From Vicinamibacterales bacterium (GTDB lineage Bacteria; Acidobacteriota; Vicinamibacteria; Vicinamibacterales; UBA8438), in NCBI GenBank assembly GCA_029940535.1, contig JAPYUM010000004.1, forward strand, positions 24,296 to 88,295: a stretch of DNA of 64,000 nt. The letters are read 5' to 3'. Shown one piece after another: positions 1 to 64,000 of this stretch. The notes below the pieces were generated by a model that was given only the letters and a program-made list of their open reading frames with translations, was not told the DNA's origin and did not search any database. How positions within the stretch are numbered: position 1 is the first letter of the stretch; each line of letters starts with the position of its first letter. Position numbers and translations under genes: made by a program.

Positions 1-900
1 AACGCCGTGTCCGAACCCCCGGCCGGTGAACTCGAAACCGTCCTGGGAGGTCTCGACCCCAAAGAACGTGCTGCGGAAGGCACGCGCACCCAGTTGCTGG
101 GTGATGACGGCGCGGAATTGGGTGGCCCGCACGATTCGGCGCTCGTGGCCGCGAATCTCTATCAGCGTGGCTCGCCCCGTCACATCCCGCTGCGTGATGG
201 ACACGTCGTCCAGCCGTCCACCCACCGCGGTCTCGGCATCCGTGTTCAGCATGCGTCGAAGATGGTCGCGCCCCAGGGCGAGACGCCAGTGGTTGCGTGC
301 CTCGGTGACGCAGAAGGCGTCCGGCACCCCCGCGAGGTAGTCGGGGGCCGGCCCGCCCCAGACCGCCGTGGCCGAGCTCGTATGTCCGCCGCAATCCGCG
401 TGGAACAGCGCCTGAATCGGGCCGCTTCCGCTGGTGATGATCACACCGCGGGTGTCGGCGACGGCGTCCGCGACCACGCGCGCCACGGCCGCACCCTGGG
501 TGGCGGCCGGTACGTAGACCTGGCAGTGAGTCGATGAGCAGAGGTCGAACCCCTCGCTCCGGTGTCGACCACGATTCGCCAAGGCATACGTCCGGGCCAG
601 GATCGCCTGTAGGCGAGCCAGCGGTCCGCCCACGGCGTCATTCGTGCTGATCGGCATCTCGGCCGGCACCGATCCGCGGACGTACTCCTCCAGCGACACC
701 CTCCGCACCGTCCGGTCAACGCCGGTGCCCACCTCGACCCGCAGGGTCACCGCGTGGTCCGACGGTGGCGCCGGCGCCGGAGGCGGCGGCGCCACGCGCG
801 ATACGCAGCGCGCGGTGACAACGGCGAGGAGGAGGATCGGAAGGATGCGTGCGAGGCGGAGCCGTCGGGCGCAATGAGGCGCGGTCTCGAGACGTGTCAT
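1..900 (-). CDS. SpoIID/LytB-domain protein, 3' end truncated by window edge
   Basis: Reverse-strand reading from ATG at 900 is open to base 1 (missed by the ORF track because it has no stop in the window): MTRLETAPHCARRLRLARILPILLLAVVTA...LEEYVRGSVPAEMP...ALFHADCGGHTS...FEFTGRGFGHGV; the GRGFGHGV and EYVRGSVPAEM motifs are typical of SpoIID. Confidence 0.85.
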   Translation of the reverse strand, partial: MTRLETAPHCARRLRLARILPILLLAVVTARCVSRVAPPPPAPAPPSDHAVTLRVEVGTGVDRTVRRVSLEEYVRGSVPAEMPISTNDAVGGPLARLQAILARTYALANRGRHRSEGFDLCSSTHCQVYVPAATQGAAVARVVADAVADTRGVIITSGSGPIQALFHADCGGHTSSATAVWGGPAPDYLAGVPDAFCVTEARNHWRLALGRDHLRRMLNTDAETAVGGRLDDVSITQRDVTGRATLIEIRGHERRIVRATQFRAVITQQLGARAFRSTFFGVETSQDGFEFTGRGFGHGV

Positions 901-961
901 GACAACGGTCTTATCGGACGGATGATGAGTGGGATGCACGCAGTTGCCCAGAACCGCATAT

Positions 962-990
962 TTGACGCGATTCCCGGCTGATCGTACGAT
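962..990 (+). promoter_or_regulatory. Putative sigma70-type promoter upstream of pckA
   Basis: TTGACG (962-967), 17-nt spacer, TACGAT (985-990). Confidence 0.5.
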
Positions 991-1057
991 GTGCCGCCAT
1001 ATTTTGTTAAGCGCATCCCTCTTTGTATAGACCTAGCGGGTACCAACGGAGTGACAC

Positions 1058-2647
1058 GTGACAGCGGATCAGCGTCTTGAGGCAGTTGGCATCGTAGACC
1101 CAGCGTCAGTATTTTGGAATCTGTCCACCGCCGCGCTGTACGAGGAGGCCATAGCGCGCCGCGAAGGGACGGTGGTGGCCGGCGGCCCGATCGTGTGTCG
1201 CACTGGCCAGCACACGGGACGGTCTCCGAATGACCGATTTCTGGTCGAGGAACCGACGAGCGCAGGGAACATCGACTGGGGCACCGTGAACCGTCCGATG
1301 TCGGGCGACTGTTTCGACGCAGTGCATCGGCTGATCGGGGAGCACCTACGGGACAAAGATCTCTTCGTCCAGGACTGTTACACCGGCGCTGACCCGTCGT
1401 TCCGGCTTCCGGTACGGGTGGTCACGGAACGTGCCTGGCACAGTCTGTTCGCGCGTCACATGTTCATCACGGAAGTGGACCGCTCCAGGCTGAACGATTT
1501 CCAGCCGGAGTTCACGGTGATCGACGCCGCGACGTGTCGCGCCGATCCCGCGGTGCACGGCACCAACTCGGACGTGTTCATTCTGCTGAACCTCGCCAAG
1601 AAACTGGTGTTGATTGGCGGGACCGCGTATGCCGGAGAGATCAAGAAGTCGATCTTCACGGTCATGAACTATCTGCTCCCTTTGCGCCGCGTCATGCCGA
1701 TGCACTGTTCGGCCAACGTTGGCGGGGACGGCGATGTCGCGCTGTTCTTTGGGTTGTCAGGCACCGGCAAGACCACCTTGTCGAGCGACCCGGCCCGTCA
1801 TCTCATCGGCGACGACGAGCATGGTTGGAGCGATAAGGGTGTGTTCAACTTCGAGGGCGGCTGCTACGCGAAGATGATCAAGTTGTCGGCGGAAGCCGAG
1901 CCGCAGATCTATGCGACGACCGGTCAGTTCGGGACCGTGCTCGAGAACGTGACCGTCGACCCCGTGACCCGCCAACTCGATTTCGACGATGCCTCGGTCA
2001 CCGAGAACACCCGCGGCGCTTACCCGCTCTCGGCCATTGACGGCGTGGTCCGGTCGGGCCAGGCCGGGCACCCGCGGAACGTCATCATGCTGACCGCTGA
2101 CGCGTTCGGGGTGTTGCCGCCAATCGCTCGACTCTCGCCGGCCGCCGCGATGTATCACTTCCTGTCTGGGTACACCGCCAAGGTGGCCGGTACCGAGCGA
2201 GGAGTTACGGAGCCCACGGCCACGTTCAGTACGTGTTTCGGCGCCCCGTTCATGGTGTGGGCGCCCACGACCTACTCGGCGTTGCTGGGAGCGCGTTTGG
2301 CCGCCCACGGGTCGACCACGTGGCTCGTCAATACCGGCTGGACCGGCGGCGCGTTCGGCACGGGGCACCGGATGCCGATCGCCCACACCCGCGCCCTGAT
2401 TACCGCGGCCCTGGCCGGTGATCTGGACGACGTGGCGTGCGAGACGGACCCGGTGTTCAACATCGACGTGCCGCTCAGCTGTCCGGGAGTGCCGTCCGAG
2501 GTCTTGCGGCCGCGGCAGACGTGGGCGAATCCGGCGGACTATGACGAGCAGGCCGGGAAGCTGGCCGCGATGTTCAGGAAGAACTTCGAGTCGTTCGCCA
2601 AGTCCGCCGAGGCCGAGGTCCTGGCGGCCGGTCCTCGCGCGACCTAA
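1058..2647 (+). CDS. pckA: Phosphoenolpyruvate carboxykinase (ATP)
   Basis: 529 aa; GLSGTGKTTLSSDP P-loop and GDDEHGWSDKGVFNFEGGCYAK motifs. Confidence 0.96.
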   Translation: MTADQRLEAVGIVDPASVFWNLSTAALYEEAIARREGTVVAGGPIVCRTGQHTGRSPNDRFLVEEPTSAGNIDWGTVNRPMSGDCFDAVHRLIGEHLRDKDLFVQDCYTGADPSFRLPVRVVTERAWHSLFARHMFITEVDRSRLNDFQPEFTVIDAATCRADPAVHGTNSDVFILLNLAKKLVLIGGTAYAGEIKKSIFTVMNYLLPLRRVMPMHCSANVGGDGDVALFFGLSGTGKTTLSSDPARHLIGDDEHGWSDKGVFNFEGGCYAKMIKLSAEAEPQIYATTGQFGTVLENVTVDPVTRQLDFDDASVTENTRGAYPLSAIDGVVRSGQAGHPRNVIMLTADAFGVLPPIARLSPAAAMYHFLSGYTAKVAGTERGVTEPTATFSTCFGAPFMVWAPTTYSALLGARLAAHGSTTWLVNTGWTGGAFGTGHRMPIAHTRALITAALAGDLDDVACETDPVFNIDVPLSCPGVPSEVLRPRQTWANPADYDEQAGKLAAMFRKNFESFAKSAEAEVLAAGPRAT

Positions 2648-2652
2648 CCGGT

Positions 2653-4116
2653 ATGACGAGTACCACGGTGTTCGAACCGGTCATCGGGCTCGAAATTCAC
2701 GCGCAGCTACGAACCGAGACGAAAATCTTCTGCGGGTGTGCCACCGCGTTCGGGGCGGCCCCGAACGCGCACGTGTGCCCCGTGTGTCTCGGGTTTCCGG
2801 GCGCGCTCCCGGTACTGAATCGTCAGGTCGTCGAACTGGCGATGCGAGTCGGACTGGCGCTGGGGTGCACCATCCAGACGCGCTCGATTTTTGCGCGCAA
2901 GAACTACTTCTATCCCGACTTGCCGAAGGGATATCAGATCTCCCAGTACGAGCACCCCATCGCCACCGACGGTGTCCTGAACTATGAGGCGGATGACGGA
3001 CCGCACTCGGTCCGAATCCTTCGCGTCCATCTAGAAGAGGACGCGGGGAAGTCGCTCCATGTTGGCACCAGCGGGGGGGACGGGCATAGCCACCTCGATT
3101 TCAACCGTAGCGGGGTGCCGCTCGTCGAGATCGTCACGCATCCGGACTTGCGTTCTGCGGCCGACGCATCAGATAGTTTCGCCCGGTTGCGGGCGATGCT
3201 GCTGGCCGTCGGCGCCAATGACGGCAGTATGGAGGAGGGGAGTCTGCGCTGCGACGCCAACGTGTCGATCCGTCCGGTTGGTCAGTCGAAGCTCGGGGTC
3301 AAGGTCGAGGTTAAGAACGTGAACTCCTTTCGCTTCCTGGCGCGTGCGATCGAGCACGAGGTGACCAGACAGACGGCGCGGTGCGTCGCCGGTGACCGGG
3401 TCGTCCAGGAGTCCCGCCAGTGGGATGAAGCGCGGGGCCGTACGGTGTCAATGCGAAGCAAGGAAGAGGCCCATGACTACCGCTATTTTCCGGAGCCGGA
3501 CCTGCCCCCGGTAGACGTGACCGACGAGTGGATCGCCGAGGTTCGTGAAAGTTTGCCAGAGCTTCCCGAGGCCAGAAAACAGCGGCTGATCCGAGACTAT
3601 GCGTTGTCGTCGTCGGACGCGGGACAGATCGCCGAGACGGCGTCCTTGACGCGGTTCTTTGAAGCGACCGCCGCCGTGGCCACCAATGCGCGGGCCGCCG
3701 CCAACTGGGTCACCGGGGAAGTGACCAGACGACTGAAGCAGGACGGTGGGGCCGTCGACGCCGTCGCCGTGACACCTGACGCGCTCGGTCGTCTCCTGCT
3801 CCTGGTCGACACCGGACGGGTGAGCGCCAGCGCCGCGAAGGACGTGTTCGAGTTGATGTACGGATCCGGCCGTGAGGCGGAGGAGATCGTCCTGACGGAG
3901 GGATTGTCCCAGATTGGCGACGAGGCTGAACTGCAAGAGATTGTGGCAGGGGTGATTGCCGAGCACGCGGATGCCGTCGGGCGTTTCCGCGCCGGCCACG
4001 AAGGGACACTCGGGTTTCTGGTGGGACAGGTCATGCGAGCCACCCGCGGCCGCGCCAACCCCACGCTGGTCAACGAGTTACTGCGACGCAGACTCGCGGA
4101 CGGGAGCGGGGAGTGA
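2653..4116 (+). CDS. gatB: Aspartyl/glutamyl-tRNA(Asn/Gln) amidotransferase subunit B
   Basis: 487 aa; FEPVIGLEIHAQLRTETKIFCGC, GLPGALPVLN-like and DFNRSGVPLVEIVTHPD motifs. Confidence 0.97.
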   Translation: MTSTTVFEPVIGLEIHAQLRTETKIFCGCATAFGAAPNAHVCPVCLGFPGALPVLNRQVVELAMRVGLALGCTIQTRSIFARKNYFYPDLPKGYQISQYEHPIATDGVLNYEADDGPHSVRILRVHLEEDAGKSLHVGTSGGDGHSHLDFNRSGVPLVEIVTHPDLRSAADASDSFARLRAMLLAVGANDGSMEEGSLRCDANVSIRPVGQSKLGVKVEVKNVNSFRFLARAIEHEVTRQTARCVAGDRVVQESRQWDEARGRTVSMRSKEEAHDYRYFPEPDLPPVDVTDEWIAEVRESLPELPEARKQRLIRDYALSSSDAGQIAETASLTRFFEATAAVATNARAAANWVTGEVTRRLKQDGGAVDAVAVTPDALGRLLLLVDTGRVSASAAKDVFELMYGSGREAEEIVLTEGLSQIGDEAELQEIVAGVIAEHADAVGRFRAGHEGTLGFLVGQVMRATRGRANPTLVNELLRRRLADGSGE

Positions 4117-4151
4117 CGACGGCCTGCATGCTACAATGAGTCTATCTAGCT

Positions 4152-5075
4152 GTGATTGAGGCTCTCCACCTTTCCAAGGCGTGCCGTCTTGGCGTTCACG
4201 CGCTTCACGACCTGTCTCTCTCCGTAGGGACAGGTGAGTTCGTGTTCTTGACCGGCCCCAGTGGAGCGGGCAAGTCGACCCTCCTACGTCTCTTGTTATG
4301 TCAGGAACGGCCGACCGAGGGTCGACTGGTGGTGGACGGTGAAGACCTGTCTCAGATGGGCGCGGGAGAGACACAGGCGTATCGTCGCTAGGTCGGATTC
4401 GTGTTTCAGGATTTCAAGCTGATCGACCGTATGACCGTGGTCGAAAACGCGGCCTTCGTGCTTCGGGTGATGGGCGCGGACGAGACGGTGCAGCAACGGC
4501 GTGCCGAGCAGGCCCTCAAGTGGGTCGGTCTCGAGGATCGACTCGATGCGTACCCGTCGGAATTGTCAGCGGGAGAGCAACAGCGGGTTGCCGTCGCACG
4601 GGCTCTCATCAACCGCCCGATGATGGTCCTGGCCGACGAACCGACCGGCAATCTGGACCCCGATCTCGCGCTGGAGATCATGAACCTGTTCCGTGAGATC
4701 AACGCCGCCGGCACCACGGTACTGGTTGCCACCCATGATCGAGAGTTGATTCGTCAGGTGGGCTGTCGGGCCATCTTGCTCGAGCAGGGAGTGCTCACGG
4801 AGGAGACGCCGGCCGTCGGGCACGTGGCGCCATCGGAGGCGTTCGGTCTCGAGATCGATGCCGACGAGGTCACCGGGGACGACGCGAACATCGCTGAGCC
4901 CGAGCCGTTCCAGTCCGTCGCCAGCGGTGGGACACCGACTGCAGAGTCGGACAAGCTGGCGCCAAGCGACATCTTTGCCGAGTTGGACGCGGCCTTGGCC
5001 GGGAGCGAGCCGGCGGGGCACGTGGAGGCGGACGATCTTACTGACGACGAGGTTCGTCGAGACGACACAGGGTGA
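4152..5075 (+). pseudogene. ftsE: Cell-division ATP-binding protein FtsE interrupted by an in-frame TAG (4389-4391)
   Basis: ORFs 4152-4391 and 4401-5075 share a frame; together [48 protein letters not shown]...YRR*VGFVFQDFKLIDRMTVVENAAF...LSAGEQQRVAVARALINRPMMVLADEPTGNLD. ftsX follows directly. Confidence 0.85.
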
Positions 5076-5111
5076 GCGGTGTGAGCACTTCGGTATAGCT
5101 TCGAAGAAGCG

Positions 5112-5966
5112 GTGGTGAGTTTGTGGCGTCGGCGACGGTCCAGTGCGCTGTCGGTCGCCACCATCACGGCCGCGATCCTTGTGTTCGGGATCCTGTTGAC
5201 GGCGAGCTGGAATCTGGACGGCTTGCTGGCGGAATGGGCCGCGTCGGCTGAGATGTCGGTGTATCTCGGCGACGACGTGACACCGGAGGCACGGGCGACC
5301 GTCGAACAGATGCTCCGCGACAGCGATCTGGTCACCGCGTTCGAATTCGTGTCGAAAGAGGAAGCGTTGGCACGGTTCACCCGCGACTTCGCCGACCTTG
5401 CCGCGGTCGCCGAGCAAGGTGCGGGGAATCCGATCCCCGCCTCGTTCGAGGCGCGGGTACCGCCGACGTCGGGCGATTCGGCCGCGGTGGGTCAACTCGC
5501 GGCCAGACTTGAGGCGGTGGCTGGCGTCGATGACGTCTGGTTGGACCAGCGGTGGATCCAACGTCTGACCACGGCCGTCATGGTTGTCCGCGGCGTCGGC
5601 CTCGTGTTCGTGTGCGTATTGGTCATGGCTGCCGCGTTGACGGTAGCGAACGTTGTCCGGCTTGCGTGCGTGGCGCGCAGTGACGAGATCGAGATCATGC
5701 GACTGGTTGGCGCGCCGCTGGCGTATGTGCGGGGTCCGTTCGTGCTCGAGGGGGTTCTGCAGGGCGGGGTGGGGGCGTCCGTAGCGCTCGCGCTCCTAGC
5801 CGCCGGCCTCTTCGCCGGGGAATCGCTGTACGGTGACGTCGTGAGGCAAGTGCTTGGGGCGGACGTGATGATCTTCCTGCCGCCGGCGTTGGGGGCGCTG
5901 CTTGTCTTCGGTGGGATGGCGGTCGGGTGCGTAGGGGGGGCTGGTCGCGTCGCTGAGTACCCGTGA
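5112..5966 (+). CDS. ftsX: Cell-division permease FtsX
   Basis: 284 aa; TM segments and FtsX extracellular domain pattern (MSVYLGDDVTPEARATVEQMLRDSD... FVSKEEALARF); adjacent to ftsE. Confidence 0.9.
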   Translation: MVSLWRRRRSSALSVATITAAILVFGILLTASWNLDGLLAEWAASAEMSVYLGDDVTPEARATVEQMLRDSDLVTAFEFVSKEEALARFTRDFADLAAVAEQGAGNPIPASFEARVPPTSGDSAAVGQLAARLEAVAGVDDVWLDQRWIQRLTTAVMVVRGVGLVFVCVLVMAAALTVANVVRLACVARSDEIEIMRLVGAPLAYVRGPFVLEGVLQGGVGASVALALLAAGLFAGESLYGDVVRQVLGADVMIFLPPALGALLVFGGMAVGCVGGAGRVAEYP

Positions 5967-6016
5967 GACCCCAACGAGTGAATGACATGCGCGCGGCCGC
6001 TGGCGGTCGGTGCGCG

Positions 6017-6046
6017 TTGACAGCGGCGAAACCACCCGCATAAACT
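6017..6046 (+). promoter_or_regulatory. Putative sigma70-type promoter
   Basis: TTGACA (6017-6022), 18-nt spacer, TAAACT (6041-6046). Confidence 0.4.
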
Positions 6047-6063
6047 GGGTGCTCCTAACGCAC

Positions 6064-6384
6064 ATGTCGCGGACAGTTTGCCCCTTCTCTCGTTTGTTGG
6101 TCGATGCGCGCCCGTCCCGGGTCCCGACAGCGGGCACCATACGCACGAATTTCTACCGGGAAGAGTTCCTCAAGCACCAGGAGTGCCTGCACCAGCAGCG
6201 AGATGCTTACTCGGAGTGCACCATCACGGAGATGGAGACGGCTCTTCGTCGCGTGATGGCTCGAGTCGATGAGTTGTGCGCGCAAGGCCACGCCGATGTC
6301 GACCTGGTGGTGAGCCGTCTGCTCCAGACATTCGACGGCGTGACGAAGTTGTCCGCCTGGTCAGACCCGTCACGCATCCACTGA
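6064..6384 (+). CDS. Hypothetical protein
   Basis: Open frame inside ORF 6010-6384; start moved to ATG 6064 downstream of the putative promoter; no family recognised. Confidence 0.4.
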   Translation: MSRTVCPFSRLLVDARPSRVPTAGTIRTNFYREEFLKHQECLHQQRDAYSECTITEMETALRRVMARVDELCAQGHADVDLVVSRLLQTFDGVTKLSAWSDPSRIH

Positions 6385-6388
6385 GTAT

Positions 6389-7765
6389 TTGCTCTCACGA
6401 GTCTTCCACACCCTGTCCTTCCACCATCGGCCGCTCGCGCTTCTTCGTCAACACACTGTTGAGATCGTTCGTGCCGCGCTCGAGGCGGTGTCGCCGGTTC
6501 GGCTGATGCGCTTCGCGCTCGAGGAACGGTGGGTGCGGGACGCCGTGACCGATGCGCCGATCGCCGTGATTGCCGCCGGGAAAGCGTCCGAAGGCATGGT
6601 GCGTGGACTCCTGGAGGCGCCCGGCGTGCGAATCGCTCGAGGGGTTGCGGTTGGCCCCGGGGCATCCACGACCGGGCCTGGGCCGTTCACCTGGTATGCG
6701 GCTGGCCACCCCGTGCCGAATGCCGGGAGCATCGCCGCTGGACGGGCGGTCCTGCGGTGCGCGGCGCAGACGGGTCCGTTGGAACGGCTGTTGGTGCTCC
6801 TGTCCGGCGGGGCCTCTGCCCTGATGGCGGCTCCGGTTGCCGGGCTGACGCTGGGGGAGAAAATCGAGGCGACACGGCTCCTTCTGAGCTCTGGCGTGCC
6901 GATCCATGAATTGAACTGCGTGCGAAAACATCTGTCGAACGTGAAGGGTGGCCGCGTGGCGCTGGCCGCCAAGGGTCCCATACTGACGCTGGCCATCTCT
7001 GACGTGGTCTCGCCGCTGGAAGACGACCCGAGCGTTATCGGGTCGGGACCCACCGTGCCTGATCGGACGACCTATGCCGAGGCGCTGGCAGTCGCCACCG
7101 GGCCGACGATTGTCGGTCGGATGCCGGCCGCGGTTGTCGAGGTGCTGGAGCGTGGCTGTGCTGGCATGCTCGACGAGACACTGAAGGCGGGCGACGCGCG
7201 TGCAGAGGCCACGGACTATCGCGTGATCGGCAACCGCCGCCAGGCGATGGCGGGGGCGCTGACGGCGGCTCGAGGGCTGGGATACGCGGCCGCGTCACTT
7301 GACACGCCGGTCACCGGCGAGGCTCGGGTGACGGGCCCGCGTCACGTCGAGCGGTTGCTCGGTCTGTGTCACAAATTGCAGCACGAGCACGAGGGGGCCG
7401 CCTGTGCCGTATCGTCTGGGGAAACGACCGTGACGTTGACCGGCGGCGGCCGAGGTGGTCGCAATCAAGAAATGGCGTTGGCGGCCGCATCGCTGTTGAA
7501 GGACCATCCCGGCACTGTGTTCGCGAGCGTCGGAACCGACGGTGTGGATGGGCCGACCGACGCCGCCGGGGCAGTGGTCGACACCACCACGATGGCACGG
7601 GCCAGCGGTGTCGGCCTGGCCGCCCCGAGTCGCTATCTTGCGACCAACGACTCGTATCGATTTTTCGACCCGCTGGGCGACTTGATCAAGACCGGACCCA
7701 GTGGCACAAACGTAGGAGACTTGCAGATCGTGCTAACAACCGGGACCGAGGGCCACACGTTGTGA
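6389..7765 (+). CDS. Glycerate kinase (MOFRL family)
   Basis: 458 aa; VLLSGGASALM, ELNCVRKHLSNVKGGR, SDVVSPLEDDPSVIGSGPTVPD, GGRGGRNQEMALAAA, GTDGVDGPTDAAGA motifs. Confidence 0.93.
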   Translation: MLSRVFHTLSFHHRPLALLRQHTVEIVRAALEAVSPVRLMRFALEERWVRDAVTDAPIAVIAAGKASEGMVRGLLEAPGVRIARGVAVGPGASTTGPGPFTWYAAGHPVPNAGSIAAGRAVLRCAAQTGPLERLLVLLSGGASALMAAPVAGLTLGEKIEATRLLLSSGVPIHELNCVRKHLSNVKGGRVALAAKGPILTLAISDVVSPLEDDPSVIGSGPTVPDRTTYAEALAVATGPTIVGRMPAAVVEVLERGCAGMLDETLKAGDARAEATDYRVIGNRRQAMAGALTAARGLGYAAASLDTPVTGEARVTGPRHVERLLGLCHKLQHEHEGAACAVSSGETTVTLTGGGRGGRNQEMALAAASLLKDHPGTVFASVGTDGVDGPTDAAGAVVDTTTMARASGVGLAAPSRYLATNDSYRFFDPLGDLIKTGPSGTNVGDLQIVLTTGTEGHTL

Positions 7766-10032
7766 GCGGGCACGAGCGTGGAGCGACGGCGTGGCCGGCC
7801 GAGACGGTGCTGGATCGGATTCGCGAGCGCGTGGGTCACCCCGCCACCATGCGGGAGATCGTTCGCGTGCTGGACATTTCGCCGGATGAACGGTCTCGGT
7901 TTCGTCGTCGGATTCGGCAACTCGTCGAGACAGGCGAGATGATTCGCATCCGGGGCAACCGCTATGGCGTCGCCGACCGGATGAATCTCGTGGTGGGTCG
8001 CCTGCAGGTCAATCCCCGGGGGTTCGGTTTCGTGACGCCGGAGCATCACGTGGAGCGAACCGGTGAGGATATTTACGTGGCGGGGGTCAATTTGCATCAC
8101 GCGTTGCACGGCGACCGGGTGGCGGTGCGCATCGAGCGATCCGACGGCCGCTCGGAGGGGCGTATCGTGCGCGTGCTCGAGCGTGCCCACCACGATGTCG
8201 TGGGCCGGTATGACGTTGACGAGAGTGGCGTAGGTTTCGTCGCGCCGTTCGATCCACGGGTTGTCATGGACGTGCAGATTCCGGTCGGCGCGGCCGGCGA
8301 GGCTCGTTCTGACCAGATGGTGGTTGCGGAGATCGATCGGTGGCCCACGGGAACCCGCAACCCGGTCGGTCATGTCGTCGAGGTGCTGGGAGCCGTGGAC
8401 GATCCGGCGGTCGATACCGAGTTGATCGTCAGGAAGTATCACATTCCCGACCGGCATGACCCGACGGCGGTGGCCGAGGCGGAACGGTTGGGAGACGTGG
8501 TCGCGCGCGCCGATCGGCGCGGCCGAACCGACTTTCGGGAGATGGTCACGGTCACCATTGATGGAGAGACCGCCCGCGACTTTGACGACGCCATCACCCT
8601 CGAGCCATTGCCGGACGGCCATCACTGGTTGGGCGTGCACATCGCCGACGTGGCCCATTATGTGCGGGAAGGCAGCGCACTCGACCAGTGCGCGTATACG
8701 CGCGGCACCTCGGTCTACTTCCCGGAACGGGCACTGCACATGTTTCCGGCTCCGCTGGCGACCGGGCTGTGCAGTCTGAACCCCGGCGTTGACCGTCTCG
8801 TGCAGTCCGTTCTGATGGAGGTCGATCGGCGAGGCGCCGTCGTGCGGTTCGAACTCCACGACGGGGTGATTCGATCCGACGCACGGATGACCTATACGGC
8901 GGTTGACGCGATCCTGACCGAGCGAGACGCCGGGACCCGCAAGACGCACGCGGCACTGGTGCCACTCTTCGAAGCCATGGAGACCGTGTATCGGCGATTG
9001 CACGCGCGTCGTGTTCGCCGCGGGTCTATTGACTTTGACCTGAAGGCGACTCGTCTGGTGCTCGACGAGGCCGGACTGGTCGAGGACATCGTGGCCGCTG
9101 ATCGCAACGTGGCCCATCGCATCATCGAGGAGTTCATGCTCGTGGCGAACGAGACGGTGGCTGGGTATCTGCAAGACAGCGGTGCGCCGGCGTTGTTTCG
9201 GGTCCACCCGGTTCCGGACCCCATGAAGGTGGCTGAGTTCGACGCGTTTGCGAGCTCGCTGGGGTATGGGCTCGGCGTACCGGCTGAGCAGGTGCGACCG
9301 CGGCACTTCCAGCAGCTTCTGAAGCGTCTCCACGGACAGCCGGAGGAACGGCCGGTGGCGTTGCTGATGCTCCGAACGATGCAGAAGGCCCAGTACGACC
9401 CGATCAACGTCGGGCACTTCGGGCTGGCCTCAAAGACCTACACGCACTTCACGTCCCCCATTCGTCGATACCCCGACCTTGTCGTGCACCGCCTGCTCCG
9501 CGAGCGGCGTACACGTGAGCTGTCGCCCCAGCGGCAGGACGAGCTCAGAGATGAGCTGCCGGAGGTGGGACAACACACATCGGCGATGGAGCGCCGAGCC
9601 GAGGAAGCGGAACGCGAGATCATCCAGTGGAAGAAGGTCCGATTCATGACGGACAAGGTGGGTGACGAATTCACCGGCTACGTGACCGGCGTGACTGGGT
9701 TCGGGCTGTTTGTCGAGTTGATCGAGCATTTCGTAGAAGGTCTGGTTCACATTTCGAGCATGGCCGACGACTACTACCGCTTCTTGGACGCCGACCATGC
9801 CCTGTTCGGGGAGAACACCGGTAAGACCTACAAACTGGGCGACACGGTGGCGGTGCAGGTCGTTCGGGTCGACACGGCACGACGTCAGATCGATCTCGGA
9901 CTGGTGGAGATACTCGAGGCGGTTCGCGAGTCGGAGCGCAATCGAGGGCCGAGCCGGAGTCGGGTCGCCCCGCGGGGACAACCGCCCGGGGGCGTGCGAC
10001 GGGGAACTCGCCGACGCCGCACCCGCCGATAG
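7762..10032 (+). CDS. rnr: Ribonuclease R
   Basis: GTG 7762 overlaps the preceding stop; RNB motif DFDDAITLEPLPDGHHWLGVHIADVAHYV, catalytic domain and C-terminal S1 domain. The longer ORF start at 7366 is spurious. Confidence 0.95.
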   Translation: MSGHERGATAWPAETVLDRIRERVGHPATMREIVRVLDISPDERSRFRRRIRQLVETGEMIRIRGNRYGVADRMNLVVGRLQVNPRGFGFVTPEHHVERTGEDIYVAGVNLHHALHGDRVAVRIERSDGRSEGRIVRVLERAHHDVVGRYDVDESGVGFVAPFDPRVVMDVQIPVGAAGEARSDQMVVAEIDRWPTGTRNPVGHVVEVLGAVDDPAVDTELIVRKYHIPDRHDPTAVAEAERLGDVVARADRRGRTDFREMVTVTIDGETARDFDDAITLEPLPDGHHWLGVHIADVAHYVREGSALDQCAYTRGTSVYFPERALHMFPAPLATGLCSLNPGVDRLVQSVLMEVDRRGAVVRFELHDGVIRSDARMTYTAVDAILTERDAGTRKTHAALVPLFEAMETVYRRLHARRVRRGSIDFDLKATRLVLDEAGLVEDIVAADRNVAHRIIEEFMLVANETVAGYLQDSGAPALFRVHPVPDPMKVAEFDAFASSLGYGLGVPAEQVRPRHFQQLLKRLHGQPEERPVALLMLRTMQKAQYDPINVGHFGLASKTYTHFTSPIRRYPDLVVHRLLRERRTRELSPQRQDELRDELPEVGQHTSAMERRAEEAEREIIQWKKVRFMTDKVGDEFTGYVTGVTGFGLFVELIEHFVEGLVHISSMADDYYRFLDADHALFGENTGKTYKLGDTVAVQVVRVDTARRQIDLGLVEILEAVRESERNRGPSRSRVAPRGQPPGGVRRGTRRRRTRR

Positions 10033-10078
10033 TGCCCATGTTTCACCGCGACGGTAGAGAACTGGCGAGGGACACAGC

Positions 10079-12049
10079 GTGACACGGTATGTGGTCGTCG
10101 GCACCGCGGGTCATATCGATCATGGGAAGAGCGCGCTCGTCAAGGCCTTGACGGGGACGGATCCCGATCGGCTCAAGGAGGAGAAGTCTCGAGGTATCAC
10201 CATCGATTTGGGGTTCGCGCATCTTGACGGCGGCGACACACAGCTGGCGTTTGTTGATGTGCCAGGCCATGAGCGGTTCGTCAAGAACATGCTGGCCGGG
10301 GCGAGTGGCGTGGACGGCGTCCTCTTGGTGGTGGCGGCCGACGAGTCGGTCATGCCGCAGACTCGCGAGCATTTCGACATCTGTCGACTGCTCGGCGTGT
10401 CCGGAGGCGTCATCGCGCTGACCAAGGCGGACCTGGTCGATGCGGAGACGGTCGAACTGGTGAGTATGGAAACCGCGGAGTTGGTGTCCGGCTCATTTCT
10501 CGCCGATGCGCCGGTGGTGCCAGTGTCAGCCAAGACCGGAGCGGGCCTGGCCGACCTGAGGGCGGCGCTCCTCGAGATGGCCCGACGAGCCGGTCGACGG
10601 CCAACCGACGGACCGGTGCGGTTGCCGATAGACCGTGCGTTTTCCGTCAAGGGATTTGGCACGGTGGTGACGGGCACGCTCGTGTCCGGTCGGATGACGG
10701 CCGGCACCGCCCTGCGAGTGCTGCCGGCTGGACGAGACATCAAGATCCGTGGGTTGCAGGTCCACGGGGTATCGCAGTCGGCTGCGGTGGCCGGACAACG
10801 CGTGGCGGCGAATCTGTCAGGGGTCGAGGTGGCGGAGATCGCGCGTGGCGATACCGCCGTCACGCCGGGGCGTTTCGATGCCACCAGGCGTCTGGATGCG
10901 CTACTCGATCTGCTTCCGGCCGCGCGTCGCCTGCGGCATGGGGCGCGGGTGCGCTTTCATCAGGGAACCAGTGAAGTGCTGGGTCGTGTCGCGATCGGGC
11001 CCCTGGTCGATCGTTCCGGCGCGTCCGCCGAGCCGGGCGACGACGACGAGCATGAGGACGCGCCCGGAGCGCTGCAACCCGGGGGCCGTGCCTTCGTGCG
11101 GTTGCGACTCGAGTCACCGGCGGTGTTGACCCGCGGCGACCGGTTCATTCTCCGCGCGTACTCGCCCCCGCTCACCATTGCCGGCGGGCTCGTGATTGAC
11201 CCGCAGCCGCCGCGCGGGGGGATGCGCACCGCGGCGGGGCGCCGACGTCTCGAACGATTGCGCGTCGGTCTGGGAGCGGAGGAGGCCGGCGAGGACGAAG
11301 CGGTCACCTTGCTGGTCGGTGAGCGCGGTATCGCCGGCATTCCCGTGGCGGAGCTACTCACCCGAGCTGGTCTGCGTACGGACACCGCGGATGGGCTGAT
11401 CGACCAGCTCGAGTCGGCCGGCACGATTCGACGAATCGCCGGTCTCGTGGTCGATACCGCCGCGTTGTCGGCGGTCGCCGAGCGTCTCGTGGCGCTGGTG
11501 ACCGCGTACCACGCGGAACAGCCGTTGAGTGAGGGCGCCCCCCGCGAGGAGGTGCGCGAGCGGCTGTTTCGCCAGGCGGACCCTGCGGTGTTCGACGCCG
11601 TCATCAAGGACCTGGTGCAGGCCGGGCGTGTGGTGGCACGCGATCGGTTGGCGCTGGCGAGCCACCAGGTGACGTTGTCACCGGAAGAGGCACGGATCAG
11701 CGAGGCGGTGCAGGTCTTGCTGGCGGATGCGGGGTTGTCACCTCCAGCGGTCGCGCTCGTGCCTGGCCAACTCGGGTGCGATCCAGATCCGCTCGACCGG
11801 GTCTTGCGTTGGCTGGTGCGTGAGGCCACCGTGGTCAGGGTGGGGGCGTTAGTGTTCGATGCCTTGGCGCTCGACGGCCTGAAACAGGATATCCGACAGA
11901 TGGAGACGGTCGAGCAGCCGGCGCGTATCGACGTCGGCACGTTCAAGGAACGTTACGGGGTCAGCCGAAAGTTTGCGATCCCACTGCTCGAGTATTTGGA
12001 CCGGGAGCGCGTGACGAGGCGCATGGGGCAATACCGGATCGTGCTATGA
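10079..12049 (+). CDS. selB: Selenocysteine-specific translation elongation factor SelB
   Basis: 656 aa; [62 protein letters not shown]-terminal winged-helix repeats. Confidence 0.95.
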
Positions 12050-12190
12050 GGCGACTTCGCCGTCGCCAGGTGCCTCCGTCTTTGCCAACGATGGTGTCTG
12101 TCGGTAGACTAAAATAACCACCGGGGCGTGTGTGATCCGAGGCGATCGGCGAATACTCGATGGCGGCGCGCCGGTGATGCGAGGGTAGGT

Positions 12191-12649
12191 ATGAGCGACG
12201 AAGAGCGACAGAGTTTTACGGTTGGGGTCTTCCAGGATACAGAGTGGGCGGAACGCGGACTGGAGGCGCTGGCGAAGGAGGGGTTCCCGTCTGAGTCCCT
12301 GTCGATGATCAGCAAAGAATCGCCTGAGGCCTCGGCGCTGTTCCAGCGCACATTCGCGGTCGACGGCACGGCGTTGGACATCGTCCGGATCGGCCCGGTC
12401 GTGGCTCACGGACCACTTCTGGGCACACTGCAGGGGCGTTCGCGTGATCTGGACACGTCCGGTGTCTCGGCGACGATGCGTCGCGCTGGTTTTCAAACGC
12501 ATGACGGGTTTATTTTCGAAACCCTGACCGCGCGTGGCGGCGTGCTGGTTGCCGTGCACAGCGAACCGCGCGCGGCCGACGCACTGGCCGTGATGTTTGC
12601 GTATGGTGGCGGCAATGCGGCTATAGGGGCGTGGGCAGGACGAGTCTAA
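12191..12649 (+). CDS. Conserved hypothetical protein (resembles general stress protein 17M/YflT-like domain)
   Basis: MSDEERQSFTVGVFQDTEWAERGLEALAKEGFPSESLSMISKE...; inner start of ORF 12128-12649. Confidence 0.55.
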   Translation: MSDEERQSFTVGVFQDTEWAERGLEALAKEGFPSESLSMISKESPEASALFQRTFAVDGTALDIVRIGPVVAHGPLLGTLQGRSRDLDTSGVSATMRRAGFQTHDGFIFETLTARGGVLVAVHSEPRAADALAVMFAYGGGNAAIGAWAGRV

Positions 12650-12829
12650 ACGGCTCCCTCTGACGTCTGACTACGTGGTGCGGCCTGAACCAGTGGTGGA
12701 GGGCGGGTGACTTCGACACGGAAGACGGGCATCGGTGTAGCCCAGGGAGGTCAGTCAGGACCACCGGGGCTGTAGCTAGGTTCGTGCACAAAGTCCGCAA
12801 TCTGTTGATACAGTGTTAGTTCGGGGTCA

Positions 12830-12858
12830 GGGTGCCCCAAACGCCCGGCCGGGCACCC
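12830..12858. other. Stem-loop upstream of tonB-family gene
   Basis: GGGTGCCC (12830-12837) / GGGCACCC (12851-12858), perfect 8-bp inverted repeat, 13-nt loop. Confidence 0.45.
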
Positions 12859-12924
12859 CGATTGCAGCGTGTGTGTTCGACAGTCGGTGACGAGAACGCA
12901 GTAATTAGGAAGGGAGCGCGTCGC

Positions 12925-13944
12925 GTGAACGGCCTGGACCTCGGACCCGTACGGTTTGCTCCCGGGGCGTCGTACACGCCGCCCGCGCGTCGGGGGCGCA
13001 AGCGGCGCGGGGCTGGGGCGTTGCGGGCTGCGATGCAGGTCGCCACCACCGATGTTGCGGCCGGGGCCTGGCTCTCGATCCATCCAGACGGCGGGGCGTC
13101 GTATACGCCACTGCTCTCCGTCCAGCCCGAGCGTGTGCGCGGTGCGCTCGGCGCGTCTCTCGCGAGTCATGCCGTGCTTGTGCTCTTTTTCTTCTTGGCG
13201 CTGCGCGCGGCACCGCCTGAGGAGATTATTGTCGCGATCGAGCGGGTCCCCTACGACAGCATTGTCTGGATTTCCCAAGAAGGTCCTGGCGGGGGCGGTG
13301 GGGGCGGCGGCAACGAGTCGTTGGAGATGCCGCGCGAGGTCGAAGTTGAGGGGGCGGATGACATCAACATTCCGATCGAAGAGCCGGAGGAGTTTGTCGC
13401 GCCACCGGAAATCGCTCCTGAGCCAGAGGAGATTCCGCTCGAAGCGCAGAACACCATTCGACTCTCTGCCGTCCCGATGGCCGCCGCCCCAAGGACGCGG
13501 ACCGGGGTGCTGCAGGGGTTGATGGCCCGGTCTCTCGATTCGGCTGGCAGCGGGACGGGTGGCGGCGCGGGAGAGGGCGCTGGCGGCGGGATCGGTCCGG
13601 GACAGGGCGACGGGCTTGGTCCTGGGACGGGTGGAGGATCGGGCGGAGGCCCTTACCGCCCCGGCAACGGGGTTGAGACCCCACAACCGCTGAATCAGGT
13701 GCGACCGAATTACACCTCGGAGGCGATGCGGGCGAAAATCCAGGGCGAGGTCGTCATCGAGGCAGTCGTCTTGCCGGACGGCACCGTGGGCGATGTCAAG
13801 GTCGTGCGTTCACTAGACACCAACTTTGGCCTGGACCAAGAGGCTCTGAAGGCCGCGCGTCAATGGCGGTTCAGGCCGGGCACCAGGTTCGGTGAACCCG
13901 TGGCCGTGCTCGTGACCATTGCGTTGACCTTTACCTTGCGGTGA
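12925..13944 (+). CDS. TonB-family energy transducer with Gly-rich linker
   Basis: Single TM segment, Gly-rich linker, TonB C-terminal domain VRPNYTSEAMRAKIQGEVVIEAVVLPDGTVGDVKVVRSLD...ALKAARQWRFRPG. Start uncertain (GTG 12925 or ATG 13033). Confidence 0.88.
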   Translation: MNGLDLGPVRFAPGASYTPPARRGRKRRGAGALRAAMQVATTDVAAGAWLSIHPDGGASYTPLLSVQPERVRGALGASLASHAVLVLFFFLALRAAPPEEIIVAIERVPYDSIVWISQEGPGGGGGGGGNESLEMPREVEVEGADDINIPIEEPEEFVAPPEIAPEPEEIPLEAQNTIRLSAVPMAAAPRTRTGVLQGLMARSLDSAGSGTGGGAGEGAGGGIGPGQGDGLGPGTGGGSGGGPYRPGNGVETPQPLNQVRPNYTSEAMRAKIQGEVVIEAVVLPDGTVGDVKVVRSLDTNFGLDQEALKAARQWRFRPGTRFGEPVAVLVTIALTFTLR

Positions 13945-13992
13945 CGTACCGCGGCTGACAGGCGAGCACACGCCACTCAACACGGAAGCGGT

Positions 13993-14032
13993 AAAAAAAC
14001 GTGGGGGGTGCCCCGGTGGTGCCCGCCCCTCT
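13993..14032 (-). terminator. Putative intrinsic terminator for groSL
   Basis: On the minus strand a G/C-rich GGGGCGGGCACCACCGGGGCACCCCCC segment is followed by ACG and a T7 run (A-run 13993-13999 on +). Confidence 0.45.
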
Positions 14033-14062
14033 TGTCGTCCGACGAGCCGGCGGCACGCCTGT

Positions 14063-15730
<1,668 letters not shown>

Positions 15731-15805
15731 TTATGAAAGGGTTATCCGCCGCGACTTCACTCCAGCGCTGGGTCTCGTCTCGGCTGAAACAGGTCCTGGT
15801 GCTTG

Positions 15806-16102
15806 TTACTGGATGACGCCCAATACCTCGTCCTCGCGCATGATCAAATACTCCTCGCCGTCGAGCTTGATCTCCTGGCCCGAGTACTTCCCGAAGAGGA
15901 TGGTGTCGCCTTCCTTGACGTCCATCGGCGCGAGGCCGCCATCGTCCTTGACCTTGCCCTTGCCCGCCGCCATGACCTTGCCCTGCTGGGGCTTTTCCTT
16001 GGCCGTGTCCGGGATGATGATCGAGCCGACGTGCTCGTCTCCTTCTTCATCCAGACGCAGGACGATGATTCGGTCGTGCAGCGGTCGTACTTTGATTGCC
16101 AT
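15806..16102 (-). CDS. groS: 10 kDa co-chaperonin GroES
   Basis: [49 protein letters not shown]... Confidence 0.98.
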
Positions 16103-16170
16103 GGTGTGTCCGACTCCCTTGAGTTGTTGATGAAAGGCCCCTCGAGCAAGGGGCGTGACCAGAGTTTGCA

Positions 16171-16197
16171 TTAGCACTCTCTGCAGTCGAGTGCTAA
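16171..16197 (-). promoter_or_regulatory. CIRCE operator (HrcA binding site) upstream of groSL
   Basis: TTAGCACTC-N9-GAGTGCTAA, perfect consensus inverted repeat. Confidence 0.97.
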
Positions 16198-16226
16198 TTC
16201 TATCGAGCGGGCGCGAAAACTGTCAA
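16197..16226 (-). promoter_or_regulatory. groSL sigma70-type promoter
   Basis: Minus strand TTGACA (16226-16221), 18-nt spacer, TAGAAT (16202-16197), abutting CIRCE. Confidence 0.7.
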
Positions 16227-16254
16227 CTCGCGCGGTCGGCCCGGGACGGTGCCG

Positions 16255-16464
16255 TCAGCCGGTGCGCTTGAGACGGTACTCGGTCACCTTCCGGCTGAGG
16301 GTATTGCGGTGCAGTCCGATCATCTTCGCGGCGCGGCCGACCTTGCCCTCTGAGCGGGCCAGGGCGCGGCTGATGAACCGGCGTTCGAACTCTTGGCGCG
16401 CATCGTCGTACCGGATGCCCTTCGCCACCATCTCGTCCACCAATCGGTTCAGCTCGTCGCGCAC
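16255..16464 (-). CDS. Fis-family helix-turn-helix protein
   Basis: VRDELNRLVDEMVAKGIRYDDARQEFERRFISRALARSEGKVGRAAKMIGLHRNTLSRKVTEYRLKRTG; GTG start at 16464. Confidence 0.8.
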   Translation of the reverse strand: MRDELNRLVDEMVAKGIRYDDARQEFERRFISRALARSEGKVGRAAKMIGLHRNTLSRKVTEYRLKRTG

Positions 16465-16493
16465 TGTGGATCCCCCGTCACACCTGGGCTCGT

Positions 16494-17429
16494 CTACTGC
16501 AACTCCTGGCCTGTCAGGAGACGGTATGCCTCGAGATACTTCTCGCGGGTCTTGGCGATGACGGCATCCGGGAGCACGGGCGCCGGCGGTTGCCGGTTCC
16601 ACTGCACCGCATCCAAGTGATCGCGAACGAACTGTTTGTCGAAACTGGGTTGGGCCTGGTCGGGTCGATAGGTGTCCTTCGGCCAGAAGCGCGACGAGTC
16701 CGACGTGAGTGTTTCGTCGATCAGGATGAGCTCATCGCCGTCTTCAAGGTCGGCCGCGTCCTCGTGACCGGCCGCACGTATGAGGCCAAATTCGAACTTG
16801 GTGTCGGCCACGATGATGCCGCACGATTCCGCGTGCGCCGCGCCATGCGCGTAGAGCGCGAGCGTCAGTTCCCGAAGCCGCGCCATCAGTTTCGGGCCGA
16901 CCAGTTCGGCGGCCTCGGCCGCGCTGATGTTCTCGTCGTGACCGCTGGTCGCCTTGGTGGCTGGCGTGAAGATCGGTGCCGGCAATCGATCCGACTGTCG
17001 CAAGCCGTTCGGGAGCGCGACTCCGCACACCGACCGGGAACGCTGGTAATCCACCCAGCCAGAGCCGGCCAGGTACCCACGAGCGACACACTCGACGGGA
17101 ATCGGCTCGGTGCGGCGCACCAGCATGGAGCGCCCACGGAGGACATCGCCGTGTGGCAGACACGCGCCCGGGTAATCCTCGGGCGTCGTGGACACCAGAT
17201 GGTTCGGCACGATGTCTCCCGTGCGCGCAAACCAGAACGCCGACAGCTGGGTCAGGACCTTGCCCTTGTCCGGGATCATCGACCCCAACACCACGTCGTA
17301 GGCGGAGATCCTGTCGGTGGCCACCATAAGGAGGTGGTCGTCGACGGTGTACATGTCGCGTACTTTGCCGCGTCGGTGAAGGGTAAGACCGTGGAGGGCC
17401 GTTTCGAATAAGGGAACTGCAGACGTCAC
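16494..17429 (-). CDS. purC: Phosphoribosylaminoimidazole-succinocarboxamide synthase
   Basis: 311 aa; RRGKVRDMYTVDDHLLMVATDRISAYDVVLGSMIPDKGKVLTQLSAFWF. Confidence 0.96.
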   Translation of the reverse strand: MTSAVPLFETALHGLTLHRRGKVRDMYTVDDHLLMVATDRISAYDVVLGSMIPDKGKVLTQLSAFWFARTGDIVPNHLVSTTPEDYPGACLPHGDVLRGRSMLVRRTEPIPVECVARGYLAGSGWVDYQRSRSVCGVALPNGLRQSDRLPAPIFTPATKATSGHDENISAAEAAELVGPKLMARLRELTLALYAHGAAHAESCGIIVADTKFEFGLIRAAGHEDAADLEDGDELILIDETLTSDSSRFWPKDTYRPDQAQPSFDKQFVRDHLDAVQWNRQPPAPVLPDAVIAKTREKYLEAYRLLTGQELQ

Positions 17430-17793
17430 GGAGAGCCTCTCACGGTCGACGGGAGCGCCTGGCAGCCTGGGACGACACCCGGTGCTGCACCAGGGCTGGC
17501 TGTATTCGACCGAGAAGCAACGCCGTCAGCCGGGATGAAGCGCTCGTCGAATGTGGCGGGGTTGTCACAACGGGCTGCTAGCTTACAGAACACTCGCTCA
17601 GGCGGCAAGAGCGAATGTGCTCGGAGTGCACCATGACGTCGTTGTAGTACAGTCGTCGGAGCTTGAACAATCGCATCCCTGAGCCGGCGGTCTTCCACCG
17701 ACAGGGCGGGCGTCCTGTCCCGTTCCGGAGCTGGTCGCAAGAGACGAGTGCCGATGGTGGCTGAGTGCCCCCTGCGCGCCATCGGCGTATCGC

Positions 17794-18888
17794 ATGCGTG
17801 ATTACCTGCGCACCGCAGCCGTCATCGGGCTGACGGTGGGGCTCATGGCGTTCTTCTTGCGCAACGCGGATCTGTCGTCCGTGTGGTCTGAGATTCGGCG
17901 AGCTCGGCTGGACCTGCTTGTGGCGTCAGTCCTCACGATTGCGCTGTCGTATGTCATTCGGATCCGGCGGTGGCAGCTGCTGTTGGCCCCCATCGGTCAG
18001 GTGGGGTTTGGTTCCGCCGGCCGTGCCACGGTCATTGGGTTTGCCACGAACGCCGTGTTGCCCGGCCGGCTGGGCGAGGCGCTGCGACCGTATCTGCTGG
18101 CGCGGGGTGAACGTCTCAGCACCAGCGCCACGATTGCCACAATCGTCCTGGAGCGGGTGACGGACCTGATCACCGTGGTTGCGCTTCTTGGTGTGTTCCT
18201 CCTGTTTTTCAGTGATGGTCTGCTGCAGACCGACGACCAGGTCCTCGTAGCACTCAGAGGTGGTGGCGCGCTCGCGGCGCTCGGCGCGGCGGCTGCCTTG
18301 GCGGTGATCGTGTTCGCCGCTCGGACGCCAGACCGGCTCGGCGCGGTCGTGGCCTGGGCGCTGCCGGATCGCTTCGGCGACCGTGTCCGTGCCGCGCTCA
18401 CTCACTTTGGCGACGGACTCGGTGTCGCCCGTCAGCCGACCCGACTGGCCGTTGTCCTCGCCTGGTCGCTCGCGCTGTGGTTGTGTGTCTGTGCGTCTGC
18501 CTGGTATGTGTGTCACGCGTTTGGCATCGGGCTCCCCGCGAGTGGGTCGCTCGTGGTGATGGTGATGATGGTGCTGGGCGTGGCGGTGCCCACACCAGCC
18601 GGCGCCGGTGGGTTTCACGCGGCCTTTCAGCTGGGGGTGACGAGTTTCTACGGTGCGCCGACCGACGCTGCCGTCGGGGCCGCTCTGATACTCCACCTTG
18701 CATCGTTCGGACCGGTGACCGTGCTCGGTTTGGTGCTGATGATTCGCACCGGTTTGACGTTCCGTGGAGCGGCTGATCTGGCGTCGTCCGTCTGCGGTGA
18801 CGAGACCCCGGAACCCGCGCAGGTTGAGTCAGCCGGAAGCATCGTCAGCATTGACGCGGCCGACCCGGTAGAGCCTTCGGGCACATGA
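17794..18888 (+). CDS. Lysylphosphatidylglycerol synthase-like TM protein (UPF0104)
   Basis: Multi-TM; FATNAVLPGRLGEALRPYLLARGERLSTSATIATIVLERVTDL and PTPAGAGGFHAAFQLG motifs. Confidence 0.85.
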   Translation: MRDYLRTAAVIGLTVGLMAFFLRNADLSSVWSEIRRARLDLLVASVLTIALSYVIRIRRWQLLLAPIGQVGFGSAGRATVIGFATNAVLPGRLGEALRPYLLARGERLSTSATIATIVLERVTDLITVVALLGVFLLFFSDGLLQTDDQVLVALRGGGALAALGAAAALAVIVFAARTPDRLGAVVAWALPDRFGDRVRAALTHFGDGLGVARQPTRLAVVLAWSLALWLCVCASAWYVCHAFGIGLPASGSLVVMVMMVLGVAVPTPAGAGGFHAAFQLGVTSFYGAPTDAAVGAALILHLASFGPVTVLGLVLMIRTGLTFRGAADLASSVCGDETPEPAQVESAGSIVSIDAADPVEPSGT

Positions 18889-19000
18889 CGACACGTATTT
18901 TGATCAGGGTCCTCAGACCGAGACAGCGAGGAGGCGCCGTGGCGCAACCCGGTCTTGGGGCTGAGCCAGTCGGCCGGTCGCGCCGGCCAGGGAGACGCAC

Positions 19001-19459
19001 GTGAAGTGTCCGTTTTGTGGCCGTCTCGGAGACAAAGTCGTCGACTCCAGAGAGAGCAAGGAAGGCGAGGTCATCCGGCGTCGGCGCGAGTGTCAGGACT
19101 GCGGTCGTCGATTTACCAGCTACGAGCGGATCGATGAGATCCCGTATATGGTGGTCAAGAAAGACGGCAGTCGAGAGCGCTTCGATCGTCAGAAGGTGAC
19201 CGCCGGCATGCTCAGAGCCTGTGAGAAACGACCGGTATCGGTGGCGGCGGTCGAAGCGATCGCGGATCGCGTTGAGACGATTCTGCAGGAGCGCTCAGAG
19301 AAGGAGATCCCCACCGATGAAGTCGGTGCCTTCGTCATGCAGGAGCTGAAGCGTCTGGACAAGGTGGCGTATGTGCGCTTTGCGTCCGTCTACCGGCACT
19401 TTCGCGACATCGGGGAGTTCATGACCGAGTTGCGCGACCTGCTCGACACGAAGGAGTGA
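19001..19459 (+). CDS. nrdR: Transcriptional repressor NrdR
   Basis: [56 protein letters not shown]. Confidence 0.98.
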
Positions 19460-20008
19460 ATGCGTCAGACGCTGAGTAAGTTGCCGGTAGTGTTGGCGCT
19501 GGTGACGGCGGCCGTGCCGGCAGCCGTGCTGGCCCAGGACGACGTGGAGATCACGACGCTGACCCGAGAAGACCATCTGCTCGTGTCGCTCGAACTGCCG
19601 GGCGCCTATAGTGACGACGTTCGGGAGGCGGTCGCCAGCGGACTCGAGACGACGTTCAGTTTCGATGTCGAACTGCGGCGGGCGGTCGCGTACTGGCCGG
19701 ACGAGACGGTCGATCGGGCTTCCATCTCGGCCAGCGTGTCACTCGACGGACTTACCGGGAGGTATCGCGTCGTGCGCACGGTAAACGGCGCGGTGGAGGA
19801 TGTGCGGGTCGTCGAGGAGGAAGGAGCGGCGCGGGAGCTGTTGACCACCATGGAACGGCTGCCGTTGTTCAGCACGCAGGATCTGGAGACCAACGGTGAC
19901 TACGACGTGCGAGTTCGTGTGGATCGCCGGCCGCGCACGTCCTGGTTTCGCTGGCCCTGGGATCGCGCAGCGGCCCTTGGTCGCGCCAGCTTTACCTTTC
20001 TACCGTAG
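19460..20008 (+). CDS. DUF4390-like secreted protein
   Basis: Signal peptide; ITTLTREDHLLVSLELPGAYSDDVREAVASGLETTFSFDVELRR; sits directly before an ntrY-like gene. Confidence 0.7.
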   Translation: MRQTLSKLPVVLALVTAAVPAAVLAQDDVEITTLTREDHLLVSLELPGAYSDDVREAVASGLETTFSFDVELRRAVAYWPDETVDRASISASVSLDGLTGRYRVVRTVNGAVEDVRVVEEEGAARELLTTMERLPLFSTQDLETNGDYDVRVRVDRRPRTSWFRWPWDRAAALGRASFTFLP

Positions 20009-20075
20009 CTCCTCGTCGGCGTCTGGGCGTCGAAACACAGGGCACTAGCCAGCTGGCTCGGACGGAGGGCGCGGC

Positions 20076-22424
20076 ATGGCCGATCAATTGCCATCCACAG
20101 ACCGGATCTTCGCGGCGCCTGGCGCCAGGCCGCCGGGCGGGCCCCAGGATAGCCCGAGGCTTGTCTTGGTCGCGATCGCCGTGGTGGTCGTCGCCTTGGT
20201 CTGGCTCGTGCGGTTGGCTCGTCGGTCCAGCGAGTTCACTCCAGACTATCTGGCGGAAGTAGTCCTCTATGCGCTGTCGGCGGCATGCGTGGTCATGCTG
20301 TTGGCCTTGGGCTTCGTGCTGGCCCGCAACCTCATCAAGATCCTTGCCGAGCGCCGTCGCGCGGTGCCATTCGCGCGCTTTCGGTCCAAGCTTGTCGCCG
20401 CCCTTGTCGGACTCACGTTGATTCCGTCGATGCTTGTGCTGATTGTCGGCAGCGAAGTGATCCGTAGCAGTGCCGAGCGCTGGTTCAGCGCCCCGATTGA
20501 TGATGTGCTGCGGTCAGCGAACGCGATCGCGCGTGGCGTCTATCAAGACCAGCAACAAGCGGCCGAGGACCGCGCCGGGCGTTTGGCGGTGCGACTGGCG
20601 GCCGTGGACCTGGCGCGGGTGCCGGAAGAAACCCTACGGGACATCGTGGCCGAGGAGCGTGCTGTCGGCGGTGGCGATGTCGTGGACATTTACGTGGTCG
20701 AGATCGACGACGAAGGAGAGGCCACCACCACACGGCTCGTCGAGGTGGCCGATCCTTTCCTGCCGCCCGGCTACCCGCGCGCCTCGGCCGACGCACTGGC
20801 GGCCAGCCTCGCGGCCGGGAACGTGGAGAGCGCGCCAGCCGAGCCACTGAGTGATGGGGCTGAACTGTTGCGTGGCGCGGCCCTCGTGCGGGCTACCGTC
20901 GACGGGCCGGTGGTGGGTGTGGTGGTGGCGAGTAATGTGCTGTCAGGCGAGCTGACCGCGCACGCCCGGCGGATCAACGGGGCGTTTGGTACCTACAACC
21001 AGTTGCGCGTGCTGACGCGACCCGTCACCGGCGTCTATCTCTCGTTCTTCTTGATGACGACCCTGATGATTCTGATTGCGGCGACCTGGCTCGGTACCTA
21101 CGTCGCCAAGCGGATTACCCGACCGGTCCTGCAGCTGGCTGAGGGCGCCAGGCAGATCGGCACCGGCCACCTCGACCATCGGATCGAGCCGGAATCGTCG
21201 GATGAGTTCGGGGGGATGGTCGAGGCGTTCAATGCGATGGCGGCCGACCTCTCGACCAGTCAGCGCAAGCTGATTCAATCGCGTGGCGATCTCGAGCACA
21301 AGACGCGCGAGACGGAACGGCGGCGACGGGATACTGAAACGATTCTCGAGCGGATCGCCACCGGCGTGGTCTCGATCGATGCGGCGGGTCGACTCACCAC
21401 CGTGAACGCGGCGGCGGCCCGGTTGCTTAGTCTCGAGGCGACGGTCATTGGTGAGCCGGCGGCCCTGATCTTCGAACGTTCGGATCTGGCTCCGTTGGGT
21501 GCCATGCTGCGCGAGGCTCGGCGGGGAGCGGTGGGACAAGCCGCGCGCGAGGTGGCCCTTGCGCGCGGAGGGCGCGAGTGTCACCTCGCGGTCGCGGCGA
21601 CGACCTTGCCGGGCGAGCGTGGCTTGGACGGCGTGGTGATGGTCTTCGACGACGTCACGCCCTTGTTTCGCGCGCAGCGGGTTGCCACCTGGCGCGACGT
21701 GGCGCGTCGGCTGGCTCACGAGATCAAGAACCCCCTCACGCCCATCCAGCTCTGTGCCGAGCGGCTGCGTCGCAACTTGGCGACCGCCGCGCCCCAGACC
21801 AGGGAACTGGTCAATGAGTGCACCTCCACCATCGTTGGCGAAGTCGAGGCGCTCAAGGGACTGGTCGATGAGTTCTCCCACTTTGCCCGTCTGCCGTCGC
21901 CCCGGGCGGTGCCGGCCGACATCAATGTGCTGCTCGCCGACACCCTGAGCCTATATGCGGGGTTGTTTGATGGCATCACGATCGAGGCGACCTATGATCC
22001 CGGTTTGCCGGTGGTTCGGTTGGATCCGGATCAAATTCAACGGGTCGTGGTCAACCTGGTGGACAACGCGGCGGCCGCGCTTGGCGGCGACCGCGGCCGC
22101 ACCTCCAGGCCAGGCGGTACTATCGGCGTTGCGACCTACCATGACGCGACGAACTATGTCGCCCGAGTGACGGTCAGCGACAACGGGCCTGGCATCGCGG
22201 AGGTCGACCGTGACAAGTTATTCTTACCCTATTTTTCGACGAAAGGTCGGGGGAGCGGTCTTGGTCTCGCCATTGTTCGGCGGATCGTTGTCGAGCACGG
22301 AGGAAGTATTCAGGTGACGGACAATCGGCCCCGAGGCACTCGTTTCTCCATCGAGCTTCCCTGCGGCGCGTCCGCGCTGGATGAGACGCCGGTTGTCGCA
22401 CCGGCCGAGGGTGAGCGGGCGTGA
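20076..22424 (+). CDS. NtrY-like sensor histidine kinase
   Basis: TM segments, HAMP, PAS, H-box ARRLAHEIKNPLTPIQLCAERLRR, VVNLVDNAAAAL, GSGLGLAIVRRIV. Confidence 0.93.
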   Translation: MADQLPSTDRIFAAPGARPPGGPQDSPRLVLVAIAVVVVALVWLVRLARRSSEFTPDYLAEVVLYALSAACVVMLLALGFVLARNLIKILAERRRAVPFARFRSKLVAALVGLTLIPSMLVLIVGSEVIRSSAERWFSAPIDDVLRSANAIARGVYQDQQQAAEDRAGRLAVRLAAVDLARVPEETLRDIVAEERAVGGGDVVDIYVVEIDDEGEATTTRLVEVADPFLPPGYPRASADALAASLAAGNVESAPAEPLSDGAELLRGAALVRATVDGPVVGVVVASNVLSGELTAHARRINGAFGTYNQLRVLTRPVTGVYLSFFLMTTLMILIAATWLGTYVAKRITRPVLQLAEGARQIGTGHLDHRIEPESSDEFGGMVEAFNAMAADLSTSQRKLIQSRGDLEHKTRETERRRRDTETILERIATGVVSIDAAGRLTTVNAAAARLLSLEATVIGEPAALIFERSDLAPLGAMLREARRGAVGQAAREVALARGGRECHLAVAATTLPGERGLDGVVMVFDDVTPLFRAQRVATWRDVARRLAHEIKNPLTPIQLCAERLRRNLATAAPQTRELVNECTSTIVGEVEALKGLVDEFSHFARLPSPRAVPADINVLLADTLSLYAGLFDGITIEATYDPGLPVVRLDPDQIQRVVVNLVDNAAAALGGDRGRTSRPGGTIGVATYHDATNYVARVTVSDNGPGIAEVDRDKLFLPYFSTKGRGSGLGLAIVRRIVVEHGGSIQVTDNRPRGTRFSIELPCGASALDETPVVAPAEGERA

Positions 22425-23848
22425 AGCCGGCGGTGCTCATCGTCGATGACGAGGCTGGCGTGCGGTCCTCGCTCGTCGGCGTCTTGGGTGACGAGGGATA
22501 CGCCGTCGAGGCGGTCGACTCCGGTGAAGCGTGCCTGCAGCGCGCTGCGAGTCACGTGTTCGACCTCATCATTCTGGATATCTGGTTGCCTGGTGCGGAC
22601 GGGCTGGAGACGCTGACGGCGCTTCGGAAGCGCGGTGTCGACGCGCAGGTCGTGATGATCTCCGGCCACGGGAGCATTGAGACGGCAGTACGGGCCATCA
22701 AGCTGGGCGCGTTCGATTTCGTCGAAAAGCCCCTTTCTCTCGAAAAGACCGTGCTGGTTGTGCGCAACGCGTTGCGACAGCGGCGTCTCGAGGTGGAGAA
22801 CCAGGCTCTGCGTGCCGACGCTGATCGCGGGCAGGTGATGGTGGGAGAGAGCCCCGTCATGGCGGAACTCCGAGAGCAGGTGGCGATGGCCGCGCCCACC
22901 AACGGCCGGGTGTTGATTCATGGCGAGAATGGCACCGGTAAGGAACTGGTGGCCAGGAGCCTGCACGCCCTGAGCCGGCGGGCCGCCGGTCCGTTTGTCG
23001 ACGTCAATTGCGCGGCCATTCCTGAGGAATTGATCGAAAGCGAACTCTTTGGACACGTGCGCGGCGCGTTTACCGGGGCGGTGCGCGACCGTCGGGGCAA
23101 GTTTGAGCTGGCTGACGAAGGCACCATCTTCCTCGACGAGATCGCCGACATGAGTTTGAAGACCCAGGCCAAGGTGCTCCGGGTGCTGCAGGAACAGGTG
23201 GTCGAGCCGGTCGGCGGTCGGGAGGGGATACCGGTCGACGTGCGTGTCGTCGCGGCCACGAACAAGAGCCTACCGGAAGAGATCCAGGCCGGCCGATTCC
23301 GCGACGACCTGTTCTACCGACTGAATGTCGTGCCGATCGTCGTGCCCCCGTTGCGAGACCGCCGGGAGGATGTGGGTCGCCTCAGCGAGCACTTTCTCAG
23401 CGTCTACGCCGGTGAGTATGGGCACGGGGTGAAGCGCATGGATCCGGACGGGTTGGCAGTGCTCCGTCAGTATGACTGGCCGGGGAACGTCCGGGAGCTA
23501 CGCAATGTCATCGAACGCGTTGTCATCATGGTTCCCGGGCCGGTGATCACGGTCCAGGATCTGTCTTTTCTCGAGACCGCGGTTCCGGCATCGGCTGGAC
23601 CGTCCGGTCACACGTCCGCCCCGGTGAGACTGCACGAGGCGCGGGATCGGTTCGAGCGCGACTACATTGTCAGCGCTCTGGCGGTGGAGCGCGGCAACAT
23701 CAGTCGCGCCGCTGATACGCTGGGTCTGGAACGTAGCAACCTCTATCGGAAGATGCGCGCGTTCGGTATCCGGCCATCCCGCCCCGCTGGGCCGCGGCGT
23801 TCGTCGCTCAGCGCGGGAGCCGGCAGTCCAGGACCTGATCCATCGTAA
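22421..23848 (+). CDS. Sigma54-dependent response regulator (NtrX/NtrC type)
   Basis: Receiver domain, AAA+ (ELFGHVRGAFTGAVRDRRGKFELADEGTIFLDEIADM), Fis-type HTH C-terminus. Confidence 0.94.
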   Translation: MKPAVLIVDDEAGVRSSLVGVLGDEGYAVEAVDSGEACLQRAASHVFDLIILDIWLPGADGLETLTALRKRGVDAQVVMISGHGSIETAVRAIKLGAFDFVEKPLSLEKTVLVVRNALRQRRLEVENQALRADADRGQVMVGESPVMAELREQVAMAAPTNGRVLIHGENGTGKELVARSLHALSRRAAGPFVDVNCAAIPEELIESELFGHVRGAFTGAVRDRRGKFELADEGTIFLDEIADMSLKTQAKVLRVLQEQVVEPVGGREGIPVDVRVVAATNKSLPEEIQAGRFRDDLFYRLNVVPIVVPPLRDRREDVGRLSEHFLSVYAGEYGHGVKRMDPDGLAVLRQYDWPGNVRELRNVIERVVIMVPGPVITVQDLSFLETAVPASAGPSGHTSAPVRLHEARDRFERDYIVSALAVERGNISRAADTLGLERSNLYRKMRAFGIRPSRPAGPRRSSLSAGAGSPGPDPS

Positions 23849-24701
23849 CGTCACGCAACCCCAGGCAGTGGGCGGCCGTCGAGAGGAGCGCGCCCGCCGG
23901 GGCCAGCCCGACGATTTCGCTGGCCTCCACCACTACCCCACGGCGTTGTGCCTCGTTCTCCACGGCGGCGAACACGGTGTGGAGCGCCGTGGTCTCGTGG
24001 TCTACCAGGTTGATCGACACCTGGACGATCTCCGGATCCTCGGTGCGCACCCCGATCGCCTTTACGGCCGGAAGACCGCCGCTGGAGGCGCGGATGCGGC
24101 GAGCGATCTGGCGGGCGATGTCGAGGTCGGCGGTGCGCAGGTTGACGTTGAACGCGATCAAGATCTTCCGCGCCCCAATGGCGGACGCGCCGGCCGATGG
24201 ATGCGGCCGGGCCGGTCCGAAATCGGGGTCCCACGAGTGCCCGCTCATCTTTGACGCAAGCCCTTCGAATTCGCCCCGGCGGACCAACTCGAGTCGCTCC
24301 CGTTCCGGCCCCCGAGCCGCCCGACCATACAGATAGACCGGAATGTCGAACCGTGCTGCCACCGCCTCCGCGAGGGCGGTCGCCGTGCTGACACACACCC
24401 CCATGTCCGCCACGGCCAAGGGAACCAGCGGCACAACATCCACCGCTCCGATGCGGGGGTGTTCGCCCGTGTGACTCCGGAGGTCGATCGCCTCGATGGC
24501 GACCGCGTACAACGAGAGCAACGCCGAGTGCAACGCGTTGGGGAGACCAACCAGCGTGAAGACGGTTCGGTTGTGCGCGGCATCAGACGACACGTCGAGC
24601 AGGGTCACGCCCGGTTGGCCACGGACGGCGGCCGCCAGCGCCTGAATGACCGGCGCGCGGCGACCCTCGCTGACGTTCGGCACGGCTTCGATAAGTGTCA
24701 C
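23808..24701 (-). CDS. Glutamate formimidoyltransferase
   Basis: VTLIEAVPNVSEGRRAPVIQALAAAV...RSHTGEHPRIGAVDVVPLVPL; GTG start at 24701. Confidence 0.9.
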   Translation of the reverse strand: MTLIEAVPNVSEGRRAPVIQALAAAVRGQPGVTLLDVSSDAAHNRTVFTLVGLPNALHSALLSLYAVAIEAIDLRSHTGEHPRIGAVDVVPLVPLAVADMGVCVSTATALAEAVAARFDIPVYLYGRAARGPERERLELVRRGEFEGLASKMSGHSWDPDFGPARPHPSAGASAIGARKILIAFNVNLRTADLDIARQIARRIRASSGGLPAVKAIGVRTEDPEIVQVSINLVDHETTALHTVFAAVENEAQRRGVVVEASEIVGLAPAGALLSTAAHCLGLRDVTMDQVLDCRLPR

Positions 24702-24832
24702 GCGGGGACGTATACCACAGTCACCCGGTGGAAGGTCTTCAGAGTGACAGGCCATCGGACCGCCCGGTTGACGATCCCCGTGCGGTGGCCCATAATCGGC
24801 CACGGTTCGCCCGTTGCTGGCGGCCTTTCCCC

Positions 24833-25693
24833 ATGTCGGACCCAGCCCAGCGTAACGACGTTCCCGCCACGACGGTGGCCGGCGCGGATCGTGCCGCCAA
24901 GATCGAACAGCTACTGCTGTCCGGGCTCGACCGCTACGTCCAAGGACAATTCGACCGGGCCGTGGACGTCTGGACCCGAGTCCTGTTTCTGGATCAGACC
25001 CATGCTGGGGCGAGGGCGTATATCAAACGCGCCCGGGAGGCAATGGCCGAGCGGCTTCGCGAATCGGAAGCCTTGCTCCATGCCGGCGTCGACGCCTGCG
25101 AGCGAGGAGAGGCGGTCGAGGCGCGGGCGCTGCTCACCAAGGCCATCGAGCGTGGCGGGGCGAACGATGAAGTGCTCGCCGCGCTGGATCGGGTGGAGCG
25201 CCTCGGTGTGGTGACCCCGACCGCGTCGGGAGACGCGGTGCGGCGTCGTGGCCGCGTCAGACATCCCCGGCACGATGTCGGGCGAGTCGTCCCACGCGGC
25301 CCGCGTCGACCCTCGGCCCTCTGGCTGCTGCCGTTGGTCGTGACGGCGGCGGTCACCGCCTATTTCGTGGGCGGCTGGGCCTCGAGCGAGCTCGGGCCGA
25401 TGGATGCCCGACCCCGAGGGGCGGTGAGCGTGTCTCTTGAGTCGGTCGAGCCGTTGCCGGTGCCGTCCGTGCCCGAGCTGGCGCTCAGGCGCGCAGAGGC
25501 ATTGGCAGATGAGGGGCGCGTGAGTGAGGCGCTCGGCGTGCTGGCGACCGTCGGACGTGGCGCCGGGGTGGGTCAGGGGCTCGAGGCGTTGCGGGGACAG
25601 CTTCAGCGACGCTTGGTGGACGGGGTGACGGCCGGTGATCGTGGGACGCTCCGCTCGACCGACGCCGCTCCAACCGGGAGACCCACGCCCTGA
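24833..25693 (+). CDS. Hypothetical TPR-like protein with one TM segment
   Basis: LSGLDRYVQGQFDRAVDVWTRVLFLDQTHAGARAYIKRAREAM repeat-like helices; start at ATG 24833. Confidence 0.6.
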   Translation: MSDPAQRNDVPATTVAGADRAAKIEQLLLSGLDRYVQGQFDRAVDVWTRVLFLDQTHAGARAYIKRAREAMAERLRESEALLHAGVDACERGEAVEARALLTKAIERGGANDEVLAALDRVERLGVVTPTASGDAVRRRGRVRHPRHDVGRVVPRGPRRPSALWLLPLVVTAAVTAYFVGGWASSELGPMDARPRGAVSVSLESVEPLPVPSVPELALRRAEALADEGRVSEALGVLATVGRGAGVGQGLEALRGQLQRRLVDGVTAGDRGTLRSTDAAPTGRPTP

Positions 25694-25714
25694 CCTCCAG
25701 AAACGATTGGGACG

Positions 25715-26473
25715 GTGTCGGTCGTGGGGCGGCCGGTGGCGCGCGAGCGGCGTCTCGAGGGAAGAGCAGAACAGATGGTGACACGTCCAGCGCGCGGCGG
25801 TCGACCGAGGCGGCCCGCGGGCGAGCCGGGGGGGCGCGCGCCCAAGCCGCTCGGGACGAGTTCCGGTCTTCCACTGTTTCCCAACGCTACGAGTCCCTCC
25901 GCGGCCGCCGCCCCGGAGGGACCGCGGACTCGCTCGCCGCTGGCCGTTCGACGCCCTCCGCCGGATCCGACGCAGCCGTCTGTGCGGGCGGGCCGCGAGA
26001 AGTCCGAGCGACAGCTGTCGTTCGACGCGCCGGCGGTGGGGACGACGACGGATGGGCTCGCGGCGGCGGCGAGCCTATCGTCACGGCTGATAGCCGGGGG
26101 GCTCGATGCCGCATTCCTCCTACTGCTGGACGCGGTCGTGGTCGGACTCACGCTTCGGCTGGCTGGGCTTGATGTCGACTCGCTCGACGCGTTGCCCATC
26201 GCGCCCCTCGCCGTGTTCCTGCTCTTGCTGGACGCCGGCTATGTCGTCGTGCTCACCTCCACGAGGGGGCAGACATTTGGAAAGATGGCGGTCGGGATCC
26301 GCGCGGTCGACGCCGCGGGTCATCCAGTCACCATCGCCGCGGCGCTGATTCGGGCGGCCACGATGGTGGTGTCCATGTTGCCGGCTGGCGCTGGTCTGGT
26401 CTGGATGTGTGTCGTGCGGGACCGGCGCGGGTTGCACGACCGTGTCGCCGGTACGCGGGTCGTTGTGGTGTAG
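25715..26473 (+). CDS. RDD family membrane protein
   Basis: SRLIAGGLDAAFLLLLDAVVVGL...TSTRGQTFGKMAVGIRAVDAAGHPVTIAAALIRA...DRRGLHDRVAGTRVV. Confidence 0.82.
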   Translation: MSVVGRPVARERRLEGRAEQMVTRPARGGRPRRPAGEPGGRAPKPLGTSSGLPLFPNATSPSAAAAPEGPRTRSPLAVRRPPPDPTQPSVRAGREKSERQLSFDAPAVGTTTDGLAAAASLSSRLIAGGLDAAFLLLLDAVVVGLTLRLAGLDVDSLDALPIAPLAVFLLLLDAGYVVVLTSTRGQTFGKMAVGIRAVDAAGHPVTIAAALIRAATMVVSMLPAGAGLVWMCVVRDRRGLHDRVAGTRVVVV

Positions 26474-26600
26474 CGGTCGTGGTACCCGTGTTTCAGTTTG
26501 GCAGTCCTCTTTGTTCGATGTCTGACTGCACCCGGTCGGTCGCCGGCTGGCCCGGCGTCACTCAACATTCCACGATGGCATGGGTGGCGCGAGGCGCCGT

Positions 26601-27071
26601 ATGACCGAGACCGTACGGCGGGTGTTGGTCGGCGTCGCGACCGTTGGCCCCTGCGGGTTCGTTCCGAGAGCACCGGGGACCGTGGGGTCAGTGGCTGGGG
26701 TGGCGCTCTTCTGGGTGGTCCGATCGGCTCACTCTCTCTGGCTCGAGGCCGTGGTGCTGATCGCGGTGATCCTGGTGGGCGTCGTCGCAGCGTTCGAGGC
26801 CGAGTCGAAGTATGAGCGCCGAGATCCTGGATACATCGTCATCGACGAAGTGGCGGGCATGTTGCTGACGCTTCTGGCGGTGCCGGTGGGAGTAGGCGGC
26901 GTCCTGATCGGGTTCGTGGCGTTTCGTGTGTTCGATGTCGTGAAGCCGTTTCCCGCTAGGCAGGCCGAGGCACTGCCCGGTGGGTGGGGGGTCATGGTCG
27001 ATGACCTTGTGGCGGGCCTCTATGCCCAGGGGGCGTTGCGGCTCCTTCTGTGGGTCGGGGCCCTCGCGTGA
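26601..27071 (+). CDS. pgpA: Phosphatidylglycerophosphatase A
   Basis: RAPGTVGSVAGVALFW...RDPGYIVIDEVAGMLLTLLAVP...FDVVKPFPARQAEALPGGWGVMVDDLVAGLYA. Confidence 0.92.
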   Translation: MTETVRRVLVGVATVGPCGFVPRAPGTVGSVAGVALFWVVRSAHSLWLEAVVLIAVILVGVVAAFEAESKYERRDPGYIVIDEVAGMLLTLLAVPVGVGGVLIGFVAFRVFDVVKPFPARQAEALPGGWGVMVDDLVAGLYAQGALRLLLWVGALA

Positions 27072-28384
27072 GCGTCGAGGCGCCGGACAGCCTGCCTCGC
27101 CTTGCGACCGCGGAGGTTATCGCAGTCGGCTCCGAGCTCCTGACGCCTTTTCGTACCGACACAAACTCACTGTTTTTGACCGCGAGACTCAACGAAATAG
27201 GGGTCGTGGTTCGGCGGAAATCGATCGTGGGTGACTCGCCGACCGACCTCGCCGGTGCCATCGGCGAGGCGCTCGCACGTGTGGATTTGCTCGTGGTCTG
27301 TGGCGGACTGGGCCCGACTGACGACGATCTGACGCGAGAGACGGTGGCCGAGGTGCTTGGTCGCTCGCTGCATGAGGACTCTGACATCCTCCAGCAGCTC
27401 CGCGAGCGGTTCGAGGCGCGGGGATGGACGATGCCGGAGAACAATCGGCGTCAGGCGTGCGTCCCCGACGGAGCGGTCGTGCTCGAGAATCCGCGCGGCA
27501 CGGCTCCCGGGCTGTGGCTCGAAGCGGGCGGTCGAGTGGTCGTCTTGCTGCCAGGTCCACCCCGCGAACTCGAGCCGATGTTCGCCGATCTCGCGCGCGG
27601 CCGGTTGGCGGAACGCGTGTCAGACGAGCGGCTCTATCGTCGAGTGGTGCGGGTCGCCGGGCGAGGGGAGTCGCACGTTGAGGAGTTGGCGCAGCCGGTC
27701 TACGCGGCGTGGCGACACGGCGACCCGGCGATCGACACCACGATCCTGGCGTCGCCGGGGTCCGTCGAGCTGCACCTCTCGACGCGGGTCGCCACGGCGC
27801 CCGAGGCCACGATTGTCCTCGACCGGGCGACCGCGCAGTTGGCCGTGGTACTCGGTGACCATGTGGTCAGCACGGATGGCCGTACGCTGTCCGAGGTGGT
27901 GGGTGACTCGCTCCGCCGCCACGGCCATCGTGTGGCGGTCGGAGAGTCATGTACCGGGGGGCTCGTCTCGGCCGCGCTCGTCGATACGCCCGGGAGTTCG
28001 CGCTATGTCGTGGCGGGGTTCGTCGCGTACTCGAACGAGACCAAGCGTTCCGTGCTCGGAGTCGGCGCCGCACTATTGGCGGAGCATGGCGCTGTCAGCG
28101 AGCCGGTGGCGCTGGCCATGGCGGAGGGGGCGCGTCGCGCCGCGGACGTAGAGATCGGAGTCGGCGTCACGGGGATCGCGGGACCCGGTGGGGGCACCGC
28201 GGAGAAACCGGTGGGCACCGTGTGCATCGCGGTCGTGGCGCCGGACGGTGGCCGGACCGTCAGGACACTCCAGCTTCCCGGTGACCGCGCGATGATCAGG
28301 CAGATGGCGACGCGTACCACCGTGGATCTACTCCGCCGCGTGTTGGCGCGGATGGAGACGCATGAGGCTGTTCGTGGCGATTGA
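27068..28384 (+). CDS. cinA: CinA family protein (competence/damage-inducible; nicotinamide-nucleotide amidase)
   Basis: AEVIAVGSELLTPFRTDTNSLFLTARLNEIGVVVRRKSIVGDSP...GESCTGGLVSAALVDTPGSSRYV...GVTGIAGPGGGTAEKPVGTV. Confidence 0.94.
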   Translation: MSVEAPDSLPRLATAEVIAVGSELLTPFRTDTNSLFLTARLNEIGVVVRRKSIVGDSPTDLAGAIGEALARVDLLVVCGGLGPTDDDLTRETVAEVLGRSLHEDSDILQQLRERFEARGWTMPENNRRQACVPDGAVVLENPRGTAPGLWLEAGGRVVVLLPGPPRELEPMFADLARGRLAERVSDERLYRRVVRVAGRGESHVEELAQPVYAAWRHGDPAIDTTILASPGSVELHLSTRVATAPEATIVLDRATAQLAVVLGDHVVSTDGRTLSEVVGDSLRRHGHRVAVGESCTGGLVSAALVDTPGSSRYVVAGFVAYSNETKRSVLGVGAALLAEHGAVSEPVALAMAEGARRAADVEIGVGVTGIAGPGGGTAEKPVGTVCIAVVAPDGGRTVRTLQLPGDRAMIRQMATRTTVDLLRRVLARMETHEAVRGD

Positions 28385-28508
28385 TCTGGACGAGGCCGCG
28401 CGGGCTGCATCATCACAGGGCGCGGCGACAATCGGGTTGTCAGTGGGGGTGGGTGAGAGGGGCCTTCCGCGGCGGTATCGAGTGGCCAGGCCACCACGAT
28501 GGAGATGA
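28362..28508 (+). pseudogene. thpR: N-terminal remnant of RNA 2',3'-cyclic phosphodiesterase ThpR
   Basis: ATG 28362 reads MRLFVAIDLDEAARAA, the expected ThpR start, then unrelated residues and TGA at 28506; only 48 aa remain before gpsA. Confidence 0.55.
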
Positions 28509-29542
28509 CGAGGATGAGGGAGGTCACCGTACTCGGGGCTGGAGGGTGGGGCACCGCGCTCGCAATTCATATCGGCCGTCTGGGAACGCCCGTGCGTCTG
28601 TGGGGTCGCAACGCGGCGCTGGTCGACACGTTGCGGGACGAGCGGCGCAACCAGGCCTATTTGGCGGATGTGATGTTCCCGCCGGCATTGACTCCAACGA
28701 CGTCCCTCGAAGATGCGCTGGCCACCGCGGACTGTGTCGTGTCGGCCGTGCCGTCGCATGGCACCCGCGAGGTGATGCGCCGCGCCGCACCATTGATGCG
28801 GCCGGACGTCACCATCGTCAGCGCGACGAAGGGGTTCGAGGGCGGGACTCTGAACCGGATGTCAGAGGTCATCCAGCAGGAGGCGGGACCGTCGCGTTCG
28901 ACGGCCGTGTTGTCGGGACCCAGTTTCGCGGCGGAGTTGGCGCGAGGGGCGCCCACCGCGGTGCTCGTCGCCAGCTCGTCGCCTGATGTCACCTTTCGGG
29001 TCCAAGAGGACTTCCGGTCGGCCTATCTCCGGCTCTACGCGAGCGACGATGTCGTCGGGGTTGAGGTGGGCGGCGCCATGAAGAACGTCATCGCGATCGC
29101 GGCCGGTGTCGTCGAGGGTCTGGGCCTGGGCTCGAACGCGCTGGCGGCATTGATGACCAGGGGGCTGGCGGAGATTTCGCGGTTGGCCTACGCGATGGGA
29201 GGACGCCGCGAGACGTTGGCGGGGCTGAGCGGACTGGGCGATCTCATCTTGACGTGCACCGGGCGACTGAGTCGCAACCGCCATGTGGGGATCGAACTGG
29301 GTCGGGGCCGAACCCTGCCGGAGATTCTGGCCGAGGCACGAACCGTAGCCGAGGGAGTCAGGACCACCGAGGTCGCCCTGCAACTCGGCCGCCGACACGG
29401 CGTGGACCTGCCGATTGCGACTCAAATGGCCGCGGTCCTGGCGGGACGCACTGAGGCGCGGGTCGCGGTCGACGAGCTGATGCTCAGGCGACAGCGGCCG
29501 GAAGCCGACGGTCCCCCGAGCGGCTCCCCTCCTGTGACATAG
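28499..29542 (+). CDS. gpsA: Glycerol-3-phosphate dehydrogenase [NAD(P)+]
   Basis: VTVLGAGGWGTALAIHIGRLGTPVRLWGRN...VSATKGFE...GAMKNVIAIAAGVVEGLGLGSNALAALMTRGLAEI. Start could be 28499, 28505 or 28514. Confidence 0.95.
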   Translation: MEMTRMREVTVLGAGGWGTALAIHIGRLGTPVRLWGRNAALVDTLRDERRNQAYLADVMFPPALTPTTSLEDALATADCVVSAVPSHGTREVMRRAAPLMRPDVTIVSATKGFEGGTLNRMSEVIQQEAGPSRSTAVLSGPSFAAELARGAPTAVLVASSSPDVTFRVQEDFRSAYLRLYASDDVVGVEVGGAMKNVIAIAAGVVEGLGLGSNALAALMTRGLAEISRLAYAMGGRRETLAGLSGLGDLILTCTGRLSRNRHVGIELGRGRTLPEILAEARTVAEGVRTTEVALQLGRRHGVDLPIATQMAAVLAGRTEARVAVDELMLRRQRPEADGPPSGSPPVT

Positions 29543-29549
29543 TGAATCC

Positions 29550-30461
29550 GTGAGCGTTCTCGAACGGCTTCGGGCCGGTCTGCGGCGTACCGCCGCACAA
29601 CTCGTGGACCGCATCGACGGTCTTGACGCCGGTCGGCGTGCTGACGGCGGCGGTCCTGCTGTCGATACGCTGGATGACCTGGAGGGCATTCTGCTCGAGG
29701 CGGACATCGGGGTCGCGGCCACCGCCCGTTTGCTCGAGGTCGCGAGGGGCCAGACTGCCGCGTCGGATCTGCGCACGGTCGTCAAGACGGAGTTGCTCCG
29801 GCTGCTCGAGCTGTCCGGTCCAGCGCCGGCGAGCGACGCCCATCCGCGGGTCGTGCTCGTCGTTGGGGTCAACGGCACCGGCAAGACCACCACGGTCGGG
29901 CGTCTGGCGCGGCTGTTGGCGCTGTCGGGAGAGCGGGCGGTGATTTGTGCCGCCGATACGTTTCGCGCCGCCGCCGTTGAACAGCTGGAAGTCTGGGCCC
30001 GACGGGTCGACGCGGACTTCGTCAGAGCGCGGCCCGGGTCTGACCCGGCCGCCGTGGTGTTCGATGCGATTACGGCCGGCAAGGCGCGGGGACGTGATGT
30101 CGTGCTGGTCGACACCGCGGGTCGTCTACATACTCGTGCCAATCTCATGGATGAGCTCGACAAGATCCGTCGTGTGGCCGGCCGGGCCGTGGCCGGCGCG
30201 CCGCATGAGACGCTGCTGGTGCTCGACGCCACCGTCGGGCAGAACGGATTGGCTCAGGCTCGCGCTTTTCTCGAGGTCGCGGGCGTCACCGGGATCGTGT
30301 TGACGAAGCTGGACGGTACGGCCAAGGGAGGGATTGCCGTGGCTATTTCGGCCGAGCTCGGGGTGCCCATCCGGTATGTGGGAGTGGGGGAGCAACTGGA
30401 CGACCTGGTGCCGTTTTCGCCAGCCGAGTATGTGGACGCGTTGTTCGAGCCGGTGTGGTGA
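29550..30461 (+). CDS. ftsY: Signal recognition particle receptor FtsY
   Basis: [49 protein letters not shown]...[25 protein letters not shown]...[17 protein letters not shown]. Confidence 0.96.
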
Positions 30462-31561
30462 TTGCGGTGATTGCCGTCAGCGCCGAGGAGGCGTCGATGG
30501 ACGAGGCCCTGGCGCTCGCGGCTCGCGGCCGCGGCGCGACCAGCCCGAACCCGATGGTCGGTGCCGTCGTGACGCACGGGGATCGCGTCGTCGGCCGCGG
30601 ATACCACGTCCGGGCGGGGGCGCCCCACGCCGAGGTGATGGCCCTCAACGACGCCGGCGAGGCGGCTCGAGGCGGGCGGCTCTATTGCACCCTTGAGCCG
30701 TGCGCACATACCGGACGCACCGGGCCGTGTGTCGAACGGATCGTCAACGCCGGGCTGCACGACGTGGTGGTAGGGGTCGAGGATCCGAATCCACGCGTGA
30801 ACGGGGCCGGCATCCAGTACTTGCGCGATCACGGCATCGCCGTGTCGGTTGGTCTCCGTCGCGTAGAGGCGACGCGTCTCAATGAGGCGTTCTTCAGCGT
30901 TCAGCGACGCGCGCGGCCGTTTGTAACGATGAAGGCTGCGGTCAGTCTCGACGGATGCATCGCCGCGGCTCCCGGTGAGCGGACCGCGTTGACCGGACCC
31001 GAGTCCGCGGCTCACGCTCACCGCGTGCGGGCGTGGGTGGACGCGATCGGCGTTGGCTCGGAAACGGTGCTCGTCGACGATCCGTTATTGACGGCGCGCG
31101 GCGTCTCTCGGACCCGGCCGCTCGTGCGCGTGCTCTTTGACACCCGGATGCGCACGCCGACCACGGCTCGCGTGCTCACGACCACCGACACCGGCCCGGT
31201 CGTGGTGATGACGACCGAGGCCGCGGTGGACGCCTGGCCGGCGCGCGCGGCGGGGCTCGAGGCGGCTGGCGCCCTCATTGAGGCGTTGCCTCGTCGTGAC
31301 CCCGCCCTGGCGATGTCACGGCTGGTCGCCTACGACGTGAGCGACATGCTGGTGGAGGGGGGCGCCGTGCTGCACCGCGGCGTCTGGGACGCGGACGTGG
31401 TCGACCGCGTTCGCTTCTATGTGGCTCCGGTTACCTTGGGTCGGGGCGCGGTGCCGTGGATGTCGGACGGGGGACCGTCGATTGCCGCGCTGGGCGGCGG
31501 CGAGCCACGTTGGTTAGGTGACGACGTGTTAGTGGAGGCAGATGTTCAACGGACTGATTGA
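30455..31561 (+). CDS. ribD: Bifunctional riboflavin deaminase/reductase RibD
   Basis: [50 protein letters not shown]...[21 protein letters not shown]. Confidence 0.95.
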
Positions 31562-32198
31562 ATCGTGCGGCACGGTTGCCGAACTCCGGCCGATACCGGC
31601 CGGTTATCGTATCCTCGTGGCGACGCCGCTGGCGGGTGAGTTGCAGCTCGGGGAGAGCATCGCCGTCAACGGCGTCTGCCTGACCGTCGTCCACACCGAG
31701 GTCGGGGTGGAGGGACGGCGGAAGGACGGGGGGGCCTTCCACGCTGAGATCTCGCCAGAAACGGCGCGCGTGACCGGTCTCGGCTTGCTCGAGGCTGGGA
31801 GCGTCGTCAATCTGGAACGGTCGATGCGAGCAGATGCGCGCGTCGGGGGACACTTCGTTCAGGGACATGTGGACGCCACCGGCCAGATCGAGACCGTGCG
31901 GCATGAGGCGGAGTTCCATTGGGTCACGGTCAGTTTTCCGGCGGTGCTGACCCCGCTTCTGGTTCGAAAAGGGTCAATCGCGGTCGACGGGATCAGTCTC
32001 ACCGTGGCCGGGCTCGATGACGCCCAGTTCGTCGTGCAGATCGTGCCCTTCACCTGGGACCACACGAACCTCAGTCACCTGGACGTGGGTGCGACCGTCA
32101 ACCTGGAGTGCGATATCATCGGAAAATACGTCGTACGAGCATTGGAGGTCGGCGAGTTCGCCAGGCCTAAGCTCGACGTCGAGGAGCAGGATGGCTGA
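31542..32198 (+). CDS. ribE: Riboflavin synthase alpha subunit
   Basis: [30 protein letters not shown]...GESIAVNGVCLTVV...GHVDATGQIE. Confidence 0.95.
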   Translation: MFNGLIESCGTVAELRPIPAGYRILVATPLAGELQLGESIAVNGVCLTVVHTEVGVEGRRKDGGAFHAEISPETARVTGLGLLEAGSVVNLERSMRADARVGGHFVQGHVDATGQIETVRHEAEFHWVTVSFPAVLTPLLVRKGSIAVDGISLTVAGLDDAQFVVQIVPFTWDHTNLSHLDVGATVNLECDIIGKYVVRALEVGEFARPKLDVEEQDG

Positions 32199-33471
32199 GA
32201 AAACTACTCGAAAGCGGTCCCGTCGACAGACGCCCAAACTGAAGCTGGCCGCGGGTCGCCGCACCCCGGGACCGTTCGCCCCGATCGAGGACGCGGTCGC
32301 CGCCATCAAGGCCGGACAGATGGTCATCGTCGTCGATGACGAGGACCGGGAGAACGAGGGCGACCTCACAATCGCGGCGGAGAAGACCACTCCCGAGATC
32401 ATCAATTTCATGGCGAAGTACGGCCGCGGCCTGATTTGCCTGCCGATGGTCGGGGAGCGGCTCGACGCGCTCGACATTCCGTTGATGGTGCGGGACAACA
32501 CGTCACAGTTCAATACGGCCTTTTGTGTCACGGTCGAGGCCAAGGAGTCGACGAGCACCGGGATTTCAGCCGCCGACCGCGCCAAGACGGCGCGGGTTGT
32601 CGCCGATCCGAAGAGCACGGCGGCCGACTTGCTTCGTCCGGGGCACATGTTCCCGTTGCGGGCTCGGGAGGGCGGTGTGCTCGTCCGCGCCGGTCAGACC
32701 GAGGCGGCGGTCGATCTTGCTCGCATGGCGGGTCTGGAGCCGGTGGGGGTGATTTGCGAGATCATGAACGATGACGGCACGATGGCCCGGGTGCCGGACC
32801 TTCGACGATTTGCCCGCAAGCACAAGCTGGTCATGGTCACGATCGCCGACCTGATCAAATACCGTATGCGCCACGAGCGGCTCGTGCGTCGCGAGGCGGC
32901 GTCCAAGCTTCCGACCGAGTTCGGGGACTTCCGGCTTGTCGCGTTCGAGAGCATCATCAACGGTGAGACGCACGTGGCGCTGGTCCGCGGCGACATCGGC
33001 GACGGCGAGGACGTCTTGGTTCGCGTGCATTCCCGCTGTCTCACCGGCGAGGCCTTTCATTCGGCTCGATGCGATTGCGGCGCCCAGTTGACGACAGCGA
33101 TGAAACGGATCGCGACCGAGGGGCGCGGGGTGCTGTTGTATCTCAATCAGGAGGGCCGCGGAATCGGGCTCACCAACAAGATTCGGGCCTACGAGCTGCA
33201 AGATCAGGGATATGACACCGTTGAGGCCAACGAGCGCCTCGGTTTTCAGCCAGATCAGCGGGACTACGGCATCGGGGCACAGATTCTCGGCGATCTGGGG
33301 GTTCGCAGCATGCGACTGCTTACCAATAATCCGCGCAAGTTCATCGGACTGGAAGGCTATGGGCTGTCGGTGACCGCTTCGCTGGGGCTGGAGGTGCCGA
33401 CGACCGGGGCGGCCACGACGTATCTTCGCACCAAGAAGAAGAAGCTCGGGCATACACTGAAATCCGTGTAA
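32191..33471 (+). CDS. ribBA: Bifunctional DHBP synthase / GTP cyclohydrolase II
   Basis: VVDDEDRENEGDLTIAAEKTTPEIINFMAKYGRGLICLPM and SRCLTGEAFHSARCDCGAQL...YLNQEGRGIGL. ATG 32191; ORF-track start 32017 overlaps ribE. Confidence 0.95.
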   Translation: MAEKTTRKRSRRQTPKLKLAAGRRTPGPFAPIEDAVAAIKAGQMVIVVDDEDRENEGDLTIAAEKTTPEIINFMAKYGRGLICLPMVGERLDALDIPLMVRDNTSQFNTAFCVTVEAKESTSTGISAADRAKTARVVADPKSTAADLLRPGHMFPLRAREGGVLVRAGQTEAAVDLARMAGLEPVGVICEIMNDDGTMARVPDLRRFARKHKLVMVTIADLIKYRMRHERLVRREAASKLPTEFGDFRLVAFESIINGETHVALVRGDIGDGEDVLVRVHSRCLTGEAFHSARCDCGAQLTTAMKRIATEGRGVLLYLNQEGRGIGLTNKIRAYELQDQGYDTVEANERLGFQPDQRDYGIGAQILGDLGVRSMRLLTNNPRKFIGLEGYGLSVTASLGLEVPTTGAATTYLRTKKKKLGHTLKSV

Positions 33472-33567
33472 CGCACCTTCCCGCGCGCTCCTCGCGCCTC
33501 GCTCAACCGGTGCCCCGACGTTCCCAGGGATGTCGACCTTGTCTTGGACGGGTCTTGCCCCATTTAG

Positions 33568-33597
33568 TTGACAGTTCAGCCCACGCAGAGTTACGAT
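33568..33597 (+). promoter_or_regulatory. Putative sigma70-type promoter upstream of ffh
   Basis: TTGACA (33568-33573) and TACGAT (33592-33597), 18-nt spacer. Confidence 0.5.
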
Positions 33598-33656
33598 AAA
33601 CGTTTGCGTTTGAAGTGCTTAGCACTCTCCCCGCTGGATCTCTAGAGCGATTGTCC

Positions 33657-35021
33657 ATGTTCGCCTCACTGAGTGATCGTCTGCAGGCTGTCTTCGCCTC
33701 TGTCAGGCGCGAAACCCGTCTGACCCCAGAGTCCGTCGAGACCGCGTTACGCGAGATTCGGCTGGCGCTGCTCGAGGCGGACGTGAACTTCAAGGTGGTC
33801 AAGGCGTTCATTGATCGTGTTCGCGACCGCGCTGTGGACCGTGCGGTGCTTGACAGCCTGACACCGACCCAGCAGGTCGTGGTGATTGTGCGTGACGAGT
33901 TGCTGGCGCTCCTCGGCGACGGACAGCCGGGGTTGTCCGCCAGCAAGCAGCGGCCGCAGGTCGTTCTGCTGCTGGGGTTGCAGGGCGCCGGCAAGACCAC
34001 CACCACGGTCAAGCTCGCCAGGTGGCTGGGCGCGAACGGGCGGCATCCGCTGGTGGTGTCGACCGACGTACGGCGGCCGGCCGCGATCGAACAGCTGGGG
34101 GTGCTGGCCGGCGACGCCGGCGTGCGAGTGCACGACCCGGACCGTGATACGGCGGTCGTCGCTCGCGCCGAAGGTGCGGTGCAGATGGCCAAGTCGTTCG
34201 GGTTCGACGTGGTGCTCGTGGACACCGCGGGGCGTCTGCACGTCGATGACGATCTCATGGGGGAGTTGGATGCCCTGAAGGCGGCCGTGGAGCCGTCCGA
34301 CCTTCTGTATGTGGCCGATGCGATGACCGGGCAGGATGCCATCAAGAGCGCCGGCGAGTTCAATCGGCGCGTGGGTATCAGCGGTGTGGTGTTGACCAAG
34401 ATGGATGGGGACGCCCGAGGGGGCGCGGCGTTGTCGGTGGTGTCGGTCGTCGGCGTCCCGGTCTCCTTCATCGGCGATGGTGAGCGATTGGAGGATCTCC
34501 AACCGTTCCACCCCGAACGGCTCGTCTCGCGCCTGCTTGGCATGGGCGACGTGCTCTCCCTGGTCGAGAAGGCCGAGCAGGTGGTGAGCCCGGAGGAGGC
34601 CACGCGACTTGAGCGGAAAATTCGCGGCAACGATTTCACGTTGCAGGACATGCGCGACCAACTCAAGACGGTCATGCGAATGGGGCCGTTGGACCGGTTG
34701 GCGGAGATGATCCCCGGCATGAGCCAGATGTCCGGGCAGATGTCGACGCAGGTCGACCCGAAGGCGCTGTCGCAGACGATGGCTATCATCGACTCCATGA
34801 CCCGGCGAGAACGTGCGCACTATCAGGTCATCGACGGCAGCCGTCGACGGCGCATCGCGCTGGGCAGCGGCACGACGGTGCAGGACGTCAATCGTCTCTT
34901 GAAGCAGTTCATGGAGATGCGGCGGATGCTACGAGCGGTCGGCGGGGCATCCCGGTCGCGAACGAAGAAGGGCGGTCGGCGACGAAGCATGTCGGCCGGG
35001 CGGCGTTTTCCGGTGAGATAG
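33657..35021 (+). CDS. ffh: Signal recognition particle protein Ffh (SRP54)
   Basis: MFASLSDRLQAVFASVRRETRLTPESVETALREIRLALLEADVNFKVVKAFI...LGLQGAGKTTTTVKLARWL; M-domain at C-terminus. Confidence 0.97.
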   Translation: MFASLSDRLQAVFASVRRETRLTPESVETALREIRLALLEADVNFKVVKAFIDRVRDRAVDRAVLDSLTPTQQVVVIVRDELLALLGDGQPGLSASKQRPQVVLLLGLQGAGKTTTTVKLARWLGANGRHPLVVSTDVRRPAAIEQLGVLAGDAGVRVHDPDRDTAVVARAEGAVQMAKSFGFDVVLVDTAGRLHVDDDLMGELDALKAAVEPSDLLYVADAMTGQDAIKSAGEFNRRVGISGVVLTKMDGDARGGAALSVVSVVGVPVSFIGDGERLEDLQPFHPERLVSRLLGMGDVLSLVEKAEQVVSPEEATRLERKIRGNDFTLQDMRDQLKTVMRMGPLDRLAEMIPGMSQMSGQMSTQVDPKALSQTMAIIDSMTRRERAHYQVIDGSRRRRIALGSGTTVQDVNRLLKQFMEMRRMLRAVGGASRSRTKKGGRRRSMSAGRRFPVR

Positions 35022-35051
35022 TGAACCCAGGAGTGAGGAGTTGATAGACGC

Positions 35052-35387
35052 ATGTTGACAATTCGATTGAGTCGGGTTGGCACGACGAAACGGCCGTTCT
35101 ATCGGGTCGTCGTGGTCGAATCGAGCGCGCCGCGCGATGGGCGGTTCGTGGAGATATTGGGCCACTACAACCCGCGCGCGGAACCAGAGGTACTCGAGGT
35201 TGATCGCGCGCGGGTGAGTCACTGGATTAGCAACGGTGCCTCTCCCTCGGATACGGTTCGGACGCTGCTCGCGCGTCATCCGGTGCCGGATCCGGCGGAC
35301 GCGTCGGTTGAGGCGGCGGAAGCCCCCGCGGTGGTCGAGACTGCGACGCCGGCTGAGAGCGCCGACGAGACCCAGGCGGTGACGTGA
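35052..35387 (+). CDS. rpsP: 30S ribosomal protein S16
   Basis: MLTIRLSRVGTTKRPFYRVVVVESSAPRDGRFVEILGHYNPR. Confidence 0.97.
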   Translation: MLTIRLSRVGTTKRPFYRVVVVESSAPRDGRFVEILGHYNPRAEPEVLEVDRARVSHWISNGASPSDTVRTLLARHPVPDPADASVEAAEAPAVVETATPAESADETQAVT

Positions 35388-35626
35388 GTCGGGCCCGTGA
35401 TGTCGTGGAGACGGTCGCCCGGGCACTGGCCGATCACGCCGACGACGTGTCGGTGACCGAGCGGGAGGACCGCGGGGCGATCCATGTCGAGCTGTCGACC
35501 GCGGGGCACGACCTGGGGCGAATGATCGGGCGACAAGGGCGGACGGCCGCGTCGATTCGCACGTTGGCCGAGCTGGCCGAGGCGCCGGATGAGCGACGCG
35601 TGACCGTGGACTTCCTTGACGAGTGA
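35384..35626 (+). CDS. khpA: KH-domain RNA-binding protein KhpA
   Basis: VELSTAGHDLGRMIGRQGRTAASIRTLAELA; located between rpsP and rimM. Confidence 0.9.
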   Translation: MSRARDVVETVARALADHADDVSVTEREDRGAIHVELSTAGHDLGRMIGRQGRTAASIRTLAELAEAPDERRVTVDFLDE

Positions 35627-36177
35627 CGCTGGACTGGGACTCGATGGTGTCAGTGGGGCGTGTCGCGCGAGCTCACGGTAACCGCGGCTGCGTGATCATC
35701 AATCCGGATACCGACTTTCCGGACGAGCGTTTTTGTGCCGGGAACACGCTCTATGTGCGCCGAGGGAATGACGTCGCGGGGCTGTCCATCAGCGATGTTC
35801 GGTTTCACCGGGGTCGTCCGATTGTGGCGTTCGAGGAGGTCAGCACGATGGACGACGCTGAGGCGCTGGCGTCGGTCGATCTGCGGGTGCCGGCCGGGAC
35901 GCGCGGTGCGTTGCCGGAGGGGTCCTACTATCACCACGAGCTCATTGGCTGCGAGGTCGAGACCGTCGACGGGGCCACGGTCGGTGTCGTGCGGGCCGTC
36001 GAAGGGGACGATGGGGCGCACCGGTTGATCGTGGACGGCCAGGCTGGTGACATCCACGTACCGCTGGTGACGGCGATCTGCGTGAGGATCGACCCGGCCG
36101 ACCGGGTGATCACTATCGACCCGCCGGACGGTCTGCTGGCCTTGAATCCGACGCGGGCGGCGAGGGGGTCTGACTGA
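35623..36177 (+). CDS. rimM: Ribosome maturation factor RimM
   Basis: VGRVARAHGNRGCVIINPDTDFPDERFCAGNTLYV; PRC-barrel C-terminus; operon context. Confidence 0.93.
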   Translation: MTLDWDSMVSVGRVARAHGNRGCVIINPDTDFPDERFCAGNTLYVRRGNDVAGLSISDVRFHRGRPIVAFEEVSTMDDAEALASVDLRVPAGTRGALPEGSYYHHELIGCEVETVDGATVGVVRAVEGDDGAHRLIVDGQAGDIHVPLVTAICVRIDPADRVITIDPPDGLLALNPTRAARGSD

Positions 36178-36185
36178 GGTTCGAC

Positions 36186-36917
36186 GTGGTCACGATCTTT
36201 CCGGGTATGCTCCGGGCGGTGCTCGCCGAGGGTGTGCTCGGTCGCGCGGTCGAGCGGGGTGTCGTGGAGGTGGGGGTTCATGACCTCCGCGATTACACAT
36301 CGGACCGGCATCGGACGGTGGATGACGTGCCGTATGGCGGTGGGCCCGGCATGGTGCTCAAACCTGAACCGTTCGTCCGTGCCAGCGACGCGATCCGGCG
36401 TCAGTACGGGGAGCCCGCCGCGGTGGTGCTGCTGTCACCGCAGGGGCGGCCGTTCAGTCACGTTGAGGCGGTCAGGCTGAGTCGATTGCGCCACGTCATG
36501 CTGCTGTGCGGTCGCTACGAGGGGATTGACGAGCGGGTACGGCAGCGGCTGGCGACCGAGGAGATTTCGATCGGTGACTACGTGTTGAGCGGCGGCGAGT
36601 TGCCGGCAGCGGTGGTGGTGGAGACGGTGGCCCGTCTCGTCCCGGGTGTTGTCGGGGATGCCGACTCGGTGCGAGAGGATTCGTTCGCGAGAGGGCTGCT
36701 CGACTACCCGGACTATACGAGGCCCGCGTCGCTCGATGGGGATGACGTGCCACAGGTTCTCTTGTCGGGGCACCATGCCGACATTCGGACATGGCGCAAA
36801 CACCAGGCGGTGCGTCGGACCCGCGAGCGCCGGCCGGACCTGCTGGAGCGTGCCGCGCTTGACGAGGAAGAGCGGGCCATGTTGCGAGACATGTCGCGGG
36901 ACATGGAGAACGAGTAG
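36186..36917 (+). CDS. trmD: tRNA (guanosine(37)-N1)-methyltransferase TrmD
   Basis: [24 protein letters not shown]...[18 protein letters not shown]...[14 protein letters not shown]...[16 protein letters not shown]. Confidence 0.97.
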
Positions 36918-36921
36918 TGTC

Positions 36922-37317
36922 GTGGCGGATACGGGAGTGACACAGGTGACCGAAGTGACAACAACGAATGCGATCGAAACGATAGAGCAGGCTCAGCTGC
37001 AGGAACGTCCGGACCTCCGGCCTGGCCTGACGGTGCGCGTCCACGCCAAGATTCGTGAAGGCGAGAAGGAACGGATCCAGGTGTTTGAGGGCGTGGTCAT
37101 CGGGCTCAAACGCGCGGGCGCCCGGAGTACGTTCACGGTCCGGAAGGTGTCGTTCGGTCAGGGCGTGGAGCGGATTTTCCCGTTGCACTCGCCGTCGATT
37201 GACAAGATCGAGATCGGTCGGGCGGCGCGCGTGCGGCGCGCGAAACTCTACTTCTTGCGCAAGCTGCGTGGGCGGGCGGCCCGGCTCCGCGAGAAGCGCC
37301 GGCCCGCCGCTGGGTGA
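36922..37317 (+). CDS. rplS: 50S ribosomal protein L19
   Basis: [69 protein letters not shown] start inside ORF 36646-37317. Confidence 0.96.
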
Positions 37318-37964
37318 CAGGTCGGACTCACTCGAATCGGCGCGGGCGCGTGTCGGCGCGCCGCACCATCGAGAACGAGTTGCGTCGGCTGGGGTTCGCA
37401 CGGATCGCCGGGGTCGACGAGGTCGGACGCGGATCGCTGGCTGGTCCGGTCGTCGCGGCGGCGGTCGTACTGCCGCCAGGCGATCGTCTGGTCGGCTTGC
37501 GCGACTCGAAACTTCTGACCGCGGCGGCGCGCGACCGACTCTATGAGAAAATTCTGACCGCCTGCGTCTCGTGGTCGGTCGGCGTTGGCGACACGGAGGC
37601 GATCGATCGGCTCAACATTCACCGTGCGTCGCTGGTGGCGATGCGAGCCGCGGTCACGGGGCTGGCGCCGCTGCCGGATTTCGCGCTGGTTGACGCATTC
37701 CGCATTCCCGACCTGTTCATCCCCCAGCGCGGTATCGTCGGTGGCGATCGTCGTTGTGCCGGTGTCGCGGCCGCATCCATCGTCGCCAAGGTGTTCCGTG
37801 ACCGTCTGATGATTAAGTTGCATCGGACGGATTCCCGCTACGGTTTTGATCGGCACAAGGGGTACGGCACGGCGGACCACCTGACCGCTCTGGCGAGGTA
37901 CGGCTATTCGCCGGCGCACCGGCGCTCGTTCCGACCGACTGCCCTGTCTGATACCATCGATTGA
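37314..37964 (+). CDS. rnhB: Ribonuclease HII
   Basis: [51 protein letters not shown]. Confidence 0.95.
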
Positions 37965-37983
37965 CTTCACGGAGACGCGCAGA

Positions 37984-38428
37984 GTGGCGGACGAGGGACA
38001 CGAGAACGGAGAGGGTGCCGGCGACGCGGCTGGTCCGCTCGGCGACATTCTCGAGACGTTTCGACACCGGATCTCCGAGGCGCAGGGGGACGACGCGATC
38101 GCTGAGCGACACTACTTGCTGGGTGTCGCGTGCGGTCGGGCCGGTCGCTACGACGAGGCGAAGGGACAGCTCGAAGACGCGTCTGAATCATCAAGATACT
38201 GTTTTTCGGCGGCGTCGCTGTTGGGGCGGATCTATCGAGACGAAGGCAACCCCGCCGACGCCCGATGAGGGATGGACGCTGCTCTATCATCTCGGGACGA
38301 CGCTCGACGGGATGGACGAGTCGGCTCGCGCGCTGGCCGAGTTCTTGGAGTTACAGGGGACCGCCGGCGAGTATCGGGATGTCGAGCAGCGGGTTGGCCG
38401 GCTGACAGAGACCTTGCTGGGAGGATGA
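37984..38428 (+). pseudogene. TPR-type protein split over two frames
   Basis: Frame 1 (37984-38268) ...EDASESSRYCFSAASLLGRIYRDEGNPADAR* continues in frame 2 as ...PPTPDEGWTLLYHLGTTLDGMDESARALAEFLELQGTAGEYRDVEQRVGRL (to 38428). Confidence 0.65.
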
Positions 38429-38696
38429 GATTCATCGCCTGGGCCGAACGCTGCTGATCGTCTATCTGCTCGAGACAGGGGCGGTGCTGTTGATTGCCCC
38501 GTGGTCTACCTTCTGGGAGCGTAACTTGCTCGTGGACACGTTGCCCGTGTTCGGCGGGGTCGTGCAACTGGCGATGGTACGGGGTGCCGTCTCCGGGGTT
38601 GGGGCCGTCAACCTGGGCGCCGGAGCCTGGGAACTGGTGGCGTGGATCCGTGCGGGAGCGCGTCGCTTCGGGACGCACGGTGGTCAGAGTCTTTAA
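38427..38696 (+). CDS. Small two-TM membrane protein (start unclear)
   Basis: Open frame EIHRLGRTLLIVYLLETGAVLLIAPWSTFWERNLLVDTLPVFGGVVQLAMVRGAVSGVGAVNLGAGAWEL. Confidence 0.55.
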   Translation, partial: EIHRLGRTLLIVYLLETGAVLLIAPWSTFWERNLLVDTLPVFGGVVQLAMVRGAVSGVGAVNLGAGAWELVAWIRAGARRFGTHGGQSL

Positions 38697-39366
38697 TCGT
38701 CGCCCGATTCTTTCACTCGTCACGGGTCGTGAGCGTCTTCCTGCGTCGAGATCCGGTGTCACCGGACTGCTCGACCTGGTGGCAGCGGCGGTGACGGCGG
38801 GCGTGGATCTCATCCAGGTGCGAGAGCCTGATCTGCCCGACGCGGACCTTTTTGCTCTCGTCCACCGATGCGTGGGGCTCGCCGCCGGGTCGCACACTTC
38901 GGTCCTGGTCAATGACCGGCTGGACATCGCGTTGGCGGCTCGGGCCGCGGGTGTGCATCTGCGGGGGGACTCGGTGACCGCCTCGGCGATGCGCCGGCAT
39001 ACCCCACCGGGGTTTCTGTTGGGTCGGTCGGTGCATGGCGCGGCCGAGGCGGCGGCGGTCGAGTCCGGCGGTGGCGTGGACTACGTGACCTTCGGAACCG
39101 TCTATCGGTCGCGGTCGAAACCTGGGCTGGCGCCTCACGGGGTCGAATCGCTGGCCGCGGCAGTCCGAGCGGTCAGCGTGCCGGTGCTGGCGATCGGCGG
39201 CGTAACGGTCGATAACACCGGGGAAGTGTTTCGGGCCGGTGCAGCCGGCGTGGCCGCCATTGGTCTCTTCGCCGATGCGACCGCAGTCGGCGATACTGCT
39301 GGTCTCCGGCAGGTCGTCGGCGCGATCCGCGGCTCGTATGCGAGACATTATGTCCACCGAGAGTGA
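38680..39366 (+). CDS. thiE: Thiamine phosphate synthase
   Basis: DLIQVREPDLPDADLFALVHRCV...VLVNDRLDIALAARAAGVHLRGDS...VDYVTFGTVYRSRSKPGLAPHG...VLAIGGVT. Confidence 0.9.
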   Translation: MVRVFNRRPILSLVTGRERLPASRSGVTGLLDLVAAAVTAGVDLIQVREPDLPDADLFALVHRCVGLAAGSHTSVLVNDRLDIALAARAAGVHLRGDSVTASAMRRHTPPGFLLGRSVHGAAEAAAVESGGGVDYVTFGTVYRSRSKPGLAPHGVESLAAAVRAVSVPVLAIGGVTVDNTGEVFRAGAAGVAAIGLFADATAVGDTAGLRQVVGAIRGSYARHYVHRE

Positions 39367-40183
39367 CGGAACACCCGCTTCGGCCGGCAGCGTCGGCGCA
39401 CGTCTCCGTGCGGCCCGCGAGGCGCGACAGGTCTCTCTGCGGCAGATTGCTGCCACCACAAAAATCTCCGTCGGCGCGTTGGAGGCGCTGGAGCAGACCG
39501 ACCTCTCGCGTCTGCCAGGCGGAATCTTCACCCGTGCCTTCGTGCGGTCCTACGCCACGGAAGTGGGGCTCGACCCCGAGGAGACGATGCGGGACTTCAC
39601 GGTCGAGGTGGACGAGGCGCAGGTCTCCGAGTCCGCGTTGGCCGACGCCGAGTCACAGCAACACGATCTGTTCCAGAGCCAGCAACGTATGGCGGGGACG
39701 GCACTCACGCTGGTTCTGATCGGATTGCCAGTGGCCTTGCTGCTCGGGTTTCTCGGCACGCGGGGCTCGTCGACCCCCGACGACGGGACCGCGCCGTTAT
39801 CAGTCGCCGCCGTCGAGACACCGGCGCCGACCGCCGCGGTCGTCGAAACGCCGGTGGCGCCGCCACGGGTCGAGCCCCCCGTACGTCCAGTCCCGGCACC
39901 GCCCGTGCCTGCATCGAATGACTCGCTCGCTCTGGTCTTGAGCCCGCGTGACGAGTGCTGGGTGTCGCTGACGATTGATGGCGACCTGGTGTTTTCACGC
40001 GTCATGCGCGGGGGCGAACGCGCGTCCTATGAGGCCAATGAGGAGATCATCCTCAACATCGGTGACGCCGGCGCATTCGGGTTCGTGCTCAATGAACAAG
40101 ATGGCCGTACCCTCGGCGATTCCGGTGAGGTGGTGACGGAAACCATCACCCTCGAGAACTATCGCAGCTTCATTGCCCCTTAG
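39350..40183 (+). CDS. RodZ-like protein: N-terminal HTH, TM segment, DUF4115-type C-terminus
   Basis: VGARLRAAREARQVSLRQIAATTKISVGALEALEQTDLSRLPGGIFTRAFVRSYA...; C-terminal LVLSPRDECWVSLTIDGDLVFSRVMRGGERASYEA. Confidence 0.85.
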   Translation: MSTESDGTPASAGSVGARLRAAREARQVSLRQIAATTKISVGALEALEQTDLSRLPGGIFTRAFVRSYATEVGLDPEETMRDFTVEVDEAQVSESALADAESQQHDLFQSQQRMAGTALTLVLIGLPVALLLGFLGTRGSSTPDDGTAPLSVAAVETPAPTAAVVETPVAPPRVEPPVRPVPAPPVPASNDSLALVLSPRDECWVSLTIDGDLVFSRVMRGGERASYEANEEIILNIGDAGAFGFVLNEQDGRTLGDSGEVVTETITLENYRSFIAP

Positions 40184-40224
40184 CCACGTCAAGTCAGCCT
40201 GGAGGTCGTCTGTCTTCTGCGCTC

Positions 40225-40970
40225 GTGATGTTGTTCCGCCGTGGGCGCATCCCGCTGGATGTACGGGAGTTCGCGGCTCGAGGTGGGTTGACCGGGACCG
40301 TGTCCGACCAACTCGAGTTGCTGTTGTGCCTGCTGGAGGATCCGGATCCGGGCGTGGTGCAGTTGGCCGAGCAGACCCTCGACGCGATTCCGACGGACGC
40401 GCTGGCTGGCTGGCTGGCGGGACGGGCGGCGACGCCCGAGCTGCGCGCGGCTTTCGCATCGCGAGGCATCGCCCGTCGGTTCGACCGGCGCCGGAGGGGG
40501 CGCCGTCACCGTTGCCGGAGCCAAGCGAGGAACCGGACGAGCAGACGGAGGCCGACGTGCGTCCTCAGGTCCTGTCCTCGCTGCCGGTCATCGAACGCAT
40601 CAAGCTCGCACTCCGGGGGAGTCGGGAGCAGCGGTCGGTGTTGATCCGGGATCCAAGCAAGGTGGTGTCGGTGGCGGTGCTCGGGAGTCCCAAGCTGAAC
40701 GTGAACGAGATCGAGGCCTACGCCCGGATGACGAGTGTGCAAGAGGAAGTCTTGCGGGTCATCGGCACCGGTCGCCAGTGGGTCAAGCACTACTCAGTCA
40801 TGTCGGCGCTGGTCGGCAACCCAAAGACGCCGATCGCGATCGCGATGCCGCTGGTGACCCGGCTCAACGAGCGCGATTTGAAACTGGTCACGCGCGACCG
40901 CACCGTCTCCGACGGCGTGCGGGCGGCGGCGCGCAAGTTCCTGATGTCGGGGGAAGCCCGGCGGCGCTAG
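40225..40970 (+). pseudogene. Conserved protein split by a frameshift near 40470-40500
   Basis: Frame 1 MMLFRRGRIPLDVREFAARG...AATPELRAAFASRGIARR continues in frame 0 ...PSVRPAPEGAPSPLPEPSEEPDEQTEADVRPQVLSSLPVIERIKLALRGSREQRSVLIRDPSKVVSVAVLGSPKLNVNEIEAYARM... Confidence 0.7.
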
Positions 40971-40993
40971 TGGCCAGACCCTGGTCACGTCCG

Positions 40994-41155
40994 AGCAGCC
41001 CGTGGTGAAAGTCCCGATGTATTCGACCGACGCTGAATCCCGCCGATCGGCGTTGTTCATCGGTCGCATACTGCCGGTCTTCTCCCTCTTCTCGCCTTGT
41101 TCGGCGGGTCCAGCGGCGGTCTCGGTGCTGACCGGGACTTTCACCACGGACTGCT
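40994..41155. repeat. 162-bp MITE-like element with 23-bp terminal inverted repeats
   Basis: AGCAGCCCGTGGTGAAAGTCCCG (40994-41016) versus CGGGACTTTCACCACGGACTGCT (41133-41155): 22/23 complementary; internal palindrome CGCCGATCGGCG at 41041-41052. Confidence 0.75.
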
Positions 41156-41417
41156 AGGACGCCTTCCCACGACCCTTTCGCGTGACCCCGGTCCGCTTTC
41201 TGGCCGCGCTCCGTGCGGCCAGAATCCACTCCGATCGCATTTGGGACAGGCCGTCCATGTAGACGGCGACACGGACTCGTTCCTGCTCGCCGTCGAGTGT
41301 CTTCAACAGCGTCACGGCTCGTTGGAGATCTCGTTCCACGGTGGCGCGGGTCGTGTCGTTGTACAGCCGCTTGATCTCCGCTCGTATCTCGGTCGGTGTC
41401 ATAAGCCTGTAACGCAC
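41154..41417 (-). CDS. Conserved hypothetical protein
   Basis: MRYRLMTPTEIRAEIKRLYNDTTRATVERDLQRAVTLLKTLDGEQERVRVAVYMDGL... Confidence 0.6.
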   Translation of the reverse strand: MRYRLMTPTEIRAEIKRLYNDTTRATVERDLQRAVTLLKTLDGEQERVRVAVYMDGLSQMRSEWILAARSAARKRTGVTRKGRGKAS

Positions 41418-41438
41418 TCTACGTCTGTTGGTGGCTCC

Positions 41439-43166
41439 TCATCCGTCGACCCGATGGCGTCGGAGCGATGCGCGAAAGGCATCGAGCGGCAGCGTATTGA
41501 GGACATCGCCAGGCTCAGCCCAGGCCCGGCGGGCGGTCGTCACCCCCCAGCGCAACAGATTGAACGCCGTGGGGGCATGCGCGTCGGTGGAGATGACGAG
41601 TTTGACCCCACGCTCGCGCGCCAGTCGAGCGTGGCTATCCGACAGGTCGAGACGATGGATCTGCGAGTTGATCTCCATGGCCACGCCGGTCCGCGCCGCC
41701 GCGTCGAACACCGGTTCGAGCTTCAGCTTGTAGGGAGCGCGTCGCAACAGGAGGCGGCCGGTGGGATGGCCAATGATGTCGACCATTGGCGACTCGATGG
41801 CTCGCAGGAGCCGGTCGGTCATCTGGTGCTCGTCCTGTCCAAACGCGGAATGGACGGACGCCACGACGAGATCGAGCTCGGCCAGGCAGTCATCGGCGAG
41901 ATCCAGGGTGCCGTCGGCCCGGATGTCACATTCGATACCGGCCAGGAGCGTGATGCCCTCGAGTGTCGAGCTCACCTCGCGAATACGTCTGGCGTGGTCG
42001 AGCGCGCGCCGCTCGTCGAGGCCGTTCGCCATCGCCAGTGCCTGACTATGGTCGGTCACCGCCAGATACTCCAAACCGGCCTCTCGGGCCGCTCTAGCCA
42101 TGGTCTCGACATCCGCCTTGCCATCGGTGGCCGTCGTGTGGCTGTGCAGGTCGCCTCTCAAGTCGGAGCGCTCGATCAAGCACGGTAGGTTCCCGTTCGC
42201 CGCGGCCTCGATTTCGCCTCGATTCTCTCGTAGCTCGGGAGGCACGTAGGCAAGACCGAGCGTCGCATAGACATCGGCTTCCGACGCGCCGGCGACATAC
42301 TCGCCGTCGGCCACGCGGAAAAGACCATACTCGTTCAACTTGAGACCGCGTCGTAGCGCGAGGTCTCTGACGGCAATGTTGTGGGCCTTGGACCCGGTGA
42401 AGTACTGCGCGGCGGCGCCCGCGCTCTCGGAGGCCACGACGCGCAGGTCGACCTGAATGCCGCCTCGCAGCAGGACGCTGGACTTGGTCGGGCCCTGACC
42501 CAGCACCCGTTCGACGTCCGGGAACCGGACGAAGTGGGGCATCAGCGCGTCAGTCGCGCCGACGGCCAACAGGTCGATGTCGCCACAGGTCTCGCACCCG
42601 CGACGCAGACTGCCGACCGGGAAGATCGTTGCGTCAGGGGCTGCGGTGCGCAGGTGCTCGGCGAGTCGCGTGGCGATCGCGTCGGCACGCCCGACCAGGT
42701 GCCGCCCGACTCGTGCCCGGTGCTCAGCCAGCGAGCGGAGCAGGAGCGCTTCCTTCTTGGCCCCCATGCCCTTGAGCTGTCGGAGCCGACCCTCGGTGGC
42801 GGCGGACTCGAGCTCGTCCAGGGTCTCGATGCCAAGCTCGCCATACAGGGTCCTCACCGTTTTCGGACCGACGCCCTGGAGTCGGAGCATGTCCAGGATG
42901 GAGGCCGGGAACTCCTGACGCAGCTCATCGAAATAGACGAGCCCCTTGGTATCGACGAGCTCGCGAATCTTCGCGGCGAGATCCTTGCCGATACCGGGGA
43001 TGCCGCGTAGGTCCGGGTCCGTCAGATCGGCGATGCTCTCCGCCATGTGGCCGACGATATCGGCCGCGTTGCGGTACGCACGGATCTTGAACGGGTTGGC
43101 GCCCTTGATCTCCAAGAGATCGCCAATGTCACTGAAGATCCGTGCGATGCCAACATTGTCAGTCAT
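41439..43166 (-). CDS. polX: DNA polymerase/3'-5' exonuclease PolX (PHP domain)
   Basis: 575 aa; helix-hairpin-helix, FPVGSLRRGCETCGDIDLLAVG, PHP domain DLHSHTTATDGKADVETMARAAREAGLEYLAVTDHS. Confidence 0.95.
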   Translation of the reverse strand: MTDNVGIARIFSDIGDLLEIKGANPFKIRAYRNAADIVGHMAESIADLTDPDLRGIPGIGKDLAAKIRELVDTKGLVYFDELRQEFPASILDMLRLQGVGPKTVRTLYGELGIETLDELESAATEGRLRQLKGMGAKKEALLLRSLAEHRARVGRHLVGRADAIATRLAEHLRTAAPDATIFPVGSLRRGCETCGDIDLLAVGATDALMPHFVRFPDVERVLGQGPTKSSVLLRGGIQVDLRVVASESAGAAAQYFTGSKAHNIAVRDLALRRGLKLNEYGLFRVADGEYVAGASEADVYATLGLAYVPPELRENRGEIEAAANGNLPCLIERSDLRGDLHSHTTATDGKADVETMARAAREAGLEYLAVTDHSQALAMANGLDERRALDHARRIREVSSTLEGITLLAGIECDIRADGTLDLADDCLAELDLVVASVHSAFGQDEHQMTDRLLRAIESPMVDIIGHPTGRLLLRRAPYKLKLEPVFDAAARTGVAMEINSQIHRLDLSDSHARLARERGVKLVISTDAHAPTAFNLLRWGVTTARRAWAEPGDVLNTLPLDAFRASLRRHRVDG

Positions 43167-43290
43167 TACTCAGACGGGGCTGCGCCCGGGCCCCACGCGG
43201 GCCCTCGCGGGGGCCCCAAAGCCCCACTCCGGTCCCGCGGGCCGCGCATTGTCGCGCGCCCTGGTTAGGGTGCTAAAAACGCCGCAGGGT

Positions 43291-43395
43291 GGTTTCCTGG
43301 CAAGCCGTTCGTCTGGCCAGGCGCAAGGAGGGAGCATGCAGGCGGCATGTGACCGACGAAGCAACGCCGCCAGGCGGACGGATCGCCAGGAAACC
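43291..43395 (-). repeat. Copy A of a dispersed hairpin element (105 bp)
   Basis: Minus strand GGTTTCCTGGCGATCCGTCCGCCTGGCGGCGTTGCTTCGTCGGTCACATGCCGCCTGCATGCTCCCTCCTTGCGCCTGGCCAGACGAACGGCTTGCCAGGAAACC; about 80% identical by hand alignment to copy B; begins on the last base of the upstream TAG stop. Confidence 0.9.
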
Positions 43396-44456
43396 TAGGT
43401 GTCATGTGACTTTACCAGTAGACCGTCGGTGTCGATGCTGCACTCCAGCAGTTGCGCGCCCGCGTCGGCGAGCGCCTGGCAGACTTCGGCCCGGCGATCC
43501 GGGTCGACCAGAAAGAAGATGCATCCGCCGCCGCCCGCGCCGCAGACCTTTCCCGCCTCGGCGCCGGCACTACGGGCGCTCGCCATCAGGGTCTCGATGG
43601 TGGGGGTGGTGACGCCCGGCGCCAGCGCTTGGCGTGCCTGCCACTCGCGGTTTACCTGTGTTGACAGCTCTGTCCAATCGCCGCGAGTCAGCGCGTCTCG
43701 AATGTCCGTCGCGATGTCGCGAATGCGGTCGAACTCCGCGGACAGCGCGTCGTCGCCCTCGATGTGACGCCTTGTGATATCCCAGTTGTTGAGACCCGAG
43801 GACCGGGAGTCGCCGCTGTAGACCAACACGAGGCGGCGTTGTAGCTCGGCCGTGTCGACCTCGATGGGCACCCTCGTGACGCCGACCGGGCCGAGCTCGA
43901 CCGCCGAGACCCCACCGTACAGCGCAGGCCGGTAGTCCTGGACACCGGTCGGGATTCCGAGTGTCCGCGCCTCGAGGTTCATCGCGAGGGCGAGCAGTTG
44001 CTCCGACGAGTACTGGTTGCCACGCCAGCGCGCGAGTGCGGCGCAGACCGCGATGGTCAGAGCGGATGAGCCGGCGATGCCGGCCCCCATCGGCGAAGCC
44101 GCGCGGGTGGTGATCTGGACCCCGTCGACCTGAAAAAATCGTGCAATGTGGGCCAGCAGCCGGTTCTCACCGGTGGTGTCGAGTTCTTCCCACCGGCCGG
44201 CGGTCAGGGTGTGGCCGGTGTCCTCCGACCGCACGCTCACACGGCCGTCACGTCTGGCCGTCACGGTGCAGGCGGCACGCAAGCGAATGGCGACGTTGAC
44301 GGTCTGTGCGCCCGGATGAAACAGATAGAGCGGCCAGATATCGAGCGTGCCCCCACCGAAGTCGAGACGGGTCGGTGCGGAAGAGTTAACCTGCACCGGC
44401 GCATTATAATGGGCTCCGGTAGTCTGCGCTGAAACCCCAGTTCCAACCATTGTCAC
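43395..44456 (-). CDS. GHMP-family sugar kinase
   Basis: APTRLDFGGGTLDIWPLYL, ASPMGAGIAGSSALTIAVCAALARW, KVCGAGGGGCIFFLVD. A start at GTG 44396 (VQVNSSAPTRLDFGGG) is plausible. Confidence 0.85.
   Translation of the reverse strand: MTMVGTGVSAQTTGAHYNAPVQVNSSAPTRLDFGGGTLDIWPLYLFHPGAQTVNVAIRLRAACTVTARRDGRVSVRSEDTGHTLTAGRWEELDTTGENRLLAHIARFFQVDGVQITTRAASPMGAGIAGSSALTIAVCAALARWRGNQYSSEQLLALAMNLEARTLGIPTGVQDYRPALYGGVSAVELGPVGVTRVPIEVDTAELQRRLVLVYSGDSRSSGLNNWDITRRHIEGDDALSAEFDRIRDIATDIRDALTRGDWTELSTQVNREWQARQALAPGVTTPTIETLMASARSAGAEAGKVCGAGGGGCIFFLVDPDRRAEVCQALADAGAQLLECSIDTDGLLVKSHDT
44405..44410 (+). promoter_or_regulatory. Candidate -10 box (TATAAT) in the divergent GHMP kinase/nagZ intergenic region
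   Basis: ATTATAAT reads as TATAAT on both strands; no convincing -35 seen. Confidence 0.3.
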
Positions 44457-45545
44457 GTGAAGAAACTACATCGTCACATTGGACAGCTTGTGGTGGCCGG
44501 GTTCGATGGGTACGTGGTGCCCATCGAGCTGCGCGCCCTGGCCCGCGAGTGGGACTTGGGGGGGGTGGTGCTGTTTGGGCGGAATGTCGAGGCACCGGAG
44601 CAAGTGGCCGAGCTTGCGTTCGAGGCGCAGGAGTTGGCGCACGACGTCCCGCTCTGGATCGGCGTCGACCAGGAAGGCGGCCGCGTGGCGCGTCTCCGCG
44701 CCCCGTTCACAGAGTGGCCGCCGATGGAAGGGCTCGGCCGCCAGCGTGACGACGGTCTGGCCGGGCGGTTCGCGGCCGCCCTGGCCGACGAGCTCTCCGC
44801 GGTCGGGGTCTCGCTGGACTTCGCTCCGGTCCTCGATATCAGGCACGACGGGGCGGACCCCGTCATCGGCGACCGGGCGCTGTCGTCCGACCCGGCGACG
44901 GTCGGTCGCATCGGCGCGGTCATCATCGAGACGCTGCAGCGAAACGGCATTGCCGCGTGCGCGAAGCATTTTCCCGGGCACGGGGACGCCCGCGCCGACT
45001 CTCACGCAGAACTGCCGGTCATCGAGCATCCACCGGAGCGTCTGCGCGAGCAGGACATGGCCCCGTTCCGGGCGGCGGTTGGCGCCAACGTGGCGGGGGT
45101 CATGACCGCCCACATTCTGTATCCGGCGTTGGATGTGGAGCAGCCCGCCACATTATCCCGAACCATCGTGCGCGACCTGCTTCGGGACGAGATCGGACAC
45201 CGGGGGTTGGTCGTGACCGACGACCTGGAGATGGGCGCGATCACCCAGACGCACACGGTTGAGCAGGCGGCGGTGGCCGCCCTCGACGTCGGCTGCGATA
45301 CCGCGCTGCTGTGCGGCACCTCGGTGGAGCGCCACGTGTCCGTATTGGAGGCGATCATCCGTGCCGTCGAGGCAAAGACGCTCGCGGTCCGGACCGTGGA
45401 AGACGCGTTGGCCCGGCAACGGCGGGTGAAGGGGCGCTTTCTGGCCGGGGCACGTCCGCGCCGGCCGCTCTCCGGCACGGCGCTCCAGGCGCGTCTGGGA
45501 ACCTCGGCGCACCAGGCGGTGGCCGAAGAAATTGCGAGGGCATGA
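44457..45545 (+). CDS. nagZ: Beta-N-acetylhexosaminidase (GH3)
   Basis: VPLWIGVDQEGGRVARLRAPFTEWPPM, LDFAPVLDIRHDGADPVIGDRALSSDP, AACAKHFPGHGDARADSHAELPVI, VVTDDLEMGAI. Confidence 0.94.
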   Translation: MKKLHRHIGQLVVAGFDGYVVPIELRALAREWDLGGVVLFGRNVEAPEQVAELAFEAQELAHDVPLWIGVDQEGGRVARLRAPFTEWPPMEGLGRQRDDGLAGRFAAALADELSAVGVSLDFAPVLDIRHDGADPVIGDRALSSDPATVGRIGAVIIETLQRNGIAACAKHFPGHGDARADSHAELPVIEHPPERLREQDMAPFRAAVGANVAGVMTAHILYPALDVEQPATLSRTIVRDLLRDEIGHRGLVVTDDLEMGAITQTHTVEQAAVAALDVGCDTALLCGTSVERHVSVLEAIIRAVEAKTLAVRTVEDALARQRRVKGRFLAGARPRRPLSGTALQARLGTSAHQAVAEEIARA

Positions 45546-45594
45546 TGAGACCGTGGGCCCACGCGAAGGCGATATGGCTCGGGCCGCCTGATTC

Positions 45595-46530
45595 ATGGCC
45601 AGGTCGATGATGCGGAAGCCACGGGCGCTCAGACCGGGAGATCGAATTGCGCTGGTGGCTCCGGCGAGTCCGTTCGACCGCGACCGTTTCGACGCCGGGG
45701 TGACGGAGATTGAGCGACTCGGCCTGACCCCGGTCGTCACCGAGGGAGTCTTCGCCCGGCGCGGGTATGTCGCGGGCGATGCCCAAAGTCGGGCGGCTTC
45801 GCTCGCCGCGGCGTGGTGTGACCGCTCGATCGCGGCGGTCATGGCCGCGCGCGGAGGGTATGGGAGCGCTCAGCTACTGCCGTTTCTCGATCTCGCGGTT
45901 TTTCGCGCGTCGAACAAGCCGTTCATCGGACACAGCGACCTGACCGCGCTCCTGACGTGTCTGACCTGCTACTGCGCGACAACCTGTTTTCACGGGCCGA
46001 TGGTGTTGAATCTGGCCGGCGGGGAGGCGCGCTACGACCGTGATTCCTTCGTGCGGTCGCTCATGACGACAGAGCCGGTGGGGGAGCTTGCGCCGGAGGG
46101 GCTCGTGCCGTTCAGGTCGGGTGTGGCGGCTGGAATCCTGATGGGCGGTACGCTGACCCAGCTGGTGGCGTCACTCGGCACCCCGTTCGCCTTCGCACCC
46201 CCGCCTGGATACATCCTGTTGCTCGACGAAATCGGCGAGCGGCCCTATCGCCTGGATCGGATGTTGACGCAACTCTCGTCCAGCGGGCTTCTGGCCCGAG
46301 CGTCGGGCGTCGTGTGTGGCGAGTTCCCGGACTGCGACGAGCCGGGCGGGCGCCCAACCGCTCGTGAGGTCATGGCGGAACTGTTCGACACGGTCCCGGG
46401 TCCGGTGGTCTTCGGGTTCCCGACGGGGCACACCAGGGGGCCGGCCTTCACGGTGCCACTCGGGGTCCAGGTGACGCTCGAGGCTGGTCATCGGTCCCGG
46501 CTCGTGGTGACGGAGTCGGCTGTCGTATGA
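45595..46530 (+). CDS. LD-carboxypeptidase (S66, muramoyltetrapeptide carboxypeptidase)
   Basis: ALRPGDRIALVAPASPFDRDRF, MAARGGYGSAQLLPFLDL, FIGHSDLTALL, GGTLTQLVASLGTPF, DEIGERPYRLDRMLTQL. Confidence 0.9.
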   Translation: MARSMMRKPRALRPGDRIALVAPASPFDRDRFDAGVTEIERLGLTPVVTEGVFARRGYVAGDAQSRAASLAAAWCDRSIAAVMAARGGYGSAQLLPFLDLAVFRASNKPFIGHSDLTALLTCLTCYCATTCFHGPMVLNLAGGEARYDRDSFVRSLMTTEPVGELAPEGLVPFRSGVAAGILMGGTLTQLVASLGTPFAFAPPPGYILLLDEIGERPYRLDRMLTQLSSSGLLARASGVVCGEFPDCDEPGGRPTAREVMAELFDTVPGPVVFGFPTGHTRGPAFTVPLGVQVTLEAGHRSRLVVTESAVV

Positions 46531-47951
46531 AGGTCTATCTCATCGGCGTCTGCGGCACCGCGATGGCCACGCTGGCCGCAATGCTGAGCGACCGGGGCCA
46601 TGCGGTGCACGGATCTGACGCGCATGTCTATCCGCCGATGAGCGACTTCCTGGCCGCTCGGGGGATCACGTGTCTCGACGGATTCGACGAGGCGCACATC
46701 ACCTCGGACATCGAGCTCGTGGTCATCGGGAATGCCGTGTCCCGCGGCAATCCCGAGGTCGAAGCGGTACTGGACCGCAAACTCCGGTATCGGTCGTTGC
46801 CGGAGATGGTGCGTGAGACGTTTCTCTGGGACCGAGACTCCATCGTCATCGCCGGGACCCACGGCAAGACCACGACCGCATCTTTGGTGAGTTGGGTGCT
46901 GGCCGACGGGGGACGTGATCCGAGTTTCCTCATCGGCGGGTTGGCCGCTAATTTCGACTCGAGCTACCGATTGGGCGAGGGGCGAGAATTTGTCATTGAG
47001 GGCGATGAGTATGACAGTGCGTTCTTCGACAAAACCGCGAAGTTCCTGAAGTATCTGCCGAACGTCGCGGTGGTCGGCAATCTCGAGTTCGACCACGCGG
47101 ATATCTATGATGACTTCGAGGCGATTCGTCTCGCCGTACGACGTCTGGTCTCGCTGTTACCGCGCGGGGGGAGTCTGGTGCTCGGTGCCGACAACGCGGC
47201 GGCGCTGGAGATCGCCGAGGGTGCGCCGTGCCCGGTCACGACCTTCGGACTGGTGAGCACCGCGGACTGGCGGGCCACCGACATCGAGACGTCGCCCGAT
47301 GGGATGACCTTCGGGGTGGAGCACCGCGGGGCCCGAGTGAGCGAGGTGCAGGTCCCGCTGGTGGGGGCGTTCAACGTCAGAAACGTGCTCGCCGCCATCG
47401 CGGTGGCGCACGGAGTAGGGCTCGACATGCCCACCATCGCTGCCACGCTCGCCCGATTCAAGGGGGTCAAGCGGCGGCTGGAAGTGCGTGGCCGGGCTCG
47501 GGGTGTCACCGTGTTCGACGACTTTGCGCATCACCCCACAGCGGTCAGGGAAACGCTGGCCGGCGTGCGCGCGGCGTTCCCGTCGCGAACGATCTGGGCG
47601 GTGTTCGAGCCACGGTCGGCCACGGCCTGTCGGCGGGTCTTTCAGGTGGAGTTCGCCGCCGCTTTCCATCAGGCCGACGAAGTGATCGTCGGTCCGGTCT
47701 ACCGGTCGTCATTGCCGGACGACGAGCGGCTGTCCGAGTCTGAGCTCGTGGACGGGATTCGACGCACCGGTCCTCGCGCCCGACATTTCGCCGATGTAGC
47801 CGACATCGTGCGAGCGGTGGCCGCGGAGGCCGGTGACGGAGACCAGGTCGTGGTGATGTCGAACGGCGGGTTCGGCGGGATTCATCAGCGACTACTGGAC
47901 GCCCTGTCCGCCCCAGAAACGCCGTCCGCCGGCGTAGCCTCCGTCAAATAA
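46527..47951 (+). CDS. mpl: UDP-N-acetylmuramate:L-alanyl-gamma-D-glutamyl-meso-diaminopimelate ligase
   Basis: MKVYLIGVCGTAMATLAAMLSDRGHAVHGSDAHVYPPMSDFLAARGI, IAGTHGKTTTASLVSWVLADGG, EGDEYDSAFFDKTAKFLKYLPN. Confidence 0.93.
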   Translation: MKVYLIGVCGTAMATLAAMLSDRGHAVHGSDAHVYPPMSDFLAARGITCLDGFDEAHITSDIELVVIGNAVSRGNPEVEAVLDRKLRYRSLPEMVRETFLWDRDSIVIAGTHGKTTTASLVSWVLADGGRDPSFLIGGLAANFDSSYRLGEGREFVIEGDEYDSAFFDKTAKFLKYLPNVAVVGNLEFDHADIYDDFEAIRLAVRRLVSLLPRGGSLVLGADNAAALEIAEGAPCPVTTFGLVSTADWRATDIETSPDGMTFGVEHRGARVSEVQVPLVGAFNVRNVLAAIAVAHGVGLDMPTIAATLARFKGVKRRLEVRGRARGVTVFDDFAHHPTAVRETLAGVRAAFPSRTIWAVFEPRSATACRRVFQVEFAAAFHQADEVIVGPVYRSSLPDDERLSESELVDGIRRTGPRARHFADVADIVRAVAAEAGDGDQVVVMSNGGFGGIHQRLLDALSAPETPSAGVASVK

Positions 47952-48616
47952 TGCCGACATGGCGCATCGCGATGACGGGGGACGCCGCCGTGACCGTCTC
48001 CTTCCCGGCGCGGATCGACCGGGACATCAGCGCTCGGGTGGTGGCATTGGCGGAGACGGTCCGGGCGGCGGGATACCCCGGGGTCCGGGATGTCGTGCCG
48101 AGCTACCATTCCGTGACCGTGTATCTGGACCCGATTCGGACAGATCTCGACTCCCTCTGGACGACGCTGGAGGAGGCCGCGGCCGCCCCGCTCGAGTCCG
48201 GGCGGCCCCAACGGGACATCGTCGTCCCCGTGGTGTACGGCGGAGACGCCGGCCGAGATCTGGCCGAGGTCGCCCGCTTTGCCGGGGTTTCTCCGGATGA
48301 GGTGATTCGACTCCACACCCAGCGGCGCTATCGAGTGTATATGGTGGGTTTTCTGGCCGGTTTCCCCTATATGGGCATTGTCGACCCGCGGATCGCGATC
48401 CCGCGTCGGGCCACCCCGCGGCCGGCGGTCGCGGCCGGGTCCGTGGGCATCGCGGGGGCGCAGACCGGGATCTACCCGGCCACGGCGCCTGGGGGCTGGC
48501 ATCTGATTGGTCGCGCGACGGTGGAGCCGTTCGACCCACGGCGTGACCCACCGTGTCCGTGGCGACCGGGTGACGTGGTCACGTTCGAGTCGGTGAGCGA
48601 GGGTGGCGGGCGGTGA
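47951..48616 (+). CDS. pxpB: 5-oxoprolinase subunit B
   Basis: VPSYHSVTVYLDP, VDFAGVSPDEVIRLHTQ-like segment, VYMVGFLAGFPYMGIVDPRIAIPRRATPR. Confidence 0.9.
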   Translation: MPTWRIAMTGDAAVTVSFPARIDRDISARVVALAETVRAAGYPGVRDVVPSYHSVTVYLDPIRTDLDSLWTTLEEAAAAPLESGRPQRDIVVPVVYGGDAGRDLAEVARFAGVSPDEVIRLHTQRRYRVYMVGFLAGFPYMGIVDPRIAIPRRATPRPAVAAGSVGIAGAQTGIYPATAPGGWHLIGRATVEPFDPRRDPPCPWRPGDVVTFESVSEGGGR

Positions 48617-49569
48617 CCATCCGACTCGTGGACCCAGGGCTGTTGACCACCGTGCAGGACCGCGGGCGGTGGGGCCGTCAATCGCTTGGGGTCCCGGTGG
48701 CGGGGCCGATGGACGAGGTGTCACATCAGCTCGCGAACGTCGTGGTGGGTAACCCGGCTGACCGCGCGACTCTCGAGGTGACACTGGTGGGCCCGGCGCT
48801 CGAATTTCTCGCTGACATGACGTTCGCGGTCACTGGCGCGCAATTCGAGATGCGTCTCGACGACACCGCCGTCCAGATGGGGGTCGCCCATCGGGCCGGT
48901 CGCGGGAGCATTCTGCGATTCGGATCCCGCGGCGCCGGCGCCCGCGCGTATATCGGGGTTGCTGGGGGTATTGACGTCCCGCTGGTGCTCGGAAGTCGAA
49001 GCACCGATCTGGCCAGTGGGTTCGGAGGGTTGGCTGGGAGACGATTGCGTGAAGGGGACCAGCTGGCGGTGGGCCCATGGGAGGGACGAGCGCCACGGCG
49101 CGTGTCACTGAGTCCGCCGTTCGTGCTGCCGGAGGGCGGGAGCCGTATCCGGGCGATCGCCACCCCCGACGACGATGACCCCGGCCCGCGGTGCGGAGAC
49201 GCGGCGCTGGCGGGCTTCACCACGACCCGCTTCACGCTGGCGGCCGAGTCGAATCGGATGGGATACCGGCTGTGTGGGCCGCCGCTCGCGCTGGCGGACG
49301 AGACCCCCGTCTTGTCGGCCGCAACGCCGTTCGGTACCGTGCAGGTGCCACCGTCCGGGCACCCCATTCTGTTGATGGCCGACCGGCAAACCACCGGCGG
49401 ATACGCGAGGATCGCGACCGTGATCAGCGCCGATCTTCCGGTGGCTGGCCAGCTCGGCCCGGGCGATTGGATTCGATTCGAGCTGTGTGATCGACGGTCG
49501 GCGGTTGCCGCGCTGATCGCCCAACAGCAGACACTGATGCGGGTCACCCGATGTCCAGCCAAGCTGTAG
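48613..49569 (+). CDS. pxpC: 5-oxoprolinase subunit C / biotin-dependent carboxyltransferase family
   Basis: MTIRLVDPGLLTTVQDRGRWGRQSLGVPVAGPMDEVSHQLANVVVGNPADRATLEVTLVGP; VAGGIDVPLVLGSRSTD. Confidence 0.9.
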   Translation: MTIRLVDPGLLTTVQDRGRWGRQSLGVPVAGPMDEVSHQLANVVVGNPADRATLEVTLVGPALEFLADMTFAVTGAQFEMRLDDTAVQMGVAHRAGRGSILRFGSRGAGARAYIGVAGGIDVPLVLGSRSTDLASGFGGLAGRRLREGDQLAVGPWEGRAPRRVSLSPPFVLPEGGSRIRAIATPDDDDPGPRCGDAALAGFTTTRFTLAAESNRMGYRLCGPPLALADETPVLSAATPFGTVQVPPSGHPILLMADRQTTGGYARIATVISADLPVAGQLGPGDWIRFELCDRRSAVAALIAQQQTLMRVTRCPAKL

Positions 49570-50549
49570 GAGGCCGCGGGCACCCGCATCCAGACCAGAC
49601 CGATCGCCGGTTGCGCGCGGTATTTGGCGACCGGGTCGGCCGCCAGGTGCCGCTGGGTGAGCTGACGACGTTTCACACCGGTGGGGCGGCCGAGTGGCTG
49701 GTCGAGACCCGTAGCCCGGATGACATTGTGACCGCGGTCTGTCTGACGCGCGACCTCTCGGTGCCACTCACCGTGCTCGGCGGCGGCTCCAACGTGCTGG
49801 TGGGTGACGGGGGCGTGCGCGGGTTGGTGCTGCGGGTCCGACACGGCGCCATGGGTCGTGTCGACGCGCATCACGTGCGGGCTGACTGCGGCGTGACGAT
49901 CAACGGCCTTGTGCGGTGGACCGTTCACCGCGGGCTCGGCGGTCTCGAGCGGTGGGCCGGGACGCCAGGTACGGTGGGTGGGGGGATCTGCGGGAACGCG
50001 CATTTCGACGACCAGTTGCTGGGTGATAAGGTGACGGCGGTTGGTCTCGTCGATCGGGCTGGACGCGTCGCGCGTGTGCCGGCCTCGGACATGGGCTTCG
50101 GCTACGACGAGAGCCGTGTGCAGCACACCGGCGAACTGGTGCTGTGGGCCGAGTTTGCGGTCGCGGCCGGTGCGGTGACGGCGTTGCGGGCGGCCGCGCG
50201 CCGTTCGCTCGCCTTCCGCAAGCGTACCCAGCCGCTCGACCGGGCATCGGCCGGCTGTGTCTTTCAGAATCCCCGGCCCGACGATGGTCCGCTCCCGGAC
50301 GGCGTGCCCCGATCGGCCGGGGCGCTGGTCGACCTGGCCGGGCTCAAGGGCCATCGGGTGGGAGCCGCCGCGGTGTCGCCGGTGCACGCCAATTTCATCG
50401 TCAACGAGGGCGGGGCCTCGGCCCGCGATGTGCGCGCGCTCATCGAGCGATGCCGCGCGACCGTGCGCGAGCGATTCGGGCTCGTCTTGCGGGACGAGCT
50501 GATGTACCTCGGTGAGTTCGAGACCGAGGGTGGAAACGAGGTGGGATGA
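49551..50549 (+). CDS. murB: UDP-N-acetylmuramate dehydrogenase
   Basis: ELTTFHTGGAAEWLVETRSPDDIV, VLGGGSNVLVGDGGVRGLVLRV, AGTPGTVGGGICGNAHFDDQL. Confidence 0.94.
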   Translation: MSSQAVGGRGHPHPDQTDRRLRAVFGDRVGRQVPLGELTTFHTGGAAEWLVETRSPDDIVTAVCLTRDLSVPLTVLGGGSNVLVGDGGVRGLVLRVRHGAMGRVDAHHVRADCGVTINGLVRWTVHRGLGGLERWAGTPGTVGGGICGNAHFDDQLLGDKVTAVGLVDRAGRVARVPASDMGFGYDESRVQHTGELVLWAEFAVAAGAVTALRAAARRSLAFRKRTQPLDRASAGCVFQNPRPDDGPLPDGVPRSAGALVDLAGLKGHRVGAAAVSPVHANFIVNEGGASARDVRALIERCRATVRERFGLVLRDELMYLGEFETEGGNEVG

Positions 50550-51844
50550 GTTCAGGTATCGCTCCAACCGGGGAAGCACTGACAACGTTGGTGGTCGAGG
50601 GTGGCCACCGGCTGATGGGTCGGCTCCAGGTCGAGGGCAACAAAAATTCGGCCTTGCCGCTGCTTGCGGCCTGTTTGCTGACCGACGCGCCGTGTGAGCT
50701 GACGAACGTACCTCGGATCAAGGACGTGCACGTCATGGCTGATCTGCTCCAGGGGCTCGGGGCCTCGGTGGAGGGGGTGGGCACAACGCGGCTCCGTGTG
50801 CAGTGCGCGCGGGTCACCGGTGACGAGCCGGACCGACGGTTAGTGGGACGGCTCCGCGGGTCGGTGCTGCTGTGTGGCCCGCTGTTGGCGCGCTGCGGGC
50901 GGGTGCGGCTGGCTCCGCCGGGTGGCGACTTTCCAGCGCGACGCACGTTGTCGGCACATCTCCAGGCGCTGGGGGCGATGGGGGTTCGACGCCGCGAGGA
51001 CACGGCCGCTGACTACGTGCTGGAAGCGCCGGGTGGCCTGGTGCCGGCCTCGGTGTATCTCGAGGAGGCGTCGGTGACCGGGACCGAAACCGCGCTGCTG
51101 GCGGCGGCCGCCGCCCCCGGCGAGAGTGAGATCCGCCATGCCGCCTGTGAGCCCCACGTGGTGGAGCTGTGCGAGTTTCTGACCCAGATGGGGGCGGAGG
51201 TCGCTGGCGCCGGCACTCCGACCATTCGTGTCTCCGGCGGGGCCCGGTTTGGCGGCGCCACCCACCGTTTGAGTGGTGACTACATCGAGGCCGGCAGTTG
51301 GGCCGTGGCGGCGGCGGTCACCGGCGGCGAGTTGGAGGTCGGCGGCGCCCGCGCCGGCGATCTGGAGCCGATCACCGCGATCTTGCGTCGCATGCAGGTG
51401 GACTGCGACGTCGACGCGGACCGTCTCCGCGTTCGCCCGTCCTCACCGGTCGCCATCCGGCAGATCACCACGGCGCCGTGGCCGGGGTTTCCGAGCGATA
51501 TGGTCAGCTTGATCAGTGTGCTGGCGACGCAGGCGACGGGGCGCACGTTGGTGCACGACTGGATGTACGAGCTTCGGCTGTTCGCCCTGGAGCAGTTGAG
51601 CGGCATGGGCGCGAACCTGTTCCTGTGTGATCCGCACCGGATGATCGTGGACGGTCCGGCTCGTCTCACCGGGCGCACGCTGGACAGCCGGGACCTTCGC
51701 TCCGGCATGGCCCTGATCGCCGCGGCGCTGGCCGCGACCGGAACAAGTCGTATCCAGCCGTTGGAGACGGTCGAGCGGGGCTACGCGCAACTGGTTGAGC
51801 GATTGCGCGCGCTGGGTGCGCAGATCGACGTGGAGCAGGGGTAG
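50546..51844 (+). CDS. murA: UDP-N-acetylglucosamine 1-carboxyvinyltransferase
   Basis: EGGHRLMGRLQVEGNKNSALPLLAACLLTDAPCELTNVPRIKDVHVM...; EPT synthase fold motifs. Confidence 0.94.
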   Translation: MSSGIAPTGEALTTLVVEGGHRLMGRLQVEGNKNSALPLLAACLLTDAPCELTNVPRIKDVHVMADLLQGLGASVEGVGTTRLRVQCARVTGDEPDRRLVGRLRGSVLLCGPLLARCGRVRLAPPGGDFPARRTLSAHLQALGAMGVRRREDTAADYVLEAPGGLVPASVYLEEASVTGTETALLAAAAAPGESEIRHAACEPHVVELCEFLTQMGAEVAGAGTPTIRVSGGARFGGATHRLSGDYIEAGSWAVAAAVTGGELEVGGARAGDLEPITAILRRMQVDCDVDADRLRVRPSSPVAIRQITTAPWPGFPSDMVSLISVLATQATGRTLVHDWMYELRLFALEQLSGMGANLFLCDPHRMIVDGPARLTGRTLDSRDLRSGMALIAAALAATGTSRIQPLETVERGYAQLVERLRALGAQIDVEQG

Positions 51845-51932
51845 GACACGCTACCCGTCCTTGGTTGGGTCGCGATCCTCGCAGGAGGGGGTTCCCTTTA
51901 GCGAGGGCCGCAGGCTAGCGTTGCCTGGGCGC

Positions 51933-53783
51933 CTATTGCGGTGGCGTAATCGGCGGCGGCAGGATCGGTGTGGCGCCGGCGCCGGGTCTATTCAGTGTGG
52001 CCGGCGGTCGGACCCCACCCGGGGTGACCGGTGCCGGCAGCGGCGCCCTGATATCGAGTCCGGTCCCCGTGTCCCGTTCGACTCGGAACGCTCGGAGATC
52101 CCGTTCTTCGAGATCGAGCACTCGGATAATGTGCGGCGTCAGAGTCACGATGATGTCGGTTTCCAGCGTGTCCTGCGTATTGCGCGCGAAAAGCCGTCCG
52201 ATGACCGGGAGGTCGCTCAGCCAGGGCACGCCGTCCAGCGTCTGTCGTTCGTCGTCTCGAATCAAACCGGCCAGGATATTCGTTTCGCCGTCGCGTAGCC
52301 TGATGGTGGTATTGATCGACCGGTTGCCGAAAGTTGGCAAGCCGCCGAATCCGCTGCCAGAGATGTTGCTGACCTCGATCGCGAGTTCCAGGGAGACGTC
52401 GTCGTTGTGGTGCGTGAACGGCGTAATGTCGATGTTGACGCCGATGTTCTCGTAGTTGAACGACGTGATCGGTTGTTGTTGAATACCGCCAGTCGCGATG
52501 GGCGAGAACGTGGTGGCCGGGACCGGCACCCGATCGCCGAAACGCGCTTGCGCCGCTAATCCCTCGGAGGTTCGCAGATGCGGGTTGGCCAGGGTCCGCG
52601 TGTCCGCGTCGTTCTGGAGGAGCCGGTAGAAGAGCCCGGGTAGGCTCGCCACGAACACGTCGGCGCTGGCGAGCCCCTGGAGTTCGTCTAGGAAGCGACC
52701 GCCGCCGTCGATGGTCACGGACCCATCCAGGCCGGACGCACCAGGCGACGCGAATTGGAGCCCGTACTCGCGAAACCGCTTCCGATTGACCTCGAGAAGC
52801 TCGACATCGATGACCACTTCAGGGCGCGCCTTGTCGATCGCGGAGATGAGTCTCGCGGTGGCGGCCAGACGTTCCGGGGTGTCCCTGACAGAAATGGCGC
52901 GGGTCGCCGTGACCGGAGCGAGGCGGCGCAGGTCAATCACGAGACGCAGCAGGTCCATCGTCTCCCCGACGTCGGCGTTGCTGAGGTAGAACGTCTGCAC
53001 GACCTCTTCCTCATACTCGCGCCGCTTGGCCGGGGTATCCGGGATCACGGTGACGGTCTGCTCACCGGTGACTCTGTAGAAGTTGCGAGTGGAGCGCGCC
53101 ACCGAGCTGAGCGCGGTCGACAACGTCGTGTCCCGGAGGTCGATCGAGACCTTCTCGTCGACAAAGGTCGGGTCGAAGATCACGCTCACATCGGCGAACT
53201 GACCAAGCGCGGAAAAGACGTCGCGCGTGCTGGCGTCACGAAACACCAGCGAGTCGGGGAGCGTGGCCTCGGGCAAGACGAGGCCCTCCGGCGGCAGCGC
53301 GCTCACTCGTTCGATCAGCGTTTCGAGCTGCGTCTGCCCGTCGTCGCGGGCGGCCAGGCGGGTTTGCACGGCGAGCCGCGTCTCTCGGAGCGCGTCCTGG
53401 ATGTCGCCGCTGCTGGGGTTCATCTCGGCCGCGATCTGATACTCGAGCAACGCGTCGTCGTAGTTGCCGAGACCAGCCTCCCGGCGCCCCAGGGCGTAGT
53501 GATATTGACCGGCCCGTAGCTTGGCCCGTTCCAGGTCCCGGCTCAACCCGCGATCCTCGGGACGCTCTCGCAGGGCTCGGGTGTACTCGATCACGGCCGC
53601 GTCGTAGTCCTGCGACAACTCGGCCGAGCGTGCCCGGTCTTGCGCCCGTGTGGCGCACGCGGCCCCGCCGAGGCAGACGAGCCCCAGTATCAGCAGGGCG
53701 CGGCCCGGGCGCCGCCGGCCCCGATTACTGGAGCGGCGTGGACTGGTTGGTGGAGATGATTTCGGTGCCACGTGGGATCTCAA
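51933..53783 (-). CDS. Secretin (GspD/PilQ family) with N-terminal TPR-like region
   Basis: Lipoprotein-like signal, TPR-like helices, VSIDLRDTTLSTALSSVARSTRNFYRVTGEQTVTVIPDT, C-terminal secretin domain DGETNILAGLIRDDERQTLDGVPWLSDLPVIGRLFARN. Confidence 0.9.
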   Translation of the reverse strand: MRSHVAPKSSPPTSPRRSSNRGRRRPGRALLILGLVCLGGAACATRAQDRARSAELSQDYDAAVIEYTRALRERPEDRGLSRDLERAKLRAGQYHYALGRREAGLGNYDDALLEYQIAAEMNPSSGDIQDALRETRLAVQTRLAARDDGQTQLETLIERVSALPPEGLVLPEATLPDSLVFRDASTRDVFSALGQFADVSVIFDPTFVDEKVSIDLRDTTLSTALSSVARSTRNFYRVTGEQTVTVIPDTPAKRREYEEEVVQTFYLSNADVGETMDLLRLVIDLRRLAPVTATRAISVRDTPERLAATARLISAIDKARPEVVIDVELLEVNRKRFREYGLQFASPGASGLDGSVTIDGGGRFLDELQGLASADVFVASLPGLFYRLLQNDADTRTLANPHLRTSEGLAAQARFGDRVPVPATTFSPIATGGIQQQPITSFNYENIGVNIDITPFTHHNDDVSLELAIEVSNISGSGFGGLPTFGNRSINTTIRLRDGETNILAGLIRDDERQTLDGVPWLSDLPVIGRLFARNTQDTLETDIIVTLTPHIIRVLDLEERDLRAFRVERDTGTGLDIRAPLPAPVTPGGVRPPATLNRPGAGATPILPPPITPPQ

Positions 53784-54426
53784 AGGTGAACGGTGTATCG
53801 GGCAAATAGAGGTTTTCCTGTAGGTTGGAGAAGAAGAAGGTGGAAGTGCCGCCCTGCAGGTCGTAGGCCATCAGACGCGTGATGGTCAACGACCTCGCGT
53901 CGAGGACGACGGTCAGGAATTCAAAATCTGCCTCCGCTCGCGTGGGCGTCAGCCGGAGCACGTAACTGTCGGGCGGGACGTCTTGGACCGTGTCGATGGC
54001 AGCCGTGAAGTCGTTGACGAAGTTACCGATACCCGCGAGGATCAGCGCCGGGGTGGTGCCCTGGTCAACCGAAGGTACCGCGAACACCATGACCTGCTCA
54101 TCGTCTGGGAAATACATGAACATCTGTTCCCCATCCGACACCATGAGTTTGTGCTCGGGTTCTTGATAGTCCCAGCGCATCTTGCCAGGTATCTTCAGCT
54201 GTACGCGGCCACTTTCGACGAGACGCGAGCGGAGGACGCCGCCCTCGTAGGTCTGGGTGAAATCGGCGGTGAGGTCGAGCATCGACTCATACCGTCCCTG
54301 CAGCGCCTGCTGCAACTCCTCCGCCGTGCGAACAGGAACCTGCGCTTGAGCCGCGCTCGGCCCATCCAGAGCCAGGCAGCTGGCGGCGACAATCGTGATC
54401 GTGTGGGTCCAGCTTCGCAACATCAT
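53725..54426 (-). CDS. Outer-membrane lipoprotein carrier LolA family
   Basis: ELQQALQGRYESMLDLTADFTQTYEGGVLRSRLVESGRVQLKIPGKMRWDYQEPEHKLMVSDGEQMFMYFPDDEQVMVFAVP. Confidence 0.9.
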   Translation of the reverse strand: MMLRSWTHTITIVAASCLALDGPSAAQAQVPVRTAEELQQALQGRYESMLDLTADFTQTYEGGVLRSRLVESGRVQLKIPGKMRWDYQEPEHKLMVSDGEQMFMYFPDDEQVMVFAVPSVDQGTTPALILAGIGNFVNDFTAAIDTVQDVPPDSYVLRLTPTRAEADFEFLTVVLDARSLTITRLMAYDLQGGTSTFFFSNLQENLYLPDTPFTFEIPRGTEIISTNQSTPLQ

Positions 54427-54495
54427 CCTCCCGTGCGGCGCTGGCGTCCGAGACCTGGGCGTGGGGCGCCCGGCCGCCTCGGAGGGATAACGACG

Positions 54496-54867
54496 TCAGC
54501 CCTTCAGGCCACCCGCTTTCGGCGGTGCCTGCTTGGGCGCGTCTTTCTCGTCAGTCGGGAACTTCGCGGTGATCCATGCCGCGAGGCCTCCCTCCAGCGC
54601 CGCGGCGCGGTAGCCCTTTCGGATCAGCGCGGCGGCGACTGGCGCGCTGACGAGTTCCTCCGGGTCGGAGTCATAGGCGACGACGTCACGGTCCGTGGAG
54701 AGTCCGGCACTCACGTCGTCCGGGTTCACACGCACGGCGCCGGGCAACGTGACCGTGCTGTGCTCGTAAGGATATTTCAAGCGCGCATCGAGAATGACCG
54801 GCGGGCTCCCGCCCTCGTCCTCGAGTCTGGTTTTTAACTCTTCTGTCGTGATCCTGGGTACGGCCAT
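54496..54867 (-). CDS. Rhodanese-like domain protein
   Basis: ITTEELKTRLEDEGGSPPVILDARLKYPYEHSTVTLPGAVRVNPDD...; ATG at 54867. The usual active-site Cys is replaced (VAYDSD). Confidence 0.75.
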   Translation of the reverse strand: MAVPRITTEELKTRLEDEGGSPPVILDARLKYPYEHSTVTLPGAVRVNPDDVSAGLSTDRDVVAYDSDPEELVSAPVAAALIRKGYRAAALEGGLAAWITAKFPTDEKDAPKQAPPKAGGLKG

Positions 54868-54939
54868 GAGCGGGCTCTGGTGTGAATGCGTTGGGCGTAA
54901 CAGCAAGTGGTCCAGTTTTAGAATTGCTTGGCAATCCAA

Positions 54940-55164
54940 TCAGTTCATCGAACAGGCCCCAGCGCCCCGTGGGTCGCCACAGCTGCCGCACGCCTGGGGT
55001 AGCGAAGCCGCTGCGGTCGCCCCCCCGCGGCCCACGGCGAAGGCCGACAGTCGCTTGTCCAGCGACGTGCTCTCACACGTCGGGCAGACCGGCGTGGCGC
55101 TCGCGCGTACCAGCAACTCGAAGTCTGTGCGGCACTCACGACACGCGTACTCGTAGATCGGCAT
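54940..55164 (-). CDS. FmdB-family zinc-ribbon protein
   Basis: MPIYEYACRECRTDFELLVRASATPVCPTCESTSLDKRLSAFAVG. Confidence 0.92.
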   Translation of the reverse strand: MPIYEYACRECRTDFELLVRASATPVCPTCESTSLDKRLSAFAVGRGGATAAASLPQACGSCGDPRGAGACSMN

Positions 55165-55199
55165 CAGATGCCTCCAAAATCGAATGATAGCATGCGCTG

Positions 55200-56735
55200 A
55201 TGGCCTCCTGGACCCCGCGCGAGCTGGTCGAGCGGCTCCTGCGGGAGATTCTGACGAGCCGCGTCTACGACGTCGCCCGTGAGACCCCGCTCGAGACCGC
55301 CACCGGTCTCTCGTCCCGCGTGGGCGCTCCGGTGCTGCTCAAGCGTGAAGACCTCCAACCCGTGTTCAGCTTCAAGTTGCGCGGCGCCTACAACAAGATT
55401 GCGCAATTGGAGCCTGAGCGCCGCGCTCGAGGCGTGGTGTGCGCCAGCGCCGGAAACCATGCGCAAGGCGTCGCCTACGCCGCCCGCGCGCTGGACGTCC
55501 CGGCCCTTGTCGTCATGCCTCGGACGACACCGGAGATCAAGGTTCGCGCCGTTCGTCGGTTGGGGGCCGAGATCATGCTGGTCGGCGACGACTACGCTTC
55601 GGCGCAACAGCACGCCGAACAGGTTGGCGCCGAGCGTGCGCTCGAACTCGTGCACCCCTTCGACGATCTCTTCGTCGTGGCCGGACAGGGGACCGTGGCC
55701 GACGAACTGCGCCGCCAATGCCATGGGCCTCCGGGGGCCGTGTTCGTGCCGGTTGGCGGCGGGGGTCTGCTGGCCGGGGTGGCCGCCTACCTGAAGACCC
55801 TGATGCCATCCGTTCGGGTGATCGGGGTCGAGCCCGCCGAGTCCGATGCGATGTATCAGTCGCTCGCGGCCGGCCACCGGGTGACGCTCGACCATGTGGG
55901 CCTGTTCGCCGACGGCACCGCGGTGACGCGGGTGGGTGAGCTGGCGTTCACCGTTGCGACCAGTCACGTCGACGAGATCGTCCGGGTCTCTAATGATGAA
56001 ATTTGCGCGGCGATCAAGGACGTGTTCGACGACACGCGTTCGGTGGTGGAACCGGCGGGCGCGCTGGCGGTGGCCGGGCTCAAGCGATGGATGGCGACCC
56101 ATGAAGGGGGTGAGCGGCCGTTGGTGGCCATCTTGAGTGGTGCGAACATGAATTTCGACCGGCTCCGATTCGTGGCCGAGCGCGCCGAGCTCGGCGAGGC
56201 TCGCGAAGCGGTGTTTGGCGTCACGATTCCGGAACGGCCAGGGGCATTCCGGGCATTCTGCGCCGCCGTCGGTGCCCGGGTGGTCACCGAATTCAACTAT
56301 CGGTTTCGCGGCGGAGCGGACGCCCACATCTTCGTGGGGGTGGGAATCAGTTCACGCGCTGACGCGTCGGCGCTGCAGGCGCGGCTTGAGGCTGAGGGTT
56401 ACCCCGTGGTGGACCTCTCGGACGACGAGATGGCGAAGCTGCATGTCCGGCACCTGGTGGGCGGGCGGGCGGCCGGGGTGAGTCAGGAGCGTCCCTGTCG
56501 GTTCGAGTTTCCGGAGCGCCCCGGGGCCCTGCTCGAGTTTCTCGACAAGCTCGGCGGTCGATGGAACATCAGCCTGTTCCACTATCGCAACCACGGTGCC
56601 GACTTCGGCCGGGTGCTGGCGGCCTTCGAAGTGCCTGACGACGAACTCCCCCGGTTCGATGAGTTCCTGGCCGGTCTCGGCTACGCCTACGAGCTGCAGA
56701 CGAAGAATCCCGCCTACGAAATGTTCCTGGGCTAG
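55200..56735 (+). CDS. ilvA: Threonine ammonia-lyase
   Basis: 511 aa; LLKREDLQPVFSFKLRGAYNKIAQL, CASAGNHAQGVAYAA, two C-terminal ACT-like regulatory modules. Confidence 0.95.
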   Translation: MASWTPRELVERLLREILTSRVYDVARETPLETATGLSSRVGAPVLLKREDLQPVFSFKLRGAYNKIAQLEPERRARGVVCASAGNHAQGVAYAARALDVPALVVMPRTTPEIKVRAVRRLGAEIMLVGDDYASAQQHAEQVGAERALELVHPFDDLFVVAGQGTVADELRRQCHGPPGAVFVPVGGGGLLAGVAAYLKTLMPSVRVIGVEPAESDAMYQSLAAGHRVTLDHVGLFADGTAVTRVGELAFTVATSHVDEIVRVSNDEICAAIKDVFDDTRSVVEPAGALAVAGLKRWMATHEGGERPLVAILSGANMNFDRLRFVAERAELGEAREAVFGVTIPERPGAFRAFCAAVGARVVTEFNYRFRGGADAHIFVGVGISSRADASALQARLEAEGYPVVDLSDDEMAKLHVRHLVGGRAAGVSQERPCRFEFPERPGALLEFLDKLGGRWNISLFHYRNHGADFGRVLAAFEVPDDELPRFDEFLAGLGYAYELQTKNPAYEMFLG

Positions 56736-56840
56736 GTTTCCTGCCGAGGTGCCCGTCTGGACGGCGTTGCTTCCTCGGTCACAGCCGGCCTGGCTGCTCC
56801 CTCGTCGCGCCTTGCCAGCCGAACACCTCGACAGGAAACC
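56735..56840 (+). repeat. Copy B of a dispersed hairpin element (106 bp)
   Basis: GGTTTCCTGCCGAGGTGCCCGTCTGGACGGCGTTGCTTCCTCGGTCACAGCCGGCCTGGCTGCTCCCTCGTCGCGCCTTGCCAGCCGAACACCTCGACAGGAAACC; begins on the last base of the ilvA TAG stop. Confidence 0.9.
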
Positions 56841-56907
56841 GGTTCGCCGGGGAGGTGGGTTGGCCGGTGCGTCGCCTCGTCGGGATCCTTGACACCCGCG
56901 CGACAGG

Positions 56908-58239
56908 TCAGGACTCGACGGTGGCGTGTTGGTCGATTGCGCGTCGCACGGCGTCGTAGTCGTTTGGCAGCTCCACCGGCGTATTGGCATAGCGCGGCGT
57001 GATGCCCGGGAGCCGGCCCTCGTGGTAGCCCAACTTGAAGTCGGTGAACTTCAGCCCGCTGGCGGTAGACACGACCACCACGCTGGCGGAGCGATCGATC
57101 TGGCCCTCGTCGAGCAATTTGATCAGCGCCGCCAGCGCGACCCCGGTGTGGGGGCAGTTGTACATGCCGGTCCGATCGGCCCGGGCGGCCGCCTCGGCCA
57201 GCTCCACCTCCGACGCCTGGGCCACGATGCCGCGGTGGGCCTGGAGGGTCCGAATCGCCTTGCGTACCGACACCGGGTTGCCGATCTGGATGGCTGAGGC
57301 TTGCGTCGGTTTGGCGGCGACCGGTGTGAACTCCCAGTTGTTCTGGTAGGCCAGATAGAGTGGATTCGCGGCCTGGGCTTGGGCGACGACGATCTGTGGC
57401 TGCTTGTTGATGATGCCCAGCGACGCCATCATCTCGAATCCGGCCCCGAGGGCGCTCACGTTACCGAGGTTGCCGCCGGGGATGATCACGACGTCCGGAA
57501 TTTTCCAGTCGAGCTGTTGCACCATCTCGATCGCGACGGTTTTTTGTCCCTCGAGTCGCAGACTGTTCATCGAGTTGGCGAGATAGATACCCTCGTCTTC
57601 CGAGAGCCGTTGCACGATCTCCATACACCCGTCGAAGTCGGTGTCCAGCGCGAGGACGAGGGCGCCGTTCGCGATCGGTTGCAACAGCTGGGCGGTCGAC
57701 ACCTTGCCGCGAGGAAGCAGCACAATGGCCGGAATGCCGCCACCAGCAGCATAGGCGGCGAGCGAGGCAGACGTGTCACCAGTGGAGGCGCAGGCCACCG
57801 CACGAATATTCCCGCCGTCGTGAATGATCTGTCGTACGACCGAGACCAGCACGGTCATCCCGAGGTCCTTGAATGACCCGGTGTGCGAGTTGCCGCACAG
57901 CTTGACCCACAGGTCACGCATGCCCAGCTCACGTCCGAACCGATCGGCCCAGAACAGGTTCGTACCGCCTTCGTCCATCGACACGATCGACTCGTCTCGC
58001 ACGTCCGGGCAGACCCACTCTTTCTTGCCCCAGACAGAGGAGCCGTAGGGCCAGGCGGTGCGCTTGTAGCGCTCGTCGAACAGACGCATCCAAGCTGCGG
58101 CGGAGCGGTCGCGGAGAGCGTCGAGGTCATGGGACACCTCGAGGAGGTCCCCACAACTCGGACACCGGTACATCGGTTTCCAGAGTGGATATTCGCCGGG
58201 ACACCCGGCAATGCAGCGGAACGCCGTACGATAGGCCAT
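56908..58239 (-). CDS. thrC: Threonine synthase
   Basis: 443 aa; [68 protein letters not shown]. Confidence 0.93.
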
Positions 58240-58276
58240 GCCCTTGTTATACCGCAGAGTGGCGGGGGGTGCAGCC

Positions 58277-59548
58277 TCAGGGAGCCATCAACTCGATGAC
58301 CAATGGGCAGTGGTCCGAGAGCCTGTCCCAGAACGGCCGGTCGGCGGGGCGAAAGTTCACCTGCCGGAAAGTGGATCGGTCAACGAACCGGATCGACCGA
58401 GCCCCGAACACGATGTGGTCGACGAACGTGGCGAACCGGTTGTCTCGACAGTCGACGGACATGCCCTCGGTCGCCGCCGTGAGGTCGGCGTTGACGGGCT
58501 GATGGTCGTCCAGGTCGGCCCAGATGGTATCGCCCGGCTCCGTGAGCCGTCGATTGAAGTCACCCAGGACAATGAACGGATCTGGCCCAGCCGACTGCCG
58601 GTCGATCCATTCCTTGAGGACCGGTACTTGCTGCCTCAGCCTCCCACAGTCCGGTCCAGTTGACGTATCGGCGAAACAGCCGCTCTTGAGGTGAACGCTC
58701 ATCAGCTGCAGGCGTTCGTCGCCGTAGGACACGCTGAGACGTGTCCCGTGGCGCAGCCCGCCGCGGCTGACATCAAGCGCGGCGAAATCGGGGAGTTCGG
58801 TGACGTCGAGCCCCTTCTTGTAAGCGAAACCGGTGTTTTGCCGGCCGTTCAGGTTTGGCGCGCGGGCTCGGTCTGACACATGCACGTCGTAGACGTCTCT
58901 ATCGACCACACGTCCCAGCGCGTCGGCACCGTCGATTTCTTGAACGGCGATGACGTCGGGATCGATCAGACGCACGTAGCAGCGAATCCGCTGGTAGTCG
59001 AGTGCGCGTCGCGTTACGGACGGCCGGGGAGAGCCGTAGGTTGATTGGCCGTCGCGGGCATGGAGATTCTCGACGTTCCAGGTCGCCAGCCGCAGGCTGC
59101 CGTTGGCGGGCGGATCCGGTGACCCCTTGGCCGGGCACCAGTCCAGGTCCAGCGTCGTGTCACCCCCGGTGGTCGTCGGACCGGCGGTGAGCGGCGTCTG
59201 GATGTATCGTGGGACGACCCAACCGACCGCCTCCTCGCCGTCGGTCCGTTCGCCGCGGAGTTGGATCCAACCGGTGTCCCCATCGGCAGACAGACTGTGG
59301 GCAAACGTCCCACTGGCGAATCGAAAAGGCACCGGCGCATCGCCCGGGGCGGCGTGCGCCGGAATGTCCAGGTCGCGCTCGACCAATCTGACACGCTGTC
59401 CTTCGCGAGGCGCCGGTCGTGAGGCCGGCTGGCCGGTGCCCACGATGGTGACGATGCTCACCACGGTGGCGATACCGAGGGTGGCGATGGGGATGATGAG
59501 TGCGCGCCGCAAGGATTGCCTCCACAAGATAGTATCGTTCGAGGACAC
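58277..59548 (-). CDS. Endonuclease/exonuclease/phosphatase family protein
   Basis: [59 protein letters not shown]-terminal TM segment. Confidence 0.88.
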
Positions 59549-59551
59549 GCT

Positions 59552-59728
59552 ATGAGCCTCGCTCTGCTACTCGTCAGCAATTCCACGAACCACGGTCAGG
59601 GTTACCTCGACCACTGCATGCCCGAGATGCTCGACCTGCTCGGGGAACAACGGCGCCTGGCGTTCATTCCGTTCGCGTTGTTGGACCGCGATGGCTACGG
59701 AGCGAAGGCACGGGATCGGTTCCGGCAG
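59552..59728 (+). pseudogene. pepE: N-terminal fragment of dipeptidase E
   Basis: MSLALLLVSNSTNHGQGYLDHCMPEMLDLLGEQRRLAFIPFALLDRDGYGAKARDRF, then similarity ends; full-length PepE is about 220-240 aa. Confidence 0.7.
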
Positions 59729-59751
59729 GACCGGCGGTGGTCGACCGTCCG

Positions 59752-60096
59752 TCACACGCGCTCGGTGTTACTACGCCCGGCGTCCACCTCGCCTCTGAGC
59801 CTCCGATCGATGACCAGAGTCCCAAACGGCAGCAGCGAGGCCACCATAATTCTCGCGGCCCAGCTGGCGGGTCGACCACGACTCGTGAGCCCGCGAAGCG
59901 CGAGCAGGCCCAGCCAGACGAAGAGCGCCCCATGGGCCGACCCCACGATACGTACCGCCATCGGCATGTCACCCAGATACTTGAGCGGCATCGCGATGAA
60001 GAGCAGAACGAGGTAGGACAGCCCCTCGAGGAGCGCGATCGAACGAAGATGCGATGCGGGGGTCCCGAAGTGTGTCTTGCCGACAGCGCTTCGCAT
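59752..60096 (-). CDS. DUF3817-type integral membrane protein
   Basis: HLRSIALLEGLSYLVLLFIAMPLKYLGDMPMAVRIVGSAHGALFVWLGLLALRG; inner ATG 60096 of ORF 59752-60288. Confidence 0.8.
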   Translation of the reverse strand: MRSAVGKTHFGTPASHLRSIALLEGLSYLVLLFIAMPLKYLGDMPMAVRIVGSAHGALFVWLGLLALRGLTSRGRPASWAARIMVASLLPFGTLVIDRRLRGEVDAGRSNTERV

Positions 60097-60265
60097 AATT
60101 AGCGGACACCATAGCAGAAGTCTGAGTCGAAGGTGCGTCACGTGCTTCTCTGCGTTGAGCCCGAACATCCACACGACGTGATCCGGGTGCTTCCCGCAGA
60201 CCCAGCCCCGCCGCGGACCGACCACAGTGAATCGGGTCGGCTCTCCGACCTCGGACCATTCAGCG

Positions 60266-60505
60266 CTACTCTGCACGCAGCACCTCAAGCGGGTCGACCC
60301 GCATCGCCCGTTGGGCCGGCAGATATGCCGCCAGCGCGGCTGCCCCGAGCAGACACAGCCCCGCCGAAACGAGGGTGGCCGGATCGCCCGGCTCTACTTC
60401 GTAGAGCAGCGCGGTCAGCAGTTGCGACAGCGCGAGCGCGCCACCGGTGCCCAGCACCAGCCCGCACAGCGCCTGCCTAGCCGTGCGCCCGAATCTGCCA
60501 GCCGT
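60266..60505 (-). pseudogene. C-terminal fragment of an ABC/ADOP-type permease (MacB/FtsX-like)
   Basis: GRTARQALCGLVLGTGGALALSQLLTALLYEVEPGDPATLVSAGLCLLGAAALAAYLPAQRAMRVDPLEVLRAE; N-terminal part missing. Confidence 0.75.
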
Positions 60506-60515
60506 CTCCTACTCA

Positions 60516-60935
60516 TGCCGTTCACGCAGATCGACCACATGCGTCACGCCGACATCGACGAGCCCCTGCGCGTGGACGCCGAGCCCGGCGAGCCGCCCGA
60601 CGACCCCGGGAATTCCACGGTGAACTTCCACGGCGAGTCGAGGCGGAATGACACCCATCAGTCGACGACCGATGGGGAGGCGATGCTGCATAAGAAGGGA
60701 CGAGGCAAGGAAGCCAAGTTGGCGTATCTGGGCCACGTGCTGCTGGACAACCGGGACGGGCTCGTCGCCAATGCCTGTGTGACCCATGCGCCGAACGCGA
60801 GGCGGCGGCGATCCTGCTGGCGGCCAGCGCGCCCCCCGGCAGTACGGTCGGGGCCGACAAAGGCTACGACGTGGCGAGTTGCGTGGCGGCGGTCCGTGGC
60901 CTGGCCGTCACCCCGCATGTCGCCCAGAAGGCCCG
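60516..60935 (+). mobile_element. Degraded IS5-like transposase remnant (frameshifted)
   Basis: VNFHGESRRNDTHQSTTDGEAMLHKKGRGKEAKLAYLGHVLLDNRDGLVANACVT in one frame, then ILLAASAPPGSTVGADKGYDVASCVAAVRGLAVTPHVAQKAR in another. Confidence 0.82.
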
Positions 60936-61019
60936 GCTTGGATCTGCAGATCGTGCAATGCCTACAATTCCGTCGACTAGTCCTAGAACGTCACGGCACG
61001 ACCCGCGAAAAGCGCCTCG

Positions 61020-61718
61020 ATGACGGACCCGGCGCTGCTCGATCTCCGCGCTGAAATTGCGCTCGTGGATTTCCGGATCGAGGAACTGCTCGGCCGGATC
61101 AAGGCACAGAGTTGGACGAACCCGATGGAGAATGACCTCAGCGTAGAAGCGGCGCTGCCCAATCTGCTTGACGCGGCTTTGGATGACCAGTCTGTTGCCC
61201 GACTACAGGCGGTCGTCCGTACGACTCCTTGGCTGGCCGCAGGTTCAGTGCGGTCACTCGTGGTGCAATTCGGGGCCAGCCCAGGCGCCGCTGCGGAAAC
61301 GGACCCGGCTGCCGATGGCCCTCGCCTCGCGGCGGACTGTCGCCACACACGCAACTATCTCTGGGCGGAGCTGATGCGCCGGAGCCTGGATGTGCTCGCC
61401 TGTCCCCGGTGTGGCGGACGCTTGACCGTAATCGCCCTCATCGAAGATCCCGCAGTGCTTGCGCGCGTCCTCCGGCATCTGGGACTGCCGACGGACATAC
61501 CCGAGGCCCAGCCGGCCCGAGCACCGCCGCTGCACCTTGTCGTTGATGCGCCTCTGACTGAGGTCGCTGGCGACCAGTTCCGCTCCGACGAACCTGCCTG
61601 CGCCAGCCGATTCCACCCCTCAGCCAGGCAGAGGTGTGCCTCCCCGTCTGGAATCACGCGTGACCGCAACCCCTCGAACGGGCATCCTCAGCACCATGCG
61701 CTCCCTGGAGGCCCGTAG
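61020..61718 (+). mobile_element. Chimeric ORF: unknown N-terminal half plus IS91-like transposase C-terminal fragment
   Basis: YLWAELMRRSLDVLACPRCGGRLTVIALIEDPAVLARVLRHLGLPTDIPEAQPARAPPL matches the known C-terminal pattern of IS91-like transposases; N-terminal LLDLRAEIALVDFRIEELLGRI is unrelated. Confidence 0.65.
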
Positions 61719-61757
61719 TCCGCCTGTGGGGCGGCCAACCGCTTGTTCAGGGCGGCG

Positions 61758-61796
61758 CTCGGAGGCGGCGTCGAGCGGGCCTAATGCCGTCTATCG
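61758..61796 (+). repeat. 39-bp direct repeat, copy 1
   Basis: CTCGGAGGCGGCGTCGAGCGGGCCTAATGCCGTCTATCG; 37/39 identical to 63389-63427. Confidence 0.92.
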
Positions 61797-61846
61797 TCAT
61801 CCTCCGCCTGTGCTCTTGATAAGATTGGGGTGTCGTAAGTCCATAG

Positions 61847-63316
61847 TTGTGCTTTCATTACCCCATGCTGTCTGGAACAGTCGTTCTCGATCACGTCATC
61901 ACTACGCCGACATCGAATCCGGTGACGGTTAGGCAGAGTCTTCACCGACACCGGTGGACGGTTACGCCTGGTTGGCGAGGGCGGGTGTCACCCCGGGGTC
62001 CGTGCCTACTGGCGTTGTTGCTCTTGATGCTCGGACCTCACCAAGGTCGAACGGTACTGGCCCAGACCGAGAGTCAGCTGTTCGTCCAGGTCTTCGCTGC
62101 AGACGGGTCGCCCGTCACCGACCTCACTGCCGAAGATTTCGTGATCGATCAGAACGGCGTCGAGGGCCGGGTGATTCGGGCCGAGATCGTGGAAGAGCCT
62201 CTGCGTCTAGCATTGCTCGTCGACGACGCTGATGGGGCCGACCCGTACTTTCGGGTTCTGCGAACCGGGTTGCCGATCTTCATTGATGCGTTACCCAGGA
62301 GGAGCCAGGTATCGCTCGTGTTGCTGTCGGGCAGGCCTCGAATCGTCGTTGATCACACAGAGGGACTGGCAAAGGTCAAGGACCGACTCAACGGACTGTT
62401 CACGAACCAGGGCACGTCGGCCGGTTTCTTCGACGGCCTCGACGAGACCCTGGCAGGCTTCGACCAGCAGCTCAACTGGCCCGTCATGGTAGTCGTCACC
62501 ACGGACGGCGCCTCCAAAGTTGATCTTTTCAGGCAGGCGAGATACACCGACTTTACAGAGCGGCTCGCCAGCAGCGGAGTGACCGTGTATGCCCTGGGAC
62601 TAAGCACGCCGAGAGGTGACGGGTTTCAGACTCGTCTTGTGGAGGATGTCACTCGGCTGTCGGGCGGTAGATACCTCACATTGAACTCGCCCAGTCAGGC
62701 GGTGACCGACCAACTCACTATCATTGCCGCGGAGATCTCTCGACGATATGCTGCGTCATTAAATCAGTACTTGGTCGTGTTCGAAGCGCCACCAGGCGCC
62801 AATGCCGGCGCGCGCGCTTCGGCCGGCGTGCGTCGCTCCGGTGTGACGCTGTATCTCTCGGCCGACGGCCGCCCGCGTTCGGACGGACTGACAGGGGCAG
62901 CCGCGAGGGCGCTCGCCATTCAGGAGGTCAACGACGCAATCAGCGCCAAGCAAGCCCAGTTAACGGCGCTCCAGGCGGAGATCGAGGACCTGCAGCGGGA
63001 GGCTAGCGCACTCGTCGGAACGACCCGACAGGCGGCGGGTGGGACCGCGAGCAGCGGGGGGGGGCGAGCGGAACCCTGGAACGCCGGAGAAGTGGCCTTT
63101 GCGAACGGACAAATGGACGAAGCGACGGCGCTCTACGAGCAGGCGCACCAAGCGGACCCTAGCTGGGGAAAACCGCTGTTCAAGCTTGGACTCGTAGCGC
63201 TGAATCAGGGCGATGTAGCGACCGCGGTCACCTACTTCGAGCAGGTCGTCTCGGTCGAGCCTGATTCGGAAGAAGGCGCCCAGGCTGCCGAGTTCGTCGC
63301 GCAATTAAAGCAATAG
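61847..63316 (+). CDS. VWFA-domain protein with C-terminal TPR (VWFA-related acidobacterial type)
   Basis: Signal peptide region, SQLFVQVFAADGSPVTDLTAEDFVIDQNGVEGRVIRAEIVEEPLRLALLVDDA...PVMVVVTTDGAS...GVTVYALGLSTP; C-terminal TPR. True start uncertain. Confidence 0.8.
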   Translation: MCFHYPMLSGTVVLDHVITTPTSNPVTVRQSLHRHRWTVTPGWRGRVSPRGPCLLALLLLMLGPHQGRTVLAQTESQLFVQVFAADGSPVTDLTAEDFVIDQNGVEGRVIRAEIVEEPLRLALLVDDADGADPYFRVLRTGLPIFIDALPRRSQVSLVLLSGRPRIVVDHTEGLAKVKDRLNGLFTNQGTSAGFFDGLDETLAGFDQQLNWPVMVVVTTDGASKVDLFRQARYTDFTERLASSGVTVYALGLSTPRGDGFQTRLVEDVTRLSGGRYLTLNSPSQAVTDQLTIIAAEISRRYAASLNQYLVVFEAPPGANAGARASAGVRRSGVTLYLSADGRPRSDGLTGAAARALAIQEVNDAISAKQAQLTALQAEIEDLQREASALVGTTRQAAGGTASSGGGRAEPWNAGEVAFANGQMDEATALYEQAHQADPSWGKPLFKLGLVALNQGDVATAVTYFEQVVSVEPDSEEGAQAAEFVAQLKQ

Positions 63317-63388
63317 CCGGCGGTCGCGGTGCCGTAGAGCGCATCATAGAGACTGCCTTCTCGGGAACTGTGCAGGGCGGCGGCGGGC

Positions 63389-63427
63389 CTCGGAGGCGGC
63401 GTCGAGGGGGTCTAATGCCGTCTATCG
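63389..63427 (+). repeat. 39-bp direct repeat, copy 2
   Basis: CTCGGAGGCGGCGTCGAGGGGGTCTAATGCCGTCTATCG; 37/39 identical to 61758-61796. Confidence 0.92.
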
Positions 63428-63615
63428 GCCCCCACAATAGCGAACGTCTGGTCCACGCCATAGTGCGCGTGCAGGTCGGTTCCGCGACTGACGGACTTTG
63501 CCAGCAACGTCACCTCGTGACCGAGTGCGGCGAAAGCCCGGCACATCTTCATCACGGGCACGCTGTTCGCAGCGGTCGATGGCAATGTGGCGTCGCAAAC
63601 GTAAAGGATACGCAT
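63412..63615 (-). pseudogene. N-terminal fragment of a GT4-type glycosyltransferase
   Basis: MRILYVCDATLPSTAANSVPVMKMCRAFAALGHEVTLLAKSVSRGTDLHAHYGVDQTFAIVGADRRH*; C-terminus ends inside repeat copy 2. Confidence 0.7.
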
Positions 63616-64000
63616 CAACTTGCTCCGTCTCTCCGTTACAAGCCGCTGCCCGGCTCAGCAGTTGGCGGCGGGTCTGCTGTGAGTGCGTATCCGCGGCGCT
63701 GCAGGATGGGCTCCATGACGACCGTCAGCGCCTTCCCTCCGTTAGTGTCCGACCCGACGCACCCTGACGTCGGGCCGGGCAACCTAAAGATATTCAATTG
63801 TCAAAGAACCTCACGGACACGGGCTACTCGGCCCGGCCCGGGTCGTCCGGCAGGATACGCCGAAGGAAGTCAGCCCGTCGGTGTGACAGGCGACATCGGT
63901 CCGAGCAGGATCCGTTCCGTCTGCGGCCCCCGACCGCTGTGGCGCTATCGCCGGGAGAAAATCGACCTGTGGCGCTCCGCTGGGTCCGATAGTGGGCGTT

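Follow-up and report, generated by a model that had tools for sequence, protein, structure and literature searches.

A dispersed hairpin element of marine Vicinamibacterales, probably MITE-like, with an IS5-type tail and a core found in other elements

Copies in the window and in the genome

The window, a stretch of 64,000 nucleotides from a contig of a Vicinamibacterales bacterium, holds two copies of a dispersed hairpin element, here called A and B, as well as a third element of another type that has the same structured core. The first G of copy A is the G of the TAG stop codon (43397-43395) of a GHMP-kinase gene, and copy B begins in the same manner at the TAG stop codon (56733-56735) of a threonine dehydratase gene. 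The third element was overlooked in a preliminary description of this DNA. The features are as follows; the bit scores are those of the covariance model R2.

40996-41153, no strand assigned: third element, about 158 nt, with terminal repeats CAGCCCGTGGTGAAAGTCCC and CTAG at its right end
41048-41099, minus strand: core of the third element (67.4 bits)
43263-43280, minus strand: decayed 3' tail of copy A, GTTTTTAGCACCCTAACC (consensus GTTTTTCAGCANCCTG followed by CTAG, an IS5-type terminal repeat)
43291-43395, minus strand: copy A, a 105-nt hairpin beginning at the stop codon of the GHMP-kinase gene
43317-43369, plus strand: structured core of copy A on its better-folding strand, with three tandem G.A motifs (75.3 bits)
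56735-56840, plus strand: copy B, a 106-nt hairpin beginning at the stop codon of the threonine dehydratase gene
56762-56814, minus strand: structured core of copy B on its better-folding strand (77.1 bits)
60565-60936, plus strand: decayed fragment of an IS5-type transposase gene, 91% identical in DNA to an insertion sequence (IS) in the relative G105

The preliminary description had aligned A on the minus strand with B on the plus strand at about 80% identity, and a global alignment gives 87 identities in 107 columns (81%). Folding returns the structure that had been proposed for both, one long imperfect hairpin each with a 9-bp outer end and a 5-bp inner hairpin. From dinucleotide shuffles one would expect 0.01 occurrences of the core string in the window, where there are two. 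That the two copies belong to a dispersed family was correct as well, since in the genome to which the window belongs (4.83 Mb) a search with the covariance model R1, capped at 150 scored candidates, finds at least 141 matches at E<=1e-3, and further copies lie in related genomes. With BLAST, copies are up to 98% identical and their flanks are unrelated, and the core pattern with at most two mismatches occurs 161 times in comparison with two occurrences of a reversed control. The element is non-coding, 105-135 nt long and present in many dispersed copies, as is expected of a miniature inverted-repeat transposable element (MITE).

Among named relatives the exact core is found in metagenome-assembled genomes labelled Acidobacteria or Vicinamibacterales, and in one bin labelled Chloroflexi (CAJWER010000188.1), which has a near-typical copy; this label is probably a binning error or reflects a shared marine sample. 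At two loci (L089, 1439-1760, and L106, 5695-6068) two or three copies of the element follow one another head to tail, a few to about 55 nt apart, and certain downstream flanks in the organism's own genome resemble decayed second copies. Directly beside copy A lies a dispersed repeat of another kind, rich in G+C (GGGGC...GCCCC, 43161-43265); it has copies of 89-92% identity in the relatives G135 and G105 and also stands beside other copies of the element.

Insertion sites and stop codons

Six relatives with intact synteny have no element at site A, and five have none at site B; only short spacers separate the flanking genes there. The closest empty site for B reads GGCTAG-CTGG where the window reads GGCTAG-GTTTCC (the hyphen marks the junction). 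Since both sites are empty in relatives, as would be expected for a MITE, copies A and B are most simply insertions in this lineage. CTAG or TA, as a duplicated target might leave, stands on both sides of several copies with a tail, and related core-bearing elements show the like; at A and B a duplication is not visible, and site B has no CTAG on its right side. In G127 we looked for a clean empty and filled pair of high identity and found none, the cases there being one shared insertion and decayed sites. In one comparison (G127:C62:45615-45672 with G000:C161:74678-75036) the relative retains only GGTTTCCTGT joined to TGGCAGGAAAC, the middle of the hairpin having apparently been deleted.

The copies are placed in a very regular way. 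A TAG stands within 6 nt upstream in 77 of the 110 full copies with flanks, against 2.2% of random 8-nt stretches, and the tetranucleotide is CTAG in 54 of these, GTAG in 13, TTAG in 7 and ATAG in 3. This is the YTAR target of the IS5 family, mostly in the form of CTAG, from which the GTAG and ATAG copies deviate if it is read strictly. The upstream gene points toward the element in 78 of 102 scorable copies, and among these 78 its stop codon is TAG in 69, a TAG stop lies 1-5 nt before the second G of the element in 65, and in 46 the spacing is exactly such that the last letter of the codon is the first G of the element. As a background, TAG accounts for 94 of 229 stops in comparable DNA, and 32 of 104 CTAG sites outside coding sequence are stops, figures that come from crude gene calls (ORF length and codon-position G+C) and include some CTAG sites that are ends of the element. 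The pattern fits insertion at YTAR sites and survival where genes remain intact. The copies would then be found mainly where the site is a stop codon, the first G of the element restoring TAG so that the upstream gene is unharmed; an active preference for gene ends could give the same picture. At two loci in other acidobacteria (L361 and L364) core-bearing elements seem to sit between convergent genes, both of which would have their stop codon in the repeated CTAG or TTAA.

Fold, strand preference and covariation

The hairpin has a clear preference for one strand. The preliminary description drew the strand that folds worse in 104 of 106 copies (mean -56.2 kcal/mol, against -67.3 for the opposite strand), and with DNA parameters this is the case in 97 of 106. 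For copy A the energies of the opposite and the drawn strand are -66.4 and -54.3 kcal/mol, and for copy B -69.1 and -52.8 kcal/mol. On the opposite, purine-rich strand most C.A mismatches turn into G.U wobbles. The fold as drawn is thus present, but on the strand that folds clearly worse. The internal strings reported as nearly invariant are likewise conserved, but instead of being loose single strands they lie opposite one another on the other strand and form three tandem G.A motifs, in a core with the layout GGCGC[GA]N[GA]GG[GA]GCANNC-loop-GNNTGT[GA]CC[GA]N[GA]GC[AAC]GCC. Five of the six G.A mismatch positions are conserved at 97-100% in 80 copies, and the sixth (39-75) varies. A K-turn was considered and found unsupported, the 3-nt bulge lying two base pairs from the G.A motifs.

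The four double changes noted between A and B are confirmed, and across the 80 copies covariation is seen at the same pairs of columns: pair 15-95 (GC 48, CG 20), pair 16-94 (CG 73, UA 6), pair 51-63 (GC 49, UA 29) and pair 52-62 (CG 40, GC 39). The single pair between two G.A motifs is GC in 52 and CG in 23 of the 80, and when no structure is assumed only three column pairs have higher mutual information. In total 24 of 40 pairs have changes on both sides, and covariation scores 0.214, compared with 0.085+-0.004 for shuffled alignments, which lose relatedness so that the scores are not probabilities, and at most 0.077 for slid controls, which keep it. The suggestion that selection acts on a folded structure is in this way supported.

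A covarying stem-loop with a conserved internal motif is also what characterizes structured RNAs in Rfam, and the core might be a functional RNA transcribed from the purine-rich strand and dispersed by MITEs. The one-strand preference with its G-U wobbles, the covariation that includes an isolated pair, and the conservation of the sequence across families with different arms all speak for it. On the other hand its promoter and transcript would be hypothetical, single-stranded DNA can form a hairpin with G.T and tandem G.A mismatches just as well, and more than 100 copies per genome would amount to many redundant genes, so that we consider a functional RNA of this kind rather unlikely. At the gathering score no Rfam family was found over the window, and a permissive threshold around copy A gave matches only at E 0.16-3.9.

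A structure of use to the host, i.e. a transcription terminator or a stabilizer of mRNA 3' ends that is kept directly after stop codons, would be in line with the very stable hairpin and with the fact that most copies directly adjoin a stop codon on the same strand. Three observations make it less likely: the sense strand gives the poorer fold, relatives do not share sites A and B, and in symmetric core-bearing elements (see below) the core occurs in both orientations relative to the gene. An intrinsic terminator is further unsupported since no U-run follows directly 3' of the stem. Of the explanations weighed here we regard a host signal as the least probable. We think instead that one strand of the core, folded as single-stranded RNA or DNA, would serve the element and not the regulation of host genes.

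Tail, transposases and the core in other elements

Many copies extend past the hairpin by a tail of about 25 nt that ends in GTTTTTCAGCANCCTG followed by CTAG, and the hairpin together with this tail makes up the long form of the element. The tail is recognizable in 38 of 110 copies, in comparison with 0.14% of shuffled flanks; none was recognized 3' of the hairpin of copy B. The same sequence is the terminal inverted repeat of a complete 1.3-kb IS in G105, which has CTAG on both sides and encodes a transposase of 358 amino acids that scores 275 bits against an NCBIfam IS5 cutoff of 140. For the E. coli IS5 a duplication of Py-T-A-Pu, in most cases CTAG, has been reported (PMC5493358). The element shares both its target and its flanking sites with IS5-family ISs and the MITEs derived from them. 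It differs from them in bearing the repeat of the IS at one end only, with a left end (TA-GGTTTCC) that is unlike the IS5 repeat and makes the ends asymmetric, and in having a conserved structured middle. The decayed fragment at 60565-60936 is the sole close relative of the G105 transposase gene found in the organism's own genome, where no intact partner transposase was found, and the copy-rich relatives G127, G129, G050 and G090 have no match to a transposase of the G105 type. The left end unlike the IS and the lack of a match in some copy-rich relatives are weak points, and that IS5-superfamily transposases mobilize the element in trans is for this reason an inference. Elements of the IS630 type duplicate TA at CTAG, and IS630 as mobilizer was dropped in favour of IS5 after the complete IS in G105 had been found.

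The proposal of an undescribed element family holds in the sense that the Rfam comparison matched nothing, that the core sequence was not found in the papers searched, and that no title or abstract on MITEs or palindromic repeats in Acidobacteria was found to describe it. As a kind it is known, the IS5-type ends placing it with MITEs; a named family to which it belongs was not found.

The core is not confined to the 105-nt element. Distant matches in the order are elements of about 160 nt that have several different terminal-repeat sequences and the same core inside, as does the third element of the window, and an IS with the terminal-repeat type of that element is present in G105. A core-only alignment of 16 sequences, ten of them from other element types, gives a covariation score of 0.362 against 0.132+-0.019. 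In a survey of 396 genomes sampled across the phylum Acidobacteriota, with strict filters by which weak matches are lost, the core was found in 47, including families outside the order and some with many copies. Many of the core elements examined are bounded by CTAG, TTAG, TTAT or TTAA, several of them with a matching site on both sides (for example CTAG at L351, L361 and L369, TTAT at L360 and TTAA at L364), and many begin flush at a TAG or TAA stop with the core in either orientation. In one core-bearing element (L357) the terminal repeat at one end differs from that at the other, as though an exchange of ends had taken place. A second type of IS, 1471 bp long and with three copies in G105, has the terminal repeat of one type of core element; its transposase is IS1182/IS5-like and below the NCBIfam cutoffs. 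A search with R2 found the core in neither of the two full ISs. As neither has the core and the repeats differ among elements, it is the ends that vary and the middle that is conserved. Plasmid and phage collections had no match to the core, nor had viral contigs to the strict core pattern.

Directional placement 3' of nTAG, a long imperfect hairpin with strand-specific structure, high copy number, tandem arrays, and a copy B that lacks CTAG on its right side are also features of REP-like elements, which a Y1 (RAYT or IS200-type) HUH transposase moves as a one-strand hairpin of single-stranded DNA and inserts 3' of a TAG tetranucleotide without target duplication. REPs and REPINs are, like our element, extragenic, of high copy number and hairpin-forming, with a TAG tetranucleotide at the 5' foot (PMC3733652, PMC3116915, PMC2817692), but REPs measure 20-40 nt as compared with 105 nt. 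No linkage to a RAYT was found: Y1 genes do not track the element in 149 genomes of the order and are absent from the copy-rich G127, G090 and G079, and the single Y1 gene of the organism's own genome has no adjacent copy. Other elements with the same core moreover have symmetric ends with an identical 4-bp site on both sides, e.g. CTAG/CTAG or TTAA/TTAA. Mobilization by a Y1 transposase is for these reasons unlikely.

The 105-nt hairpin is probably a non-autonomous, MITE-like element of marine Vicinamibacterales that inserts at YTAR, is moved in trans by IS5-superfamily DDE transposases and has a structured core serving the element. The purine-rich strand of the core is predicted to form a hairpin with three tandem G.A motifs, and this core is a module common to elements with different ends across Acidobacteriota. 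A bolder idea, which we put forward tentatively and would not expect to hold in full, is that this module of about 50 nt is selfish and phylum-wide, that it works as RNA or single-stranded DNA through a conserved trans-acting partner, and that it has acquired the ends of several different IS5-superfamily transposons, each of which could spread it, and finds shelter at stop codons.

MITEs are usually regarded as leftover ends of transposons, the middles of which are unimportant. A conserved middle between variable ends implies a function for the centre, and the one-strand hairpin with tandem G.A motifs is a concrete structure that can be tested. The placement at stop codons shows a route by which an element that targets CTAG can multiply to more than 140 copies while the genes of a compact genome stay unbroken.
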